A DNA stretch of 64,000 nt from Desulfobacterales bacterium (lineage in GTDB: Bacteria > Desulfobacterota > Desulfobacteria > Desulfobacterales > JAEINQ01), in NCBI GenBank assembly GCA_016342285.1, contig JAEINQ010000014.1, positions 1-64,000 on the forward strand, given 5' to 3'. Under the pieces are notes generated by a model. The model ran no database searches. It was not told the origin of the DNA and worked only from the letters and a program-made list of their open reading frames with translations. The position numbers and the translations under genes were made by a program. Every line of letters starts with the position of its first letter. The stretch's first letter is position 1. Shown piece by piece: positions 1 to 64,000 of the stretch.

Positions 1-109
1 GGAGACTTGGAATCTTCTATACCTTTCAATGTCAGGAATTTAGCTCTGAAAGTGTTTGACAAGGACACTTAGTACACACTGTCATAAATTCGATGACATA
101 TATTTGGGT

Positions 110-276
110 CACCACAGAGTCACAGAGAACGCAGAGAGGTTTCTTTTTTTTTCACAGATCGGGAGACGACGATCTGTGAAAAGTGAACACTGTTGCTGGC
201 TTTCTTATCCCCGGCCGCCGTCTCCCGGCCGGGGATAAACGATAAAAAGCTCTGTGACCTCAGTGTCTCAGTGGTT
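110..276. repeat. MITE-like inverted-repeat element (CACAGAG family), copy A
   Basis: This is a ~167-bp element whose ends are imperfect inverted repeats (CACCACAGAG at the left, CTCAGTGGTT at the right). It holds two internal hairpins: CACAGATC...GATCTGTG, and one with arms TATCCCCGGCC and GGCCGGGGATA. A second copy with the same architecture lies at 23945-24105. No coding capacity is seen. The first ~105 bases of the window hold nothing recognisable. Confidence 0.75.
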
Positions 277-399
277 AAAGCATTCCTTATCAATGTCACA
301 ATATTTACGCCTACAAGTACTTAGCCGAGCCCCGATGGTGGACATATCTCATGGATCGGCACATTGAGAGTGGAGAATTGGGGTAAAAAAGTGCAGTTC

Positions 400-559
400 A
401 GGATTTCATTGCCCTGGGTGTCCTGGGCGAAGACCAGACCCACATTGACCATCTCTTTTCAATCTCGTTTCGGGCGAGTTCAACCGGCCCCACGGTGGCC
501 GAATCGGCCTTTTGGGCATGGACCCGGTCACCGGCCGAGGCTCCGGCCACCCGGGCTTT
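400..559 (-). pseudogene. Degenerate fragment of the three-repeat secreted protein (copy 3)
   Basis: On the minus strand, reading begins KARVAGASAGDRVHAQKAD, then TVGPVELARNEIEK. This closely matches repeats 1-2 of the intact protein at 6469-6900. After EIEK the frame breaks: the next frame resumes with EMVNVGLVFAQ, which corresponds to the start of repeat 3, so about 20 codons of repeat 2 have been lost with a frameshift. There is no start codon or signal peptide. The homology stops exactly at the stop codon of the hydrolase at 558, so a recombination junction is likely there. Non-functional remnant. Confidence 0.7.
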
Positions 560-1592
560 AAAATGATTTTTTCAAATCCAGTGCAATTTCATCCAATGCT
601 TCATGGGCCTGGTTCAATACCTTGTCGGCACTGACAAAGCCGTGAATCATTCCCTTGTAACAATGGTAGTTTGTCGAAACACCCGCCTTTTTGAGTTTAT
701 CGGCATACTGCTTTCCCTCGTCTCTTAAGGGGTCCATTTCGGCGGTGATGATGGTTGCCGGTGGAAGATGGCCATGATCGTCTGCCAGCAGTGGAGACGC
801 ATAAGGATCGGTCCAATTGTCTTTATTGGGAAGATAGAGAGCCCGGAACCATTCAATGTTTGCTTTGGTCAGCATAAATCCCTTGCCAAAATACGAGTAG
901 GAATCATTATCCAGGCGGCTGAGATCCGTTGACGGATAAACCAGTACCTGCCGTGCAATTTTCGGCCCCTTTCGGTCTCTTGCCATCAAGGACAATACAG
1001 CGGATAAATTTGCACCCGCGCTGTCACCCATGACGGCGATTCTTGCAGGATCACCGCCAAAAGAGCCGGCATTTTCAGAAACCCAGACCAAGGCGGCATA
1101 AGCGTCGTCCAGCCCGGCCGGGAAAGGGTGTTCCGGGGCCAGTCGGTAATCGACGGCGACCACAATGGCATTGGACGCAACCGACAGATAGCGACAAAGG
1201 TTATCATGGGAATCGAGATTGCCCTGTACCCAGCCGCCCCCGTGATAAAACAGGACGACCGGAAGAGACTTGCTCTCAACAGGGATATAGATGCGAACCG
1301 GGATGTCGACCGCCGGCCCCGGGATTTTTTGGTTGATCACTCGCTTTACGGTGACGGGAACACTGGAAAATTTTTCTACTTTTTCTAAAAGCCGCTTTCT
1401 GCTTTCAGCCACCGAAGGCCTGGAACCATTTTCAGATCCGTCGTCTTCGGACAGGCTCAGGAATTTTAAGATGACGGCGACTTTATAATTTAACCGGCCA
1501 TGCCCTGTATCCGCCCAATGGTTAACAAAAATGGCTCCAACCAGGCAGAGTATTGCCAAAATGACAACGATCCAAATCAGTGCTTTTTTCAT
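558..1592 (-). CDS. Membrane-anchored alpha/beta hydrolase (HSL-type lipase/esterase)
   Basis: A 344-residue carboxylesterase of the hormone-sensitive-lipase group (alpha/beta hydrolase fold 3). It carries the oxyanion-hole motif HGGGW near residue 117, the nucleophile elbow GDSAG near residue 190, then DPLRDEG (acid) and MIHGF (histidine), so the triad is complete. The first ~25 residues are a hydrophobic segment (IWIVVILAILCLVGAIFV), pointing to a signal anchor and periplasmic location. It hydrolyses short- to medium-chain esters; the substrate is not predictable. It stands alone, and its stop codon coincides with the end of a degenerate repeat-protein fragment, so its extreme C-terminus may have been set by recombination. 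Confidence 0.88.
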   Translation of the reverse strand: MKKALIWIVVILAILCLVGAIFVNHWADTGHGRLNYKVAVILKFLSLSEDDGSENGSRPSVAESRKRLLEKVEKFSSVPVTVKRVINQKIPGPAVDIPVRIYIPVESKSLPVVLFYHGGGWVQGNLDSHDNLCRYLSVASNAIVVAVDYRLAPEHPFPAGLDDAYAALVWVSENAGSFGGDPARIAVMGDSAGANLSAVLSLMARDRKGPKIARQVLVYPSTDLSRLDNDSYSYFGKGFMLTKANIEWFRALYLPNKDNWTDPYASPLLADDHGHLPPATIITAEMDPLRDEGKQYADKLKKAGVSTNYHCYKGMIHGFVSADKVLNQAHEALDEIALDLKKSF

Positions 1593-1860
1593 GATGTCTC
1601 CGTCTACATGGAATCCCAGTATCTGCGGTAATCTCGATGATCGATCAACCCCGATTGTAAGATTGGCGACACCATATCATGATTTAAGGTCCGCGTCCTT
1701 CATGCTGCTGAAAATTGATTTTTTCAGGACGCCTCATTTTAAAGAATAATTGGGTGCTTTTTTGCCCCAAAATTGATGGTTTTGAATCTGAAAAGAGCAG
1801 TTTAAGAATTTTACATGAAAGCGGGTGGGGCCTTTTGCAGAAGAAGGAGATAAACGAAAA

Positions 1861-1894
1861 AGGCGCGGCCGGATCACCGGCGGCGCCTTTTTTT
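1861..1894. terminator. Bidirectional hairpin terminator
   Basis: GC-rich hairpin AGGCGCGGCCGG-ATCA-CCGGCGGCGCCT followed by a run of seven T on the plus strand and five T on the minus strand. It lies just downstream of the minus-strand repeat-protein copy at 1919 and closely resembles the hairpin downstream of the intact copy (6408-6439). The gene and its terminator were therefore duplicated together. Confidence 0.7.
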
Positions 1895-1918
1895 GGAGGG
1901 AGAAAAGCACAAAGTGGA

Positions 1919-2281
1919 TCAGTTCAGGGCATGGGCGGCCTGGATGTGCTGGGCCAGACGGGCCACGGGGCTGCCGTTGACCATTTCCTTAACCGTTTCG
2001 TAATCGGCTCTGGCCACGGAGGCCGGTCCCACATTGACCATTTCGGGGGCCTGGGCGTAGACCGCTGCATCGGCCAGGGAGGCATCGCCGGCCACGATGG
2101 CTTTGATATTTTCAAAGTCGCTGCGGGACAATTCAACGGGTCCCACATTGACCGCCTCGGCCTTCTTAGCGAAAACCCGGTTGCCTGCCGGCTCGCCGGC
2201 CACTTGCGCTTTCACGGACATGAAGTCGGCGGCACTGATCTGAACCCCGTCCACATTGACCATATCACCGGCTGATACGGC
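1919..2281 (-). pseudogene. 5'-truncated copy of the three-repeat secreted protein (copy 1)
   Basis: All three repeats are intact here (VNVDGVQISAADF..., VNVGPVELSRSDF..., VNVGPASVARADY...) with the same C-terminus (RLAQHIQAAHALN) as the gene at 6469-6900. Homology ends at about 2281, just before where the signal peptide should be. Upstream codons remain open but give SPESVLSSPKQ and no hydrophobic segment, and there is no convincing ribosome binding site. No sigma-54 promoter or 9-bp leader repeat is present. The likeliest reading is a duplicate that lost its promoter and secretion signal. Alternatively it is a cytoplasmic variant starting at the ATG at 2263. The coding body shows no stops, so decay is recent or selection persists. 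Confidence 0.6.
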
Positions 2282-2408
2282 CTGTTTGGGGCTCGAAAGC
2301 ACGGACTCGGGTGAGGTTCGGTCTTGTTTTTTGTTTGGGCTGACGTCAATATGGGGAAGCCCTCCCAAAAACATCACCCGGGCATCGGCCCTGCAACCGT
2401 GCTGGAAC

Positions 2409-3962
2409 ATGAGGACGCATCTGTTGAATACACCCAAACCAACGGTACCTTCGAGACCTGATCCCAAAATACTGGAAGCCATATTCCGCCGGGCGATGGA
2501 GATGGTGGAGACCGGGAAACTCGACGCGGCGGTTTCCGAATTCAAAACGCTTCTCACCTTGGTCCCGGACCAGGCTGCGGTTCATTTCAACCTGGGAAAT
2601 GCGTTGCGCCGTCTGGGAAGAAACGAAGAGGCCGCGGCCTGTTTTCGGCGTTCCCTCGACCTGGAACCCGATGACCCCCAGGCACATTACAACCTGGGCA
2701 ATGCGTTGACCGCATTGGGCCGCATTGAAGAGGCCACCGCCTGCCTGGAGCGGGCCACGCGAATCGCCCCGACGTTTGCCGATGCCCACTTCAATCTGGG
2801 GGGTCTGTTATTGTCCTCGGGGGATCATGCCGCGGCGGCCCAGCGGTTTCGCACGGTCATTGAACTGAAGGAGAACCATTTCAGCGCCCATTTGCAACTG
2901 GGGCGCGCCCTGATATTTGACAGGCATGGGAAACAGGCCATCCCGGTTTTGCGTTCCGCACTAGCCATGGCTCCGGACAATGCCGATGCCTGCATCGCGC
3001 TAGGCAACGCGTTTTTCGAGATTGATCGGTTTGATGATGCCGTGGTCGCCTACCGCAAAGCCATCGATCTGGAAGACGATAACCCTGATTACCTGTATAA
3101 CCTGGGCAACGCCTATTACCGGCAGAGTCGTCTCGAGGAGGCCGTCGGCATCTTTCAGCGGGCCGCGCAACTGGCGCCGGCAAATGCGGCCATTTTTTTC
3201 AACCTGGGCAACGCCTACCACCGGATGGGAATGATGCAGCGGGCCGCCGACTGTTTCCTCAAGGCCAGTGAGCTGGACAGCACCAACGAGGAGGCTGCCC
3301 ACATGCTCGCGGCCATGACCGGCCGGACCACCACCTCTGCGCCGAAAGCCTGGGTCCGGCGCCTGTTCGATCAGTACAGCGACCGGTTCGAGCAACACCT
3401 TACGGAGGATCTCGGCTACGCGGCGCCGGAACAGCTGGCCGATGCCTTGAAATCCGTGACCGGTCCATCGCCGGTTTTCTCCCATGCGCTGGATCTCGGA
3501 TGCGGCACGGGGTTGTCCGGTTTGCCCTTCCGGGCCATGACCAGACGGTTGACCGGAATCGATCTTTCGGAGAACATGGTGGCCGCTGCCCGCAAGAAGC
3601 AGGTATACGATGACCTGAGGGTAGACGGTATCATCGAATTTCTATCTGCCACGACGAAACGATACGATCTGGTGATTGCCACGGATGTGCTTATTTATCT
3701 TGGCGCGGCAGATGCGCTTTTCGGCCTGATCGGACGGCAAACGTCCAAAGACGCGGCCATGGTATTGTCCATTGAAGCGACCACCGATGCAGACTACGTG
3801 CTGCGTTCGACCGGAAGATATGCCCACAGTGACAGCTATATCCACCGACTCGCCAGGGGAAACGGGTTTGCCGTCCGCTCTTGTCTTCCGGCCCGCATTC
3901 GTAAAGAAGCGGGGCACTGGATCATGGGATCGCTGTTCGTCCTGAAAAAAGAAGCGATATGA
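2409..3962 (+). CDS. TPR-repeat protein with C-terminal SAM methyltransferase domain
   Basis: A 517-residue protein if started at the ATG at 2409; the open frame extends upstream to 2256, but that part is unlike protein and overlaps the antisense repeat-protein copy. Residues ~15-300 hold about eight tetratricopeptide repeats with the usual signature (HFNLGNALRRLGRNEEAAACF). Residues ~345-510 form a class I methyltransferase: HALDLGCGTGLSG is SAM motif I, and LTGIDLSENMVAAAR is the acidic loop. This matches the COG4976-type TPR-methyltransferases, whose targets are mostly unknown. No signal peptide; cytoplasmic. Monocistronic, on the opposite strand to both neighbours. Confidence 0.85.
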   Translation: MRTHLLNTPKPTVPSRPDPKILEAIFRRAMEMVETGKLDAAVSEFKTLLTLVPDQAAVHFNLGNALRRLGRNEEAAACFRRSLDLEPDDPQAHYNLGNALTALGRIEEATACLERATRIAPTFADAHFNLGGLLLSSGDHAAAAQRFRTVIELKENHFSAHLQLGRALIFDRHGKQAIPVLRSALAMAPDNADACIALGNAFFEIDRFDDAVVAYRKAIDLEDDNPDYLYNLGNAYYRQSRLEEAVGIFQRAAQLAPANAAIFFNLGNAYHRMGMMQRAADCFLKASELDSTNEEAAHMLAAMTGRTTTSAPKAWVRRLFDQYSDRFEQHLTEDLGYAAPEQLADALKSVTGPSPVFSHALDLGCGTGLSGLPFRAMTRRLTGIDLSENMVAAARKKQVYDDLRVDGIIEFLSATTKRYDLVIATDVLIYLGAADALFGLIGRQTSKDAAMVLSIEATTDADYVLRSTGRYAHSDSYIHRLARGNGFAVRSCLPARIRKEAGHWIMGSLFVLKKEAI

Positions 3963-3997
3963 AAACCGGCGCCCGCCTGATCGCGGGATTCATATGG

Positions 3998-4096
3998 CTA
4001 TAGGGATTGTCATATTTCCGTTCCGTTTCAGGAGATTTTCAATCTGTCCGATAAAATTGGCATTTTTGGCTTTTAAAGGCCTGACAATCCCTATGT
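3998..4096. repeat. 100-bp inverted-repeat element (AGGGATTGTC family), copy A
   Basis: Bounded by CTATAGGGATTGTC on the left and GACAATCCCTATGTA on the right, an almost perfect terminal inverted repeat around a ~70-bp core. Copies of practically the same length occur at 34311-34410 and 58766-58865. It fills the gap between the TPR gene and the amine oxidase. Confidence 0.75.
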
Positions 4097-4137
4097 AAAA
4101 TTACAGCAATACTGCTCCACGTGGGCATGGATCCGCT

Positions 4138-5247
4138 TTACTGGTTTCTGACCGCCCGTTCGGCCGCGGTCAGGGCGCCTTCGAGATATCCGCCGTGCTG
4201 GTCGGCCGTTTCCGTTCCGGCAAAATGGACGGTCCCGTCCCAGATGGAGGTTTGACCTGCCGGAGGGTGATAAAGGGGGTGTTCGAGCATGGGCGGCTGG
4301 TCATATGAGGTGGCGGTAAATCGTTCGCGCGCCCAATCCTGGTAGAAAAAAGCCGCCGGCTGCGCCTCTGGTTTGCCGAAAATGGCTCCAAGTTGCGAGA
4401 CAATCGCTTCGGTGAGGCCTTGCTGCTGATTACGCCGGTTCGCTGAAATGCCGACAAAGCCGGTCAGCCCGTAAGGGCTATGGCCGTTGCCGGACCCGTC
4501 GTGGATCTCGCCCAGCGGGCCGCATTGACTGAAAGCCTCGCCAGAAAAGCCTTTTTGCCGCCAGAACGGTTCTTCGTAAAGGGCGCAGAATTTCGCCTGC
4601 CCTGCCATCCATGTGCCGGTTTTTAGCATCGCCTGGGCCAGATGATGAGAAAGGTCCGGCTCGAATAAAATGGTTGCGGCGGCAAGGCGAGGCGGCAGGG
4701 CAAGAATGACCTTGTCGGCACCAAACCGGGCCTGGGGCCCTTTTTCCAGTTCGCCGACGCTTATCAGGGCGCCTGCGGATGTTTTTTCGATCCTGCAGAC
4801 CGGGTGATTGTATCGGACGGCGTTTTCCGGAATACCCTCATGGAGCTTTTCCATCAGCGCCGACATGCCGCCGTAAAGCCGCCAGGAGCGAGGTTGGGTG
4901 GTGTAACCCCGGACGGTTTTGACGGTGCCGTCGGGACCTTGAAAACGACCATGCCCGTCTTCAAACTGGCGATACCCGGAAAGACCCAGGGTTTGAATCA
5001 GATCGGCCATTTTCGGGTGAATCTCGGGCCAGTACCAGGAGGGGCCGAGGTCGGAAAAAAAGCCATGGTGTTCCGGACATAAAATCCTGCCGCCGGCCCG
5101 TTCACGGGCTTCGAGGACGATAAACGGCTGATCCCTTTTGGCCAGCAGGGTGGCTGCGTAGATACCGCTAAGGCCGGCTCCGATAATCAGGGTATTAACA
5201 ATTTCCGTGGGCATGGACATCATGGGTCCATTCTCTGTTAATCTCAT
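4138..5247 (-). CDS. FAD-dependent amine oxidase (flavin monoamine oxidase family)
   Basis: A 369-residue flavoprotein. The N-terminus has the dinucleotide-binding fold NTLIIGAGLSGIYAATLLA, followed by the acidic residue and GG motif (VLEARERAGGRI) typical of the MAO / phytoene desaturase / protoporphyrinogen oxidase superfamily. The C-terminus has the second FAD-contact motif HFAGTETADQHGGYLEGAL. It probably oxidises an amine or amino acid to the imine with O2 or another acceptor; the substrate is unknown. At 369 residues it is shorter than classical MAOs (~450-500). The start is uncertain: ATG at 5247 has a distant GGGGGGAA, and an ATG at 5223 is an alternative. It appears monocistronic. 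Confidence 0.82.
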   Translation of the reverse strand: MRLTENGPMMSMPTEIVNTLIIGAGLSGIYAATLLAKRDQPFIVLEARERAGGRILCPEHHGFFSDLGPSWYWPEIHPKMADLIQTLGLSGYRQFEDGHGRFQGPDGTVKTVRGYTTQPRSWRLYGGMSALMEKLHEGIPENAVRYNHPVCRIEKTSAGALISVGELEKGPQARFGADKVILALPPRLAAATILFEPDLSHHLAQAMLKTGTWMAGQAKFCALYEEPFWRQKGFSGEAFSQCGPLGEIHDGSGNGHSPYGLTGFVGISANRRNQQQGLTEAIVSQLGAIFGKPEAQPAAFFYQDWARERFTATSYDQPPMLEHPLYHPPAGQTSIWDGTVHFAGTETADQHGGYLEGALTAAERAVRNQ

Positions 5248-5626
5248 TCGGGTCTAATTCCCCCCGGCTTGCCGCGATACGAATGAAAGATCCCTTATCA
5301 TGATACCCCGGGGAGGTTCATTTTTCCCGTTTGTTTATCTGCCAATACGAACCTTTGACACGGCCGCCAAAATAAGCATATGCTCAAAACCTGTCAATGA
5401 AAAACCCGGCTTTCCCAATCCTCATATGGGCACCATTGGAAACAGCCACCTTGTGTTACATTGCTTTTGCGCCTATTATTGTGTAAACGACGTGTTTGCA
5501 TTGAAAAACCGCATGTCACTGGTCGGACATCCACGGCTTTTTGTTTCTTTGGCCATGGGTGGCGATTTTACCCTTTCGGTCACAGGGCGTTTACGGTATT
5601 TATTGTGAGGCTGCGTAAAAAAAGGG

Positions 5627-5786
5627 GTAAGCGTTCACAGGGCACCGCATCTGCTGCGTTACCGGGCACTTGAAGTGCGAAAACAGTACGTCTGCGTGCC
5701 CGAGGCCTTGCATCTGCGGCACCCTGTAAACGCTTACTGGGAAAGGAAATAGCGAACATGGAGTGTTTTACCCCGTGAATGGTTAC
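5627..5786. repeat. ~160-bp nested palindromic element (GTAAGCGTTCACAGGG family), copy 1
   Basis: Begins GTAAGCGTTCACAGGGCACC and ends CCCCGTGAATGGTTAC, which are imperfect inverted repeats of each other. Inside, GCACCCTGTAAACGCTTAC pairs with the left end, and a smaller stem (CGGGCA/TGCCCG) sits in the middle. Three further copies are at 18611, 34418 and 60578. In this copy the right end directly adjoins a truncated gene (5779-5892). The rest of the 5248-5975 gap (5248-5626) shows nothing recognisable. Confidence 0.8.
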
Positions 5787-5892
5787 AAAAAGGGAACATG
5801 TAGATTGTGGCGCGTTTTTAAACCGGGAAGCCGAACAGCTCAAGCAGGAATTTTCCGGAACCGTCCGGCAGATCACCGAAGAACCCGGATAG
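5779..5892 (+). pseudogene. 3'-terminal fragment of a paralogue of the gene at 21431-22354
   Basis: The frame ending at the TAG at 5890-5892 reads GAFLNREAEQLKQEFSGTV and then RQITEEPG. The end of the unknown protein at 21431-22354 reads SAFSNREAEQFKQEFPGTV, then QRIARQVIGERG. Only the last ~30 codons survive; everything upstream is replaced by the ~160-bp palindromic element, whose right end (GTTAC, 5786) overlaps the first codons of the open stretch. It could be transcribed but has no plausible function. It shows that this genome once held at least two copies of that gene. Confidence 0.75.
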
Positions 5893-5975
5893 TGGGAAAG
5901 CACGGCAGGATTTCCGTGAATCCTTAACCTGATGCTAATTGCAAGCAATAAATCTTAACATGAAGGAGAAAGAAG

Positions 5976-6302
5976 ATGGCGGAACCCAAAGGATTGATGA
6001 AGCCGGTAAAGATGAAAAAAGAATTGGCGGCGTTTCTGGGAGCAACCGAACTCCCCAGGACAGAGATCACCAAAAAACTATGGGACTATATTAAAGCGAA
6101 TAAACTTCAGACGAAGACTGAAAATGGAAAGCCTGAGAATGCAGGCAAGTTCATTGTGGCCGATGCCGGTTTACTCCCGATCTTCAAAAACACCAAATCC
6201 ACAAGCAAATCGGGCAAGGTCACTGACCTTACCGGTCTGAAAGCGGGTCAGACGATCAACATGATGCAGATGGCCGCTGTTGTCGGCGCAAATGTAGAAT
6301 AA
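5976..6302 (+). CDS. SWIB/MDM2-domain protein
   Basis: A 108-residue protein that is almost entirely one SWIB domain: LAAFLGATELPRTEITKKLW, then DYIKANKLQ, then FIVADAGLLPIF and a C-terminal helix. SWIB is best known from eukaryotic chromatin remodellers (SWI/SNF) and chlamydial proteins, but small single-domain versions occur sporadically in bacteria, where their role is unclear; DNA or protein binding is assumed. The loop between ALLPIF-equivalent and the last helix carries an unusual Lys/Ser/Thr-rich insertion (KNTKSTSKSGKVTDLTG). The ATG is preceded by AAGGAGAAAGAAG, a strong ribosome binding site. Highly basic and cytoplasmic. Confidence 0.85.
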   Translation: MAEPKGLMKPVKMKKELAAFLGATELPRTEITKKLWDYIKANKLQTKTENGKPENAGKFIVADAGLLPIFKNTKSTSKSGKVTDLTGLKAGQTINMMQMAAVVGANVE

Positions 6303-6407
6303 GCTTGATGCATTGGGATAAACAGAAGGATCTCAGCGTCTGCGCAAAAGCAAATGAGTGGTCTTTTTTTAAGGCTCCAGATGCAGGGCGGTGTTAAGAG
6401 GGAAAAC

Positions 6408-6439
6408 AAAGGCGCGGCCGGCTTACCGGTCGCGCCTTT
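6408..6439. terminator. Hairpin terminator shared by convergent genes
   Basis: AAAGGCGCGGCCGG-CTTA-CCGGTCGCGCCTTT forms a long stem with A/T-rich flanks in both directions. It lies between the converging SWIB gene and the repeat-protein gene and can serve both. It closely resembles the hairpin at 1861-1894. Confidence 0.75.
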
Positions 6440-6468
6440 GTTAGCAAGGCGGATAGAAACAGAGCGGA

Positions 6469-6900
6469 TCAGTTCAGGGCATGGGCGCCCTGGATGTGCT
6501 GGGCCAGACGGACCACGGGGCCGCCGCTGACCTGGGCCTTGACAGCCTCGAAATCGGCCTTGTCCACGGCGACTGGACCCACATTGACCATCTCAGGGGC
6601 CTGGGCGTAGACTGCGGCATCGGCCACGGAGGCATTGCCGGCCACAATGGCCTTGACCTTTTCGAACTCGCCGCGGGCCAATTCAACCGTTCCCACGTTG
6701 ACCGATTCGGCCTTTTGGGCATAGACCCCCTCGCCGGCCGGCGCTCCGGCCACCCGGGCTTTAACGGCCATGAAATCGGCCGCACTGATCTCAACGCCGC
6801 CCACATTGACCACATCGCCGGCTGCTGCCGGTCCTGCGGCGACAAAAATCATGGAAACCCCTGCCAGAACCATCATTGCCTTGCGGATCGCTTTTTTCAT
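6469..6900 (-). CDS. Secreted protein of three ~37-residue VNVG repeats, unknown function
   Basis: A 143-residue precursor. Residues 1-27 are a clear Sec signal peptide (basic MKKAIRK, hydrophobic core, GPAAAG cleavage region), which fixes the start at 6900, preceded by AAGGAG. The mature part is three tandem repeats, each opening with VNVG(G/T/P)V and a hydrophobic-Ser/Ala-acidic-Phe pattern, followed by VKAxVAG and, in repeats 1-2, a VYAQ element; the end is RLAQHIQGAHALN. There is no cysteine, no further membrane segment and no domain I recognise. The gene has its own sigma-54 promoter (7044-7059), a 9-bp tandem-repeat leader and a terminator. Two broken copies lie at 1919-2281 and 400-559. 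The open frame continues upstream through the leader repeat, but that part is not signal-like and is excluded. Confidence 0.85.
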   Translation of the reverse strand: MKKAIRKAMMVLAGVSMIFVAAGPAAAGDVVNVGGVEISAADFMAVKARVAGAPAGEGVYAQKAESVNVGTVELARGEFEKVKAIVAGNASVADAAVYAQAPEMVNVGPVAVDKADFEAVKAQVSGGPVVRLAQHIQGAHALN

Positions 6901-6918
6901 GGTGTCACTCCTTGGATC

Positions 6919-7017
6919 GGTTTGATTGGTTTTATTGGTTTGATTGGTTTTATTGGTTTGATCGGTTTTATTGGTTTGATTGGTTTTATCGGTTTGATTG
7001 GTTTGATCGGTTTTATT
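6919..7017. repeat. Eleven 9-bp tandem repeats in the leader of the repeat-protein gene
   Basis: Units of GGTTTGATT alternate with GGTTTTATT, with some T-to-C changes at the last position, from 6919 to 7017; a degenerate unit follows. On the transcribed strand the units are AATCAAACC / AATAAAACC, so the leader RNA would lack G and be nearly unstructured. It lies between the predicted sigma-54 transcription start (~7032) and the ribosome binding site. Being a multiple of three, it keeps the antisense and sense frames open. Confidence 0.9.
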
Positions 7018-7043
7018 GGTTATCTGTTTCGTTGTTGCATCAC

Positions 7044-7059
7044 AGCAACGGTCGTGCCA
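7044..7059 (-). promoter_or_regulatory. Sigma-54 (-24/-12) promoter
   Basis: On the minus strand TTGGCACGACCGTTGCT matches the sigma-54 consensus YTGGCACG-N4-TTGCW at every position, with the required ten bases between GG and GC. It would start transcription near 7032, about 130 bases upstream of the secreted repeat-protein start codon, so the mRNA leader contains the 9-bp repeats. Expression should need an NtrC-type activator; one is encoded at 19297-20856, but no link is shown. Confidence 0.8.
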
Positions 7060-7533
7060 AAGTTCCAATATTAATAAAATATGTATTATATCAGTTTGTT
7101 GACAGTGTGATGGACGAGGCAGGGGTGGCGGCATGCTTTTCAATGTGAAAACTTTGTATTCATATTGAATGCCTTGCGAAGGCCGACGTTCCTCTTGGGA
7201 GAATAGGGACAGATTCAGGACGGCCTATGGGACGGCAAACGCTATTTGCCTAATCCCGGCGTCAAGTTCGTACCGGCGAGGTTGCACCCATGGGTCTCTT
7301 TGGCATTTGCGGCACACTTGTTGCTTTCTCTCCGCCGGCCGCGTTCAACAGCTGTCTGCGGTTTTTTTGCCGTGTTCGCGTTTGGCCGCGGGATGACGGT
7401 TTCTGGCACCGCAAAACGGATACGCCGGGGCAATTTAAAACAAATATTTTAAATTATCATTAGACATGATCGAATTTGTGTACTATAGGCGATTTTAAAA
7501 AAAAATTTAAGATAACGGGTTCGATTTGAAGTC

Positions 7534-7783
7534 GGAAGCCACGTCCTGTGGGCATGGTCAAAGGTAACTCGCTATGCCGACAGAGTCGCCGGCAAATGCC
7601 CGGCTATCGCCTAAAATGCACTAACGTTTGAAATGCCCAAAATTGTGGAGCCTTTTTGCTCCGGCTCTTTTAAGAATAGGATGTGGCAGGCCCTTAATTT
7701 CAGGTACTTCGACCTTCAAGCATACAGGACAGCCCCTTCAAGGGGCAAACCAAAGCCTGGTCCCCTGGGCCAGGATTCTTTAC
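7534..7783. repeat. Composite dispersed repeat, copy 1, in a gene-free stretch
   Basis: The 7061-7809 gap holds no gene I can support. Its right half has two blocks that recur together elsewhere: block a (7534-7580, CACGTCCTGTGGGCATGGTC... GCTATGCCGA), and block b (7705-7783, with CCCCTTCAAGGGG and a CCTGG/CCAGG hairpin followed by A/T-rich sequence). The a-b pair recurs at 13793-14065 and 14897-15150 with similar spacing; block b alone recurs at 38450-38531. Confidence 0.6.
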
Positions 7784-7809
7784 TTTGTTACGATGAGAGG
7801 AAAATACCC

Positions 7810-9141
7810 ATGCGACGTTTCAATCCGCCAGCTTCCATAACGCTACTGGCAGCCGCTTTACTGTCTGGGCTCGTGTCGGTCGGTTGCGACCGCCAGCCGC
7901 AATCCCCGCCGCCGCCCCGTGTTCCTGAAGTGGCCACGGTGACGATCCAACCGCAGGCGGTCATGCTGTCCGCTGAATTGCCGGGCCGCACATCCGCCTA
8001 CCGCATGGCTGAAATCCGTCCCCAGGTCAGTGGTTTGATCCTAAAGCGCCTCTTTGCGGAAGGGTCCGATGTCAAGGCCGGCCAGGTGCTCTATCAGATC
8101 GATGTCGCACCGTTTCAGGCAGCCATGGAAAATGCCGAAGCCAGCCGCCTGGCCGCACAAAAAGCGGCTGACCGGGCACGGGCCGCGGTGAAAGCGAGCC
8201 TGGCGGACGTGTCTCGGATCCAGGTGACCCTGGACCTGGCCCGGACCAACCGCCAGCGCTACGAAGAGGCATTTGACAGTAAAGTCGGTTCGGCCATTCA
8301 GCGTGACCAGGCCGTGAGCGCGGCCAAAGTGGCCGAATCCACACTCGGGGCTGCCGAGGCCCAGGTGGAAAGCAACCAAGAAGCCGTGGCAGCCGCCGAG
8401 GCGATGATCCAGCAGGCCCAAGCGGCGCTGAAAACGGTCCGTATCAACCTGGGATATACCCAAATCACCGCTCCCATCTCAGGCCGCATCGGCCGATCCA
8501 ATGTTACCGAGGGCGCTGTGGTGACAGCCTATCAGCCCATGCCCCTGGCAACCATCCAACAACTCGATCCCATTTATGTGGATGTCCCCCAATCCACGAC
8601 CGAATTGCTGCGATTGAAAAACTCCAGCCTCAATCACAATGGAACGGACCAGAACAAGGTTAAGCTCTTTTTGGAAGGCGGCGGCGCCTATCCCCTGGAA
8701 GGCGTGCTGCAATTTGGCGATGTTACCGTGGACCCGACGACCGGATCCGTCATCTTGCGGGTTGTCTTCCCCAATCCGAAAGAGGTTCTTTTGCCGGGCA
8801 TGTTTGTCCGGACGGTGATCAAAGAAGGGGTCAATGAGCAGGCCATGTTGATTCCTCAGCAGGGGTTGTCCCGTGACCACAGGGGGAACCCCCTGGCGCT
8901 GATCGTGGATGCTGAAAGCAAGGTCGGACTGCGCATGCTCACGGTTGACCGTGCCATCGGTGACCAATGGCTTGTGTCGGCAGGTCTTGCTCCCGGCGAT
9001 CGGCTGATCGTCGAGGGGATGCAAATGTTGCGGCCCGGCACGGTTGTAAAGGCCGTCCCGTTTGTCGAGACAAAAACCGGGCGCGGAGGTGCGGCCGGCC
9101 CCGGCACACGGCCCCAAGGTCCTAAGGACGGAGGTGCCTGA
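7810..9141 (+). CDS. RND efflux periplasmic adaptor lipoprotein (AcrA/MexA family)
   Basis: A 443-residue membrane-fusion protein that links the inner-membrane pump to the outer-membrane channel. The start at 7810 is preceded by AGAGGA and gives a lipoprotein signal with lipobox SVGC (Cys26); the open frame upstream is rejected. VRPQVSGLI-like and RLFAEGSDVKAGQVLYQID sequences mark the lipoyl half-motifs, residues ~100-210 are a long alpha-helical hairpin, and YTQITAPISGRIGRSNVTEGAVV is typical of the HlyD/AcrA barrel region. The Ala/Gln-rich helices agree with coiled coil. It is the first gene of the operon: its stop overlaps the pump's start (TGATG). Confidence 0.93.
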   Translation: MRRFNPPASITLLAAALLSGLVSVGCDRQPQSPPPPRVPEVATVTIQPQAVMLSAELPGRTSAYRMAEIRPQVSGLILKRLFAEGSDVKAGQVLYQIDVAPFQAAMENAEASRLAAQKAADRARAAVKASLADVSRIQVTLDLARTNRQRYEEAFDSKVGSAIQRDQAVSAAKVAESTLGAAEAQVESNQEAVAAAEAMIQQAQAALKTVRINLGYTQITAPISGRIGRSNVTEGAVVTAYQPMPLATIQQLDPIYVDVPQSTTELLRLKNSSLNHNGTDQNKVKLFLEGGGAYPLEGVLQFGDVTVDPTTGSVILRVVFPNPKEVLLPGMFVRTVIKEGVNEQAMLIPQQGLSRDHRGNPLALIVDAESKVGLRMLTVDRAIGDQWLVSAGLAPGDRLIVEGMQMLRPGTVVKAVPFVETKTGRGGAAGPGTRPQGPKDGGA

Positions 9142-12100
9142 TGCTGTCAAAATTCTTTCTCGACCGTCCGGTTTTTGCCTGGGTCATCGCCATTGTCATG
9201 ATGACCGCCGGGGGGCTGGCGATATACAATCTGCCCATATCCCAGTATCCGCCCATCGCTCCGCCCGCCATTGCCATCGAAGCTTTTTTCCCCGGGGCTT
9301 CGGCGGAGACCGTTGAAAATACCGTCACCCAGATCATCGAGCAGAAGATGACCGGCTTAGATGCCATGCTTTACCTCTCCGGCACCAGTTCTTCTTCCGG
9401 CGCCGCCAGGGTTGAGCTGACCTTTGCCCCCGGGACCGATCCGGATCTGGCCTGGGCCAAGGTGCAGAACAAGCTTCAGCTCGCCATGGCCAGCCTGCCT
9501 GATGTGGTGCAGCGCCAGGGGGTCAAGGTCAGCAAATCGACAAGAAACTACCTGATCATCGTGGGCCTGATTTCGGAAGACGGCAGCATGGACGGCGAAG
9601 ATTTGCGGGATTATGCCCAGTCCAATCTGGAAAAGATCCTGTCCCGGGTGCCGGGTGTGGGTGAGGTCGAAAATTTTGGTTCCCAGTACGCCATGCGGGT
9701 CTGGGTTAACCCTGACAAACTGACCAGCTATAGCCTGACCATGGAAGATGTCATCCTGGCGCTGCGGGCCTACAATGTGGAGGTGTCCGCCGGTCAGTTC
9801 GGCGGGGCGCCGTCCGTGGAAGGCCAACGCCTGAACGCGGCCATCATTGTTCAGCATCTGCTCCAGACACCGGAGGAATTTGCCGCCATCCCCATCCGCA
9901 CCAATCCGGACGGCTCGGTGGTCCGTATCAAGGACATCGGGCGCACCGAACTGGGAACCGAGCGTTACGATATCCTCGCTGCTTACAATGGAAAACCCGC
10001 TGCGGCCATGGCCATCCGACAGGCCGCCGGCGCCAACGCCCTGGACACGGCCAATGCCGTCAAGCAGAAACTGGAAGAGATGAGCCGGTATTTCCCCCCG
10101 GGCATGAAAGTGATCTATCCCTACGATACCACCCCCTTTACCCGGGTGGCCATTGAGGAGGTGGTCAAGACCCTTTTCGAGGCGGTCCTGCTGGTATTTG
10201 TCATCATGTATCTTTTCATGGGGACTTTTCGGGCCACCCTGATTCCAACCATTGCGGTGCCGGTGGTGTTGCTGGGCACCTTTGCCGTTCTCGGGCTTTT
10301 CGGGTTCTCCATCAACATGCTGACCATGTTTGCCATGGTGTTGGCCATCGGGCTGCTGGTGGATGATGCCATCGTGGTGGTGGAGAACGTGGAGCGGATC
10401 ATGGGTGAGGAGGGGCTCTCTCCCAGAGAGGCCACGGCCAAGTCCATGGGGGAGATCACCAGCGCCCTGATCGGCATCGGCTTGGTGCTCTCGGCGGTAT
10501 TTGCCCCCATGGCCTTTTTCCCCGGTTCCACGGGGGTCATCTACCGCCAGTTTTCCGTAACCATCATCGCTTCCATGCTGCTTTCGGTGGTTGTGGCCCT
10601 GGTACTGACCCCTGTCTTGTGTGCCTCGCTCCTTAAGCCGGTACCCAAGGGGCATGAATCGGCAGACAACGCCGTTTTTTTTCTGCGGCCCTTTTTCAGG
10701 TGGTTTGACCGGGCCTTTTCCCGCTTCCGAGACCGGTATGTCAAACTGGTCGGTCACGTTCTGGCCAAAAAACTGCGCTTTATCATCCTGTTTGTGCTGA
10801 TTGTAGGTGCCATGGGGGTTCTCTTCCAGCGCATGCCCACCGCGTATCTTCCGGACGAGGACCAGGGGATACTGATGGTTCAGGCCATGCTTCCGTCAGG
10901 TTCGACCCTGGAGCAGACGGAGAAAGTCATGAAACAAGTCCAGGACCATTTTTTGTTGCGGGAAAAAGACGGGGTGGACTCTCTCATGACGCTTTCGGGG
11001 ATGAGTTTTGGCGGTGCCGGGCAAAACATGGGCCTGGGATTTGTCAAACTCAAGGACTGGGACCAGCGCCAGCGACCGGATCTGAAGGTCGGAGCCATCG
11101 CCGGCAGGGCCATGGGCGCATTTTCACAGATAAAAGAAGCCATGGTGTTTGCCTTTGCGCCACCGGCAGTGATGGAACTGGGCAATGCCACCGGGTTTGA
11201 TTTTCAGTTGCAGGACCGCGGCGGCCTGGGCCATGAACGCCTGATGGCGGCCCGCAATCAGCTCCTCGGCATGGCAGCGCAGGATCCGCGATTGGTCCGG
11301 GTCCGGCCCAACGGCATGGAAGATGTGCCCGAATACCGGATTGACATCGATTGGGACAAGGCCGGTGCCCTGGGGGTCCCCATCAGTTCCATCCACAACA
11401 CGTTTGCGGCAGCCTTCGGCTCCGCCTATGTCAACGACTTTATCCAGGCCGGACGGGTCAAGCGGGTTTTTGTTCAGGCAGACGCCCCCTACCGTATGTT
11501 GCCGAATGACCTGGAAAAACTCTATGCGCGAAACCGCATGGGCAAGATGGTTCCTTTTTCTTCCTTTGCTTCCGGGAGGTGGACCCAGGGGTCTCCCAAG
11601 CAGGAACGCTACAATGGCTTTGCCTCGATCAATATTTGGGGTGAACCGGCTCCGGGAAGGAGTTCCGGCGAGGCCATGGCCGCCATGGAAGAAATCGTCT
11701 CAAAGCTGCCCCAGGGGATCGGCTTTGACTGGACCGGGCTTTCCTATCAGGAACGGCTTGCCGGCTCCCAGGCCCCCCTGCTGTATGCATTTTCCATTTT
11801 CGTGGTTTTTTTGTGCCTGGCAGCCCTGTATGAGAGCTGGCCGATTCCCATCGCGATTCTTCTGACGCTGCCCCTGGGGGTCATCGGCGGGGTGATTGCT
11901 TCTTCCGGGCGGGGAATGCCCAACGACGTCTATTTCCAGATCGGGCTGCTGACCACCCTGGGGTTGACCACCAAGAATGCCATCTTGATCGTCCAGTTTG
12001 CCAGGGCCAGGGTCGACGAAGGCGCGCGGCTGACCGCAGCCACGCTCGAAGCGGCAAAATTAAGACTGCGACCGATTATTATGACTTCCCTGGCTTTCGG

Positions 12101-12317
12101 GTTCGGGGTGCTGCCGCTGGCTCTTGCCAGCGGGGCCGGATCAGGCGCACAACGGGCCATCGGCACCGGCGTGCTGGGAGGGATGGTGACCTCCACCCTG
12201 CTGGTGATTTTGTTTGCACCGCTTTTTTACGTGATGATCTATAAAGCGCTCGGCAAACACCGAAAGAGCGTAACCATGAAACACATTGTTGAAAACGGTT
12301 CAGGGGGGACAGTTTGA
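9141..12317 (+). CDS. RND multidrug efflux pump (AcrB/MexB-type, HAE1 family)
   Basis: A 1058-residue inner-membrane proton antiporter, full length for the family. It opens with the canonical FFLDRPVFAWVIAIVMMTAGG helix, followed by the periplasmic porter domain (LPISQYPPIAPPAI). The proton-relay aspartates are present in GLLVDDAIVVVENVE near residue 407. The second half repeats the fold (LRFIILFVLIVGAMG; PTAYLPDEDQG), and the last helices include GLTTKNAILIVQFA and PIIMTSLAFGFGVLPLALA. It exports hydrophobic or amphipathic compounds, solvents or bile-salt-like molecules. It is the middle gene of the three-gene operon, with one-base overlaps on both sides. No TetR or other local regulator is present. 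Confidence 0.95.
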   Translation: MLSKFFLDRPVFAWVIAIVMMTAGGLAIYNLPISQYPPIAPPAIAIEAFFPGASAETVENTVTQIIEQKMTGLDAMLYLSGTSSSSGAARVELTFAPGTDPDLAWAKVQNKLQLAMASLPDVVQRQGVKVSKSTRNYLIIVGLISEDGSMDGEDLRDYAQSNLEKILSRVPGVGEVENFGSQYAMRVWVNPDKLTSYSLTMEDVILALRAYNVEVSAGQFGGAPSVEGQRLNAAIIVQHLLQTPEEFAAIPIRTNPDGSVVRIKDIGRTELGTERYDILAAYNGKPAAAMAIRQAAGANALDTANAVKQKLEEMSRYFPPGMKVIYPYDTTPFTRVAIEEVVKTLFEAVLLVFVIMYLFMGTFRATLIPTIAVPVVLLGTFAVLGLFGFSINMLTMFAMVLAIGLLVDDAIVVVENVERIMGEEGLSPREATAKSMGEITSALIGIGLVLSAVFAPMAFFPGSTGVIYRQFSVTIIASMLLSVVVALVLTPVLCASLLKPVPKGHESADNAVFFLRPFFRWFDRAFSRFRDRYVKLVGHVLAKKLRFIILFVLIVGAMGVLFQRMPTAYLPDEDQGILMVQAMLPSGSTLEQTEKVMKQVQDHFLLREKDGVDSLMTLSGMSFGGAGQNMGLGFVKLKDWDQRQRPDLKVGAIAGRAMGAFSQIKEAMVFAFAPPAVMELGNATGFDFQLQDRGGLGHERLMAARNQLLGMAAQDPRLVRVRPNGMEDVPEYRIDIDWDKAGALGVPISSIHNTFAAAFGSAYVNDFIQAGRVKRVFVQADAPYRMLPNDLEKLYARNRMGKMVPFSSFASGRWTQGSPKQERYNGFASINIWGEPAPGRSSGEAMAAMEEIVSKLPQGIGFDWTGLSYQERLAGSQAPLLYAFSIFVVFLCLAALYESWPIPIAILLTLPLGVIGGVIASSGRGMPNDVYFQIGLLTTLGLTTKNAILIVQFARARVDEGARLTAATLEAAKLRLRPIIMTSLAFGFGVLPLALASGAGSGAQRAIGTGVLGGMVTSTLLVILFAPLFYVMIYKALGKHRKSVTMKHIVENGSGGTV

Positions 12318-13726
12318 TGAACAGGCACTTGATGATCTTATGGGTCGGCATCGGCTTGCTTTTGGGCGGCTGCTCCCTGGCCCCGGAATACATATCGCCC
12401 GAGCGGCCGGTCCCGGACCAGTGGCCCCGGGGCGAAGCATACCGGAATGCAACCGCCATCCCCGGGACACCCACTGTCCAAGAGATGAAATGGAAGGATT
12501 TTTTCGCCGACCAGCGGCTCCAAAAAATCATCTCGATGGCCCTGGACAACAACCGGGACCTTCGACTGGCTGCTCTGAACGTGGAACGGGCCCGGGCGAT
12601 GTACGGGATTCAACGCGCCGAATTGTTCCCGGCGGTGAATGCGGCCGGCAGCGCCACCGCAAAGCGGGTGCCCGCCGATCTATCCTCTACGGGAAAATCG
12701 ATGACAGCGGAAGAATACGGTGTCAACCTCGGTATTGCCGCCTGGGAAATCGATTTCTTCGGCCGCATCCGCAGTCTGAAGGATCAGGCCCTGGAAGCGT
12801 ATCTGGCCACCGAACAGGCCCGCCGTAGCGCGCAGACCGCACTGATGGCCGAGGTTGCCGGCGCCTGGCTGACCCTGGGTGCAGATCGGGAAAACCTCCG
12901 TTTGGCCCGGGCCACCCTTGAAACCCAGCAGGCATCCTATGCTTTAATTCAAAAAAGCCATCGCATCGGGTTTGCCACTGAAATCGATCTGCGTCGCGCC
13001 CAGACCCAGGTGGAGGCCGCCCGAGGGGACATCCCCCGCTATCGCCAGCAGGCAGCTCAGGTTCAAAATGCACTGAACCTTCTGGCCGGCGCTCCGGTGC
13101 CCGAAGAGCTTCTCACGGCGGATTTGAGCCGCATGATCCCTTTAGGAGAGATGTCTCCGGGCCTGTCCTCCGCGGCGCTGTTGAACCGGCCGGATATCAT
13201 CGCGGCCGAGCACCGGCTAAAGGGCGCCAATGCCTTTATCGGCGCGGCCCGGTCCGCTTTTTTTCCACGTATTTCACTGACCACTGCCGTGGGCACCGCC
13301 AGCAGTGAGCTGTCCGGGCTGTTTAAGGCCGGATCGGACACCTGGACCTTTGCGCCCCAGATCGTCATGCCGATCTTCGACGCCCGCACCTGGGCCGCGC
13401 TGAGGGTCAGCAAAGCGGATCGGGAAATCGTCCTGGCCCAATATGAAAAGGCCATTCAGACCGCTTTTAAGGAGGTGGCCGACGCCCTGGCCGTGCAGGG
13501 AACCATCGACGAGCAGGTATCGGCCCAGCAATCCCTCGTGGCGGCGGTGGCGGAAACCCATCGTCTTGCCCGTAAACGATATACCCTGGGGCTGGACAAT
13601 TATCTCGGAGTCCTGGATGCCCAGCGCACCCTCTATCTGCAACAGCAGGTGCAGATATCGCTGCGCCTGGGCAGGCTTGCCAACCAGGTGAGGCTTTACG
13701 CGGTGTTGGGTGGAGGGGCCGGATAG
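12317..13726 (+). CDS. Outer-membrane efflux lipoprotein (OprM/NodT family)
   Basis: A 469-residue outer-membrane factor that completes the tripartite pump. The signal ends in lipobox LLGGC (Cys19), followed by SLAPEYISPERPVPDQW, typical of OprM-like lipoproteins. Two repeated TolC-like halves follow (VERARAMYGIQRAELFPAVNA; ANAFIGAARSAFFPRISL). The ATG at 12317 overlaps the pump's TGA by one base and follows GGGGGGAC; a TTG at 12314 would add one residue. The tandem order adaptor-pump-channel is the standard arrangement for multidrug pumps. Confidence 0.93.
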   Translation: MNRHLMILWVGIGLLLGGCSLAPEYISPERPVPDQWPRGEAYRNATAIPGTPTVQEMKWKDFFADQRLQKIISMALDNNRDLRLAALNVERARAMYGIQRAELFPAVNAAGSATAKRVPADLSSTGKSMTAEEYGVNLGIAAWEIDFFGRIRSLKDQALEAYLATEQARRSAQTALMAEVAGAWLTLGADRENLRLARATLETQQASYALIQKSHRIGFATEIDLRRAQTQVEAARGDIPRYRQQAAQVQNALNLLAGAPVPEELLTADLSRMIPLGEMSPGLSSAALLNRPDIIAAEHRLKGANAFIGAARSAFFPRISLTTAVGTASSELSGLFKAGSDTWTFAPQIVMPIFDARTWAALRVSKADREIVLAQYEKAIQTAFKEVADALAVQGTIDEQVSAQQSLVAAVAETHRLARKRYTLGLDNYLGVLDAQRTLYLQQQVQISLRLGRLANQVRLYAVLGGGAG

Positions 13727-13792
13727 GCCCATACCCCAATCATCAAGCGGGGAAAAGGATGGGCATTTGATTGCCGGTGGGAATCCCTATAG

Positions 13793-14065
13793 AAATCCAC
13801 GTTCCGTGGGCGTGGTCAGAGTCAATTGGCTATGCCGAAATTTTGACAGCCCCGCAAAAAGTCGAAACCGTCTTTTTTCGTCATTCCCGCGCAGGCGGGA
13901 ATCCAGTCATTCCAAATGGTCCTGGATGCCTGCCTTCGCAGGCATGACGGGATTTGGGACTTTTTACGAGCGCATCAAGGCACTTCGAACTTCAAGCATA
14001 TAGGACAGTCCCTTCCAGGGTCAAACCAAAGCCAGGCCCTCTCTGGGTGTGGAATGTATTATTAC
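13793..14065. repeat. Composite dispersed repeat, copy 2, with an embedded 69-bp REP
   Basis: Block a lies at 13793-13838 and block b at 13982-14065, as at 7534-7783. Between them is a 69-bp REP (13880-13948) made of two hairpins, GTCATTCCCGCGCAGGCGGG and its partner CCTGCCTTCGCAGG, separated by a short spacer. This REP is inverted relative to the copies at 19106-19174 and 32351-32419. The region separates the efflux operon from the end of the crotonase gene. Confidence 0.7.
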
Positions 14066-14848
14066 TCAGCGCCCTGAAAAACGGGCCTCCCGGCGCTCTA
14101 AAAACGCATTCAACCCTTCCTGCAAATCCTCGCTGGGCATGATCCGCATCAGGTCAGGCAGCAATCGGGCAGTGGCGGCTTCCATTCCCTGTTCCCTGGC
14201 AAGTCGGGCCGAGGCCAACGTGGCATAGACCCCCAGCGGCGCCCGGGCGGCCACTCGCTGGGCGATCTCCAAGGCCCTTTCAAACTGCTGTCCCGGTTCC
14301 ACCATTTCCTGCACCAGTCCCAGGCGGTAGGCCTCAGCAGCCCCGAATTCGTCTGCCGTAAGCAGGTACCGCATGGCGTTGCCCCAGCCGAATTCCTGGA
14401 AGAGCCGAAGGGTTGCCCCCCCCACCGGATAGAGGCCGCGCTTGATCTCAATCTGGCCGAACCGGGTGTTTTTGGCGGCCACGCGGATATCCGCGGCCAG
14501 CATCAGTTCGATGCCGATGGTCAGACAGGTTCCCTGAACCGCCATCACCAGTGGCTTGGTCAAACGGTTGGCCGTATCGAGGCCGAGGGGGTCCAGGGCA
14601 TCGTCGGGCATCTCGGGAAACGCCCCTTTGCTCAGGGGCTCGGCCCAGTGCATCAGATCCAGCCCGGCGGTAAAGTGTTCGCCATGGGCATAGAGGAGCC
14701 CGCAGCGCAAATCCGGGTCCTTTTCAAGCCTGGCAAAGGCCTGGCCCAGCTCACCGAACATCAGCGGATCAACGGCGTTTCGCTTCTCTGCCCGATTCAG
14801 CCCAACGGTTAGAACATGGCCGTCGATATCCACAGCAACTCTTTCCAT
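14066..14848 (-). CDS. Enoyl-CoA hydratase/isomerase (crotonase family)
   Basis: A 260-residue crotonase-fold protein, cytoplasmic, expected to act on acyl-CoA in beta-oxidation. Both catalytic glutamates of classical crotonase appear to be present: one in TIGIELMLAADIRVA (equivalent to rat Glu144) and one in FGQIEIKRGLYPVGGAT (Glu164 equivalent). HFTAGLDLMHW supplies the oxyanion-hole region. It is the last gene of a minus-strand set that also includes two acyl-CoA dehydrogenases and a second crotonase. The start is preceded by a GGAGG-like sequence (ACGGAGGTAG). Confidence 0.88.
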   Translation of the reverse strand: MERVAVDIDGHVLTVGLNRAEKRNAVDPLMFGELGQAFARLEKDPDLRCGLLYAHGEHFTAGLDLMHWAEPLSKGAFPEMPDDALDPLGLDTANRLTKPLVMAVQGTCLTIGIELMLAADIRVAAKNTRFGQIEIKRGLYPVGGATLRLFQEFGWGNAMRYLLTADEFGAAEAYRLGLVQEMVEPGQQFERALEIAQRVAARAPLGVYATLASARLAREQGMEAATARLLPDLMRIMPSEDLQEGLNAFLERREARFSGR

Positions 14849-14896
14849 TTTTCTACCTCCGTTAAAAATGGCGGGCTCGACATTTCAATTTGCCAT

Positions 14897-15150
14897 TGGA
14901 ATCCATGTCCTCAGGGCATGGTCAGCGTCAATTGGCTATGCCGAGACCGCTTTGTTGCAAGTGAACTAAAGTTTGGAGTGAGCTAAAGTTAAGGAATTCT
15001 GCCCATTATAAAAAAATGGTGGAGCGTAGCGACTCCTCAATCCCGCCTTGGCGGGACTCACTTTAGTCACTCCACACTTATCTGGGGCCAGTATCCCAGC
15101 CCCTTCCAGGGGCAACCCAAAGCCTGGTCCTCTGGGCCAGGATTTTTTAC
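14897..15150. repeat. Composite dispersed repeat, copy 3
   Basis: Block a lies at 14897-14943 and block b at 15093-15150. Block b ends at the stop codon of the acyl-CoA dehydrogenase (15147-15149). Between the blocks is a further hairpin, CCCGCCTTGGCGGG, flanked by the inverted pair GGAGTGA / TCACTCC. Block b contains CCTGGTCC...GGGCCAGG followed by six T on the plus strand, which is terminator-like in the direction opposite to the gene. Confidence 0.6.
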
Positions 15151-16271
15151 AGATCCATGGCCTGGGCAACGCGTTCCCGGTGAAACACCGCATCGCCGAA
15201 CAGCAGTTCGGCCGCCTTGGCCTGCCTGAAAAAAAGCTGTAAATCAAACTCTTCCATGAAACCGACCCCTCCGACCACCTGATGGCCCAAAGCCACCAGT
15301 TTCCCATAGGCATCGCTCGCCCATGCCTTGCATATGGCCGCTTCCATAGCACAGGGCAGGCCGGTTGTCATTCGCCAGGCCGCCTGAAAGGCAAGGTATT
15401 TCATGGTCTCGGCAAAGGTCAGCATATTGGCGCAGTGGTGTTGAATCGCCTGAAAAGCACCGATGGGTTTACCAAACTGTTTTCGTCCTTTGGCATAGGG
15501 GATGACCATATCCATGACCCGATAGGCCCCGCCGCACATCTCGGCGGATTTGGCCACCGAGGCCTGAAGCAGTATCTTGTCAAGGATCGGCCAGGCCCGA
15601 TCCAATGGTCCGAGCAGATTCGATCCGGGCACCCTGACATGGTCAAAGGCCACTTCATACTGCCGGTCATCGCCAAGGGTATCGAGTCGTGTCATCTCCA
15701 CCCCCGGGGCTGTCGCGTCCACCATAAACAGGCTGAGGCCCTCTTTTGCATCGGAGGTACGGGCCGCGCAGATGATGCGATCGGCCGCGGCGGCGTCGGG
15801 AACAAAGAGCTTGGTGCCGGTAAGCACATACCCCTGGTTATCTTTTACGGCAGCAAGCTGAATGCCCTCGGGGGCATAGGTGCCCGCTGTTTCGAGCCAG
15901 GCCAGGGACAGCTTGATTTTTCCGTCGGCAACCAGCGGAAGGATCGTTTGTTTCTGATCCTCGTTGCCGGCTTCCAAAACGGCCGCCCCGCCCATGACCA
16001 CCGTGGCAAAGAAAGGGCTGGCCAGGCAGTGATATCCCATTTCGTAGAGGATCAACGCCAAGTCAAGCGGGTTGACCCCGGAGCCGCCATAGGCTTCGGG
16101 CGTCAAAAGGCTCATCCATCCCAGGTCGGCCATGGTGTTCCAGAGTTTTGACGAAACCCCTTTCCCGCTTCCGGCCATCTCCCGTACCATATCGCTGGTG
16201 CAATGATGGGCAAGGAGTTTGTGGGCGGATTCTTTTAAAATATTTTGTTCCGAGCTCAAATCAAAGTTCAT
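15147..16271 (-). CDS. Acyl-CoA dehydrogenase, likely small/beta-type partner subunit
   Basis: A 374-residue flavoprotein of the acyl-CoA dehydrogenase superfamily. The ATG at 16271 (MNFDLSSEQNILKESAHKLL) is chosen because it follows AAAGGAG; the open frame runs upstream to 16310. The N-terminal helical domain, the middle beta domain (YVLTGTKLFVPDAAAADRIICAAR) and the C-terminal helices (QFGKPIGAFQAIQHHCANM) are all present. The C-terminus (FFRQAKAAELLFGDAVFHRERVA) lacks the GTSEIQ motif of the partner at 16485. This is the pattern of heteromeric acyl-CoA dehydrogenases such as actinobacterial FadE pairs used on steroid side chains or other bulky acyl-CoAs; the pairing here is inference. It is followed by the crotonase at 14066. 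Confidence 0.87.
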   Translation of the reverse strand: MNFDLSSEQNILKESAHKLLAHHCTSDMVREMAGSGKGVSSKLWNTMADLGWMSLLTPEAYGGSGVNPLDLALILYEMGYHCLASPFFATVVMGGAAVLEAGNEDQKQTILPLVADGKIKLSLAWLETAGTYAPEGIQLAAVKDNQGYVLTGTKLFVPDAAAADRIICAARTSDAKEGLSLFMVDATAPGVEMTRLDTLGDDRQYEVAFDHVRVPGSNLLGPLDRAWPILDKILLQASVAKSAEMCGGAYRVMDMVIPYAKGRKQFGKPIGAFQAIQHHCANMLTFAETMKYLAFQAAWRMTTGLPCAMEAAICKAWASDAYGKLVALGHQVVGGVGFMEEFDLQLFFRQAKAAELLFGDAVFHRERVAQAMDL

Positions 16272-16298
16272 CGGTAGGGTTTCTCCTTTTCTTATTTG

Positions 16299-16366
16299 GT
16301 GCCCATCCACGAGTTGTCTTTTCGTGGACGGGCACCTATGGACGTTTCCAATTCATAAATGAGAAT
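16299..16366. repeat. Dispersed hairpin repeat (GTGCCCATCCACGA family), copy 1
   Basis: GTGCCCATCCACGA pairs with TCGTGGACGGGCAC, followed by a conserved CTATGG-CGTTTCCA tail. Related copies lie at 31385-31447 and 37295-37367. This copy is in the gap between the two acyl-CoA dehydrogenase genes. The remainder of that gap (16367-16484) holds nothing recognisable. Confidence 0.6.
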
Positions 16367-16484
16367 TTTTGTTCAAGGTCAAGGCAATCGGTGCCATTGC
16401 GCGGAGGCGTAGCCGGCTACGCCGCACAAGCGATGGCGCTGATTGACGCAGAGATTGGGCAAAAAGGCCATTTATGGATGGAAA

Positions 16485-17651
16485 CTATTTGGAAGGCAGC
16501 TTTAGCCCCCTCAGGGCAATGATGTTCCGCTGAATCTCGGAGGTGCCGGCGTAGATGGTCTCCACCACGCTGGTGCGGTAATACCATTCCATCATTCCGG
16601 ATAAAACCGCCCACTTGGAGCCGTTTTTCAATTGCCCATAAGGGCCTAGAATCTCCATCCCCGTGCGGGTAATCTTTTGAGCGGTTTCCGTGGCAAATAC
16701 TTTCTGCATGGAAGCCTGATAGTTGGGCGTCTGGCCGTTATCGATCATGTGGGCCAGGCGGAAATAGAGCAGCCGGTCCGCTTCCAATTCGATTTTGAGC
16801 TGGGCCAGCTTCTGCCGGACCAGGGGGTCTTTGGACAGAGCGTGGCCGTTGACATGGGTCTCCTTGGCATAGGCCACCATCGAATTAAACACCCGTTCAA
16901 AGGCAGCCAACGGATACATCCGTTCAAAATCCAGGGCCGTCATGAGATACAAAAAGCCGCAATTGAGATCCCCCACAAGATTCTCTTTGGGCACCCGGAC
17001 ATTGGTATAAAAAACCTCATTGGTCTGCCATCCGGCCATGGTTTTCATGGGCCGGATGTCGATTCCCGGACTTTTCAAATCCACGATCATCATCGACATG
17101 CCCTGGTATCGCTTGGCTTCCGGATCCGTGATCGTGGCCAACCAGTGAAAATCAGCCACATGGGCCGAGGTGTTAAAGGATTTTTGGCCGTTTAAGAGAA
17201 AATGATCCCCCTTGTCCACGGCGCGGATATCCAGAGAGGAGAGATCCGAACCGGCCTGGGGCTCGGTATAGCCCAGGGCAAACTCGACCTCTCCGCGGGC
17301 AATGGGCAGCAGCCACCGTTCCTTCATCTCGTCATTTGCAAAGTGCATGATGGTGGGCCCGGCCATGTGGGCCGCCACAAAAACCACCGGAACACCGGCC
17401 CGGGCCATTTCGGACCGGATTGCGGCATTGAGAACGGCGGAAGCGTCAAGTCCCCCGCGGGCTTCGGGCCAATTGGGCGTCAACCAGCCGTTTGCGGCAA
17501 ATTTCTTGATAAATTGACGGGCCTCGAGACCACCGTAAATATGCCCGAGCCGGTGGGTTTCATCCAGCAGTGCGGGGGTTGTTTCCGATTCGAGAAAGCT
17601 TCGGACGTCCTTTAAAATATTCTTTTCAGCCGGTGTAAAATCAAACTCCAT
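16485..17651 (-). CDS. Acyl-CoA dehydrogenase
   Basis: A 388-residue FAD enzyme oxidising an acyl-CoA to the 2-enoyl-CoA. The start at 17651 follows GAGGGAATC and gives MEFDFTPAEKNILKDVRSFL; codons upstream to 17696 are rejected. ALGYTEPQAGSDLSSL is the FAD/substrate-binding signature, and the C-terminal GTSEIQRNIIALRGL is the second signature. The residue before GT is Ala (IYAGTSEIQ), whereas medium-chain enzymes carry the catalytic Glu there (IYEGT); the base must lie elsewhere, as in several long- or branched-chain subfamilies. The upstream sequence overlaps the stop of an acyl-CoA synthetase remnant, implying the ancestral order synthetase-dehydrogenase-dehydrogenase-hydratase. Confidence 0.9.
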   Translation of the reverse strand: MEFDFTPAEKNILKDVRSFLESETTPALLDETHRLGHIYGGLEARQFIKKFAANGWLTPNWPEARGGLDASAVLNAAIRSEMARAGVPVVFVAAHMAGPTIMHFANDEMKERWLLPIARGEVEFALGYTEPQAGSDLSSLDIRAVDKGDHFLLNGQKSFNTSAHVADFHWLATITDPEAKRYQGMSMMIVDLKSPGIDIRPMKTMAGWQTNEVFYTNVRVPKENLVGDLNCGFLYLMTALDFERMYPLAAFERVFNSMVAYAKETHVNGHALSKDPLVRQKLAQLKIELEADRLLYFRLAHMIDNGQTPNYQASMQKVFATETAQKITRTGMEILGPYGQLKNGSKWAVLSGMMEWYYRTSVVETIYAGTSEIQRNIIALRGLKLPSK

Positions 17652-17805
17652 GATTCCCTCGCAGATGTTGTTTCTTCGCTTTATGGGGCCAAACACTCGC
17701 CGCGGGTTTTTCGATGATCCGTTTTTCCCTTAACGCCCGTTTCAGGACTTTCCCCACCAGGCTTTTGGGAATGGCATCGATAAAACAGATTTTCATTGGA
17801 AAATC
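17641..17805 (-). pseudogene. C-terminal remnant of an acyl-CoA synthetase (AMP-forming)
   Basis: On the minus strand one frame reads NDFPMKICFIDAIPKSLVGK and then VLKRALREKRIIEKPAASVW, the typical end of AMP-forming fatty acyl-CoA synthetases, including the catalytic lysine motif (PKSLVGKVL). The frame overlaps the last codons of the crotonase at 17804 and runs to a TGA at 17641-17643, overlapping the dehydrogenase start at 17651. Only about 50 codons remain; the AMP-binding domain is missing. A deletion apparently fused the crotonase gene to the synthetase tail. Confidence 0.72.
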
Positions 17806-18577
17806 ATTGTTCCGTCTTTGATGCGGAAAGCTCGATTTTCATGGCGGCGATCATGAAGGCCTGATTGCGATTTTCCAAGGCGAGGGCCTGTTCAAGGGAT
17901 ACCGCGCCCAGATTCTGGTTAATGGCCTCTTTGGTCATCTTAAGGCCCAGGGGGGTTTTCTTCGTCAGTTTTTCCGCCATCTCAAAGGCATCGGCCATGA
18001 GGGACTCCCTGGGTACCAGGCGGCTGGCAAAGCCAAGTTGCATGGCTTCTTCGGCACTCATGAAATCACCGGTATAGAGAAATTCGTTGGCCCTTCCCGA
18101 TCCAATCTGCCTGGGCAGAAAATAACTGCTGGCCAGGTCGGCCCCCCCGAGGCCGATATTGATATAGGCGGCATTGAACCGCGCTTCGGGTGTAATCATC
18201 CTCAGGTCCGAAGCCATGGCAAAACTGAATCCGGCGCCGGACGCGGCCCCGTGAATCGCGGCGATGACGGGCTGGGGGATGACGCGCATCCGGTAGAAGA
18301 GTCGGGAGGCACGGCTTTGAAACCGGTAGATCCGTTCGGGAGAGGCTTCAAAAAGGGCTGAGGCTGATTCCTTCATGTCCATGCCCGAGCAAAATCCTTT
18401 GTCCCCGGCACCGGTCAGGATCAGCACGCGAACGGTTTTTTCCCGCTCCAGGATATCAAAGACCTGCTCGAGTTCCTCGATCATGGTTCTATTCAGGGCG
18501 TTGATGGTTTTGGGCCGATTCAGGGTGAGAAGGCCGACGCTGTCCTTTATTTCAAATAAAATCGTTTCAAAATTCAT
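17804..18577 (-). CDS. Enoyl-CoA hydratase/isomerase-family protein lacking crotonase glutamates
   Basis: A 257-residue crotonase-fold protein. The start at 18577 follows GGAGGG. FCSGMDMKESA and the helix GAASGAGFSFAMASDLRM identify the fold. Both positions that carry glutamate in classical hydratases are changed (GAGFSFAMASD instead of GCELAMMCD-type; FNAAYINIGLGGAD). An aspartate in GLGGADLASSYFLPR is present, as in isomerases and other crotonase relatives. It should not be assumed to be a standard hydratase; isomerase or hydrolase activity on a bulky acyl-CoA is possible. It is first in the minus-strand acyl-CoA set, and its 3' end overlaps the synthetase remnant. Confidence 0.82.
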   Translation of the reverse strand: MNFETILFEIKDSVGLLTLNRPKTINALNRTMIEELEQVFDILEREKTVRVLILTGAGDKGFCSGMDMKESASALFEASPERIYRFQSRASRLFYRMRVIPQPVIAAIHGAASGAGFSFAMASDLRMITPEARFNAAYINIGLGGADLASSYFLPRQIGSGRANEFLYTGDFMSAEEAMQLGFASRLVPRESLMADAFEMAEKLTKKTPLGLKMTKEAINQNLGAVSLEQALALENRNQAFMIAAMKIELSASKTEQ

Positions 18578-18610
18578 TGTTTCCCTCCAAACAGATTGTG
18601 ATGAAAAAGG

Positions 18611-18776
18611 GTAAGCGTTCACAGGGCATCACGCCGAGGCGTGACTTTGTTCCCGGGCAATTGAAGTACGAACGAGTACGCCTGCATGCCCGGCGCCTCG
18701 CATCTGCGGCACCCTGTAAACGCTTACCGTGCGAGGGGTTGGAACTTCTTGAGCGTTTCAATCCCGTGAACAGTTA
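18611..18776. repeat. ~160-bp nested palindromic element, copy 2
   Basis: Begins GTAAGCGTTCACAGGGCATC and ends TCCCGTGAACAGTTA. The internal stem CACGCCGAGGCGTG and the CCGGGCA/TGCCCGG stem are both present, and GCACCCTGTAAACGCTTAC recurs near the right third. It sits immediately upstream of the crotonase start at 18577, where it may affect expression. Confidence 0.82.
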
Positions 18777-19105
18777 GGAAAAAGGCATCGAGCCTCGGTG
18801 ATTTCCGGATCATCCGTTATTCCGATGGCGATTTGTCCGGGTCTGGTCCAATAAAGCAATTTTGGGGCCAGCTTTTATGTTCTATAATATCTAATAGTTA
18901 AAACGATGAAAAATCATAAAAGTTATATTTGACATTTATTTTGGCATATACGATATATATAAAATATATTTGGCATATATGACATTTTAAGCTTCATGCT
19001 CTTCGTGGTAAATTAGAAAACTGGCATGTCGGTGACTTCTAAGGAAGTAGCTTCCGATGACGCCCGATAACAATATGAATTCAGAGCTAAAAAGCCACAT
19101 ATGGC

Positions 19106-19174
19106 GTCATGCCTGCGCAGGCAGGCATCCAGGCTCTTTTGAAATCACTGGATTCCCGCCTACGCGGGAATGAC
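19106..19174. repeat. 69-bp REP, copy 2, in an A/T-rich intergenic region
   Basis: GTCATGCCTGCGCAGGCAGG...CCCGCCTACGCGGGAATGAC: two hairpins joined by a short spacer, 69 bp as in the other copies. The surrounding 18777-19296 gap has no gene. Its left part (18890-19000) is strongly A/T-rich with repeated TTTGGCATATA motifs, a plausible regulatory region for the activator gene, but no promoter could be assigned. Confidence 0.75.
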
Positions 19175-19296
19175 GGACAGTTCCTTTCAGATATATGGTC
19201 GTGGTCGTTCGCGGCCTGGAAAAGCTTTTTACGAGAGCATCAAACTTGCCGCCAAACCGTCCCAACGTGCACATTGTCAGAAATATGATGACGTAA

Positions 19297-20856
19297 ATGA
19301 AGAGAAGATTAAAAATGGATGAAAACGAATTTTTCCGTGAAGCGACCCTGCGCATCTGCGGATCAATCCAGATTGAATCCGCCCTGTCCGATTGTTTCAA
19401 CTACCTGAAACGTTCCATTGATGCCGACAGTATCTATCTGCATTACATTACCCCCAATGAAAAAAGCGGCACTGTCTTTGCCATGGCCGACCACGGGGGA
19501 GGGCGCCGGATGGACCTCCGTTTTTCCCATCCGGACGTGGTCTGGCGCTATATCGGAACCGGTGAGAAGCTGCCCAAAGAGTTGCTTTTAAACCGGGCCG
19601 ATCAGCATCCCCTCGGAAAAGAGATGGTCCGTATTGTTGGGCTTAGGGGAAAAATTTCCTGCATGATCTTGCGCCTTAGTATCGATGGAAACGAGATGGG
19701 GGTGGTGGGATTGGCTGCCCGGGGATGGAACCGGTTCACCAAAGAGCATCTGGACCTGGTGCGGCTCCTGCAGGCACCGTTTGCCATTGCCATTTCCAAC
19801 AGCCGTCGATACCTGGAGCTTTTGGAACTGAAAAATCTTCTGACCGATGATAACCGATACCTGTTGAATGAACTGCGCATCCAGCAAAATGACGAGATTG
19901 TCGGTGCAGACAACGGCCTCAGCCAGGTCATGCAGCAGGTCCGCCAGGTTGCCCCGCTGGAAAGCCCGGTGCTGCTGCTCGGTGAAACCGGTGCGGGCAA
20001 GGAGGTGATTGCCAATGCCGTGCACAATTTTTCCAACCGCGGCAACGGCCCGTTTATCAAGGTCAATTGCGGGGCTATTCCCGAAGCCCTCATCGACAGT
20101 GAACTTTTTGGCCATGTCAAAGGCGCCTTTACCGGGGCTCTTGAAAAAAGACGCGGCCGCTTTGAACGGTCCCACCGGGGAACCATTTTTTTAGATGAAA
20201 TCGGCGAATTGCCAAAGGCGGCCCAGCTTCGCCTCTTGCGCGTCCTGCAGGAAAAAGAGTTTGAACCGGTGGGCGGAACAGACAGCATCCGTGTGGATAT
20301 CCGGGTGGTGGCGGCAACCAATCGCAACCTGGAAGCGCAGGTGCGAAAGGGTCGGTTTCGTAAGGATCTTTACTTCCGGCTCCGGGTGTTTCCCATCGTT
20401 ATTCCGCCCCTGCGGGAAAGAAAAGGGGATATCCCGGCTCTGGTCAATTATTTTCTGCTGAAAAAATATCGGAAAATGGGATTTGAAAATTTCCCGGAAC
20501 TGGCCATCGGTGCCCTGAGAAAACTGACGGTCTATGATTGGCCCGGCAATATCCGGGAGCTGGAAAATACCGTGGAACGCGCCATGATCATCAGTCGGGA
20601 TGCGCCCCTGCGGTTTGACGATCTTGGCGCCCTTCGGCTGGATGGCCCGGCTGAAGAACAGAGCGCATCCGATGGCGGGTCCCTGGTGATGGACGATGTC
20701 CTGATCCGTCATATCCAAAAGGTCCTGGCCCTCACCCGGGGCAAAATCAGCGGCCCTGACGGTGCGGCGGAACGCCTGGGCATCAATCCTGCCACCTTGC
20801 GCCACCGTATGCGAAAACTCGGCATCGCCTTTGGCCGGCGCGTAAAACATCCTTGA
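19297..20856 (+). CDS. Sigma-54-dependent activator with GAF sensor domain
   Basis: A 519-residue NtrC/NifA/FhlA-type enhancer-binding protein. Residues ~15-170 look like a GAF ligand-sensing domain. Residues ~200-430 are the AAA+ core with Walker A GETGAGKE, the sigma-54 contact loop GAFTGA, Walker B GTIFLDEIGE, and the R-finger region. The C-terminus (LALTRGKISGPDGAAERLGI...LRHRMRKLGI) is a Fis-type helix-turn-helix. It has no receiver domain, so it senses a small molecule rather than a histidine kinase signal. An ATG at 19315 with GAAGAG upstream is an equally good start. Targets are unknown; the only clear -24/-12 promoter I found is at 7044-7059. Confidence 0.92.
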   Translation: MKRRLKMDENEFFREATLRICGSIQIESALSDCFNYLKRSIDADSIYLHYITPNEKSGTVFAMADHGGGRRMDLRFSHPDVVWRYIGTGEKLPKELLLNRADQHPLGKEMVRIVGLRGKISCMILRLSIDGNEMGVVGLAARGWNRFTKEHLDLVRLLQAPFAIAISNSRRYLELLELKNLLTDDNRYLLNELRIQQNDEIVGADNGLSQVMQQVRQVAPLESPVLLLGETGAGKEVIANAVHNFSNRGNGPFIKVNCGAIPEALIDSELFGHVKGAFTGALEKRRGRFERSHRGTIFLDEIGELPKAAQLRLLRVLQEKEFEPVGGTDSIRVDIRVVAATNRNLEAQVRKGRFRKDLYFRLRVFPIVIPPLRERKGDIPALVNYFLLKKYRKMGFENFPELAIGALRKLTVYDWPGNIRELENTVERAMIISRDAPLRFDDLGALRLDGPAEEQSASDGGSLVMDDVLIRHIQKVLALTRGKISGPDGAAERLGINPATLRHRMRKLGIAFGRRVKHP

Positions 20857-20920
20857 TCAAGTGCTCTGCCTGCTGTAAAAACGTTCGTTCGTTCGTCCAA
20901 TCCAAGCGAGGAGCACAGAT

Positions 20921-21316
20921 ATGATTTCCGCTGATAGTGAACAACCACATTACAAAACACAGTTTACAAACGGGAAGAGCGTGTCTTTTTCTGACACGAC
21001 ATTTGACAAAGGAGGCAGTGGTGCCGGTTTTCGTCCGCATGATCTGCTTGAAGCGGCTTTGGCAAGCTGCATGAACATGTCTATTCGTATGTTTGCCCAA
21101 GAGCACGCAATTCCATTGTTTTCTGTCTCAACCACAGTTACGCTCGACAGGAGCACCCCCGACGAGACATGCTTTGAGTACCGTGTGAAGCTCTCCGGCG
21201 ACTTATCAGCTGTTGACAGAAAACGGCTGATCGATGTCACCACGTCTTGCCCGGTACGACGAACGCTCTCGCAGAAACTGACTTTTCGAGAACACTCGTG
21301 TGACGGTCAGATTTAA
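20921..21316 (+). CDS. OsmC/Ohr-family peroxiredoxin-like protein
   Basis: A 131-residue OsmC-family protein, probably a thiol-dependent hydroperoxidase or related thiol protein in the cytoplasm. The two family cysteines are present: one in HDLLEAALASCMNMSIRM (near residue 47) and one in TSCPVRRTLSQ (near residue 110). Both are cysteine codons, not TGA. GAGGAG precedes the ATG. It lies downstream of the sigma-54 activator with a 64-bp gap and upstream of the unknown gene at 21431. Confidence 0.88.
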   Translation: MISADSEQPHYKTQFTNGKSVSFSDTTFDKGGSGAGFRPHDLLEAALASCMNMSIRMFAQEHAIPLFSVSTTVTLDRSTPDETCFEYRVKLSGDLSAVDRKRLIDVTTSCPVRRTLSQKLTFREHSCDGQI

Positions 21317-21430
21317 ACGATATGGGTTCAATTGTACCGCGGAGCATAAAAGATGGGCAGAAAACTGAAGAACAAAGCAATGAAGAGAATCGCTTTTTAT
21401 TGTGACGCTGTGTAAAAAGGAGAATGCACC

Positions 21431-22354
21431 ATGGATTCGATATCTGAAAAGATCAATGGCTGGATCGGCGAAGGCAAAGATGTTCGAAGTGCCCATTGGC
21501 AGGGCGCTCTCGAAAAGATGATGGATGTCTTTTCACCGGTTTTAGAACCGGGGAAACTGGTTCCGGTTCAGGGACTGGCGAGCGATGACCTTGCCGTTTT
21601 CACGGCGGCCCTTGAGGCCATCGACCTCAGCCCCGGTCTTTTGGCGGTCTTTTTGCCACCGCCCATTGCCGGAAACATCACACCGCCAGAATCCGCCGGC
21701 GAACTCCAGCGGATTGACAAGGGCAAACCGTCCTACAAAATTCTGATTGCCAGACCCGGCAAAGCGCTGAGAGTGATGTGCGCTGAAATATCAGACCATG
21801 CAAAAAAGCCCGGGGTTGATATTTTCCAGTCCGGCGCTTTGCTGGGAACCTACGATTATCATAACCAAAAAGAGTGTCTGGAGGGCTTGACGCCAACGGT
21901 CCGGGTTCACATCTGGGAAAAAGGACCATGGCGCCAGAAAGACTATAAGCAGTACACGATGAACTGGTTTGAAAAAGTGATGTTGCTTGGAAAAGGGACG
22001 ATTCCGGTCGAGAAAAGCTGCTCATTTCTTCATAGCCCGACACTGATTAAAAGCAATCGGATTGATGCCATTTTTACACTGATTCATGGCATCCTGATCG
22101 ACCGCTTTACGAATGCAGATGGCCCTGATCAAGATGTTGTTTCGTCGATCCGAAATATCGCGGATGTGAAGGTTCGGGCCGATCGATTCAATGCTTTTGC
22201 CGAAGAGCGCGTACTGGCTCTTTTGAATGTGATCCGGGATGGGGAAATAATAGAATTCAGCGCGTTTTCAAACAGGGAAGCCGAGCAGTTCAAGCAGGAA
22301 TTTCCCGGAACCGTCCAGCGGATTGCCCGGCAGGTCATCGGAGAGCGCGGATAG
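21431..22354 (+). CDS. Hypothetical protein, unrecognised family
   Basis: A 307-residue protein that I do not recognise. It has no signal peptide, membrane segment or known motif; it is mixed alpha/beta with regions such as LSPGLLAVFLPPPIAGNITPP and VRVHIWEKGPWRQKDYKQYT, and a charged C-terminus (NREAEQFKQEFPGTVQRIA). A few Cys and His residues are scattered without a metal-site pattern. The ATG follows AAAAAGGAGAATGCACC, a good ribosome binding site. A truncated paralogue of its last ~30 codons is at 5779-5892. The OsmC gene precedes it with a 114-bp gap. Confidence 0.6.
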   Translation: MDSISEKINGWIGEGKDVRSAHWQGALEKMMDVFSPVLEPGKLVPVQGLASDDLAVFTAALEAIDLSPGLLAVFLPPPIAGNITPPESAGELQRIDKGKPSYKILIARPGKALRVMCAEISDHAKKPGVDIFQSGALLGTYDYHNQKECLEGLTPTVRVHIWEKGPWRQKDYKQYTMNWFEKVMLLGKGTIPVEKSCSFLHSPTLIKSNRIDAIFTLIHGILIDRFTNADGPDQDVVSSIRNIADVKVRADRFNAFAEERVLALLNVIRDGEIIEFSAFSNREAEQFKQEFPGTVQRIARQVIGERG

Positions 22355-22481
22355 CGGAAAAGCGAAAACAAAGGGGCTTTGAAATTTTCGAGCTTTAGTA
22401 CACGTATTCATAAGTACAATACCGTATTTGCGAATCGAAGCATTTAGTTTTCGTGTTAAAGCACTTTCCGATTTACTTAGA

Positions 22482-23924
22482 TTAAAATGACAGCCTGGTC
22501 TTGATATACTTGGGGACCAGGTAATCGAGAATTCCCATCGATCCGCCTTCCCTTCCCATGCCGCTTTCCTTAACCCCGCCAAAGGGGGCTTCGGCGCAGG
22601 CCAGAAGCACTTCGTTGATGCCCACCATGCCGACCTCCAGCGCCTCGGAGGCCAGGGTCGCGGTCTTTAGTGATTCGGTGAACACGTAGCCGGCCAGGCC
22701 AAATGGCAGGGCGTTGGCCCGGGCCATGACCTCGTCGAAGTCGTCAAAGCCGGTGATGGGGGCGATGGGGGCAAAGGGTTCCTGGTGCATGATCAGTGCG
22801 TCTTCAGGCACATTGTCGATGACGGTGGGCTCAAAGAAATATCCTTTTTGGAACGTGGCTGCGCGTTTGCCGCCGGTGAGCAGCCTGCCTCCTTTGTCAA
22901 CTGCGTCAACGCAAAGGGCCTGACAGTGTTCCAGGCCGCGCTGGTTGGCCATCGGGCCGAGGGTGACGCCGGGGTCGAAGCCGAGGCCGAGGGTCAAAGA
23001 TTTTGCATAATCGGTAAACGCATTGGCGAAGACATCCCGGATGCTGTTATGCACGTAAAACCGGGAAGGTGATATGCATACCTGGCCGCAGTTTCGGAAT
23101 TTGGCCGTGGCCAGCGTCTTGGCGGCCGCCAACGGGTCCGCATCATCAAAAACGATGGCCGGGCCGTGACCGCCCAGTTCCATGGAGACCTTTTTTACTC
23201 CGTCGGCGCAGAGGTGGAGGAGCTGTTTTCCCACCGGCACCGAACCGGTCAAAGAGACTTTTCTCACCGTTGATGAACCGATGAGGTGTTCGGCGATGAG
23301 GGAAGACTTTCCAGTGACCACGCAGACGGCGCCGGACGGGATTCCGGCATCGGCCAATGCCTGGACCAGAACCATTAACGTGCCCGGGGCTTCGCCGGCG
23401 GGCTTACAGATCACCGAGCACCCGGCAGCCAGGGCCGCGGCGATTTTTCGTGCCGGTAGCAGGACGGGAAAGTTCCAGGCGGAAAAGGCCGCACAGACCC
23501 CCACCGGCTGGTAGATCACCGACATGCGAACATCCGGGGTGCGGCCCTCAATGGTCTGGCCGTAGATCCGCTTGGTCTCCTCAGCGTACCACTCGAACTG
23601 ATCGGCGGCTGCCGCGGTTTCCCCCCTGGCTTCGGCCAGGGGTTTGCCGGTTTCGGTCACCATGACGCGAGCGATCTCTTCGATCCTTTCATGGATCAAT
23701 ACAGACGCTTTTCGAAGAACAACGGCCCGGTCCCAGGCAGGCGTTCTCTTCCACGTATCAAAGCCTTTTCGGGCCGATTCCAGGGCATGTTCCAGATCTT
23801 CAGGCGTTGCCGAAGGTACCTCGCCGATAATCTCTTCGGTGGCCGGGTTGATCACCGGAAAGGTCTTTTTGTCTGAAGCGTTCTGCCACTTGCCGTCGAT
23901 AAAAAGTCCATATTCGCTATACAT
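22482..23924 (-). CDS. NAD(P)-dependent aldehyde dehydrogenase (succinate-semialdehyde-type)
   Basis: A 480-residue ALDH-superfamily enzyme that oxidises an aldehyde to the acid. The catalytic glutamate is in MELGGHGPAIVFDDAD, the nucleophilic cysteine in FRNCGQVCISPSRFYVH, and the coenzyme loop in SLTGSVPVGKQL. VCAAFSAWNFPVLLPARKIAAALAAGC and EAPFGGVKESGMGREGG are typical of the GabD-like group, which handles semialdehydes such as succinate or sugar-derived semialdehydes. The start follows AAAAGGG. It is the distal member of the minus-strand catabolic cluster, where it could oxidise a semialdehyde product; the substrate is inference. Confidence 0.9.
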   Translation of the reverse strand: MYSEYGLFIDGKWQNASDKKTFPVINPATEEIIGEVPSATPEDLEHALESARKGFDTWKRTPAWDRAVVLRKASVLIHERIEEIARVMVTETGKPLAEARGETAAAADQFEWYAEETKRIYGQTIEGRTPDVRMSVIYQPVGVCAAFSAWNFPVLLPARKIAAALAAGCSVICKPAGEAPGTLMVLVQALADAGIPSGAVCVVTGKSSLIAEHLIGSSTVRKVSLTGSVPVGKQLLHLCADGVKKVSMELGGHGPAIVFDDADPLAAAKTLATAKFRNCGQVCISPSRFYVHNSIRDVFANAFTDYAKSLTLGLGFDPGVTLGPMANQRGLEHCQALCVDAVDKGGRLLTGGKRAATFQKGYFFEPTVIDNVPEDALIMHQEPFAPIAPITGFDDFDEVMARANALPFGLAGYVFTESLKTATLASEALEVGMVGINEVLLACAEAPFGGVKESGMGREGGSMGILDYLVPKYIKTRLSF

Positions 23925-23944
23925 TTTTTTCCCTTTTACTTGTT

Positions 23945-24105
23945 CACCACAGAGACACAGTGGGCACAGAGGGATTTAATTTTGCACAGATCGGGAGACG
24001 GCGATCTGTGCAAAGCCAAAACTGCACGGCTTTCTTATCCCTGGCCGCTGTCTCCCGGCCGGGGATAAATAAAAAAAGCTCTGTGGCCTCTGTGTCTCGG
24101 TGGTG
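23945..24105. repeat. MITE-like inverted-repeat element (CACAGAG family), copy B
   Basis: Same layout as 110-276: CACCACAGAGACACAG at the left, CTGTGTCTCGGTGGTG at the right, and internal hairpins CACAGATCG...CGATCTGTG and TATCCCTGGCC...GGCCGGGGATA. It occupies nearly the whole gap between the symporter and the aldehyde dehydrogenase. Confidence 0.78.
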
Positions 24106-24165
24106 AGATAATCATTTGGTTTCGGCTATGCTGAGCTGTGTTCTCCGAGCCCCCGTGGTTGGGAA

Positions 24166-25518
24166 TCAAGAGCTGGCTTCAGCCTCCATCCGACGGATAC
24201 CGTCGATGATTTCGTTATAGCGGGTCTCGTTGATCGGGTAGAAATAGAGCATTAAAACGGCCAAAAGAAAGATGCCGGCGGAAACCGGGCCCAACAAAAG
24301 TCTGATGCCGAACAGGGCCGAGGCGGTTTGCTCCACGTCCGGAATGTATCCGGTTAGGGACAGGACAAGGCCGGTGATGCCCAGGGCTACGGCTTGGCCG
24401 ATCTTCAGGCTGAAGGTCCAGATTCCGTAGAATGCGCCTTCATTGCGGTTGCCGGTCCGCAGGTAGTCATATTCGATGGCATCGGGCACCATGGCATAGG
24501 GCAAGGCGTAGGTGAAGCCCATGCCGACCCCGGCAAAACCCATCAAAATAATGGAAAACGATGGGGGGTGCAGATGGCCGAAGAAAAAGAGCACCATGAT
24601 GCTGGCTGCAAAGGCGAGCATGCCGAAGCCATAGGCGGCCTTTTTCCCGATTCTTTTGGAAACCACCACGCTCACCGGAATAAAAACCATGGCTGTGACG
24701 AGCAGGGCCACCATGGCGGCGGTGGTCATGGGCTCGTTATGGTGAACGTATTTGAAATAGTAGATGGCGATGCCGCTGACCACGGTCAGGGCGGTGATGT
24801 GCAGAGCGTAGGTCAGCAGGATAAAGATGTAGGGCCGGTTGCCGAAGACGCTGAGATAGGTCTTGAAGAAGCCCTGCCGGACACCCGATGCCTGGCGCTC
24901 GGGTTCCTGGACGGTAACGGCCGTTGCCATGGCCGTCGCCATCATGATGAATCCGAAAATGGTTCCCAATACAATAAAACCGGTGTTCTTGTCGGCAAAG
25001 GCGTTGACCAGGGGAAGGGCCGCGCCGGCGCCGATCAGGGTGCCGATGACGGCAAAGCCGAACCGGTATCCGTTTAGGCTGGTGCGTTCGTGAAAGTCCT
25101 GGGTCAGTTCCGGGGTCAGGGCGCTGTAGGGGATGTTGACCACGGTGTAGGCCGCGCAGAGCAGGCAAAAAGAAACCAGCCCCCAGGTAAAGAGCGCCCC
25201 CTGGCTTTCCAGTTTTGGATTGGTAAACATGAGGATCATGGTGAGAAAGAGCGGGATCGAGCCCAGGAAGATGTAAGGGCGGCGTCTGCCCCACCGGCTT
25301 TTGGTGTTGTCGGAAAGGTATCCGGCCACCGGGTCGGTGACGGCGTCCCAGACCTTTCCCACCATGATGATGGTTCCGGCCAACCCCGCGGAAATGCCCA
25401 CCGTGTCGGTGAGGTAGTTGAGCAGCAGAAAGGCGATGACGGTGAAGAAGAGATTGCCGCCGAGATCGCAGATGCCGTAGCCTAACTTGACCTTGGCGGG
25501 GAGTTTATGTGTGCTCAA
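24166..25518 (-). CDS. GPH-family sugar:cation symporter
   Basis: A 450-residue membrane transporter of the glycoside-pentoside-hexuronide:cation symporter family (MelB/XylP/YihO relatives) with about 12 hydrophobic segments. The N-terminal signature KLGYGICDLGGNLFFTVIAF, followed by VWDAVTDPVAGYLSD and RWGRRRPYIFLG, is diagnostic. The start is a TTG at 25516-25518 preceded by AAAGGAG. It probably imports the sugar, glycoside or uronate degraded by the enzymes encoded upstream in the same strand-wise cluster. Confidence 0.9.
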   Translation of the reverse strand: MSTHKLPAKVKLGYGICDLGGNLFFTVIAFLLLNYLTDTVGISAGLAGTIIMVGKVWDAVTDPVAGYLSDNTKSRWGRRRPYIFLGSIPLFLTMILMFTNPKLESQGALFTWGLVSFCLLCAAYTVVNIPYSALTPELTQDFHERTSLNGYRFGFAVIGTLIGAGAALPLVNAFADKNTGFIVLGTIFGFIMMATAMATAVTVQEPERQASGVRQGFFKTYLSVFGNRPYIFILLTYALHITALTVVSGIAIYYFKYVHHNEPMTTAAMVALLVTAMVFIPVSVVVSKRIGKKAAYGFGMLAFAASIMVLFFFGHLHPPSFSIILMGFAGVGMGFTYALPYAMVPDAIEYDYLRTGNRNEGAFYGIWTFSLKIGQAVALGITGLVLSLTGYIPDVEQTASALFGIRLLLGPVSAGIFLLAVLMLYFYPINETRYNEIIDGIRRMEAEASS

Positions 25519-25571
25519 TGTGCCGCTCCTTTATACAGGCAAGAATGGATTCCAACTTTGCTAAAAACTTT

Positions 25572-25786
25572 TCAGACAGGATTAACATGATTTACAGGAT
25601 AAAAACAAATTTTCGTTTCCGGATGAAACGGCCATTGAGCACATCCGCTATGAGGACTCCATACGCCATACATTGCTCGAACTGGCTATGAGTTGAACAG
25701 TTCAACTCGCCGAAGGCGATGACTAGTACCTGGCCGGCTTCAGGCCGACAGGCAAGAAATCCTGCCGATCCTGTTCATCTTGTCTA
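25572..25786. repeat. ~215-bp inverted-repeat element with a central 9-1-9 palindrome
   Basis: The left end CAGACAGGATTAACATGATT and the right end ATCCTGTTCATCTTGTCTA are inverted repeats of the widespread CAGGATTAACAGGAT type. Near its middle is the perfect palindrome GAGTTGAACAGTTCAACTC (25690-25708). It fills the gap upstream of the symporter's TTG start, so the palindrome could act as an operator or simply be part of the element. Confidence 0.6.
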
Positions 25787-25799
25787 AAAAACAGCTTTT

Positions 25800-27299
25800 T
25801 TAAATATGAAAGGCATCCCTCAGTTTCAGCCCGTGCTCGGCCTTGCCGGAGAGTTTGAGCTGGCCCTGAATCAGGGCGGTTTCGATCCGTTTTTTTCCCA
25901 TCAAAATGGCGGCCCAGGTGCCGGCTGGAACCCGAATGACCAGCTCGGCCTCATCAGGCCACTGGCCCTTTGAAATTTGGGCATGGTCCTCGCTGACGGT
26001 CAGGTGGAAGCGAAGCTCCGGACTATTTCCCTGGGCAGTCAGGTGAAGGCCCACCACCGCGTACCATCCCCGGACGGCGGCGGGGTCGAAGCGCTCGGCA
26101 AGCTTTTCAGTCAGTTCCCCGGCCTGGTCGGCATAAACGGCCTCTTTTTTTCCGAAACCGAGGAGCGCCCCAACACTAAATCCAGGCGATGCATCCTTTT
26201 TTTCTTTTCGAATTTTTTGCCAGGTGAAAAGCCAGGGGAACCGCGCATCGAGTTCGTCCGGATAGACTTCCCGCCTCACCCGGGCCGATTTGGAAATGGC
26301 CACGGTCAGCCGCAGCATCTCCCTGCCCTGGACGCCGGAGAGAAGCGGCGGCGCCTCTCCCCGAATCGCTGCAATGAAATTGTGGGTCGCACCGAGAAAC
26401 CCTTCGGCCCAGTCCGTGGCCACGTCAGCGTAGTCAGTCCAGTTATGACCGTCGAAGAGACGCAGGCCCGGCCCTGTGCAGATGTCGCCGGTGCAGCGGC
26501 GAATGAGCAGGATGCCCCGGGTTCCGGTTACCTCGATCCACTCGTCGTTGGCATAGTATTTGGACGGAATGTGCATGTCCGAGGCGTAGGCGTATTCACA
26601 CATGCCGTAGCAGACGCCCCGGCTGTATTTCCACATGATGGTGGCCGGACTGTCGACGATGCCGTCGGCCGAATCGATCCAGGCGCTCACCCGTTCCACC
26701 TCTCCCAGCAGATACCAGGCCGTGGTCCAGAGATGGTGCCCGTGGTCAAAGGTTTGAAACCCCCGTCCGGCAGCGTTTTCGGCCAGGCGCCAGTCCCAGG
26801 ATGCCGCCGGGACCTCCCAGCCGCCTGAGCTGCCGCTGATCATCTTGATGCGCAGGTTGGTCGGCTTTCCGATGGCGCCGTCTTCGATGAGTTTTTTTGC
26901 CTGGACGATGGGCGGATAGAAGACGTAGTTGTCGGAAATGCGAAAGACGACCCCGGCTTCGGCCACGGCGGCCAGCATCCGGTCGGCGCTTTCCAGATCG
27001 ATGGTCATGGGTTTTTGCAGGGAGATGTGTTTCCCGGCCCGGGCCGCATCCACCACCATCGCTTCGTGGAGTTTGTGGGGGGTGAGTATTTCCACGGCAT
27101 CGATGTTTTTGTCGCAAAGCATTTCCCGGTAGTCGGTGTAGACCGTGTCCGCCCCCCACTCCTGCGTTCGCCGCTGGGCCAGGTCCGTGTCCGTGTCGCA
27201 GACCGCGTGGATTCGGGCCTGATCGGATTGCCGGTAGCCGGGGTAGTGAAGGTCGGAGATTCTTCCGCATCCGATAATGCCGACGTTGATTTTTTCCAT
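25800..27299 (-). CDS. Gfo/Idh/MocA-family oxidoreductase fused to a C-terminal SCP2-like domain
   Basis: A 499-residue protein. Residues 1-120 form the NAD(P)-binding Rossmann domain (INVGIIGCGRISDLHYPGY; EILTPHKLHEAMVVDAARAGKHISLQKP carries the family EKP-like motif as QKP). Residues ~125-350 are the alpha/beta substrate domain. Family members usually end near 330-390. Here residues ~396-499 add a domain ending in AELVIRVPAGTWAAILMGKK, then ALIQGQLKLSGKAEHGLKL, which strongly resembles the SCP2 sterol-carrier fold. The start at 27299 follows AGGGAAC. It probably oxidises a sugar or cyclitol; the SCP2-like part may bind a lipid or hydrophobic group. The replacement of the usual EKP glutamate by Gln is notable. 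Confidence 0.85.
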   Translation of the reverse strand: MEKINVGIIGCGRISDLHYPGYRQSDQARIHAVCDTDTDLAQRRTQEWGADTVYTDYREMLCDKNIDAVEILTPHKLHEAMVVDAARAGKHISLQKPMTIDLESADRMLAAVAEAGVVFRISDNYVFYPPIVQAKKLIEDGAIGKPTNLRIKMISGSSGGWEVPAASWDWRLAENAAGRGFQTFDHGHHLWTTAWYLLGEVERVSAWIDSADGIVDSPATIMWKYSRGVCYGMCEYAYASDMHIPSKYYANDEWIEVTGTRGILLIRRCTGDICTGPGLRLFDGHNWTDYADVATDWAEGFLGATHNFIAAIRGEAPPLLSGVQGREMLRLTVAISKSARVRREVYPDELDARFPWLFTWQKIRKEKKDASPGFSVGALLGFGKKEAVYADQAGELTEKLAERFDPAAVRGWYAVVGLHLTAQGNSPELRFHLTVSEDHAQISKGQWPDEAELVIRVPAGTWAAILMGKKRIETALIQGQLKLSGKAEHGLKLRDAFHI

Positions 27300-27363
27300 G
27301 GCAAGTTCCCTGTATTTTGTTGTCACCACACAAAGGGCACGAAGGAAGCGTTTTAAAAAAAAG

Positions 27364-27446
27364 GGCCAAGGGGCCAAGGGTTCGAGGATTCAAGGGGTCG
27401 AGTGGGTACGGATCTTGCCGGTTTTTTAGATTTTCACTTGGCCCCT
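27364..27446. repeat. Inverted-repeat segment (GGTTCGAGGATTC family), copy 1
   Basis: CCAAGGGTTCGAGGATTCAA on the left and CTTGGCCCCTCGAATCCAT on the right are partial inverted repeats. A relative lies at 29218-29330. Just left of it, at 27325-27345, is a half-site of the CACCACA repeat family. Confidence 0.5.
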
Positions 27447-27457
27447 CGAATCCATTC

Positions 27458-29149
27458 TTACAAGAAATCCAGGTCTGCGCCTTCATCGGCCTGGAGCACA
27501 TGCTCGGCATACAATTTGGCCCAGCCCCGCTTAGGAATTGGCGACAGGACCAGGTCTTTGCGGCGACGAGACAGTTCTTCCTCTTCCACCAGCAGGTCGA
27601 TTCGTCCCGCTGCCACATCCAGCTTGATGAGATCACCGTTTTTTACCAGAGCCAGAGGGCCGCCGGCCGCGGCCTCCGGAGCGCAGTGCAGCACCACGGT
27701 GCCGTAAGCCGTGCCGCTCATACGGGCATCGGAGACGCGGACCATGTCCCGAACCCCCTGCCGGGCCAGATGCCGGGGGATGGGCAGGGAACCGGCCTCG
27801 GGCATGCCGGCGCCGATGGGGCCGGCGTTTCGAAGGACCAGGACGTGGTCGGGCGTAATGCCCAGGGCCGGGTCGTCGATGCGGTCCACAGCGTCTTCGG
27901 GCGAGTTAAAGACCACGGCCGGTCCCTGGTGGCGCATGAGTGCGGGCGATGCGGCTGCTGCCTTGATGACGGCCCCGTTCGGTGCCAGGGTGCCGGAAAC
28001 GGCGACAATGGCGCCGGAGGCAACCAGCGGATTGTCCACGGTTCGAATGGTCGATTGCCAGTCACCAGGCATCCCAATGCCATCCAGGGTTTCTCCCAGG
28101 GTTTTGCCGGTGACGGTCATGGTTTCCAGGTCGAGAAAAGGCGACAGTTCCTTTAATAATACCGGGACACCACCGGCATGGTAAAAATCTTCCATGTATC
28201 CCACCCCGGCCGGTTTGCAGTCCACCAGGACGGGCACTTTTTTCGACAAGCGGTTTAAATCGTCGTAAGTCAGGGAAATCCCAGCTCGTCGGGCCATGGC
28301 CAGCAGGTGGACCACGGCGTTGGTGGACCCGGACAGGGCCAGAAGAACCGTCAGGGCGTTGTGAAACGACCCCTGGGAGAGAATGTTGGAAGGGTATCGG
28401 TTGGCTTGGGCCAGTTCCACCGCACACCGGCCCGATGCGGTGCATTGTTTGAGCCGGTCGCCGGTGGCGTGGGGCGGCGCGGCCCCGCCGGGAAGCATCA
28501 GCCCGAGGGTTTCAATCAAACAGGCCATGGTGGAGGCCGTTCCCATGACCATGCAGGTGCCGCCGGTGGCACAAAGCGATGCCTCAATCTCCCGGATTTC
28601 TTCCTCGCTGATTTTTCCGGCCCGGTATTCCGTCCAGAGGCGCCGACAATCGGTGCAGGCGCCCAGGCGCTGGCCCCGCCAGTTTCCGGCGAGCATGGGC
28701 CCGGCCACCACGTGAATTGCCGGGATATCGGCCGAAATGGCCGCCATGGCCTGGGCCGGGACGGTCTTGTCACACCCGCCCACCAGGACCACGGCATCCA
28801 TGGGCTGGGCCCGGATCATCTCTTCGGTTTCCATGGCGGCAAGGTTTCGAAAAAGCATGGTGGTCGGGGAGGTGAGGATCTCGTTGAGGGAGATGGTGGG
28901 AAAGGCCAGGGGGAGGCCGCCGGCCTCCAGGACCCCGCGTTTGATTGCCGTGACCATCTCCGGCATCTGGCGGTGGCAGGTGTTGTAGTCCGAAGAGGTG
29001 TCTGCGATACCGATGATGGGGCGCTCTAAATCGTTCCTGTCATAGCCTGCCGAGGCGAGAAACGCCCTTCGAAGATATCGGGAAAACGCCTTGTCGCCGT
29101 AGCTGGCGAGGTTGCGGTCGATGCCGGAGGCCTTGTCGGATGGGGGCAT
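27458..29149 (-). CDS. IlvD/Edd-family dehydratase, probably a sugar-acid dehydratase
   Basis: A 563-residue iron-sulfur dehydratase of the dihydroxy-acid / 6-phosphogluconate dehydratase family, full length. Cluster-ligand and signature regions are present: GIADTSSDYNTCHRQMPEM, VLVGGCDKTVPAQAMAA and CATGGTCMVMGTASTMAC. A C-terminal beta-barrel region contains DARMSGTAYGTVVLH. The company of a sugar symporter, a Gfo/Idh/MocA enzyme and an IclR regulator favours an aldonate or pentonate dehydratase over valine/isoleucine biosynthesis. The start at 29149 follows TAGGAGTCGACC. Inference: it converts a sugar acid to a 2-keto-3-deoxy acid. Confidence 0.88.
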   Translation of the reverse strand: MPPSDKASGIDRNLASYGDKAFSRYLRRAFLASAGYDRNDLERPIIGIADTSSDYNTCHRQMPEMVTAIKRGVLEAGGLPLAFPTISLNEILTSPTTMLFRNLAAMETEEMIRAQPMDAVVLVGGCDKTVPAQAMAAISADIPAIHVVAGPMLAGNWRGQRLGACTDCRRLWTEYRAGKISEEEIREIEASLCATGGTCMVMGTASTMACLIETLGLMLPGGAAPPHATGDRLKQCTASGRCAVELAQANRYPSNILSQGSFHNALTVLLALSGSTNAVVHLLAMARRAGISLTYDDLNRLSKKVPVLVDCKPAGVGYMEDFYHAGGVPVLLKELSPFLDLETMTVTGKTLGETLDGIGMPGDWQSTIRTVDNPLVASGAIVAVSGTLAPNGAVIKAAAASPALMRHQGPAVVFNSPEDAVDRIDDPALGITPDHVLVLRNAGPIGAGMPEAGSLPIPRHLARQGVRDMVRVSDARMSGTAYGTVVLHCAPEAAAGGPLALVKNGDLIKLDVAAGRIDLLVEEEELSRRRKDLVLSPIPKRGWAKLYAEHVLQADEGADLDFL

Positions 29150-29217
29150 GGTCGACTCCTAAGACGAGTGGGTGGAAAATTGGTGCTATATATTCCCTGC
29201 TGCTGCTTCCGGCCAAA

Positions 29218-29330
29218 GGGTTCGAGGATTCCAGGGGCCAAGGGGCCAAGTGCTCTGACAAAGGGTTTGCCGTTTCGGTTCTTGGTTTTTCCCTTGAGCC
29301 CCTGACCCCTCGAACCCTCGGACCCTTCCT
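29218..29330. repeat. Inverted-repeat segment (GGTTCGAGGATTC family), copy 2
   Basis: GGGTTCGAGGATTCCAGGGG on the left pairs with CCCCTGACCCCTCGAACCC on the right around a ~45-bp core. It lies in the 182-bp gap between the ThDP enzyme and the dehydratase genes. Confidence 0.5.
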
Positions 29331-29331
29331 T

Positions 29332-31215
29332 TCACAACCCTATCTCATGCCGCAACGCCTGGGTGTCGGCGCACCAGTTGCCCACGTTCCACCTGCCGAA
29401 GACGCCCATGCCGCCCAGGGGGTTGTCGCCATAGTATACCGGCACGTGGATCAGGGAGAGCCCCTTGTGGCGTTTGGCCCGGTCCAGCGCCTGGATCAGG
29501 GTTTGGGGCGCATCGCCGCCGTCAAAGGCCGCCACGCCCGCGATGGATTTTGCCCAGGCGATGTAGTCGACCGCCACCGAATCGCTTGTGGCGTAGTCGG
29601 TTCCGTACTGGGCGGTCTGAAGTCCGGAGATGGCGGCCATCCTCCGGTTGTCCAGAAGCAGAATCACCCCGGTGGCGCCGTGGGCAACCCCGTCGATGAG
29701 AATCTGCGGATTCATTGTAAAGGAGCCGTCGCCGCTTAAGGCCATGGCATAGAAGGGCTTGGCCGATGCGGCCGTGGCCAGAAGGGCCGAGACGGCAAAC
29801 CCCATGTAGCTGGCGCCGGTTTCGTTGAAGGTGCGGCCAAGGCAATCGTCTTCGACGATCTGAAATCCGTTGGCCTGGACGTCGCCGGCATCGAAAAAGG
29901 TGGGCACATCATTGGCCCGGGCCCAGTCCGTAGCGGTTTTGATGGCCGCCGGCTGGGTCAGCACCTCCCTTTTCCAGACCTCGTCGTAGAGGCGGGGGCA
30001 GTCGTACCGCGCTCGACGGAAGGCGTCCCATTCCCGGCGCTTGGCCCGGCAGGCAACCCGCCAGGGGGAAGGGGTGTTGCCGACGGGTTTTGTCATCTTC
30101 TCAAGCGCTTCGTTGAGCTGCGTCAGGGTTTGGGAAATATCGCCGATGAAAGAGATACTCTTTCCATAGTGGTTGGCTGAATCCACGTCGCCGTTAATGT
30201 TGATCACCTGCCGGACCTTGGGGTAGCCGGTTCGCGAACTGTCGCTCTGGCAGACGAACCGGGTGCCGATGGCGATCAATAGGTCCGCTTCTTCCATGGC
30301 GAAATTGCCGCTGATGGAGCCCTTTGACCCCCCTACGGTCATATTGCGCGGGTGGTCAAAGGGGATGATTCCGGAAACCAGGGGACTGGTGACGGCCACA
30401 CCGTCGGCCCGTTCGAGCAGGGTCTCGATCTCTTTTCCCGCAAGCCTTGCCCCGCCGCCGATTTTTACAACCACTTTTTCCGCCCGGACAATGGCTTCGG
30501 CCGCGCGTGCATACCGGCCGCCGTCGGCAGCCGGCCCCAGGGGAGGCGGCGGTGTATGAGGGAGTTCATCAAGGTTGAAGTTTTTTACGACCACGGGCTG
30601 GATGTTCATGGGAAGGAGCAGAAAAAAAGGTCCCGGCCGGAACGGGTGGTCCGTGGTGTTGAGGCCCCTTCGAAGGGCCGTGCTCACCGCTCCGGGCGTG
30701 TGCAGTTGGTAGGTGCTCCCCATGGCGGAAAAAAGGCGAAAAAATCCCCCATGGGCGGAGCCCGGAATCTGCTGCATGTTGGGGCCTTCGTCTTCGGTGG
30801 TTTCATCCCCCAGCAGAAACCAGACCCCAATGCCGTTGCTGGCTGGCGCCAGGGACCCGGCCAGGGCGTGCAGGGCACCGGGGCCGATGGAGGTAAAAAC
30901 CGCGGCCTTTTCCCCGGTCACCCAACGCAGGGCCGTGGCAGCATGCACCGCCTCGGTTTCGTGCCGCACCCCATAGGTCCGGACCAGGCCGGCGGCTTCA
31001 TACGCCCGGAGAACCTCGCCCATGTCGGTGGATCCGTGGCCGAAGGTCCCGATAAAGCGGGTCACCCCTTGGCGCAGCAGGCCCAGGATGACAATTTCCG
31101 ACAGCCTCAGATCGATCCGCCGGGGAATGGCGCCCGATGCCATGGCCTGTTCCAGGCCGCCGGCCGCGGCAATGGCCCTGGCCCGTTGCATCCGCTTGGT
31201 GATTTGTTCTTTCAT
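29332..31215 (-). CDS. Thiamine-diphosphate enzyme of the acetolactate synthase/IolD superfamily
   Basis: A 627-residue ThDP enzyme with three domains. The N-terminal pyrimidine-binding domain holds GVRHETEAVHAATALRWVTG with the activating glutamate. The middle domain shows VGGSKGSISGNFAMEEADLL and the C-terminal pyrophosphate-binding domain includes ALSGDGSFTMNPQ with the metal-binding GDGS motif. The length (~100 residues over typical ALS) and the opening IFTFGHG-like sequence (FIGTFGHGSTDMGEVL) recall IolD, the trihydroxycyclohexanedione hydrolase of inositol catabolism, but I cannot assign that reaction. The start follows GGGAGAATAATCC. Carboligase, C-C hydrolase and decarboxylase activity all remain possible. 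It is the first structural gene after the regulator. Confidence 0.82.
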   Translation of the reverse strand: MKEQITKRMQRARAIAAAGGLEQAMASGAIPRRIDLRLSEIVILGLLRQGVTRFIGTFGHGSTDMGEVLRAYEAAGLVRTYGVRHETEAVHAATALRWVTGEKAAVFTSIGPGALHALAGSLAPASNGIGVWFLLGDETTEDEGPNMQQIPGSAHGGFFRLFSAMGSTYQLHTPGAVSTALRRGLNTTDHPFRPGPFFLLLPMNIQPVVVKNFNLDELPHTPPPPLGPAADGGRYARAAEAIVRAEKVVVKIGGGARLAGKEIETLLERADGVAVTSPLVSGIIPFDHPRNMTVGGSKGSISGNFAMEEADLLIAIGTRFVCQSDSSRTGYPKVRQVININGDVDSANHYGKSISFIGDISQTLTQLNEALEKMTKPVGNTPSPWRVACRAKRREWDAFRRARYDCPRLYDEVWKREVLTQPAAIKTATDWARANDVPTFFDAGDVQANGFQIVEDDCLGRTFNETGASYMGFAVSALLATAASAKPFYAMALSGDGSFTMNPQILIDGVAHGATGVILLLDNRRMAAISGLQTAQYGTDYATSDSVAVDYIAWAKSIAGVAAFDGGDAPQTLIQALDRAKRHKGLSLIHVPVYYGDNPLGGMGVFGRWNVGNWCADTQALRHEIGL

Positions 31216-31442
31216 GGATTATTCTCCCTTAGCGCTTGATGCGACAGTCATGCACAATATGCAACGACTTTGCGCTATGTGTCAACTCCAAAGTCCCAAT
31301 GGCGGCGTTCCGGTTTTGAACAAATCGGACGGTTTGGAAAAGTTCCATACCTATGAAAACCGAAAGTCAGGGTAAGTCGCCGAACTAGTGTCCGTCCATG
31401 AATCGATTTTTGAGCGGATCGGCACCCATGGATGGAAACGAA

Positions 31443-32207
31443 CTAAAAACCCGTAAACCCCAACTGGGCAGAAAGATGGATACCGGCTTGCCGGACGATC
31501 TCCCGATATTTTTCTTCGCGGGGCTTGATGGCGTCGCGCAGGCCGGAGATGCCGATGGCATAGCGCGGTTGTTTCAAATGATCGAAGACGGGTGCGGCAA
31601 AGCAGACGATGCCTGCGCGGTATTCTTCGTCATCTGTGGCCAGGCGGTCTTTTCGGACCGGTTCCAGATTTAGTTCCAGATCGGATGCGTGGGTTATGGA
31701 TTTGGGCGTATACTTCTTGAATTGGATTCCGGAGAGAAACGCTTTTCGTTCTTCGGCGGGCATGAAGGCGATGAGCGATTTTCCCAGGGCCGTCACCGAC
31801 GCCGGCTCCCGGGTTCCCACGGTGATGTTTAGGCTCACGGCCGCGGTGGGCTGGTCAACGGCGATGAAAACCACCTCGGTGCCGTCCAAAATGGCCAGGT
31901 GGGTATTTTGGCCTGTTTTAGAGACGATGTCGACCATGACCGGCCGGACCAGGTCATCGATGCGGGACTGGCTGCTGACCGCTCCGGAAAGCGCCAGCAC
32001 CCGAAAACCGATGGAATACCGCTTGGTTTCCGGGTCCTGTAGCACATAGCCGCATTTGGCCAGGGTACTCACCAGTCTGAAGACCGAGGAGCGGTCGATG
32101 GAAAAATGACCGGCGATGTCGCCGAGCAGCAGCGGTTTGCCAGCTTGTCCGAGAATGTCGAGAATTTTCAGCCCCCGTTCCAGGGACTGGATGGTGGTGG
32201 TTTTCAT
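31443..32207 (-). CDS. IclR-family transcriptional regulator
   Basis: A 254-residue regulator. Residues ~5-70 are the winged helix-turn-helix (LERGLKILDILGQAGKPLLL...FSIDRSSVFRLVSTLAKCGYV). The C-terminal effector domain (~85-250) contains the family GKSLIAFMPAEER and VCFAAPVFDHLKQPRYAIGISG. It stands at the 5' end of the minus-strand catabolic cluster (22482-31215), so it probably controls it in response to the substrate or an intermediate. The start at 32207 has only a weak ribosome binding site. Next to its 3' end (31385-31442) is a copy of the GTGCCCATCC hairpin repeat. Confidence 0.9.
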   Translation of the reverse strand: MKTTTIQSLERGLKILDILGQAGKPLLLGDIAGHFSIDRSSVFRLVSTLAKCGYVLQDPETKRYSIGFRVLALSGAVSSQSRIDDLVRPVMVDIVSKTGQNTHLAILDGTEVVFIAVDQPTAAVSLNITVGTREPASVTALGKSLIAFMPAEERKAFLSGIQFKKYTPKSITHASDLELNLEPVRKDRLATDDEEYRAGIVCFAAPVFDHLKQPRYAIGISGLRDAIKPREEKYREIVRQAGIHLSAQLGFTGF

Positions 32208-32350
32208 GGTTGAGGCTATCCGTTAAATCTGAACTTTCAAAGTCCTGAAGAAAGGCTGCATTTACCACAAAGGCACAAAGGGCACAAAGGAATAGAGATT
32301 ATAACTGCAGTAAGTTAACTTTGATGCGCGCGTAAAATCTCCGAAATCCC

Positions 32351-32419
32351 GTCATGCCTGCGGAGGCAGGCATCCAGAACCATTTGAAATGACTGGATTC
32401 CCGCCTTCGCGGGAATGAC
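32351..32419. repeat. 69-bp REP, copy 3
   Basis: GTCATGCCTGCGGAGGCAGG...CCCGCCTTCGCGGGAATGAC, the same length and orientation as 19106-19174. It lies in the 444-bp gap between the MocR and IclR genes, where I found no gene. Two half-sites of the CACAAAG repeat type occur just right of the IclR gene at 32262-32292. Confidence 0.75.
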
Positions 32420-32488
32420 GCCAAAGGATGTTTTGAAACTTTTTACGGTTTTATCAACTTTGACGGTCCTGTAAAAACGCTATTTTCT

Positions 32489-32610
32489 ACCACGAAGAGC
32501 ACGAAGGGTTATAATGATACATAATGATTTCAGCTTCGTGTGCTTCGTGCTCTTCGTGGTGAATGAAAAAATTGGCTTGTTTGTGACTTTTTGCGAAAGC
32601 ATCAATCTTT
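32489..32610. repeat. Inverted-repeat element (CCACGAAG family), copy 1
   Basis: ACCACGAAGAGCACGAAG at the left and CTTCGTGCTCTTCGTGGTG at the right (32489-32562) flank an A/T-rich loop of ~40 bp. A tail ending GACTTTTTGCGAAAGCATCAA follows. The copy at 51530-51651 has the same inverted repeat and the same tail, in the opposite orientation. Confidence 0.7.
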
Positions 32611-32651
32611 GCCAGGGAGCAAAACACAGAAAGGGTCGGGAGGCAACTGTT

Positions 32652-34082
32652 TTACAATTGCTGACTTCGAACCAACTCGCCCAGCGTGTTGACGGCCGCT
32701 TCCACCGGTTCGGAAAAAGGAGAGGTGCAACTGAGGCGGATGTAGTGGCCAAAGTGATCGGTGGTGGAAAATGCGGCGCCGGGGACAATGGAGATCCCTT
32801 TTTCCAGGGCTTCTTGGTACAGCCTTGTGCCGTCGGCCCAGGAGGGGAGTTCAATCCAGAGCATGTTGCCGCCTTCGGGGACCGACAGCCGGCTCCCTTC
32901 GGGAAAGGCGTGCTGAACCGCCATGGCGGTCTTGAGCACCTGGTTGTAGACACTGGCCCGCAGCAGTCTCAGATATCGGTCCAGGGCGCCTTCGGCCAGA
33001 AACTGGGTGAGTACGTGCTGTTGCAGGGTGGGCGCGGCCATGGAGAAGCCGGCCTTAAGCCTTCGAATTCGGTCGGCAACGTCTCCGTTTGCCACCACCC
33101 AGCCCACGCGAAAGCCCGGGGCGAGTATTTTGGAAAAGGACGAGCAGGTGATCACCAGGCCCTTCTGGTCCCAGTGCTTGAGCAGCCGGGGACGTTTTTT
33201 GCCAAAGTGCATCTCGGCGTAGATATCGTCTTCGATGACCGGAATATTGGCTTCGTGGAGAATGGCGACGAGTTCTTCCTTTCGGCTGTCGGTCATTAAG
33301 GCGCCCATGGGGTTTTGGAAGTTGGGCATCAGTAAACAGACCCGGACCTTGTTGTCTCTCAGGACCTGACTCAGGCCTTCGGTCACCACGCCGGAAAGGG
33401 GATCGGTGGGCAGTTCCATTACCAGAAGGCCCAATTCCCGCAGCAGCTGCAAAAAGCCGAAATGGGTGGGTGATTCCACGGCCACCACATCTCCGCGGTC
33501 GGTGGTGGCCAGCAGGGCCAGGGCCACCGCTTCGGAGCAGCCGTTGGTGATGGTGACGTCTCGCTCCCGGATATCGGGAACCAGGCCCAGCATGCGAAAG
33601 GTCAGCTTGCGCCTGAGTTCCAGAGACCCTTCGGATGGGGTATACTGAAGCAGGGGCGCCATCATTTCCGGGGTAATCCCACGCATGATGCGGGTCAGGT
33701 GTTTCTGGGGAAGCAGGTCCGGCGACAGGGTGGATGCGCCCAGGGGCACCAGGTCGGGGTTGAGCGAATTGGCCACCACGGTGTTGGTGATGTCCGAAAG
33801 CCGGACCTTGCGGGGCCGGTCCGGCTTTCGGGCAAACCGGGGGGCTGCCATGTTCAGGAGTCGGTTTTTCTTGATGAAAAAGCCGGATTTGGCCTGGGCC
33901 TCAACCAGCCCCATGGCCTCAAGCTCCATGTAGGCCTGGTAGACGGTGTTCAGGCTCATGCCGAGTTTGTCCTGAAGGATTCTCAGGGAAGGCAGCTTAT
34001 CGCCGGGCCGAAGTTCTCCCCGTCGGATCTGACTTTCGATGTCCGCCGCCAATTGCTTGTAGAGGAAGGATTGGGTTTCCAT
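32652..34082 (-). CDS. MocR-type transcriptional regulator (GntR wHTH plus aminotransferase domain)
   Basis: A 476-residue chimera. Residues 1-75 form a GntR winged helix (IRRGELRPGDKLPSLRILQD; NTVYQAYMELEAMGLV). Residues ~110-470 form a fold-type I PLP domain with the cofactor lysine in CSSFSKILAPGFRVGWV and VIEDDIYAEMHF upstream. MocR proteins bind PLP or its amino-acid aldimine and typically control a divergent operon for amino-acid or vitamin B6 metabolism. Here the divergent genes are a PLP decarboxylase and a threonine-dehydratase-like enzyme, 562 bp away. The start is at 34082; a cluster of hairpins lies just upstream. Confidence 0.92.
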   Translation of the reverse strand: METQSFLYKQLAADIESQIRRGELRPGDKLPSLRILQDKLGMSLNTVYQAYMELEAMGLVEAQAKSGFFIKKNRLLNMAAPRFARKPDRPRKVRLSDITNTVVANSLNPDLVPLGASTLSPDLLPQKHLTRIMRGITPEMMAPLLQYTPSEGSLELRRKLTFRMLGLVPDIRERDVTITNGCSEAVALALLATTDRGDVVAVESPTHFGFLQLLRELGLLVMELPTDPLSGVVTEGLSQVLRDNKVRVCLLMPNFQNPMGALMTDSRKEELVAILHEANIPVIEDDIYAEMHFGKKRPRLLKHWDQKGLVITCSSFSKILAPGFRVGWVVANGDVADRIRRLKAGFSMAAPTLQQHVLTQFLAEGALDRYLRLLRASVYNQVLKTAMAVQHAFPEGSRLSVPEGGNMLWIELPSWADGTRLYQEALEKGISIVPGAAFSTTDHFGHYIRLSCTSPFSEPVEAAVNTLGELVRSQQL

Positions 34083-34134
34083 GGGGGGCTTCGCCTGTGG
34101 GTTTGCCGGTTTGGCCGGTTATGACAGTGATGCT

Positions 34135-34180
34135 CCACCCGCAGAGCGGGTGGCCTCAGGAGGCCCTCCTTAGGAGGGCT
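34135..34180. other. Three consecutive hairpins upstream of the MocR gene
   Basis: CCACCCGCAGAGCGGGTGG, CCTCAGGAGG and CCCTCCTTAGGAGGG form three adjacent small stem-loops, 53-98 bases upstream of the MocR start. The segment 34181-34225 (variants of CCAATATCCAATTTTCAATT) recurs at 36112-36153. They may be repeat debris or part of the leader or operator region; no function can be assigned. Confidence 0.5.
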
Positions 34181-34310
34181 TAATGTCCAATATCCAATTT
34201 TCAATTCTCAATGTTCAAGGAAGGTATTCTGCCAAAACCGAATTGTATCCACTGCATTTAACACATTCTGTATCTGTACCCACGATAGCAGATCGGTTAT
34301 GGTCTGCCAA

Positions 34311-34410
34311 TATAGGGATTGTCGTATTTCCGTTCCGGTTCAGGTGGTTGTGATCTGTCCAATACGATCGTCATTTTGGGTTTTTGGAAAGGCCTGACAA
34401 TTCCTATATA
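34311..34410. repeat. 100-bp inverted-repeat element (AGGGATTGTC family), copy B
   Basis: TATAGGGATTGTCGTATTTC at the left, GGCCTGACAATTCCTATATA at the right. It is highly similar to 3998-4096, including the TTTCCGTTCCG and ATCTGTCC core motifs. It is directly followed, after 7 bases, by the ~160-bp palindromic element. Confidence 0.78.
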
Positions 34411-34417
34411 AAATAAC

Positions 34418-34577
34418 GTAAGCGTTCACAGGGCACCGCATCTGCTTTGTTCCCGGGCATTTGAAGTACGATTTAGTACGCCTACATGCCCGGCGCCTCG
34501 CATCTACGGCACCCTGTAAACGCTTACCGTGCGAGGGGTTGGAACTTCTTGAGCGTTTCAGCCCTGTGAACAGGTAC
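34418..34577. repeat. ~160-bp nested palindromic element, copy 3
   Basis: GTAAGCGTTCACAGGGCACC at the left, CCCTGTGAACAGGTAC at the right, with the same internal stems as the other copies (CCGGGCATTTGAAG / ATGCCCGGCGCC; CACCCTGTAAACGCTTAC). It lies 67 bp upstream of the decarboxylase start. Confidence 0.82.
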
Positions 34578-34644
34578 AAAATCACCATGCCGCCGAACCA
34601 CCGGTATCGGAACGTATTTCTGACACGAAGAAAAGGGATAGGCC

Positions 34645-36039
34645 ATGAAGGATTCATCCATACACGAGCAGATGAGACAGGAATGGAGAGACAAGACGCT
34701 TTTCGAACAGGCAAGCCGATACGCCTTTTCCTATATGGACGGGGTCTGTGATCGCTCGGTTTACCCGGAACCGGCAGCCATCGCCAACCTGGACCGATTC
34801 GACGAGCCGCTGCCGGTGCACGCCCAACCCGGAGAGGCGGTTTTGGCGCTGCTAAACGATCACGGCGGGCCGGCAACGGTGGCCCAAACCGGCGGTCGCT
34901 ATTTTGGATTCGTCAACGGCGGTGTCATCCCCGCGGCCCTGGCCGCCCGCTGGCTGGCCGACGCCTGGGACCAGAGCCCGGCCCTTTATGTCAGTTCACC
35001 CATTGCCGCCAAACTCGAGCAGGTCTGTGAACGCTGGCTGCGCCAACTGTTGGATCTGCCGGACGACACGGCCGCAGGATACGTCAGCGGCTCATCCACC
35101 GCCACCCTCTGCGGTCTTGCCGCCGCCCGGCACGAGGTTCTCAATCGCCTGGGTTGGGATGTCAATGCCAACGGTCTTTTTGGCGCGCCGCCTATCCGTG
35201 TCATTGTCAGTGACCAGGCCCACAGCTCGGTTTTTAAGGCCCTGGCATTGCTCGGGCTGGGAAAAGACCGCATCGAAAAGGTGCCGGCGGATGATCAGGG
35301 AAGAATCCGTGGGGCAAAAATTCCTTCACTGGACGAAAGATGTATCCTTATGCTTCAAGCGGGAAACGTGAATACCGGTGCCTTTGACGCCTTCGAAGAG
35401 ATCTGCGACCGGGCCGCCGGGAGCGGTGCCTGGGTCCATGCGGACGGGGCCTTCGGTTTGTGGGCCAAGGCGTCAAATTCAAGAAAATATCTGCTGGCCG
35501 GGGCTGAAAAGGCTGATTCCTGGTCCGTGGACGGGCACAAGACCCTCAACACCCCCTATGATTGCGGCATCGTCTTGTGTCGGCACCGCGACGCCCTGGT
35601 TGCCGCCATGCAGGCCAGCGGTGACTATATTCAAACCAGCAATGATCGGGACGGGATGATGTATGTTCCCGAAATGTCTCGCCGCGCCCGGGCCGTGGAC
35701 CTGTGGGCCACCTTGAAATACCTTGGAAGAGACGGTGTCGGGGCGTTGATCGACGGGTTGTGTGACCGTGCGGCACAATTTGCCGAACGACTGGCCGTGC
35801 ATCAATTCCAAATCTTAAATGAGGTGGTGTTTAATCAGGTGCTGGTGGCCTGCGCGACGCCCGCCCAAACCCGTGAAACCCTGTCCGCGATTCAGGCCTG
35901 CGGCACCTGCTGGTGCGGCGGCACCATGTGGAAGGGAGAGCCTGCCATCCGCATCAGCGTCAGTTCCTGGCAGACGACGGAAGAAGATGTCGAGCGGTCC
36001 GTGGACGCCTTTGTCCGGGCAAGGCCCTCTCCGGACTGA
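34645..36039 (+). CDS. PLP-dependent group II amino-acid decarboxylase
   Basis: A 464-residue fold-type I PLP enzyme of the aromatic-L-amino-acid/glutamate decarboxylase group. The cofactor aspartate is in WVHADGAFGLWAKAS and the Schiff-base lysine in SWSVDGHKTLNTPYDCGIVL. YVSGSSTATLCGLAAARHEVL supplies the phosphate-contact region. The amino-acid substrate cannot be told from sequence. The gene follows a 34418-34577 repeat, is divergent from the MocR regulator that probably controls it, and is followed after 237 bp by the threonine-dehydratase-like gene. An ATG at 34645 follows AGGGATAGGCC. Confidence 0.88.
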   Translation: MKDSSIHEQMRQEWRDKTLFEQASRYAFSYMDGVCDRSVYPEPAAIANLDRFDEPLPVHAQPGEAVLALLNDHGGPATVAQTGGRYFGFVNGGVIPAALAARWLADAWDQSPALYVSSPIAAKLEQVCERWLRQLLDLPDDTAAGYVSGSSTATLCGLAAARHEVLNRLGWDVNANGLFGAPPIRVIVSDQAHSSVFKALALLGLGKDRIEKVPADDQGRIRGAKIPSLDERCILMLQAGNVNTGAFDAFEEICDRAAGSGAWVHADGAFGLWAKASNSRKYLLAGAEKADSWSVDGHKTLNTPYDCGIVLCRHRDALVAAMQASGDYIQTSNDRDGMMYVPEMSRRARAVDLWATLKYLGRDGVGALIDGLCDRAAQFAERLAVHQFQILNEVVFNQVLVACATPAQTRETLSAIQACGTCWCGGTMWKGEPAIRISVSSWQTTEEDVERSVDAFVRARPSPD

Positions 36040-36045
36040 TTCCGG

Positions 36046-36112
36046 CATTAAACCACCACTTCAAGTGGTGGACCGGAAGCGGTTCTACCGTCCCGGCGAG
36101 AACGGCTACCGT
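36046..36112. repeat. Dispersed hairpin repeat (CACTTCAAGTG family), copy 1
   Basis: CCACTTCAAGTGG hairpin followed by a second hairpin CTACCGTCCCGGCGAGAACGG. A near-identical arrangement lies at 39524-39590. The remaining gap to the next start carries the repeated CCAATTTCCAATACTCAATT-type sequence. Confidence 0.65.
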
Positions 36113-36276
36113 GAATATCCAATTTCCAATACTCAATTTCCAATGCTCAAGTGTTGAATCGCTACGCTCTGCCAGTTTTTTAAACGGCTAAATTGGAATA
36201 TTTGTCCAATCCGGGCGGCATGGACGGATTGGACGGATTAATCTTTGACCTCAATAAACAAGGAGAACTGCGAAAA

Positions 36277-37266
36277 ATGGTTTCAACGGATCAAGCCATA
36301 TCCCTGGCCGACACCCTGAGGGCGAGGACCATCATCCGGCCCTTTTTAAACCCCACCCCCCTGAGGCGATACGAGAGCCTGTGCCGTCTGATCGGCGCCG
36401 ATGTATGGGTCAAGCACGAAAACCAGAACCTGACCGGGACATTCAAGATCCGCGGCGGCATCAATCTCATGCATCATCTTCGTGCCCGGGGGGTCGGTGG
36501 CGTGATTACCTACTCCACCGGCAACCATGGCACCTCGGTGGCCACCTCGGCGCGCATGTTCGGTCTGGAGGCCGTGGTGGTGGTTCCGGAACAAAGCAAT
36601 CCGCTTAAGGTTCAGGCCATCCGCGATGCCGGCGCCGAATTGGTGGAATACGGCGCCAATTTTGAAGAAGCGGGCCGGCGGGTGATGGAATTAAAAGAAG
36701 AGCGGTCTCTTTATTTTGTTCATCCGGCCAATGAGCCGCTTCTGGTCAACGGCGTGGGGACCGGGTTTCTGGAAATCCTCGAAGCACTGCCCGATCTGGA
36801 CGTGATGCTGGTCCCGCTGGGAGCGGGTTCGGAGGTGGCGGCGGCCATCACGGTCTTAAAAAGCGTCCGCCCGGAGATCGAAGTGATTGCCGTACAGGCT
36901 GAGGCAGCATCCGCGGCCTATGAATCCTGGAAGGCCGGCAAGATTGTGACCGCGGAAAACACCACCTTTGCCGGTGGTGTGGCTACGGGTACGGCCTACG
37001 AGATCCCTTTCGGCATATACTCGCGCGGTCTGGACGACTTTGTCCTGCTTACCGAAGAAGAACTCTTTGAAGGGATCGCGCTGGCCGCCTATCATACGCG
37101 AAATCTCACCGAAGGGGCCGGATCGGCCACATTAAGGGCGGCGGTCAAGATCCGCGAAAAATTGGCAGGGAAAACGGTGGCCCTTCAGTTCAGCGGCGGC
37201 AATGCGGCATCGTCAGAAATTATTGCGGCGACCCGTTGTCGGTGCCTGCAGGACGGAATCTGCTGA
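36277..37266 (+). CDS. Threonine/serine dehydratase-like PLP enzyme
   Basis: A 329-residue fold-type II PLP enzyme related to catabolic threonine dehydratase and serine racemase. The Schiff-base lysine is in LTGTFKIRGGINLM, and GVITYSTGNHGTSVATSARM is the phosphate/substrate loop (usually SAGNHAQG). VPLGAGSEVAAAITVLK forms the glycine-rich PLP phosphate site. The start at 36277 follows AAGGAGAA; the frame continues upstream to 36193 but without a ribosome binding site. The replacement STGNHG suggests a non-standard hydroxyamino acid. It likely releases ammonia from an amino acid related to the neighbouring decarboxylase pathway. Confidence 0.86.
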   Translation: MVSTDQAISLADTLRARTIIRPFLNPTPLRRYESLCRLIGADVWVKHENQNLTGTFKIRGGINLMHHLRARGVGGVITYSTGNHGTSVATSARMFGLEAVVVVPEQSNPLKVQAIRDAGAELVEYGANFEEAGRRVMELKEERSLYFVHPANEPLLVNGVGTGFLEILEALPDLDVMLVPLGAGSEVAAAITVLKSVRPEIEVIAVQAEAASAAYESWKAGKIVTAENTTFAGGVATGTAYEIPFGIYSRGLDDFVLLTEEELFEGIALAAYHTRNLTEGAGSATLRAAVKIREKLAGKTVALQFSGGNAASSEIIAATRCRCLQDGIC

Positions 37267-37294
37267 TTTGTTTTTGCTAGGTCGGCTTTTTAAC

Positions 37295-37367
37295 TCGTGC
37301 TCATCCGCGAATTACGGTATTTTTCGTGGATGGGCACCTATGGCCGTTTCCAGTCCATGAATGTGAA
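37295..37367. repeat. Dispersed hairpin repeat (GTGCCCATCCACGA family), copy 3
   Basis: GTGCTCATCCGCGAATTACG pairs with TTTTTCGTGGATGGGCAC, followed by the conserved CTATGG-CGTTTCCA tail. It occupies the gap between the convergent dehydratase-like and stress-protein genes and could act as a terminator. Confidence 0.6.
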
Positions 37368-37381
37368 TTCGCGAAGCAATT

Positions 37382-38326
37382 TTATCCGGCGACCCAGACG
37401 GCAACATTGTAGGTGGACGAGATCAGCTTGTCACTGAAACGGCCCCGAATCATCCCTTCCATGAAACTGATGGCCTCCCGCCGGCCCACTACCACGGTGC
37501 CGTAGTTGCCTTCCAGGGCCGTGGTGACGATTTTTTGAATGGCATTGCCCCGGCAGAACAGGAAGTCGGCGGAGATGCTTTCCGGGTTCATGCCGGCCTT
37601 CGCTAGACGCCCGATGGCCTCGTCCATATAGGGTCGGAACCGGTTTTCGTTGTATTCCCGCCAGGCGTAATCCTCTCCGGGTTTTTTTGAGCGGCTGCCG
37701 GAGATGGGCGACATGGCAGGCGGGCTGAGCACATGGCAGATGGAGACTTCCAAGCCGCGGGCGCGGGCCAGGTCACCGATACAGGTCGTGGCGCGCATGG
37801 CCTCAATGGATTCGTCCAAGGCGATGAGAATCTTTTTTGAGACTGGCTTGCCGCCGACCACGATGGTGGGAATGTGTTTGATTTTTTCGATCAGCTTAAA
37901 GGCCATGCTGCCCATCACCAGGTCCTTGAGCCGGCTGATTCCGGACCGGCCCATAACCACGGCCTGGTAGTTCTGGTAGGACTCCTGAACGATGTCCTTG
38001 AGAACGTTGGTTCTTTGGCAATGGGTCTTGACGGTGACAGCCGTTTCTGAAAACCCGGCATTGGAAAGAATCTTGAACGCCTTCTCCTTGAACTCGCCCA
38101 TGACGAGCTGGTTGTCTGCCAGCCATCCCTTGATCGAGTCTTTTTTGGTCCGGTAGAGGGGATTGAGGTTCATGTCCCAGTAGACTTCGGGGAATCCGGT
38201 GCCCACACTGAAAAGAACGATTTCGGTCCGGTCCGGCGGAACAATCGCACTGATATACCGGACCGCCTCCAGGGCTTGGTCGGAACCGTCCACAGCCAGC
38301 AGTATTTTTCTTCGAATGTCTGCCAA
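37382..38326 (-). CDS. Tandem universal stress protein (two UspA domains)
   Basis: A 314-residue protein made of two UspA domains (residues ~5-150 and ~160-310). The first has the ATP-binding motif G-2x-G-9x-G-S in VMGRSGISRLKDLVMGS. In the second the equivalent stretch (VVGRREAISFMEGMIRGR) has lost the second glycine, so it probably does not bind ATP in the same way. Such tandem proteins accumulate under stress, starvation or respiratory inhibition. It lies 221 bp from the end of the rnf operon on the same strand and might be cotranscribed, though a repeat block intervenes. Confidence 0.9.
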   Translation of the reverse strand: MADIRRKILLAVDGSDQALEAVRYISAIVPPDRTEIVLFSVGTGFPEVYWDMNLNPLYRTKKDSIKGWLADNQLVMGEFKEKAFKILSNAGFSETAVTVKTHCQRTNVLKDIVQESYQNYQAVVMGRSGISRLKDLVMGSMAFKLIEKIKHIPTIVVGGKPVSKKILIALDESIEAMRATTCIGDLARARGLEVSICHVLSPPAMSPISGSRSKKPGEDYAWREYNENRFRPYMDEAIGRLAKAGMNPESISADFLFCRGNAIQKIVTTALEGNYGTVVVGRREAISFMEGMIRGRFSDKLISSTYNVAVWVAG

Positions 38327-38449
38327 GGGTCCTCCGTGTCACATAAAACTTTTTCGTGGGCAATCAATTCTTGACCATCGAATCAATTTTATCACGTCTA
38401 AGCTGTTTCGTCTCGGTTAACCGGCGGTTTCAATTCGAAATCGGATTAG

Positions 38450-38531
38450 GCACTCCACACTGATATGGGGTCGGCAACCAAACCCCTTTCAAGCGTAACC
38501 CAGCCCATGTCCCAACGGGCCAGACTTTTTT
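38450..38531. repeat. Dispersed repeat block b, diverged copy 4
   Basis: CCAAACCCCTTTCAAGCGTAA and AACGGGCCAGACTTTTTTGC correspond to block b of the composite repeat at 7705-7783, more diverged. It lies directly downstream of the rnfB stop. Confidence 0.45.
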
Positions 38532-38547
38532 GCGATGCTTGTGGGGC

Positions 38548-39459
38548 CTACCCCCGCCACTCCGTATCGTCCACCGTGGTTTTGAAATCCGGCTCCACCA
38601 GGGCAGGGGCCTCCAGGGCTTTGGCTTTTTCCAGGTCGTCGGTGGTCGGTTTTCCCACAAAGACCAGCCGGTTTCGGGAACACTTCCGGCAGGCTTCCAG
38701 GACATCCAGGGAGCACTCCGGCGAATAGGCCTCGTAGTTGATGGTGGAAAGATTGTTTTCCAGGATAAACAGGTTCGAGGTTCGGGCACAGGCCCCGCAT
38801 CCGATGCATCCGACATTGCAGACGCGGATGACATCTTTTCCCTTGTCCTTGTTGGCGCAGGTCACTGCCAGCATCCGTTCGGATTTAAACGGCGTGATGG
38901 TGATGATGTTCCGCGGGCAGACCTTGGAGCAGGCCCCGCACCCCACGCATTTTTCATAGTCGACCGTGGCCAGGCCGTCGACGACATGAATGGCGTCGAA
39001 CTCACAGGCCCGGGTGCAGTCGCCGAATCCCAGGCATCCGTAAGTGCATCCCTGGACATCGGTGACCAGGTTGGCGGCCGAACAGCGCATCTCCCCGCGG
39101 TATTCATTTCGCCCCAGCCGGTCTTGATAATGGGCACCGCAGTGCACGATGGGGCGATAGGGAAGGGTCTCGCCCACCTCAACGCCCATGATGCCGGCTA
39201 CGGCCGTGGCGCAGTTGGCCCCTCCCACCGTGCATTTGTTCACGGCCTCGTGTTCCAGGGCCACGGCTTCGGCGTAATCGCCGCACCCCACGTATCCGCA
39301 CCCGCCGCAGTTGGCTCCGGGAAGGGCGTCCAAGATGGCCAGGACCCGCGGGTCCACATCCACCTGGAACTTTTGGTTGGCCCATCCGAGAATGGATGTC
39401 AGCGCCAGCGCCATGACGAGCATGGTGGTCGCGGCCAGGCTGATGGTAACCCAGGTCAT
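38548..39459 (-). CDS. rnfB: Rnf complex iron-sulfur subunit RnfB
   Basis: A 303-residue subunit that carries electrons in the ion-translocating ferredoxin:NAD+ oxidoreductase. The ATG at 39459 follows GGAGAAAGC. A single N-terminal membrane helix (TWVTISLAATTMLVMALALT) anchors it. The RnfB-specific cluster motif GANCGGCGYVGCGDYAEAV follows, and then ferredoxin-type motifs, including YEKCVGCGACSKVCP. A further set (CNVGCIGCGACARTSN) lacks the usual last cysteine-proline. At 303 residues it is longer than the E. coli orthologue (~190) but usual for anaerobes. Last gene of the operon, 204 bp from rnfA across a repeat block. Confidence 0.95.
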   Translation of the reverse strand: MTWVTISLAATTMLVMALALTSILGWANQKFQVDVDPRVLAILDALPGANCGGCGYVGCGDYAEAVALEHEAVNKCTVGGANCATAVAGIMGVEVGETLPYRPIVHCGAHYQDRLGRNEYRGEMRCSAANLVTDVQGCTYGCLGFGDCTRACEFDAIHVVDGLATVDYEKCVGCGACSKVCPRNIITITPFKSERMLAVTCANKDKGKDVIRVCNVGCIGCGACARTSNLFILENNLSTINYEAYSPECSLDVLEACRKCSRNRLVFVGKPTTDDLEKAKALEAPALVEPDFKTTVDDTEWRG

Positions 39460-39523
39460 GCTTTCTCCATAGTCTGTGATTTTGCCATGGACCCCTTGCA
39501 TGGGTCAGTGGCGATAATTCTGG

Positions 39524-39590
39524 TAATAAATCACTACTTCAAGTAGTGGACCGAATGAGGTTCTACCGTTCCGGCGAGAACGACTACCGT
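39524..39590. repeat. Dispersed hairpin repeat (CACTTCAAGTG family), copy 2
   Basis: CACTACTTCAAGTAGTGG hairpin, then CTACCGTTCCGGCGAGAACG, matching 36046-36112. It interrupts the rnf operon between rnfA and rnfB, so it may reduce or separate rnfB expression. Confidence 0.65.
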
Positions 39591-39663
39591 ATCCTCTGGG
39601 CGTGGATTCTTTCATTTTTCCCCAGCCCAAATCCAAAACACAAAACACTAAACACAAACCGTT

Positions 39664-40359
39664 TTACATCAACGCCGCCCGAATGCCGCTGTCAACACCG
39701 GTAAACCCCATGAACGCCATGGCCAGGATGCCGCCGACAATCAGGGTGATGGCAGCCCCCTGGAAGGGGGCCGGGATGTCGCACAGATCCAGTTCTTCAC
39801 GGATACCGGCCATGATAACGATGGCGATGGTGAACCCCAGGCCGCCGAAAATCCCAAGGGCCAGGGCCTGACCCAGATCCCATGCCTCGGCCGGGTTTTC
39901 CACTCCGACAACATGGCTCATGACTGTCAGACAGGCGAATAAAATGGCGCAGTTGGTCGTGATCAGCGGCAGAAAAACGCCAAAGGATTTGTACAGGCGT
40001 GGATAGAACTTTCTCATGTACATTTCTACGAACTGAACCGACGAAGCGATGGAGAAGATGTAGACGATGTAGGTCAAAATGGTCAGGTCGATGGTAGCCG
40101 CCTGGTCGGCAGGCATGAAGAACCCGGCCACCCAGTTGGACACGGGGGCGCCCGGCATCAGGACCAGGGCGGTGACGGTCCAGCTGATGAAAACGGCGAT
40201 GGTCATCACGAAGGTGACCGCGCTGCCCATGCCCACGGCCATGTCTACTTGCCGCGACACGCCGACAAAGGGGCAGATGCCGACAAAATAATAGAGCACG
40301 AAGTTGTTGATGAGGGCGGCACTGATGGCGATGAGAAAGATGTCGAAAAGATATTCCAT
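39664..40359 (-). CDS. rnfA: Rnf complex membrane subunit RnfA
   Basis: A 231-residue integral membrane subunit with about six helices. The ATG at 40359 follows GGGAGGGATAG and gives [22 protein letters not shown], the canonical RnfA start. Further signatures are [33 protein letters not shown] and [23 protein letters not shown], with the membrane-embedded cysteines proposed to bind a [2Fe-2S] centre with RnfE. The frame stays open far upstream (to 41130), but that stretch is only a shadow of rnfE and rnfG. It moves electrons across the membrane core. Confidence 0.96.
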
Positions 40360-40364
40360 GGTGA

Positions 40365-40991
40365 CTATCCCTCCCGTCGCTTTTTGTCGGCCCGGGTGGC
40401 ATCGATCCAGTTGACCAGGGCCAGCAGCAGGCCGAAGGTCAAAAAGGCGCCAGGGGGCAGGACCATGATGACCCATTGGGGCCAGGCAGCCGGGAGCACC
40501 GAAAAGCCGGCGAGCATGCCGGTGCCCAGGATCTCGCGAACGGCCGCGATGCTCGAAAGGGCCAGACCGAATCCCAGGGCCTGGCCCAGGGCGTCGCCCG
40601 CCGCCGCCACCGGCCCCTGCCTGGAGGCGCAGACCTCGCATCGGCAGATGATGATGCAGTTGACGATGATCAGGGGGATATAAGGCCCGAGGGTTTTGCT
40701 CATGGGGTACATGTAGGCGGCCAGGAGCCGGTCGACGATGGTTACGAAGGTCGCGATGGTCAGGGTAAAGACCACGATCCGCAGGTGGGGCTTGAGCAGG
40801 CCACGGATGAGGCTGATGATGATGTTGGCGCCCAGGAGCACCGCGCCCACGGCCGCGGCCATGGTCAGGGCGGGCTTGAGGCCGTTGGTTACCGCCAGGG
40901 TCGGGCAGAGCCCGAGAAGCTGACGGTAAACGGGGTTTTCCGGCAAGATTCCCTGAATGAATCGTTCCCCCGGTGTCGGAAGATCGCTCAT
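40365..40991 (-). CDS. rnfE: Rnf complex membrane subunit RnfE
   Basis: A 208-residue membrane subunit homologous to RnfA. It starts [25 protein letters not shown], the standard RnfE opening. [20 protein letters not shown] carries the conserved buried cysteines, and [16 protein letters not shown] follows. The gene overlaps rnfG by four bases (ATGA) and precedes rnfA by a few bases, so the group is translationally coupled. Confidence 0.96.
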
Positions 40992-41695
40992 TGGTTCCTC
41001 CCTGTCTTGTCCGGGACGGTTTCCGTCGGTTGAAGGGTTTCCGATGCCAGCCGATCCCGGAGGTCTCCCACCGTCCGGTTGACCATGTCGGTGACGCTCC
41101 GAGACGAGATGGTGGCCCCGGTGATGGCATTGATGGCGTTGGGTGCCGTGGTGCCCCCCTTTTTCACTTCAAGGGGCGTACGGGTGCTTTTACCCGTGAA
41201 CTGGCCACGCCAGCCGGCAGAGGAGATCTTATTGCCCAGGCCGGGGGTTTCTTTTTGTTCCAGGATGAACAGGCCGGTAATGGTTGCCCCCTGGGGATCG
41301 AGGCCGATGAGGGCTTCGATCCGGTCCGCGTATCCCTGGCCGTTCGCCTTGACCACCCACCCGGCCAGGGCTTTTCCCCGGGCCACCCGGTACAAAGAAT
41401 AAAAGGAGGTTTTGTCCCCCTTTTTGACGGAGATGGTTTGGGGGGTGATCCCCATGGGCGATTGGGTGTCAGCGGAAACCGCCGGGGCTTTTTCTCCCCA
41501 GACCAGTTCCGGCACCTGGGCCAGGGTTTCGTTCAATTTGTTGGCGGCAATAACCCCGCTGAGCCGGTCCTGAACAAAGGCCAGGGTCGCCCCGAACCCG
41601 ATGGCCAGCAGGAGCACCAGCCACGCCTGGGCCAGGAAGCTGTTTTGAAACCACCCTTCCCGGTCGGCCGGGTCGATTTCGTAGACGCGGTCCAC
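40988..41695 (-). CDS. rnfG: Rnf complex FMN-binding subunit RnfG
   Basis: A 235-residue subunit with one N-terminal membrane helix ([21 protein letters not shown]) and a periplasmic FMN domain. The flavin attachment motif appears as [13 protein letters not shown], the threonine being the covalent FMN site. [15 protein letters not shown] is the other conserved segment. It starts with GTG at 41693-41695, directly abutting the rnfD stop, after GGAGGTGTTTAA. Confidence 0.95.
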
Positions 41696-42679
41696 TTAAA
41701 CACCTCCAAACGGTCGGGGGATGGTCCACCGGTTGATTAGCGGGGTCAGCGCGTTCATGAACAGTACGGCAAACATGACCCCTTCGGGATATCCGCTGAA
41801 CAGTCGCAGCACCATGACCAGCGTTCCGCAGCCGGCACCAAAGATCCATTTGCCCCGCGGCGTAAGGGGGCTGGTGACCGGATCGGTGGCAATGAAAAAG
41901 GCCCCGAAGAGCATGGCTCCGCCCGCCAGGTGGTGGAGCACGGTCCAGGGGGCTGACAGATCGGCGAGGTTGGCCACACCGCCGATCACCCCGGCGGCCA
42001 TGAGCATGCCGGCGGGAATCTCCCATGAGGCCACGCGCCGGAAACAGAGATAGAGCCCGCCCAGCAGGCAGGCCAGGGCGCTGGTTTCCCCCAACGACCC
42101 GTTGACGTGACCCCAGAAAAGCGGACCCAGGGCCGTGCCGATACCGGACTGCTTGTATGCGGTCAGGGGGGTGGCCTGGCTGAGAATGTCCACCCCGCCG
42201 GTGGCCTGGATATAGCCCGAGGCGGCCAGGCTTCCGGCAAAGGAGATCATCACAAAGGCCCGGCCCACCATGGCTGGGTTGAAGATGTTCATGCCGAGCC
42301 CGCCGAAGACCATTTTTCCGATGCCCATGGCCACCATGGCCCCGATGACGCCGATGTACCAGGGGGCTGTGGCCGGCAGGGAGAGGCCGAGAATGACACC
42401 GGTGATGACCGCGGACAGATCTCCGATGCTCAACGGTTTTCCCCGCATGCGGGTCAAGACCAGTTCCGCCGCCAGACAGGTCACCACGCAAATCAGCAGC
42501 TGCTTTACGGCAAGCCACCTGAATAGGGTGATGGCCGCAACAACCACGGGGATCAGGGCAATGAGCACGTCGCGCATCATTCCCTGGGTGGTCATGGCCA
42601 TGTTGAACACATGGGGCGATGGGGCCACATGAATCTGGGGCATTGACGGTCTGCTTTCGGTTTTCTGTTTGACTTTCAT
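41696..42679 (-). CDS. rnfD: Rnf complex FMN-binding membrane subunit RnfD
   Basis: A 327-residue membrane subunit. The start at 42679 overlaps the rnfC stop by four bases (ATGA) and is preferred to the longer frame to 42772. HVAPSPHVFNMAMTTQGMMRDV is the typical N-terminus, followed by many helices including MNIFNPAMVGRAFVMISFAG. The flavinylation motif is visible as ILSQATPLTAYKQ (S-x-A-T-P-L), the threonine being the predicted FMN-phosphothreonine. It is part of the ion-translocating core. Confidence 0.95.
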   Translation of the reverse strand: MKVKQKTESRPSMPQIHVAPSPHVFNMAMTTQGMMRDVLIALIPVVVAAITLFRWLAVKQLLICVVTCLAAELVLTRMRGKPLSIGDLSAVITGVILGLSLPATAPWYIGVIGAMVAMGIGKMVFGGLGMNIFNPAMVGRAFVMISFAGSLAASGYIQATGGVDILSQATPLTAYKQSGIGTALGPLFWGHVNGSLGETSALACLLGGLYLCFRRVASWEIPAGMLMAAGVIGGVANLADLSAPWTVLHHLAGGAMLFGAFFIATDPVTSPLTPRGKWIFGAGCGTLVMVLRLFSGYPEGVMFAVLFMNALTPLINRWTIPRPFGGV

Positions 42680-44067
42680 TTTCTCGCTTCTGCCGCGATC
42701 AGGGCTTTTCCGGTTCGAATGAGCTGCACCAGGGGAAGTCCCGCCGGGCAAATATAGGAGCAGGACCCGCATTCGAAACAGGCCATGATGTTATACGTTC
42801 GGGCCAGGTTGAGCTGATTGAGCCGGGAGGCCATGGCTATCTTGGTCGGCACCAGATTCATGGGGCAGACGTCCACGCACCGGCCACACCGGACGCAGAC
42901 GGTCTGGTCCACGTGCCGGATTTCTTCGTGGGTCAAAACGGTGATACCGCTGGTCCCTTTGGTGACCGGAATGTCGGGGTTGGTAAAGGCAAATCCCATC
43001 ATGGGGCCGCCGGCGATCATGCGCGCGGCGGTTTTTCGAAGCCCGCCGCAAAAGTCGATGAGTTCGCCCATGGCAATGCCCATGGGGACCAGCAGGTTCT
43101 TGGGCTGGACGATGCCGCCTCCGGTGACACTGACCACCCGGTGGGTCAGGGGAAGGCCGCGCATGACCCCCCGGGCCACGCTGGTTACCGTGGCCACGTT
43201 GCTCATGGCCACGCCGATATCCGAAGGGAGCCCCCCCAGGGGAACCTCTTTGCCAAGCACCGCCTTGATCAGGTGTTTTTCGCTTCCCTGGGGGTATTTG
43301 GTCTTGAGCAGGGCGATGTGGATGCCGGCACCGGATGCGGTCCGGCGAAGGGCGGCCACGGCTTCCAACTTGTTGTCCTCAATGCCGATATAGGTCTTTT
43401 TGGCCCCCACGGCCCGGGCTGCCAGCAAGGCTCCGGCGACCACCGCCTCGGGGGCCTCCACCATAAGCCGGTAATCGGTGGTCAGGTACGGTTCGCACTC
43501 GCAGCCGTTGACCATCAGGGTGTGGATCGGCTTCTGGTCGTTGGGGCTGATCTTGACATGGGTGGGAAAGGCCGCGCCGCCGAGGCCCACGATGCCCGCA
43601 TCATGAATGGCCTCGGTGATCGTTTCCGGCGCCATGGCCTGGTAGGACTTTTGGGGCCATTTCCCGCCAAAGAGCTGGTCCCACAAGGCCTGGCCGGAAA
43701 CCTGGTCCCCTTCGGTCTTGATGGCAATGGCCTGAAGGTGCCGGCCATTGGCCAGGGTGACCGTTTCCATTTTTTGAACAACGCCTGAAACCGGGGCGTG
43801 CAGGGAGGCGGAGATAAAGGCTTCGCCCTTGCCGATCATCTCCCCGAAAACCACCGACTGTCTGGCCTTGACCAGCGGGGTGCACGGCCCGCCGATATGC
43901 TGGAGCAGGGGCAGGACCACCTTTTTCGGCGGGGGCATGATTTCGATGGGCGAATCGGCCGCAAACGCCTTTTGCTCCGGCGGGTGGACCCCGTGGGCAA
44001 AGGTGCCCCGGCCGGGGAAACTGCCGGTCATATCGTAATCTTTGAACCGTTTTTTAAGTAAGGCCAT
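42676..44067 (-). CDS. rnfC: Rnf complex NADH/FMN-binding subunit RnfC
   Basis: A 463-residue peripheral subunit that reacts with NAD(H). GTFAHGVHPPEQKAFAADSP is the standard N-terminus, GIVGLGGAAFPTHVK is the nucleotide/FMN region, and two C-terminal [4Fe-4S] motifs are present (CVRCGRCVDVCPMNLVP and CFECGSCSYICPAGLPL). It is first in the operon rnfCDGEAB, the order found in anaerobes such as acetogens and many Desulfobacterota. No multihaem cytochrome gene lies nearby, unlike in methanogens and some sulfate reducers. A 16-bp palindrome lies 116 bp upstream. Confidence 0.96.
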   Translation of the reverse strand: MALLKKRFKDYDMTGSFPGRGTFAHGVHPPEQKAFAADSPIEIMPPPKKVVLPLLQHIGGPCTPLVKARQSVVFGEMIGKGEAFISASLHAPVSGVVQKMETVTLANGRHLQAIAIKTEGDQVSGQALWDQLFGGKWPQKSYQAMAPETITEAIHDAGIVGLGGAAFPTHVKISPNDQKPIHTLMVNGCECEPYLTTDYRLMVEAPEAVVAGALLAARAVGAKKTYIGIEDNKLEAVAALRRTASGAGIHIALLKTKYPQGSEKHLIKAVLGKEVPLGGLPSDIGVAMSNVATVTSVARGVMRGLPLTHRVVSVTGGGIVQPKNLLVPMGIAMGELIDFCGGLRKTAARMIAGGPMMGFAFTNPDIPVTKGTSGITVLTHEEIRHVDQTVCVRCGRCVDVCPMNLVPTKIAMASRLNQLNLARTYNIMACFECGSCSYICPAGLPLVQLIRTGKALIAAEARK

Positions 44068-44182
44068 GATCCGTTGTGCTCTTTTTTATTTGTGTCGGAC
44101 GGCTACCAGGGGTGCCGGACCATGCATGGGTCCGTTGCAGCCATCTTTTCGCCGGATCGTGCCCCGGATCGCGTTCCCTGTC

Positions 44183-44198
44183 ATTGACTTAAGTCAAT
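44183..44198. promoter_or_regulatory. Perfect 16-bp palindrome, candidate FNR/HcpR-type operator
   Basis: ATTGACTTAAGTCAAT is a perfect palindrome of the form TTGAC-N4-GTCAA, the pattern bound by CRP/FNR-family regulators (FNR: TTGAT-N4-ATCAA; HcpR-like proteins of sulfate reducers: TTGAC-N4-GTCAA type). It lies between the divergent rnfC (start 44067) and peptide-binding protein (start 44646) genes. The rest of this 578-bp gap shows only a small stem ACCGG-AAGATT-CCGGT at 44589-44604. Confidence 0.55.
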
Positions 44199-44645
44199 AC
44201 GCCATTGAACCCCTTAACAAAGGCTTGGACGAGAATCAAATAGGAACTGAAATTAATAAATAAATCGAGATCATCCGCCGGCAATCAACCCCGGATCCCA
44301 TGGCATTTTGGATCTGCCCCACCGCCGATTCGTATCGGGCCTTCGGCCTTGCCGCAAGATCGGCCCACCGGTCGGGAGCCGCCAGTTGATGATGTGGCTG
44401 CAAAAGAGCTAAAAAACAGCTTGCGCTGATCTCGGACCTTGTGATTTAATCGATGAATTCATGATGCCTGCTAAGAACACAACCCTTTGCGGTCCCTTGA
44501 ACACCTTCCTTCCTGGCGAGGTGGCGGCCGTTTCTCACCCATTAACGCATCAGAAAAAAAAGACAAAGCAAAGAATCTCATTCTTGGACCGGAAGATTCC
44601 GGTTTGCCCCGTCAAATTCACATGAAACCAAAAGGAGGCGAGGAA

Positions 44646-46253
44646 ATGTTGAGAAAAGTCAGTGTGCTCTTGATTGGTGCGATTTTCCTGTTCACCGGCC
44701 TGGCCGTTGCGGCGTCCCCCAAATCGGGCGGGACCCTGGTTTTCGGCCGGGGGGGCGACTCCGTCGGGCTCGACGCAGCCTATGAAACCGACGGCAATTC
44801 ATTCATGATTTGCGATAATATCTTCGAGGCCTTGGTGGCTTACGCCGATGAGTCCACGGCCCTGGAACCCGGCCTGGCCAAGTCCTGGGATATTTCCGCG
44901 GACGGCAAGACCTACACCTTCCACCTGCGAAAAGGCGTTAAGTTTCACGACGGCACCCCGTTTAACGCCGATGCCGTGGTCTTTTCCATCGGCCGCATGA
45001 TGAAGGACCGCAAGGTCAAATTTTTCGGCAAACCGCTGGTGATACCGGCTCAGGAGCGGACCCCCGAGTACTGGGTCTCCATGGAAATGGACGACACCAT
45101 TGATTCCATCGAGGCCAAGGACGACACCACGGTGGTCTTCAACTTAAAGCGGGTCGAGGCTCCCTTCCTGGCCAATATGGGGATGGATTTTGCCGATATC
45201 ATCAGCCCGACGGCATTCATGAAAAACCCCAAAGAGTTTATCAGAATGCCCGTGGGCACCGGACCGTTCAAATTCGTCAGGTGGGTCAGGGACGATCGGA
45301 TCATCCTGGAGAAAAACAAGAACTACTGGGATAAAAAAGGCGGACCTTATCTGGACAAGCTGATCTTCCGTTCCATTCCGGAAAACTCGGTCCGGTTTCT
45401 CGAGCTCAAGACCGGCAATATCAACATCTGTCAGTTCCCCAATCCGGCTGATATCCCCATGGCCAGAAAAGACAAGGCCCTTAAGCTGTTCACCCAGCCC
45501 GGGATGAACATCGGCTACCTCTCCTTCAATCACACCAAGAAGCTGTGGCAGGACGTTAACCTGAGAAAGGCCATTGCCCACGCCATCAACCGTAAGGCCA
45601 TTGTGGACAACATTTACCAGGGCATGGGCCAGGTGGCCAAAAACCCCATTCCGCCCACCATGTGGGGGTATAACAACGACGTTCCCGGATTCAAGTATGA
45701 TCCTGAGCTGGCCAAATCCTACCTGGCCAAGGCCGGTTATCCTGAAGGCAAGGGGCTGCCCGAGATCACCCTCTGGTCCATGCCGGTACCGCGCCCCTAT
45801 AACCCCGAGGGGCTCAAGGTCGGTGTGGCCATGCTCTCGGACCTGGCCAAGGTTGGCATCAGCGCCCGGATCGTCAGCTACGACTGGGGGACCTACCTCA
45901 AACGTCAGCGCGATCAGCCCGATGACATGGATCTGTTCCAGCTCGGATGGACCGGCGACAATGGCGATCCGGACAACTTTCTGGCCGTGCTCTTTGACGG
46001 GCTGGCCTCTTCTTCCATCCGGACCCAGTGGAAAAACGAAGCGTACCATGGCTATATGCTCGCTGGAAAACAGACGGTGGACCAGGACAAGCGGGCCGAC
46101 ATCTACAAGAAGGCCCTTCAGCTCATTTACGACGAGTGTGCGGTGATCAGCATTGCCCATTCCACGGTGATCTGGCCAGCCACCAAAAACGTGATGAACT
46201 TCAAACTGCATCCCACGGCCTCGGTCCGGATGAAGGACGTCTGGCTGAAATAG
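44646..46253 (+). CDS. ABC transporter substrate-binding protein, peptide/opine family (SBP_bac_5)
   Basis: A 535-residue periplasmic binding protein (DppA/OppA/NikA superfamily). The ATG at 44646 follows AAAAGGAGGCGAGG and gives a Sec signal ending in AVAASPKS. The mature part opens GGTLVFGRGGDSVGLDAAY and shows family motifs LAKSWDISADGKTYTFHLRKGVKFHDGTP, VGTGPFKFVRW and RKAIAHAINRKAIV. It delivers a peptide-like ligand to the permease encoded downstream. A strong hairpin (46262-46294) separates it from the permease genes, a usual device to express the binding protein in excess. Confidence 0.93.
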   Translation: MLRKVSVLLIGAIFLFTGLAVAASPKSGGTLVFGRGGDSVGLDAAYETDGNSFMICDNIFEALVAYADESTALEPGLAKSWDISADGKTYTFHLRKGVKFHDGTPFNADAVVFSIGRMMKDRKVKFFGKPLVIPAQERTPEYWVSMEMDDTIDSIEAKDDTTVVFNLKRVEAPFLANMGMDFADIISPTAFMKNPKEFIRMPVGTGPFKFVRWVRDDRIILEKNKNYWDKKGGPYLDKLIFRSIPENSVRFLELKTGNINICQFPNPADIPMARKDKALKLFTQPGMNIGYLSFNHTKKLWQDVNLRKAIAHAINRKAIVDNIYQGMGQVAKNPIPPTMWGYNNDVPGFKYDPELAKSYLAKAGYPEGKGLPEITLWSMPVPRPYNPEGLKVGVAMLSDLAKVGISARIVSYDWGTYLKRQRDQPDDMDLFQLGWTGDNGDPDNFLAVLFDGLASSSIRTQWKNEAYHGYMLAGKQTVDQDKRADIYKKALQLIYDECAVISIAHSTVIWPATKNVMNFKLHPTASVRMKDVWLK

Positions 46254-46261
46254 GAATCGAG

Positions 46262-46294
46262 CGGGCAAAGGGCCGGAAAACGGCCCTTTGCCCG
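46262..46294 (+). terminator. Strong intra-operon hairpin downstream of the binding-protein gene
   Basis: CGGGCAAAGGGCCG-GAAAA-CGGCCCTTTGCCCG, a perfect 14-bp stem with a 5-base loop, followed by TGTGTTTTGTTTTT. It is either a partial terminator or an mRNA-stabilising hairpin between the binding-protein and permease genes. Confidence 0.85.
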
Positions 46295-46389
46295 TGTGTT
46301 TTGTTTTTGGTATTTGGTGTTTGGTGTCGCTCCGGGGGACCCGCTTTGTGACACCCTTTGTCAAAACACGAACGCAGACGGAATCGTAA

Positions 46390-47394
46390 ATGCTGGCTTA
46401 TTTCATTCGACGGGTGATGATTCTGATTCCCACCCTGCTGGGGGTTTCGATCATCGTGTTTCTCATGCTGCGCATGACGCCGGGGGATCCGGCCGAGCTG
46501 TTGCTCGGTGAACGGGCCACGGAGGAAGCGCTCCATGAAATCCGCGAACACCTGGGGCTCAACGAACCGCTCCATGTCCAGTACGGCCTGTTTTTGAAGC
46601 GGCTCATGAAAGGGGATTTGGGCGAGACCATCTGGACCCGGCAGAAGGTCTGGGTGGAGATCAAGCACCGGTTTCCCGCCACCATCGAGCTCTCCATCAT
46701 CGCTCTGGGGCTCAGTTGCTTTTTCGGCGTTCTTTTGGGCATCATCTCCGCCACCCGGCAGTACAGCGTCTTTGACTATTTAAGCATGCTCGGCGCCCTG
46801 GCCGGCGTCAGCATGCCGATCTTCTGGCTCGGCCTGGTCTTCATGCTGATCTTTTCCGTGAACCTGGGATGGCTGCCCCTGTCCGCCCGGTTGAGTATTC
46901 ATATCGACCTGGAGGTCATCACCAATTTCTACATTCTCGATTCCATTTTGACCCGGAACTGGGAGGCCCTTCGAGATGTCATCTGGCACCTCATCATGCC
47001 GGCCGTGACCCTGAGCACCATCCCCACGGCCATCGTCGCCCGGATGACCCGTTCGTCCATGCTGGAAGTGTTGCGCCAGGACTATATCAAGACGGCCAAG
47101 GCCAAGGGGCTGTCCAATTTCATGGTGACTTTCAAGCATGCCCTGAGAAACGCCCTGATTCCGGTGGTGACCACCATCGGGCTCCAGTTCGGCATCCTTA
47201 TGGGCGGCGCCATCCTCACCGAATCGATCTTTGCCTGGCCCGGGGTCGGCAAGTGGATGTACGACGCGGTCATGCAACGCGACTATATGGTGATTCAGGG
47301 GGGCACCTTGTTCATCGCCACCATTTTTGTGGTGATCAACCTGATGGTGGATGTGCTCTACGCCGTCATCAATCCGCGGATCAGCGTGCAGTAA
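46390..47394 (+). CDS. ABC transporter permease, DppB family
   Basis: A 334-residue inner-membrane permease with six predicted helices. MLAYFIRRVMILIPTLLGVSIIVF is the standard DppB/OppB N-terminus; PGDPAELLLGERATEEA and the EAA-type loop (YIKTAKAKGLSNFMVTFKHALRNALIP) that contacts the ATPases are present. It forms the transmembrane channel with the next gene product. Confidence 0.94.
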   Translation: MLAYFIRRVMILIPTLLGVSIIVFLMLRMTPGDPAELLLGERATEEALHEIREHLGLNEPLHVQYGLFLKRLMKGDLGETIWTRQKVWVEIKHRFPATIELSIIALGLSCFFGVLLGIISATRQYSVFDYLSMLGALAGVSMPIFWLGLVFMLIFSVNLGWLPLSARLSIHIDLEVITNFYILDSILTRNWEALRDVIWHLIMPAVTLSTIPTAIVARMTRSSMLEVLRQDYIKTAKAKGLSNFMVTFKHALRNALIPVVTTIGLQFGILMGGAILTESIFAWPGVGKWMYDAVMQRDYMVIQGGTLFIATIFVVINLMVDVLYAVINPRISVQ

Positions 47395-47422
47395 AACCAA
47401 TATAAGCCTTCAGCGATCCCTT

Positions 47423-48316
47423 ATGGAAAAAGGAACAGCGAAAAATAGTCCCGAAATCCGGCACCCCATGCTGGAGCAACTCAGCCAGTTGTGGCGCAAC
47501 AAGACCGCCGTGGCCGGACTGATCATCATCACCATCTTCGTGCTCACGGCGATTTTTGCGCCGGTCATCAGCCCCCACAACCCGGTGGAAACCAGCCTCT
47601 ACGACCAGCTCAAACCGCCGGTGTGGCACGAAACCGGCGCCTGGAAAAACATTCTCGGGACCGATGACCTGGGGCGGGACATTCTCTCCAGGCTTATTTA
47701 CGGTGCCCGGATCTCCCTGCTGGTGGCCGTGGTCAGCGTGGGCCTTGCCTTTATGCTGGGGACTTTCCTCGGCTGTGTGTCCGGGTATTATAAGGGATGG
47801 AAGGATTCGTTGATCATGCGGATCATGGACATCATCCTGGCCTTTCCCTATATCCTGCTGGCCATCGTGATTGTGGCCTACCTCGGCCCGAACCTGAGAA
47901 ACGCCATGATTGCCATCGGCATCACCTATGTGCCGCGGTTTGCCCGGATCGTGCGCGGCAGTGTGCTGGAAGAATGCGAAAAGGACTATGTGACCGCGGC
48001 CCGGGCCATCGGCGCCCGGGACTGGCGGATTCTGTTTGTTACCATTTTACCCAATTGCCTCGGCCCGCTCATCGTCCAGACCACCCTCGGTTTTGCCTCG
48101 GCCATTCTGGATGCGGCGGCCCTGAGTTTTCTCAGCCTGGGGGCACAGCCGCCCACGCCGGAGTGGGGCGCCATGATTGCCCAGAGCCGGGCACTGATTC
48201 TTCGGGCCTCCTGGGTGATGACCTTTCCCGGTCTCGCGATCCTTTTTGCCGTGCTCGGGTTCAACCTGCTCGGCGACGGGCTCAGAGACGCCCTCGACCC
48301 GCGCCTGAGGGACTGA
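47423..48316 (+). CDS. ABC transporter permease, DppC family
   Basis: A 297-residue permease started at the ATG at 47423, 28 bases after dppB-like gene; the frame opens earlier at 47351 inside that gene, which is rejected. It has the N-terminal cytoplasmic tail, [25 protein letters not shown], the DppC signature [22 protein letters not shown], and the ATPase-contact loop [17 protein letters not shown]. Partner of the DppB-like subunit. Confidence 0.94.
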
Positions 48317-48368
48317 CAGCGCGACCTCATTTTTGCCGGTGCGTTCCCGGGGGACCCTGGAACAGACT

Positions 48369-49346
48369 ATGGAAAACGACAAACTGCTGGAAATCAACAA
48401 CCTGGAGACCCATTTTTTTGTGCGCGGCCATGTGGCCCGGGCCGTGGACGATGTCAGTTTTGCCATCGAACCGGGTCAGACCCTGGGCCTGGTGGGCGAG
48501 TCGGGTTGCGGCAAAAGCGTGACCGCTCACTCGATCATCCAGCTGATTCCGGACCCGCCGGGAAAGATCGTGGGGGGCCGGATCCTCTTTGACGGAGACG
48601 ACCTGCTCACCTATTCCGAAGCCCGGATGCGAAAGATTCGGGGCAACGCCATCTCCATGATTTTCCAGGAGCCGATGACTTCCCTGAACCCGGTGTTCAC
48701 CGTGGGCAACCAGGTGGGGGAGGTGATCCGGCTCCACAAGCGCCTTTCCCGCCAGGAAACCCGGGACCGGGTGGTGGATGTGTTCAAACTGGTGGGCATT
48801 CCGGCACCGGAAAGCCGGCTGGCCGACTATCCCCACCAGTTGAGTGGCGGCATGCGCCAGCGGGTGATGATCGCCATGGCCCTTGCCTGCAACCCCCGGC
48901 TGATGATTGCCGATGAGCCGACAACCGCCCTGGACGTGACCATCCAGGCCCAGATCCTCGATCTGATGAACACGCTCAAGACCGAGACCGGCGCGGCCAT
49001 TTTGTTTATCACCCATGACCTGGGGGTGATCGCCGAGATGGCCCAGAACGTGGCGGTGATGTATGCCGGCAAGATGATGGAGTTTGCCGACGTCAAGACC
49101 CTTTTTGCCAACCCCAAACACCCCTACACCGTCGGCTTGCTCCAGTCGATTCCGGTGCTCGGTCGGGAGACTGCCGACGGTCGGCTCAACACCATCTCCG
49201 GAACCGTTCCATCCCTGTTCAACCTGCCCACGGGCTGCCTGTTCAGCGATCGGTGCGATGATGTCTTTGACGACTGCCGTCGGGTCCGGCCGGAGATGTG
49301 CGACCTGGGGGGCAACCATTTGGTACGGTGCTTGAAATATGCCTGA
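48369..49346 (+). CDS. ABC transporter ATPase, DppD family
   Basis: A 325-residue ATPase. Walker A GESGCGKS, signature [15 protein letters not shown] and Walker [13 protein letters not shown] are intact. The C-terminal oligopeptide-transporter extension contains the cysteine cluster [14 protein letters not shown], which in related proteins can bind an iron-sulfur cluster. The ATG at 48369 is taken as start. It overlaps the next ATPase gene by eight bases. Confidence 0.94.
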
Positions 49347-50331
49347 TAACCAGAGCCCAAAACCCCTTCTCGACGTGCGACATATCGTCAAGCACTTCCC
49401 CATCCTGGGCGGTGTGATGATGAAGCAGGTCGCATCGGTACGTGCGGTTGACGATGTGACCCTGACCATCAACCGGGGCGAGACCCTGGGGCTGGTGGGC
49501 GAGTCGGGCTGCGGGAAGACCACCTTTGGCCGGGTCATTCTCCGGCTCGAAGAGCCGACTTCCGGCGAGATCTATTTTGAGGGTCAGGACCTGTTGAAAT
49601 GTTCGCCCCTGGAGATGAGGGCCCTTCGAAAGAGAATGCAGATCATTTTCCAGGACCCGTTTTCTTCCCTCAACCCGCGAAAGCCCGTGTCTCAAATCAT
49701 CGGCGAGCCGCTGTTGGTGCACGGCATTAAAAATCGCAGCCAGCGTGAGGCGCGGGTGCTCGAACTGCTCCGGGTCGTGGGGATGGGAAAGGAGCACATG
49801 CGCCGCTACCCCCACCAGTTCTCCGGGGGGCAGCGCCAGCGCATCGGCGTGGCCCGGGCACTGGCCCTAAACCCCGATCTGATCATCTGCGATGAGGCGG
49901 TGTCGGCGCTGGACGTGTCGATCCAGGCCCAGGTTATCAATCTGCTCGAGGACCTTCAGGCGGAATTCGACCTGACCTATCTGTTTATCTCCCATGACCT
50001 GTCGGTGGTGGAGCATGTGAGCGACCGGGTGGCGGTGATGTACCTGGGAAAAATTGTGGAACTGGCCGACAGCCGGACCCTGTACCGCTCCCCCCTTCAC
50101 CCGTATACCCAGGCCCTGCTCTCCGCTTCACCGGTGCCCGACCCCACCATTGCCCGCAAGCGGTTGATCCTCAAAGGCGACGTGCCCAGCCCCATCGATC
50201 CTCCGCCCGGTTGCCGGTTTCATACCCGGTGCCTCCATGCCGAACCGCGCTGCAGGGAAGAGATTCCAGAACTGATTGCCCACGCCGACTCCCAGGTGGC
50301 CTGCCACGGCGTGGAGGAGGGGCGGTTGTAG
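49339..50331 (+). CDS. ABC transporter ATPase, DppF family
   Basis: A 330-residue ATPase partner. Walker [10 protein letters not shown], signature [15 protein letters not shown], and Walker [15 protein letters not shown] (Glu-Ala replaces the commoner Glu-Pro). The C-terminal segment [15 protein letters not shown] is the family cysteine motif. It overlaps the preceding ATPase and is followed closely by the peptidase gene. Confidence 0.94.
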
Positions 50332-50376
50332 GGGCATGGATTTCAATGGCGAATTGAACAGGAGCGTTGTCGTCCC

Positions 50377-51480
50377 ATGGAAGACCATCATCGTGAAGTA
50401 TTAGACCTGACCCAGGACCTGATCCGGTTCCGGACCACGGCGTCGCGTCCCGGGGAGATCGCCCGGTGCCTCGATTTTGTCACCGCCTACTTAGACGACC
50501 ACGGCATCGGCCATCGCCGTCTGACCCATGATGGCGTGGTTTCCATCCTGGTGCCTTTCGGAGAGGGTTCGCCACGGGTGCTGCTCATGTCCCATCTGGA
50601 TGTGGTCGAAGGGCCCGATGCGATATTTGAGCCGAAAATCATAGGCGACCGGCTCTTTGGCCGGGGCAGTATCGATGACAAATACGCCGTGGCCCTGTCC
50701 CTGGTGCTTTGCCGCCTCCACCGGGAGCAGATGCAAAAGCGTGGCCTTGACCCGGCAACCCTCCCCTTCGGTCTCCTGATCACCAGTGATGAGGAGACTG
50801 GCGGTGAAAGGGGCGCCAAGCCGGCCCTGGAAGCGGTCCGACCCGATTTTTGTATTGCCCTGGACGGCGGCAGCCTGGACCAGATCATCGTCAAGGAAAA
50901 GGGGATTCTCCGGCTCCGGCTGGTCGCCAGGGGCACGGCCGCCCACGGGGCTCGTCCGTGGCTGGGCAAAAACGCCATTGAGGCCCTGATGGTCGACTAC
51001 CGAAACCTAGCGGGGCTGTTTGACGAAACCTCGCCGGACCATTGGCACCGGACCTTAAACCTGGGGATAATCCGCGGCGGCAAGGCGGTCAACCAGGTGC
51101 CGGACCATGCCGAAGCGGTGCTGGATATTCGTTACACGGAAACCGATGCCCCCCGGGATCTGGTGGCGCAGATCCGGGGCAGGGTTTCCAGTGAAGTGAT
51201 CGTGGACGAGATCGAGCCGCTGTTTTACGGTGGTCGTTCACCCTTTCTCGACCTGCTTTTAAGCCTCTCTCCCGACACCATTACCGGCTTTGAGCACGGG
51301 GCCAGCGATGCCCGGTATCTCATGGCCCACGGGGTTCCCGGGATTGTCTGGGGGCCCGACGGCGACCTGAGCCAGCATTCGCCCGAAGAGCACATCAACC
51401 TGCCGAGCCTGGTGGCGCTCTTTGACCGGCTTTCGGCCTTCATGACGGCGGTTTTGGAAGGCGAAGTTGCAGGCCCCTGA
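50377..51480 (+). CDS. M20-family metallopeptidase (ArgE/DapE/PepV type)
   Basis: A 367-residue zinc peptidase/deacylase. The metal-binding histidine is in LLMSHLDVVEGPDAIF, the bridging aspartate in GRGSIDDKYAVALS, and the catalytic glutamate pair in SDEETGGERGAK. A dimerisation domain interrupts the catalytic domain (~180-290). Cytoplasmic. Its position at the end of the peptide-transporter operon, 45 bp after the last ATPase, suggests that it cleaves the imported dipeptide or N-acyl amino acid. Confidence 0.9.
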   Translation: MEDHHREVLDLTQDLIRFRTTASRPGEIARCLDFVTAYLDDHGIGHRRLTHDGVVSILVPFGEGSPRVLLMSHLDVVEGPDAIFEPKIIGDRLFGRGSIDDKYAVALSLVLCRLHREQMQKRGLDPATLPFGLLITSDEETGGERGAKPALEAVRPDFCIALDGGSLDQIIVKEKGILRLRLVARGTAAHGARPWLGKNAIEALMVDYRNLAGLFDETSPDHWHRTLNLGIIRGGKAVNQVPDHAEAVLDIRYTETDAPRDLVAQIRGRVSSEVIVDEIEPLFYGGRSPFLDLLLSLSPDTITGFEHGASDARYLMAHGVPGIVWGPDGDLSQHSPEEHINLPSLVALFDRLSAFMTAVLEGEVAGP

Positions 51481-51529
51481 TTTTCCCATCGCCATCGGCC
51501 CTTCCCAGTGGCGCATTCACGACCGCCAT

Positions 51530-51651
51530 TCTTGATGCTCTCGTAAAAAGTCAGCAACATGCCCACTTTTTTGATTAACCACGAAGGACACGAAGTACAC
51601 GAAGATGAAATCATTGCATATTATTAATGCACCTTCGTGTCCTTCGTGGTG
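51530..51651. repeat. Inverted-repeat element (CCACGAAG family), copy 2
   Basis: CCACGAAGGACACGAAG at the left and CTTCGTGTCCTTCGTGG at the right (51578-51651) are exact inverted repeats around an A/T-rich loop. The left flank (TTGATGCTCTCGTAAAAAGTC) corresponds to the tail of the copy at 32489-32610, inverted. It lies in the 311-bp gap between the peptidase and the metal-efflux genes; nothing else is seen there. Confidence 0.72.
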
Positions 51652-51791
51652 AAAAATGGACTTTTTACGGGTCTGTCATTCTTGACGGCTCCGCAAAAAA
51701 ACCCGATATCTGCGTTACGCGATTCTTTCGTCATGGCAGTAATGTTTTGCCGGGACGCCGGCCGTAGCCGGCGCCCGGGCAGGGGTCGGGG

Positions 51792-52253
51792 TTACCCCTG
51801 GTGGGGATACCAGAATTTGACCACGTGTTGTTTTCCCTCGGCCTTGAACAGGCAGATGATGCCGTACTTGCCCTTTTGGGAGAAGGTGAAATTGGCAGCC
51901 AGAACGCCGCCGTAGTTTTTCAGGGTACCCTCCTGCTCCTTGCCGTCCGGGGCGATCACCTTGACCTTGCCCACCGCGGATTTGATTTCCGATTGGGTTT
52001 GCCCGTCCATGAGCTTGACCATGACGTGGTGGGTCGCCCCGCCTGCGTCGGTCATGTTCATGCTGGCCAGGCTCATGATCTGGAATTCGGAATGAATGTG
52101 GTCCGACATGGCCTGGTGCTTAAAATGGCCGGCCATGGCGCCTCCCGAGTCATGGGAACTCCCGTGTTTCATGGTGTGTCCGTCCATGGCCAGGGCCGGC
52201 ATGCCGGAAATCACCAGGGCCAGGGTTATCAGAGAAACGATGATTGTCTTCAT
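51792..52253 (-). CDS. Periplasmic Met/His-rich protein linked to heavy-metal efflux
   Basis: A 153-residue secreted protein. The ATG at 52253 gives a signal peptide (MKTIIVSLITLALVISGMPALA). The N-terminal mature segment is rich in Met and His (MDGHTMKHGSSHDSGGAMAGHF), a likely Cu(I)/Ag(I) site. The rest resembles an immunoglobulin-like beta domain (HVMVKLMDGQTQSEIKSAVG; GGVLAANFTFSQKGKYGIICLF). I do not recognise a named family. Located 58 bp after the CusA-like gene on the same strand, it probably binds metal in the periplasm and hands it to the efflux complex. Confidence 0.75.
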   Translation of the reverse strand: MKTIIVSLITLALVISGMPALAMDGHTMKHGSSHDSGGAMAGHFKHQAMSDHIHSEFQIMSLASMNMTDAGGATHHVMVKLMDGQTQSEIKSAVGKVKVIAPDGKEQEGTLKNYGGVLAANFTFSQKGKYGIICLFKAEGKQHVVKFWYPHQG

Positions 52254-52311
52254 GTGTTTTTTTCTTTCAGATGGTTGTTTGTATTCCATTTCGGAACTTG
52301 AAACGCTCAGT

Positions 52312-55300
52312 TCAGGTGTTGGTTGAACGGGGCAAAGACCACCCCTTCCAGAGTCCATAGATGGCCGGCACCACCACCAGGGTCAAAATGGTGGCACTGA
52401 CCATGCCGCCCACCATGGGGGCTGCAATCCGCTTCATCACCTCGGAGCCGGTGCCGTGGTTCCACATGATCGGCAGAAGGCCGGCCATGGTGGCCACCAC
52501 GGTCATCATCTTGGGCCGTACCCGGAGGGCGGCCCCTTCTTCGATGGCCTGCTGAAGGTGTTGCCGGTTGAATTTGTCACCATGGCGGTCCCGGAATTTT
52601 TCATAGGCCAGGTCCAGGTAGATGAGCATGACCACCCCGGTCTCGGCCGCCACGCCGGCCAGGGCGATGAAGCCGACCCCCACCGCGATGCTCATGTTGT
52701 AGTCGAGCAGATCCATGAGCCAGATGCCGCCGGTCAGGGCAAAGGGAACGCTGAGCATGACGATGAGGCTTTCGGCGACGCTTTTGAAATTCAGATAGAG
52801 AAGCAAAAAGATGATCAACAGGGTCATGGGCACCACGATCATCAATCGTTTCTGGGCCCGAATCATGTACTCGTACTGGCCGCTCCAGACGATGCTGTAG
52901 CCCGCCGGAAGATCGATCTGTTCGCTGACGGCCGCCTGGGCGCGCTGGACATAGGTCCCGATGTCGACCCCGGTGATGTCCACATAGACCCAGGCGTTGT
53001 TTCGGGCATTTTCGCTCTTGATCACCGGCGGCCCTTTTACGATGCGGATGTCGGCCAGTTGGGTGATGGGAATCTGGGCGCCGGAAGGCGTCGGTACCAG
53101 GATCCGGCGCAGCTTTTCCGGTGAATCGCGCAGTTCGCTGCCGTAGCGAAGGTTGACCGGATAGCGCGCCAGGCCCTCCACGGTCCGGGTGATGTTCATC
53201 CCCCCGACGGCGGACATGATGATGTCCTGAATGTCCCCCACGGTCAGTCCGTATCGGGCCGCCTGACCGCGATTGATTTTAAAGTCGAGAAAATTGCCTC
53301 CCGTGACCCGTTCGGCGTAGACGCTTAAGGTCCCCGGCACCGTTCGCATCACCGCTTCGACTTTTTCTCCCAGGTCGCTGAGCACGGAAAGATCCTCGCC
53401 CATGAGCTTCAATCCCACGGGGGTCTTGATGCCGGTGGAGAGCATGTCGATGCGGGTCTTGATGGGCATGGTCCAGGCGTTGGTCAAACCGGGGAACTGG
53501 ATCGAGCGGTCCAGTTCGTCGATGAGTTTTTCCGAGGTCATCCCCTCGCGCCACTCGGATTGGGGCTTTAGGGTAATGGTGGTTTCGATCATGGAAAGCG
53601 GTGCCGGATCGGTGGCCGTCTCGGCCCGGCCGACCTTTCCGAAGACATTTTCGACCTCGGGAAAGGCGGCGATGATCCGATCGGTCTGCTGGAGCAACTC
53701 CTTGGCCTTGGTGATGGAGATGCCGGGCAGGGTGGTCGGCATATAGAGCAGGTCGCCTTCGTTTAGCGGCGGCATGAATTCCGTGCCGATGCGCTTCCAT
53801 GGGATGATGGTGGCCGCCAGAGTCGCAATGGCCAGGATTACCACGAGAATTTTTGCCTTCATGACCAGCCGGATGATCGGAAGATAGATCCAGATGAGCA
53901 GTCGGTTGACGGGGTTTTTGGCTTCCGGGCGAATGCGTCCGCGGATCATGTACCCCATCAGGACCGGTACGATGGTGATGGCCATCAGGGCCGAGCCCAC
54001 CATGGCATAGGTCTTGGTGTAAGCCAGGGGCCTGAAGAGTCGTCCCTCCTGGGCTTCGAGGGTAAAGACCGGCAAAAAGCTGATGGCGATGATCAGCAAT
54101 GAGAAAAACAGGGCCGGGCCGACTTCTTTGGACGCGTCGGTGACGATCTCCCAATGGGGCTTTTGCCCGCCGTCCTTTTCGATGTGTTTGTGGACGTTTT
54201 CGATCATGACAATGGACGCATCGACCATAACGCCGACGGCGATGGCGATGCCGCCCAGGCTCATGATATTGGCGTTGATTCCCTGCCATTGCATGATAAT
54301 GAAACTGATGAATACCGCCATGGGCAAGGTGAAAATGCCCACCAGGGCGCTACGGAAATGAAACAGGAAGACCACGCACACCAGGGCGACAATCAGGCCT
54401 TCCTCAATGAGCGTGTTTTTCAAATTGTCGATGGCCCGAAGGATCAGCGACGAGCGGTCGTAGACCGGCTTGATTTTAACCCCTTCCGGCAGGCCCGAGG
54501 CGATTTCGTTGATACGGCGTTTGACGTTTTCGATGACCTTCAGCGCGTTTTCGCCGTAGCGCATCACGATAATGCCACCGACCACTTCTCCTTGCCCATT
54601 GTTGTCGGCAATGCCCCGCCGGAGCTCCGGCCCGATCTTCACCCGTGCCACGTTGCGCACCAGCACCGGGGTGCCGTCGGGGCTGGTGGAAAGCGGAATG
54701 TTGAGTAGATCCTCCGTGCCCCGAATGTAACCGAGACCGCGGACCATGAACTCGGTCTCCCCCATCTCCACGAGCTTGCCGCCCACGTCCTGGTTGCTTC
54801 GGCCGATGGCCATTTTGACTTTTTGAAGCGGGATGCCGTAGGCCTGAAGCTGGTGGGGATCGACCACGACCTGGTACTGCTTGACGTGCCCGCCAACCGC
54901 GGCGACTTCCGACACGCCCGGAATGCTGGCCAGCTCGTAGCGCAGGAACCAGTCCTGAATGGAGCGAAGCTGGGCCAGGTCGTGCCGGTCACTCTCCAGC
55001 GTGTATTCATATACCCAGCCGACCCCCGTGGCGTCGGGGCCCAGCGAAGGCGTCACACCCTGGGGCAGGCGCCCGGAGACGAAGTTCAAGTATTCCAGGA
55101 CGCGGCTGCGGGCCCAGTAAAGGTCGGTTCCGTCTTCGAAGATGATGTAGACAAAGGAGATGCCGAAAAAGGAATAGCCCCGGACCGTTTTGGCAAAAGG
55201 GACCGAAAGCATGGCCGTGGTCAACGGATAGGTCACCTGATCCTCGACCACCTGGGGGGCCTGGCCGGGGTATTGGGTGAAGACGATCACCTGGACATCG

Positions 55301-55428
55301 GACAGATCAGGGATGGCGTCCAGGGGCGTCCGGGCCAGGGCGTAAACCCCCGCGGCGATGATAAAGACCGTGGCCAGAACGACCAGGAACTTGTTCCTGA
55401 TGGAATATTCGATGATGTTGGCGATCAT
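52312..55428 (-). CDS. cusA: Heavy-metal RND efflux pump (CusA/CzcA family)
   Basis: A 1038-residue inner-membrane pump of the HME-RND family, full length. It starts MIANIIEYSIRNKFLVVLATVFI, with LDAIPDLSDVQVIVFTQYPGQAPQVVEDQ, the hallmark of CusA/CzcA. The single-acid proton-relay helix is IAVGVMVDASIVMIENVHKH, rather than the DD of multidrug pumps. Methionines are frequent in the periplasmic part (GTEFMPPLNEGDLLYMPTT). Together with the Met-rich partners this favours Cu(I)/Ag(I) over Zn/Co/Cd, but specificity is inferred. Its start overlaps the stop of the adaptor gene by four bases. Confidence 0.93.
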   Translation of the reverse strand: MIANIIEYSIRNKFLVVLATVFIIAAGVYALARTPLDAIPDLSDVQVIVFTQYPGQAPQVVEDQVTYPLTTAMLSVPFAKTVRGYSFFGISFVYIIFEDGTDLYWARSRVLEYLNFVSGRLPQGVTPSLGPDATGVGWVYEYTLESDRHDLAQLRSIQDWFLRYELASIPGVSEVAAVGGHVKQYQVVVDPHQLQAYGIPLQKVKMAIGRSNQDVGGKLVEMGETEFMVRGLGYIRGTEDLLNIPLSTSPDGTPVLVRNVARVKIGPELRRGIADNNGQGEVVGGIIVMRYGENALKVIENVKRRINEIASGLPEGVKIKPVYDRSSLILRAIDNLKNTLIEEGLIVALVCVVFLFHFRSALVGIFTLPMAVFISFIIMQWQGINANIMSLGGIAIAVGVMVDASIVMIENVHKHIEKDGGQKPHWEIVTDASKEVGPALFFSLLIIAISFLPVFTLEAQEGRLFRPLAYTKTYAMVGSALMAITIVPVLMGYMIRGRIRPEAKNPVNRLLIWIYLPIIRLVMKAKILVVILAIATLAATIIPWKRIGTEFMPPLNEGDLLYMPTTLPGISITKAKELLQQTDRIIAAFPEVENVFGKVGRAETATDPAPLSMIETTITLKPQSEWREGMTSEKLIDELDRSIQFPGLTNAWTMPIKTRIDMLSTGIKTPVGLKLMGEDLSVLSDLGEKVEAVMRTVPGTLSVYAERVTGGNFLDFKINRGQAARYGLTVGDIQDIIMSAVGGMNITRTVEGLARYPVNLRYGSELRDSPEKLRRILVPTPSGAQIPITQLADIRIVKGPPVIKSENARNNAWVYVDITGVDIGTYVQRAQAAVSEQIDLPAGYSIVWSGQYEYMIRAQKRLMIVVPMTLLIIFLLLYLNFKSVAESLIVMLSVPFALTGGIWLMDLLDYNMSIAVGVGFIALAGVAAETGVVMLIYLDLAYEKFRDRHGDKFNRQHLQQAIEEGAALRVRPKMMTVVATMAGLLPIMWNHGTGSEVMKRIAAPMVGGMVSATILTLVVVPAIYGLWKGWSLPRSTNT

Positions 55429-56858
55429 GGCGCTTCTTCCATGGTCAGCCCGGACGTGTCGAGGCTGTCTGCGGCCATGTCCATGGTCATGCCGGCCATG
55501 TCCAGACCCTCGGCCTCGCTTTCACCGGCATTGTCCGGCTGTGACCGGACGGCCAGCATTTTCTGAATGGCCTCTCGAAGCCGGCTTTCCGAGTCGAGCA
55601 TGAACTGGGCGGAAACGACGACATCTTCACCGTCGGTGAGTCCTTCCAGTACCTGGAACTCACCATTGTTGACTTCAACGCCGAGTTTGACCTCCCGGGG
55701 TTCAAAACGCCCCTTGCCCTTGGCGATAAAGACGATCTTTCTTACGCCGCTGTCGATGACGGCCTGCTGGGGCAGGACCAGAAAATCCCCGGGAATACGT
55801 GACTGGATCTCGATGTTGGCGTACATGTCCGGCTTCAGGGACTGGTTCGGATTGGCAAACTCCAGCCGCAGGCGTGCCGTGCGGGTCTTTTTGGAAAGAT
55901 AGGGATAAATGTAGAGAATCTTTCCCTTGAACGTCTTACCGGGGATGTAGGAGAGTTCCATGGTTGCCGGAAGGCCTTTTCGGACCCAGGGCATTTCGTA
56001 TTCATAAATCTCCACATCCACCCAGACCCGGGACAGGTCGACCAGATCGAACTGGTTCTGGCCCGCCCGCACGAAGCTCCCCGCCGTCGCCATCTTTTTC
56101 ATGACAACGCCGTTGACCGGGGAATAAACGGTCACACTCTTTTCCGGCCGGCCGCTCTTTTCGAGACCCTGAATCTGACTGTCGTTGATGTCCCAGTATT
56201 TCAGGCGGGTTTTCGACGCTTCGAGCAGGCGGTCGGCATTGTCGCGGATGGCCTCATAGGGGCTTTGCGAAAGGGCCTGTTGCTGGGCAAGGGCGATGAG
56301 GTATTCTTCCTGGGTTGTCACCAGTTCGGGGCTGTAGATGTCGAACAGCGGTTGACCCTTGACCACCCGATCGCCGATAAAATCGACATGCAGTTTTTCG
56401 ATCCATCCGCTGAATTTGGTGGTCACCGCATGGGCGCGCCGTTCGTCATAGGAAACGGTGCCGTATGCCCGAATGGTTTTGACCAGGGGTCGGCGGGCGA
56501 TTCTCTCGGTCCGGACCCCCATGTTCTGGAGTGTCACCGGATCGATTCGGATGGTGGAGGTCGGCTCCTTTTCGCCGCCGACCTCTTCATACACGGGCAC
56601 CAGGTCCATGCCCATGGGCGACTTGCCCGGCTCGTTGCGGATATAGGTCGGGTCCATGGGCGCTGCCCAGTATTTGATTTTTTTCCCGTTTTTTGAATCG
56701 ATGGCGCCGGATTGAAGTTGGGCCTCGGGGCCGACCGCCGCCTTGACCGTCTCCGTGGTGGTCGACAGTCCATTGATATGATGAAAGAGGATCGTTCCGC
56801 CAACGCCACTCAGGACAAAGGCGGCGGCGATCATGGTTTTTTTTATCCATGGCGTCAT
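55425..56858 (-). CDS. cusB: Heavy-metal efflux periplasmic adaptor (CusB family)
   Basis: A 477-residue membrane-fusion protein. Residues 1-28 are an N-terminal membrane segment or signal. Residues ~58-92 form the heavy-metal-binding domain YWAAPMDPTYIRNEPGKSPM...LVPVY, characteristic of CusB-type adaptors. The barrel-sandwich and beta-barrel domains follow (WIEKLHVDFIGDRVVKGQPL; VTVYSPVNGVVMKKMATAG). The C-terminal ~35 residues are unusually Met-rich (DMAGMTMDMAADSLDTSG), another likely metal-binding tail. It connects the pump and outer-membrane factor. Confidence 0.93.
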   Translation of the reverse strand: MTPWIKKTMIAAAFVLSGVGGTILFHHINGLSTTTETVKAAVGPEAQLQSGAIDSKNGKKIKYWAAPMDPTYIRNEPGKSPMGMDLVPVYEEVGGEKEPTSTIRIDPVTLQNMGVRTERIARRPLVKTIRAYGTVSYDERRAHAVTTKFSGWIEKLHVDFIGDRVVKGQPLFDIYSPELVTTQEEYLIALAQQQALSQSPYEAIRDNADRLLEASKTRLKYWDINDSQIQGLEKSGRPEKSVTVYSPVNGVVMKKMATAGSFVRAGQNQFDLVDLSRVWVDVEIYEYEMPWVRKGLPATMELSYIPGKTFKGKILYIYPYLSKKTRTARLRLEFANPNQSLKPDMYANIEIQSRIPGDFLVLPQQAVIDSGVRKIVFIAKGKGRFEPREVKLGVEVNNGEFQVLEGLTDGEDVVVSAQFMLDSESRLREAIQKMLAVRSQPDNAGESEAEGLDMAGMTMDMAADSLDTSGLTMEEAP

Positions 56859-56895
56859 GGTTGTATCTCCTTTTCGGCCGAACCGTTTTGGGCGC

Positions 56896-58236
56896 TCAGG
56901 GGTTCAGCTGGGGGGGGCCGTCGAGTGAGGACGGTGTCGGTCCCCATGGGGCGGTTCCCATCAATTCTTCCAGCGCGGCCACGGTTTTGTGAAACGAATA
57001 CAGATAGCGCGCCCTCTGGCGTTCGAGGCGCAGCAGGCGCAGATGGGCCTCCATCGCGGCGGTGAAATCGACACGGCCGACCCCATAGGCGGAAAGGGCC
57101 GATGCGGCCCACTGCCGGGCCTGGACCAGGACGGCATCGTCAAAGAGCCGATAGCTTTCCCGTGTGTCGCCAATTTCGGTGGCCAGGGCGTCAACCCGAT
57201 GGGGCAGGGTATCGGTGAGTTCCCGGAGTTTGGCCTGGGCTGCCTCCAGGCGGCTTTCGGCCCCGGCCAGCCGCTGGTCCTGCTTGTCACGGGCCCATAA
57301 GGGGATGGAAAAGGCCACCGAGGCCGAGAGAAAATCAGACCTTTTGCGGCCCATGGGATCGTCATCGCGTTGGCCGTAGGCCAGACGCAGATCCGGGTCC
57401 GGCCAATAGGCTTTGCGGGCCAGCTCAATGTCGATACCGGCCTGGTCGATAACCAGCTTTCTTGCGTAAATGCCGGGATTATGGGCCAGGGCGGCGGCTT
57501 CCCATCCTTCCGTGTCGATATCGATATTCGGCATGTGGGAAAGCGACGGCGGCACGATTTCGGAAAACCCCTTTCGATTCAGCGTCTGAAGGATGCGGTC
57601 CTGGATCCGTCGCCGCTTTGTTTTCAGGGCGATGGCTTGATCCATCAGCCGGCCCTGTTCCACCTGGGCGCGCAGGATATCCTGTTGAAGACCCTTTCCC
57701 GTGGCATAACGGGATTCCGCCACGCGAAGAATCTGATCCATCAGCCCGGTCATGCGGCGGTTGATGACCTGGCTCTCGGTGATAAATCCGAGTTCGTAGT
57801 AATTATCGGCGATGTTGCGATAGATAAAAAGCTGCTTTGCGGCCAGTTCGGCCCGTTGCCGGAGGGTGTCGATGGTGGCGGATTGTACGCGAAGGGAGAG
57901 CTTTCCCGTCCAGGGAAACCGCTGGGACACCGAGATCTGTTTCTGGGTCATGGCCTCCTGGCCCACATCCCAGGAATCGGACGGCAGGTTGGCCACCCCG
58001 AGGCTCATGCGCGGATCGTCCAGAGCGCCAGCCGCAACGGCTTTTCTGCCCAACGCATTGACCTGGTGAGCCATCGCCTTCAACCCCTGGTTGCTTGCGA
58101 GCCCTTCCCCGACCAGTTGCCGCAGTTCAGGCGGATGAACAGAGCCTATGCCCGGTTCGGACGCATGGCCGGTTCCGGCCGACTGGCCGGCGGCAAATAC
58201 CATCAATATAAAAAACTGAAAAACGAATCGCCCCAT
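56896..58236 (-). CDS. Outer-membrane efflux factor (CusC/TolC-like)
   Basis: A 446-residue outer-membrane factor, first gene of the minus-strand operon. The N-terminus is a signal peptide (VFQFFILMVFAAGQSAGTGHA) without a lipobox, so it is not a lipoprotein, unlike E. coli CusC. Two TolC-type repeats are visible (SLGVANLPSDSWDVGQEAM... and LRLAYGQRDDDPMGRKRSDF), with long helices rich in Ala, Gln and Arg. It supplies the exit duct for the CusBA-like pump. The initiator follows AAGGGGCGAGCCC. Confidence 0.9.
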   Translation of the reverse strand: MGRFVFQFFILMVFAAGQSAGTGHASEPGIGSVHPPELRQLVGEGLASNQGLKAMAHQVNALGRKAVAAGALDDPRMSLGVANLPSDSWDVGQEAMTQKQISVSQRFPWTGKLSLRVQSATIDTLRQRAELAAKQLFIYRNIADNYYELGFITESQVINRRMTGLMDQILRVAESRYATGKGLQQDILRAQVEQGRLMDQAIALKTKRRRIQDRILQTLNRKGFSEIVPPSLSHMPNIDIDTEGWEAAALAHNPGIYARKLVIDQAGIDIELARKAYWPDPDLRLAYGQRDDDPMGRKRSDFLSASVAFSIPLWARDKQDQRLAGAESRLEAAQAKLRELTDTLPHRVDALATEIGDTRESYRLFDDAVLVQARQWAASALSAYGVGRVDFTAAMEAHLRLLRLERQRARYLYSFHKTVAALEELMGTAPWGPTPSSLDGPPQLNP

Positions 58237-58666
58237 GGGCTCGCCCCTTAAATACGAAGTAGAAATCCATGTCCTTTGGTCCGGAATGCCAATGGCCGCA
58301 TACCGGATAGGGAAATACAGGCCCCGATAGCCCTTGGTCGTTTCCGTCGGTGAACCCTTACGTTCCGGTCAACATCGCTCCCGACAGCGTCGGTCCCCGG
58401 TTTCAACCGGGTGGTCGGCATATCGCAATGGGTGTGCCAAACACCCGAGTACGTCCTAAGGGATCGATATTTAAACTTTTTTAAGTCGCGTCAGTTGGAA
58501 TGAGGGCCGTTGGGGGTGGGTAAAAAGAACCCACTTGGTCGCAAGGGTATGCAGTTGGGTGGGTCGTTTGTATCCAGGAGGTCCTGGCCAACCCTCGGGT
58601 GTGTTCCGGGCACGGGGTGAACTGGCGGTATCGGCGTTTGCATCTGCTGCCAACGGTATGATACCG

Positions 58667-58767
58667 TTTATAGCATTTGTCAGAAATAAGTTCCGATACA
58701 GATCAAAGGACGGCCCTCATCTTCAAACTCAATGTGAGTCAGAATCGAAAGGCTCAAATGCTATAAA
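58667..58767. repeat. 101-bp inverted-repeat element (TTTATAGCATTTG ends)
   Basis: TTTATAGCATTTG at the left and CAAATGCTATAAA at the right are 13-base perfect inverted repeats, 101 bp end to end. Its right end overlaps the next element by one or two bases. The 58237-58943 gap holds no gene; the left part (58260-58660) has only scattered short stems such as CGACAGCGTCG. Confidence 0.65.
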
Positions 58768-58865
58768 TAAAGGGATTGTCAGCGGCAACCGGCCCGACAA
58801 GACATTGTCAACGGCCAGCAGGGGGCAGGTGTTCAAACGGAACAGAATTTTGACAATCTCTATAG
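58766..58865. repeat. 100-bp inverted-repeat element (AGGGATTGTC family), diverged copy C
   Basis: ATAAAGGGATTGTC at the left and TTTGACAATCTCTATAG at the right. The length equals that of copies A and B, but the core has diverged. It lies ~80 bp upstream of the mechanosensitive channel gene. Confidence 0.6.
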
Positions 58866-58943
58866 AACAACCGATTTGCAGATGGACTCAAATTCACAGA
58901 TCACGGCTTCATCTGATCGTATGCCGGCGGGAGTGATATTGAC

Positions 58944-59849
58944 ATGATGAACAAGTCCCTGATCATTTATCTCTGTGTCATGGGTGCCACGGGGGTGCTG
59001 CTTTATCTGTGGAGCAGCCGGCGGATCAATATTGTCGAGGCCCAGCGCCGCCTCCGGATCAAAGGCCTCAAGCACTTCGATTCCGCCCGAACCCAGACCC
59101 CGCTGGATGCACCGGTGGAAGATGCCCGGGAAACGGCGCTGGAAAGCGTGGAGGCGCGCTTTTCCATCATCCGCAAGGTGACTCAGCTCTCCCTGGTCCT
59201 GATCTGGGTCGTGGCCCTGGTTTTTCCGCTGCTCAACAACGTACCGGCGGCCATGGTATCGGTGCTGGTGGCGGCGGCGGGTATTATCGTGGGCGTGGCC
59301 TCCCGGCCCTTTATCGAAAACCTCATTGCCGGCATGGTCATGAGCTTTGCCCACCCCATCCGCCTCGGCGACACGGTGATCATCGACGGTCAATACGGCA
59401 CGGTGGAGGACCTGTCCATCACCTACACCATCATCAAGATCTGGAACTGGCGCCGGTACGTGATTCCCAACAGCCGCATGCTGGCCAAGGAATTCGTCAA
59501 CTGCACCATCAACGATTCCTACCAGTGGAAACACGTGCAGTTCTGGGTCGCCTACGATACCGACCTGGAAAAGGTCCAGGCTCTGGCGGTCGAAGCCGCC
59601 AAACAGAGCCGATACTTTGCCGACTACGAGCCGCCCCGGTTCTGGGTGATGGAGATGGAAAAAGAAGGGATCCAGTGCTGGATCGCCGCCTGGGCCAATT
59701 CACCTTCCAATGCCTGGCAACTGGGCCATGACATTCGAACCCGCCTGGTTCTGGACTTCGCCGCCCACGGCATAACGACCCACCGGTTTCAGTTCGAAAG
59801 ACCCGGGGGTCCCGCCCTCGGGCCGACAAGTGCCGATGCCCAATATTGA
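58944..59849 (+). CDS. Small-conductance mechanosensitive ion channel (MscS family)
   Basis: A 301-residue membrane channel that releases solutes on hypo-osmotic shock. One N-terminal helix (SLIIYLCVMGATGVLLYLW), a linker, then two more helices; the pore-lining TM3 and its junction to the beta domain appear as GVASRPFIENLIAGMVMSFA, with HPIRLGDTVIIDGQYGTVEDL starting the beta domain. The C-terminal alpha/beta domain ends about residue 290. It starts with ATG ATG at 58944. Convergent with the rhodanese gene, with only four bases between stops. Confidence 0.92.
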   Translation: MMNKSLIIYLCVMGATGVLLYLWSSRRINIVEAQRRLRIKGLKHFDSARTQTPLDAPVEDARETALESVEARFSIIRKVTQLSLVLIWVVALVFPLLNNVPAAMVSVLVAAAGIIVGVASRPFIENLIAGMVMSFAHPIRLGDTVIIDGQYGTVEDLSITYTIIKIWNWRRYVIPNSRMLAKEFVNCTINDSYQWKHVQFWVAYDTDLEKVQALAVEAAKQSRYFADYEPPRFWVMEMEKEGIQCWIAAWANSPSNAWQLGHDIRTRLVLDFAAHGITTHRFQFERPGGPALGPTSADAQY

Positions 59850-59853
59850 CGAC

Positions 59854-60261
59854 CTACTTTTCCTCCACCGGAAACTCGGACCGGAACCATTCCCGCCAGC
59901 CGCCCTTCAAGGCGTAAACTTTGGTAAATCCCTTTGACTGAAGTGTCTGTGCCACACGGGCACTGGTGTGTTCGTTGGGTCAGGCGCAGTAGAGGACCGC
60001 GGTTTTTTCCTTGGATAAATCGTTCGCCCATGCGTCCACCTTGCCCGGATCGGCCCGTACCGCGCCCGCAATTTTGAATTCGCTGGCCGTCCAGTCGCGA
60101 CCGGCGCGAACGTCCAGAATGTTGATGTCACCGCCGGTCATGGCGGCTTTCAGTTCGTCCTTGGTCATCAGGGGGATGTCGGCGCCCATGGCGATCGTCG
60201 GCAGCAGCATGACTGCCAGGGCCAGCATGGCGGGAATCCATCGGTTGTTCTTTCTTTTCAT
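59854..60261 (-). CDS. Periplasmic rhodanese-domain protein, probable selenoprotein (in-frame TGA)
   Basis: A 135-residue secreted rhodanese. The ATG at 60261 follows GGAAGG and encodes a signal peptide (MKRKNNRWIPAMLALAVMLL...AMGA). The domain begins with LMTKDELKAAM and INILDVRAGRDW. Near residue 94 it reads AVLYCA, then a TGA (59980-59982), then PNEHTSARVAQTL and GFTKVYALKGGWEWF up to a TAG. In homologues the active-site region reads YC-x-C-PNE-x-TSA, so TGA replaces the second cysteine. The reading frame is intact and conserved in character for 41 codons after the TGA, and a SECIS-like hairpin follows at the right distance (59953-59970). I read it as selenocysteine, with a nonsense mutation as the alternative. 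It probably acts as a periplasmic thiol/sulfane-sulfur or redox protein. Confidence 0.82.
59953..59970 (-). promoter_or_regulatory. Candidate bacterial SECIS hairpin in the rhodanese mRNA
   Basis: On the minus strand CACAC-CAGUGCCC-GUGUG forms a 5-bp stem with an 8-base loop; the loop contains GU at the 17th-18th base after the UGA. This satisfies the usual bacterial SECIS description (short stem, apical loop with an early G, about 16-37 bases from UGA). The hairpin is inside the coding region, as bacterial SECIS elements must be. Confidence 0.6.
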
Positions 60262-60577
60262 GATTACCTTCCTTTCCATCAGGTTGTGATTCTTGGTTTT
60301 AAAATAAGCCGTGTCGTAAAAAGCCCCAGAGCCGGCACCGTAATAAGAAACCCGAGCATGGCCGCGGGGTTTGGTTCCTTGATCATCAGTCCTGTTGCGG
60401 CCGCAACCAGTCCGGGAAAAGGTTTTCGATTCTGGGAATCTTCAATGTATGGCGCCAGTTTGTAAGGAAATTCCTGAAATGCCGACTTTTGGTTAGAGAG
60501 TCGGAGAAGCGGATTGAATCCTTACATTGGGGATGGCCCCGGAGCGTCGGAACCGTTACCGACGTGATGTAACGACC

Positions 60578-60739
60578 GTAAGCATTCACAGGGCATCACG
60601 CCGAGGCGTGACTTTGTTCCCGGGCATTTGAAGTACGGAATAGTACGTCTGCATGCCCGGCGCCTCGCATCTACGGCACCCTGTAAACGCCTACCGTACT
60701 GGGGAAACTCCGTATCGTTTTAACCCCGTGAACAGTTAC
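60578..60739. repeat. ~160-bp nested palindromic element, copy 4
   Basis: GTAAGCATTCACAGGGCATC at the left and CCCCGTGAACAGTTAC at the right, with internal CACGCCGAGGCGTG, the CCGGGCA/TGCCCGG stem and CACCCTGTAAACGCCTAC. It lies 30 bp upstream of msrAB. The preceding part of the gap (60262-60577) shows nothing recognisable. Confidence 0.82.
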
Positions 60740-60768
60740 TAACGACCAGTGTGTCCAAGAGGTGAACT

Positions 60769-61917
60769 ATGAAATCGATAACTATCGCAATTGTCGCTCT
60801 TGCTGCAGTTTTTCTGGGTTTTCAGCAGGTTGGGAGCATGGACAGGAAAGTGGAGAAGCCGATGATGGAGAAACCGCAACAAACGAAAACGGCCGTATTT
60901 GCCGGTGGGTGTTTCTGGTGCACGGAGTCTGATTTCGAAAAGATTGACGGGGTGGTGGAGGTCGTTTCCGGTTACAGCGGCGGCCGTGTGGAAAATCCGA
61001 GCTACGAGCAGGTTTCGGCCGGCGGCACCGGCCATGTGGAGGTGGTACGGGTAACCTACGATCCGGCCCGGATCAGTTACGAAGACCTGCTGGAGGTGTT
61101 CTGGCGGCATGTGGACCCCACCGATCCCGGTGGCCAGTTCGCAGACCGGGGCGCCCAGTACCGGAGCCTGATCCTCTATGGTGATGAAACCGAAAAACGC
61201 CTGGCCGAGGCCTCTAAGGACCGGTTGGCCCGAAGTGGCCATTTTGCCAAGCCCATCGCCACGGAGATTCTGCCCCTGGGCGCCTTCTACGAGGCCGAGG
61301 ATTACCATCAGGACTATTACAAGAAAAATCCCCTGCGATATAAATGGTACCGTAGCGGGTCGGGACGGGACCGGTTTCTGGAAAAAGCCTGGGCTGATGC
61401 CAAGATCGATCTTAAAAAGAGCGGCGTGGCCATGGGTGCAAAGGAGAGTTCCTACGTGATCCCGGACGATGCGACCCTGAAAAAGACGTTGAGCCCGATC
61501 CAGTACAAGGTGGCTCGCAAGAACGGCACCGAAACGCCATTTCGCAACGAATACTGGGACAATCACCAAGGCGGTATTTACGTGGACATCGTTTCCGGGG
61601 AGCCCCTGTTCAGTTCGACGGACAAATTCGAGTCCGGTACCGGATGGCCCAGCTTCACCAAGCCCCTGGTGCCCGAAAATGTTCGGGAACTCACGGACAC
61701 GAACTTTTTCATGACCCGCACCGAAGTGCGCAGCAAATACGCTGACTCCCATCTGGGGCATGTTTTTAACGACGGACCGGTGCCCACGGGGCTTCGGTAC
61801 TGCATCAATTCGGCGGCATTGAGGTTCGTTCCCAAAGCAAGTCTTGCCGCCGAAGGTTACGAAGCGTTTGCCGACCTGTTTAAGGCAGGCAGCCTTTCCG
61901 CGGGGAGTGCCCAATGA
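60769..61917 (+). CDS. msrAB: Secreted bifunctional methionine sulfoxide reductase MsrA-MsrB
   Basis: A 382-residue fusion that reduces both epimers of methionine sulfoxide. Residues 1-20 are a signal or anchor ([20 protein letters not shown]), so it acts in the periplasm. The MsrA domain (~40-205) has the catalytic GGCFWCTE motif, with Cys48 encoded by a normal cysteine codon. The MsrB domain (~230-365) has [37 protein letters not shown] with the catalytic cysteine; the zinc CxxC pairs of many MsrBs are absent. It repairs oxidised methionines of periplasmic proteins such as the Met-rich Cus components (inference). Its TGA overlaps the ATG of the HMA-domain gene (ATGA), so the two are translationally coupled. 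Confidence 0.93.
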
Positions 61918-62210
61918 AAGCCTTTATCGCATTGTCATTGGTGTTCGTGGCCGTTTTGGGGTGTGTTGCCGGTGCGACGGGTGAAGGGGATGCGGCGTTG
62001 CACCAGGCAACCTTTTACGTGGCCTGATACGACGTCGGCAAATCAGCCCTGGAAGGGCTCGACGGCGTACGCCGGGTGACCAGCGGTTTCAAGGGGACGA
62101 GGGAGGTCAACACGGTGACCTACGATCCGACGCGCGTCTCCCCCGACCAAATGATTCAGGCCCTTGAGGCCGCTGGCACCTACCAAGGAATGGTGGACGA
62201 ACCCGAATAA
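61914..62210 (+). CDS. Small secreted HMA-domain protein, probable selenoprotein (in-frame TGA)
   Basis: A 98-residue protein missed by standard ORF calling. The ATG at 61914 overlaps the msrAB stop. [17 protein letters not shown] is a signal peptide with a lipobox-like VLGC (Cys17). The mature part reads ATFYVA, then TGA (62025-62027), then [45 protein letters not shown] and a TAA. This is the heavy-metal-associated fold (beta-alpha-beta-beta-alpha-beta); the TGA falls in the metal-binding loop before helix 1, where MerP-like proteins have cysteine. A hairpin with SECIS features follows (62034-62063). The protein is either a selenoprotein or a recently nonsense-mutated gene; the intact downstream frame and the coupling to msrAB favour the former. 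Confidence 0.8.
62034..62063 (+). promoter_or_regulatory. Candidate bacterial SECIS hairpin in the HMA-protein mRNA
   Basis: AGCCC-UGGAA-GGGCU (62045-62059) is a 5-bp stem with a 5-base loop whose second base is G, 24 bases after the UGA. The stem can extend outward, after unpaired bases, with GUC (62034-62036) and GAC (62061-62063). This agrees with the bacterial SECIS consensus for stem size, loop and distance. Confidence 0.6.
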
Positions 62211-62422
62211 GGGGTCGGGGCCGTTGGGGGCTTGGCCCCAGCAAAATTTCTATCGCGTTTGGAGCCGTCAATTTTGGGTGACTTGAGTTGTCTGAAAAGA
62301 CCTGCCGATCGTCTGTATTGAAACGCTTTTCCGGCAAACGCGATACTTGACACAGGTTTGGGGGTGTGCGATCAGTTCCGGGCTGTTTTTACCTCGGTTC
62401 AAATCCGGACAGGAGATTGCTC

Positions 62423-63544
62423 ATGCTCACCAGCGCCCAGATCATTGAAAAAGCCCATTCCCTCAATTTTGAGGATGTCGGATTCACCACCGCCGAACCC
62501 TTTGAAAGCCAGAAGGAAATTTTGGCCGAGCGCCGCGAGGCATACGCCTGGGCCATGGATTCGGGTCTCGACCTGATGGCCGGAACCGATCCGAAAACGG
62601 TCCTGCCCGAAGCCCAAACCGTCATTGTTCTCATGGAGGTCTATTTCCGACAGGCATATCCCGCCTCCCTGGAACCTTTTTTCGGCCGTTGCTATCTTGA
62701 TGATGATCGGGTCACCAAGGACGGTCTGGCTGTCCGCCTCCGGGCCTTTCGGGATTATCTTCGGGAAAACGGCATCCGATCCAAGGTCCCCTTTCACCTG
62801 CCCCACCGGCTCGCCGCGGCCCGGGCCGGCATGGGGACCTTCGGCAAGAACTGCCTCTTCTATTCCAATGCCGTGGCCCGGCAGAGCTCCTGGGTGCTCC
62901 CCATCGCCGTGGTGGTGGACGCCGCGTTCTCGCCGGGAACCCCGACCCTTGAGGTGGGGTGCCCGGACTGGTGCAAAAATGTCTGCCTGGTCGCCTGCCC
63001 CACCGGCGCCTTGAAGGGCTCCCGTCACATCGATCCGCGAAAATGCATTTCATTCCTGACCTATTTTGGCCAGGGGATCACCCCCCGCCAGCTCCGTGCG
63101 CCCATGGGGCTATGGATCTACGGATGCGACCGGTGCCAGAATGTCTGCCCGCGAAACGCCGCCTGGCTGGCCGCGGACCTCCCTCCCAATCTTCGTGCAA
63201 AAGAAAAGGCCGGTGCTTTCGAACTGTCAAAACTCTTGCACATGGACCGGCCGTATTTTGAGCAACGGATCTGGCCCCACATGTTTTACATGTCGGCCGA
63301 TGACCTGTGGCGCTGGAAGATGAACGTGGCCCGGGTCATGGGCAATACCCTGGATTCAAAATATGTGCCGGAGCTGATCCGGGCATTTAGGGAAAACGAC
63401 GATGACCGGGTGCGCGGCATGTGCGCCTGGGCCCTGGGTCGAATCGGAACCGATGAGGCACGCCGGGCTCTGGCCGATTTTCGCGGCCGGGCCGAGGGCG
63501 CCGTGGTCGAAGAGATAGTGGCCGCCCTGGACGGCCGGTCCTGA
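62423..63544 (+). CDS. Epoxyqueuosine reductase-like iron-sulfur protein (QueG family)
   Basis: A 373-residue protein. The ATG at 62423 follows AGGAGA; the frame upstream to 62366 is rejected. An N-terminal cobalamin-type domain (IIEKAHSLNFEDVGFTTAEPF; RYLRENGI-like region; LAAARAGMGTFGKNCLFY) is followed by two [4Fe-4S] motifs (CPDWCKNVCLVACPTGAL and CDRCQNVCPRNAAWL). The C-terminal ~70 residues form a HEAT repeat (VRGMCAWALGRIGTDEARRAL), as in QueG. The length matches QueG (~375-380). The reaction would be the last step of queuosine synthesis on tRNA, but the first cluster motif has odd spacing, so a QueG-related reductive enzyme is also possible. Confidence 0.82.
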   Translation: MLTSAQIIEKAHSLNFEDVGFTTAEPFESQKEILAERREAYAWAMDSGLDLMAGTDPKTVLPEAQTVIVLMEVYFRQAYPASLEPFFGRCYLDDDRVTKDGLAVRLRAFRDYLRENGIRSKVPFHLPHRLAAARAGMGTFGKNCLFYSNAVARQSSWVLPIAVVVDAAFSPGTPTLEVGCPDWCKNVCLVACPTGALKGSRHIDPRKCISFLTYFGQGITPRQLRAPMGLWIYGCDRCQNVCPRNAAWLAADLPPNLRAKEKAGAFELSKLLHMDRPYFEQRIWPHMFYMSADDLWRWKMNVARVMGNTLDSKYVPELIRAFRENDDDRVRGMCAWALGRIGTDEARRALADFRGRAEGAVVEEIVAALDGRS

Positions 63545-63645
63545 TACCGGCAGTGTTCAAAGGTGAAACAGTAGGCAACAACGAAGGATTTGTGTAACGC
63601 GGATATCGGGCTTTTTACGGAACCGTCAAGATTGAGATGCGCCGG

Positions 63646-64000
63646 TCAGTTCAAGGACGATGCATCGTCATCCCGAACGGCCTCGATCAGGTTGCTTTCT
63701 CGGCGATAGACACACCGACCTGAGAACCAGGTCTCTTCGACGTTGATATTTTTGATTTGAGACGGTTCTACCTTGAAAAGGTCCTCATCAAGGACCGTGA
63801 ATGCGGCGTTTTTCTCGGGGGAAATAGTGCCCATTCGATTTTCGTTGAACCCGGCGTAGGCGGCATCGATGGTCATCATTTGAAGCGCGGCATCGACCGA
63901 AATCCGTTGATCTTCGTTAGGGTGATTCACTGCCGCGTGGATGCCGAGAAGCGGATAAAGTCTGGCTATCCTGGCTTTTGCATACAGATAGGCATCGGAG
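63646..64000 (-). CDS. Amidohydrolase (YtcJ-like), C-terminal part; gene runs off the window
   Basis: The minus-strand frame is open to the window's right end and encodes at least 117 residues ending at 63646: YLYAKARIARLYPLLGIHAAVN, EDQRISVDAALQMMTIDAAYAGF, MGTISPEKNAAFTVLDEDLF and a short tail. These match the end of the YtcJ-type amidohydrolase family (metal-dependent hydrolases, ~550 residues), namely the last barrel helix and the composite beta domain. A GTG at 63928 is not a real start. The substrate is unknown. It converges with the QueG-like gene. Confidence 0.8.
   Translation of the reverse strand, partial: SDAYLYAKARIARLYPLLGIHAAVNHPNEDQRISVDAALQMMTIDAAYAGFNENRMGTISPEKNAAFTVLDEDLFKVEPSQIKNINVEETWFSGRCVYRRESNLIEAVRDDDASSLN

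Follow-up and report, generated by a model that had tools for sequence, protein, structure and literature searches.

Computational analysis of the window, a 64,000-nucleotide stretch from a Desulfobacterales bacterium (positions 1 to 64,000 of contig JAEINQ010000014.1), identified a gene for a small exported protein of three repeats that is under selection, belongs to a family spread over several genomes, and has dedicated regulatory elements. The gene and its surroundings, together with the remains of two paralogs, comprise the following features.

394..561, minus strand: frameshifted fragment of a further paralog (sequence comparison)
1859..1907, minus strand: terminator of the 5′-truncated paralog, a homologue of 6408-6456 (sequence match)
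1919..2281, minus strand: 5′-truncated paralog with three repeats kept, without signal peptide, promoter or leader
6405..6442, minus strand: Rho-independent terminator of the intact gene, a GC-rich hairpin plus T run (inverted self-match)
6469..6900, minus strand: intact gene for the three-repeat exported protein (ORF list, self-alignment, dN/dS)
6520..6591, minus strand: core of repeat unit 3, MVNVGPVAVDKADFEAVKAQVSGG (unit consensus and profile)
6634..6705, minus strand: core of repeat unit 2, SVNVGTVELARGEFEKVKAIVAGN (unit consensus and profile)
6742..6813, minus strand: core of repeat unit 1, VVNVGGVEISAADFMAVKARVAGA (unit consensus and profile)
6820..6900, minus strand: Sec-type signal peptide, MKKAIRKAMMVLAGVSMIFVAAGPAAA (by eye; cleavage near A27/G28, no lipobox)
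6908..6913, minus strand: Shine-Dalgarno sequence AAGGAG of the intact gene (sequence comparison)
6914..7021, minus strand: 12-copy 9-bp tandem repeat AACCRATNN, making up most of the 5′ leader (repeat search)
7045..7059, minus strand: sigma-54 −24/−12 element TGGCACG-N4-TTGC, TGGCACGACCGTTGC (common to the four intact paralogs)
7137..7169, minus strand: putative enhancer made of two TTCA-N3-TGA sites at 20-bp spacing (pattern search, paralog comparison)

A first-pass annotation made from the sequence alone had placed a gene for a protein with a signal peptide and no cysteines at 6469-6900. The ORF was confirmed at those coordinates and encodes 143 amino acids, of which the mature part (∼116 amino acids, 11.6 kDa, pI 5.0) contains no Cys; Ala, Val, and Gly make up 52% of the protein. 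Export, also proposed in that annotation, is supported by the Sec-type signal peptide as read by eye. VNVG was found at residues 31, 67, and 105, a spacing of 36 and 38, and self-alignment of the protein scored 81, 76, and 58 at offsets of 38, 74, and 36, compared with a shuffle maximum of 53 (0 of 1,000 shuffles reached the repeat score). The three internal VNVG repeats of ∼37 residues recognized at first reading were thereby confirmed.

The family consensus for the unit was hV[ND][VIL]GxVxh[SDA]xx[DE]FxxhKxxVxG. Conserved across units were G5, the hydrophobic positions, and an S/D/A at position 10 followed three residues later by a D/E at position 13, a pattern that reads as a helix capping box. 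No conserved His, Cys, or other catalytic-type residue was identified in the alignment of repeat units across the family, and the residues that are kept are, judging from this alignment, structural in kind. AlphaFold was run with a 13-sequence alignment for the window protein and one Desulfosarcina homologue, giving mean pLDDT values of 49 and 64, respectively, and a pTM of 0.24 for both. In the low-confidence model of the window protein, unit 1 was strand-strand-helix and the other units strand plus helix, while the Desulfosarcina model contained a hairpin-helix in units 1 and 3, with block confidence there mostly 75 to 83. From these models the repeat unit is likely a beta-hairpin plus helix. 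Structure prediction of the protein, which had been suggested as a check, was informative for the unit but not for the overall packing. Given the low AlphaFold confidence, this fold is provisional, and part of the chain could be disordered. A fold search of the PDB using the better of the two models, a weak test given the low model confidence, returned no match.

Searches of Pfam, NCBIfam, PHROGs, and the PDB identified no convincing match for the family. Its initial description as unrecognized therefore stands, a strong match to a characterized family being absent from all four, and literature searches found no report on it. Full-length and profile searches were also run against genome sets of the order, class, and phylum, each of them a sample. 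Homologues were identified in 10 other genomes of the order sample, three in family f5, one in f9, and six in f29, the last being Desulfosarcina (D. widdelii, D. alkanivorans, and MAGs). The possibility that homologues would be missing outside this strain, raised in the first-pass annotation, was thus refuted by their presence in three other families. The class sample added no family beyond those in the order, and the phylum sample gave only three matches (E values, ∼5e−4 to 7e−4), which were read as chance. Weak matches in G283, G429, G440, G485, and G004:C100 were rejected as chance because the frames there were large or unrelated ORFs. A search of the contig collection using the window protein alone gave no match. 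The repeat-unit profile search proposed earlier was carried out with a 24-residue profile; it recovered essentially these proteins only, usually with two or three matches each, and, one marginal match apart, no larger protein carrying the unit. No family match was found in the phage and plasmid collections or in viral contigs searched with the Desulfosarcina alignment, and an origin from phage or plasmid was rejected on the lack of a match in either collection. On these sequence searches, the family is real and lineage restricted, with members known so far from just a few related families within one bacterial order.

The window had also been described as holding three local copies of the gene. 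Three loci are present, but they represent one intact gene and two ruins, and the intact set consists of four genes on three contigs. Whole-genome searches located the other intact paralogs at C30:70128, C35:87625, and C35:91220 (79 to 80% identity), with further copies at C35:102471 (a fragment with a stop) and C10:29180 (a distant paralog, 38% over the matched part). The truncated paralog at 1919-2281 starts just ahead of the mature start and retains its terminator; this copy and the frameshifted one at 394-561 support the local duplication and decay seen at first reading. Across the four intact paralogs, dN was 0.12 to 0.20 and dS 0.30 to 0.70 over the full gene (dN/dS, 0.22 to 0.43), and these genes are under purifying selection. 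The two tandem copies in Desulfosarcina and the four here suggest selection for dosage.

Regulation supplied the strongest new evidence. Control by sigma-54, as claimed in the first-pass annotation, is supported by the −24/−12 element, which had 11 matches genome-wide versus 1 for the reversed control; GG and GC at the fixed spacing were found upstream of all four intact paralogs. The two-site TTCA-N3-TGA element lies ∼80 to 110 bp upstream of the sigma-54 element. Its exact pattern occurs at four places in the 6.5-Mb genome, all upstream of intact paralogs, and allowing one mismatch added four more matches, one of them being the opposite-strand reading of the window site. Between paralogs the two-site core was 88 to 100% identical, compared with 27 to 54% for the adjacent stretch (7136-7100) and 28 to 56% just upstream; with the AT-rich part down to 7075 added, the adjacent stretch was 44 to 61% identical. 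Pairwise BLASTN homology between the window and C35 ended at ∼7093, short of the two-site element. As the genes are paralogs, part of the likeness between their promoters reflects common descent. With the two-site element exact and its core conserved above the flanks, putative upstream activator sites are present, and this conservation pattern points to function. The main text of a paper on the D. vulgaris sigma-54 regulome (PMC4641369) contains no TTTCA or TGAAA string. A sigma-54 enhancer-binding protein with a GAFTGA motif is encoded at 19297-20856 of the window; nothing ties this protein to the element at 7137-7169.

Between promoter and gene lies the leader, in which the C30 copy carries 13 of the 9-bp units and the C35 copies few. 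The leader RNA was predicted to be little structured (−5.3 kcal/mol over 159 nt). It showed no structure beyond that of its own shuffles and was not less structured than these either, so that base composition accounts for its openness. The 9-bp repeat was rejected as a family-specific signal, given that many other sites of the genome carry arrays of it: the minisatellite AACCRATYD recurs at roughly a dozen locations, with 62 matches genome-wide versus 1 for the reversed control. These locations include C28:123143, C30:70575, C33:17197, C52:12513, C65:70, C72:12981 and 14162, C84:2590, C86:25536, and C106:15954, in several cases directly before a gene start.

A different arrangement was found in the relatives. 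In f5, f9, and f29 the family gene adjoins a divergently oriented TetR gene (TetR_N/TetR_C_15 type), the exception being the third D. widdelii copy. The inverted repeat TGAAC-N4-GTTCA, with at most one mismatch, was identified within ∼125 bp upstream of the gene at 9 of the 10 TetR-linked loci scanned: it was exact at L026, L028, L029, and L061 and had one mismatch at L025, L030, L060, L062, and L064, while L027 had only a degenerate version. Several of these loci have the operator placed between the promoter hexamers, TTGACA at −35 and TATTGT or TATATT at −10. The loci resemble known divergent TetR/target pairs with TetR_C_15, in which regulator and likely target are neighbors and the promoter contains an inverted-repeat operator, but differ in that the target is an uncharacterized exported protein. 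A scan of stretches surrounding the window and paralog loci gave no exact TetR operator, only two scattered one-mismatch matches. The genome does encode an orthologue of the TetR protein (C63:35820-36437, L144; E value, 3.9e−76) with three TGAAC-N4-GTTCA-type operators; it faces a methyltransferase-like gene, not a family member. By the patterns used, neither promoter type was found at the distant C10 paralog or the third D. widdelii copy. The latter is a solitary member without a TetR neighbor (L129/L063, 5213482-5221817); an enhancer-binding protein of the response-regulator type and a likely kinase are encoded a few kilobases away.

Control therefore differs between lineages, TetR acting in the relatives and sigma-54 here. 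Sigma-54 control is not general for the family, as most relatives have a TetR/sigma-70-type promoter, and for the same reason the earlier argument from sigma-54 to a surface, matrix, or signaling role is weakened. The locus is a compact case in which one gene family has wholly different regulation in related families with apparent inducibility kept, and it provides two independent handles on the inducer: in Desulfosarcina and related bacteria, a TetR protein whose operator can be read from the sequence, and here, a sigma-54 regulon of four genes that has its own upstream element. A previously unlabeled protein family has also been given clear boundaries.

As the copies lie nearly always under a tightly switched promoter, large amounts of the protein are probably produced when it is called for. 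A stoichiometric periplasmic protein with a protective or binding role is favored by the combination of export, small repeated units, multiple gene copies, control that is apparently tight and inducible in both systems, and the lack of catalytic-type conservation. We tentatively prefer to read it as a small, Sec-exported, most likely periplasmic protein of three units that would be produced in bulk when needed, act stoichiometrically, and be probably envelope protective or ligand binding. A soluble periplasmic location, a non-enzymatic role, and a protective or hydrophobic-binding function are what we infer. Here, joint activation of the four paralogs would come from a sigma-54 enhancer-binding protein bound at the two TTCA-N3-TGA sites, and the long, little-structured leader would leave the ribosome site accessible. 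The relatives would rely on a TetR-type repressor that its ligand releases from TGAAC-N4-GTTCA, which frees a strong sigma-70 promoter. The exported protein may then act under membrane or chemical stress.

Among the closest known systems, the inducible periplasmic stress proteins of the Spy/CpxP/ZraP type are likewise small and exported, and they are switched on by dedicated regulators. Sigma-54 controls ZraP, and the genome analyzed here has a ZraP-like gene, named by eye, that also carries a sigma-54 element. However, no Pfam model of this kind was found in the window protein and 13 relatives. These stress proteins have an all-helical fold; the low-confidence AlphaFold models of the family show units of strand and helix.

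The first-pass annotation had favored a surface, matrix, or signaling role, which the analysis did not specifically support; the sequence gives no indication of a destination past the periplasm. A surface or matrix protein, leaving the cell or staying on the outer membrane with self-assembling repeats, would fit the short tandem repeats, the richness in Ala, Val, and Gly, the export signal, and the multiple copies. Beyond the Sec peptide, however, no outer-membrane or secretion signal was seen by eye, the number of units is not variable but about three per copy, and the protein, being without a Pfam match, has none to fiber or adhesin repeat models; no curlin or adhesin repeat profile was found among the relatives either. 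We regard this explanation as unlikely.

The preferred periplasmic reading could be extended to a three-unit hairpin-helix class without a PDB relative that binds hydrophobic compounds in sulfate reducers meeting hydrocarbons, with TetR control in most lineages and here a dedicated sigma-54 activator, a repeat-built leader, and gene multiplication. Some Desulfosarcina species are linked with hydrocarbons, the background from which the hydrocarbon part of this reading is drawn, and the extension as a whole is speculative and rather doubtful.

Kinship with the SurA/PpiC N-terminal hairpin-helix, as a chaperone-like periplasmic protein, is improbable. By eye the family unit resembles VNGExITRxEF and shares with that domain a hairpin-helix and a V-x-V-x-G...S-x-x-E-F pattern, and SurA_N_3 was matched in 1 of 14 members at an E value of 0.24. 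This single match is not significant, though; the loop in the family is one residue longer, there is no isomerase domain, and unit and full-length profiles found no such structure in the PDB.

The three similar units with variable linkers, and the tight switching of expression read from the promoters, would suit a peptide pheromone or signaling precursor processed into repeat-derived peptides. Such a precursor is most improbable: conservation in the unit core follows a hairpin-helix pattern with buried-type residues, no conserved site for processing was seen between units, and neither a receptor nor an exporter is conserved alongside the gene. An accessory role in the adjoining RND efflux system, suggested by the divergent orientation of the window copy relative to the membrane-fusion, pump, and outer-membrane set at ∼7811-13726 (named by eye), was set aside as very remote because gene context is not conserved: neighbors differ between paralogs, and no such genes lie beside the three other intact paralogs or beside homologues from other families.

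Two further neighbors were recorded in the window. A small SWIB/MDM2-domain protein (PF02201; E value, 3.9e−16) is encoded at 5976-6302, directly adjoining the three-repeat gene, and a TPR-repeat protein with a C-terminal methyltransferase domain is encoded at 2256-3962.
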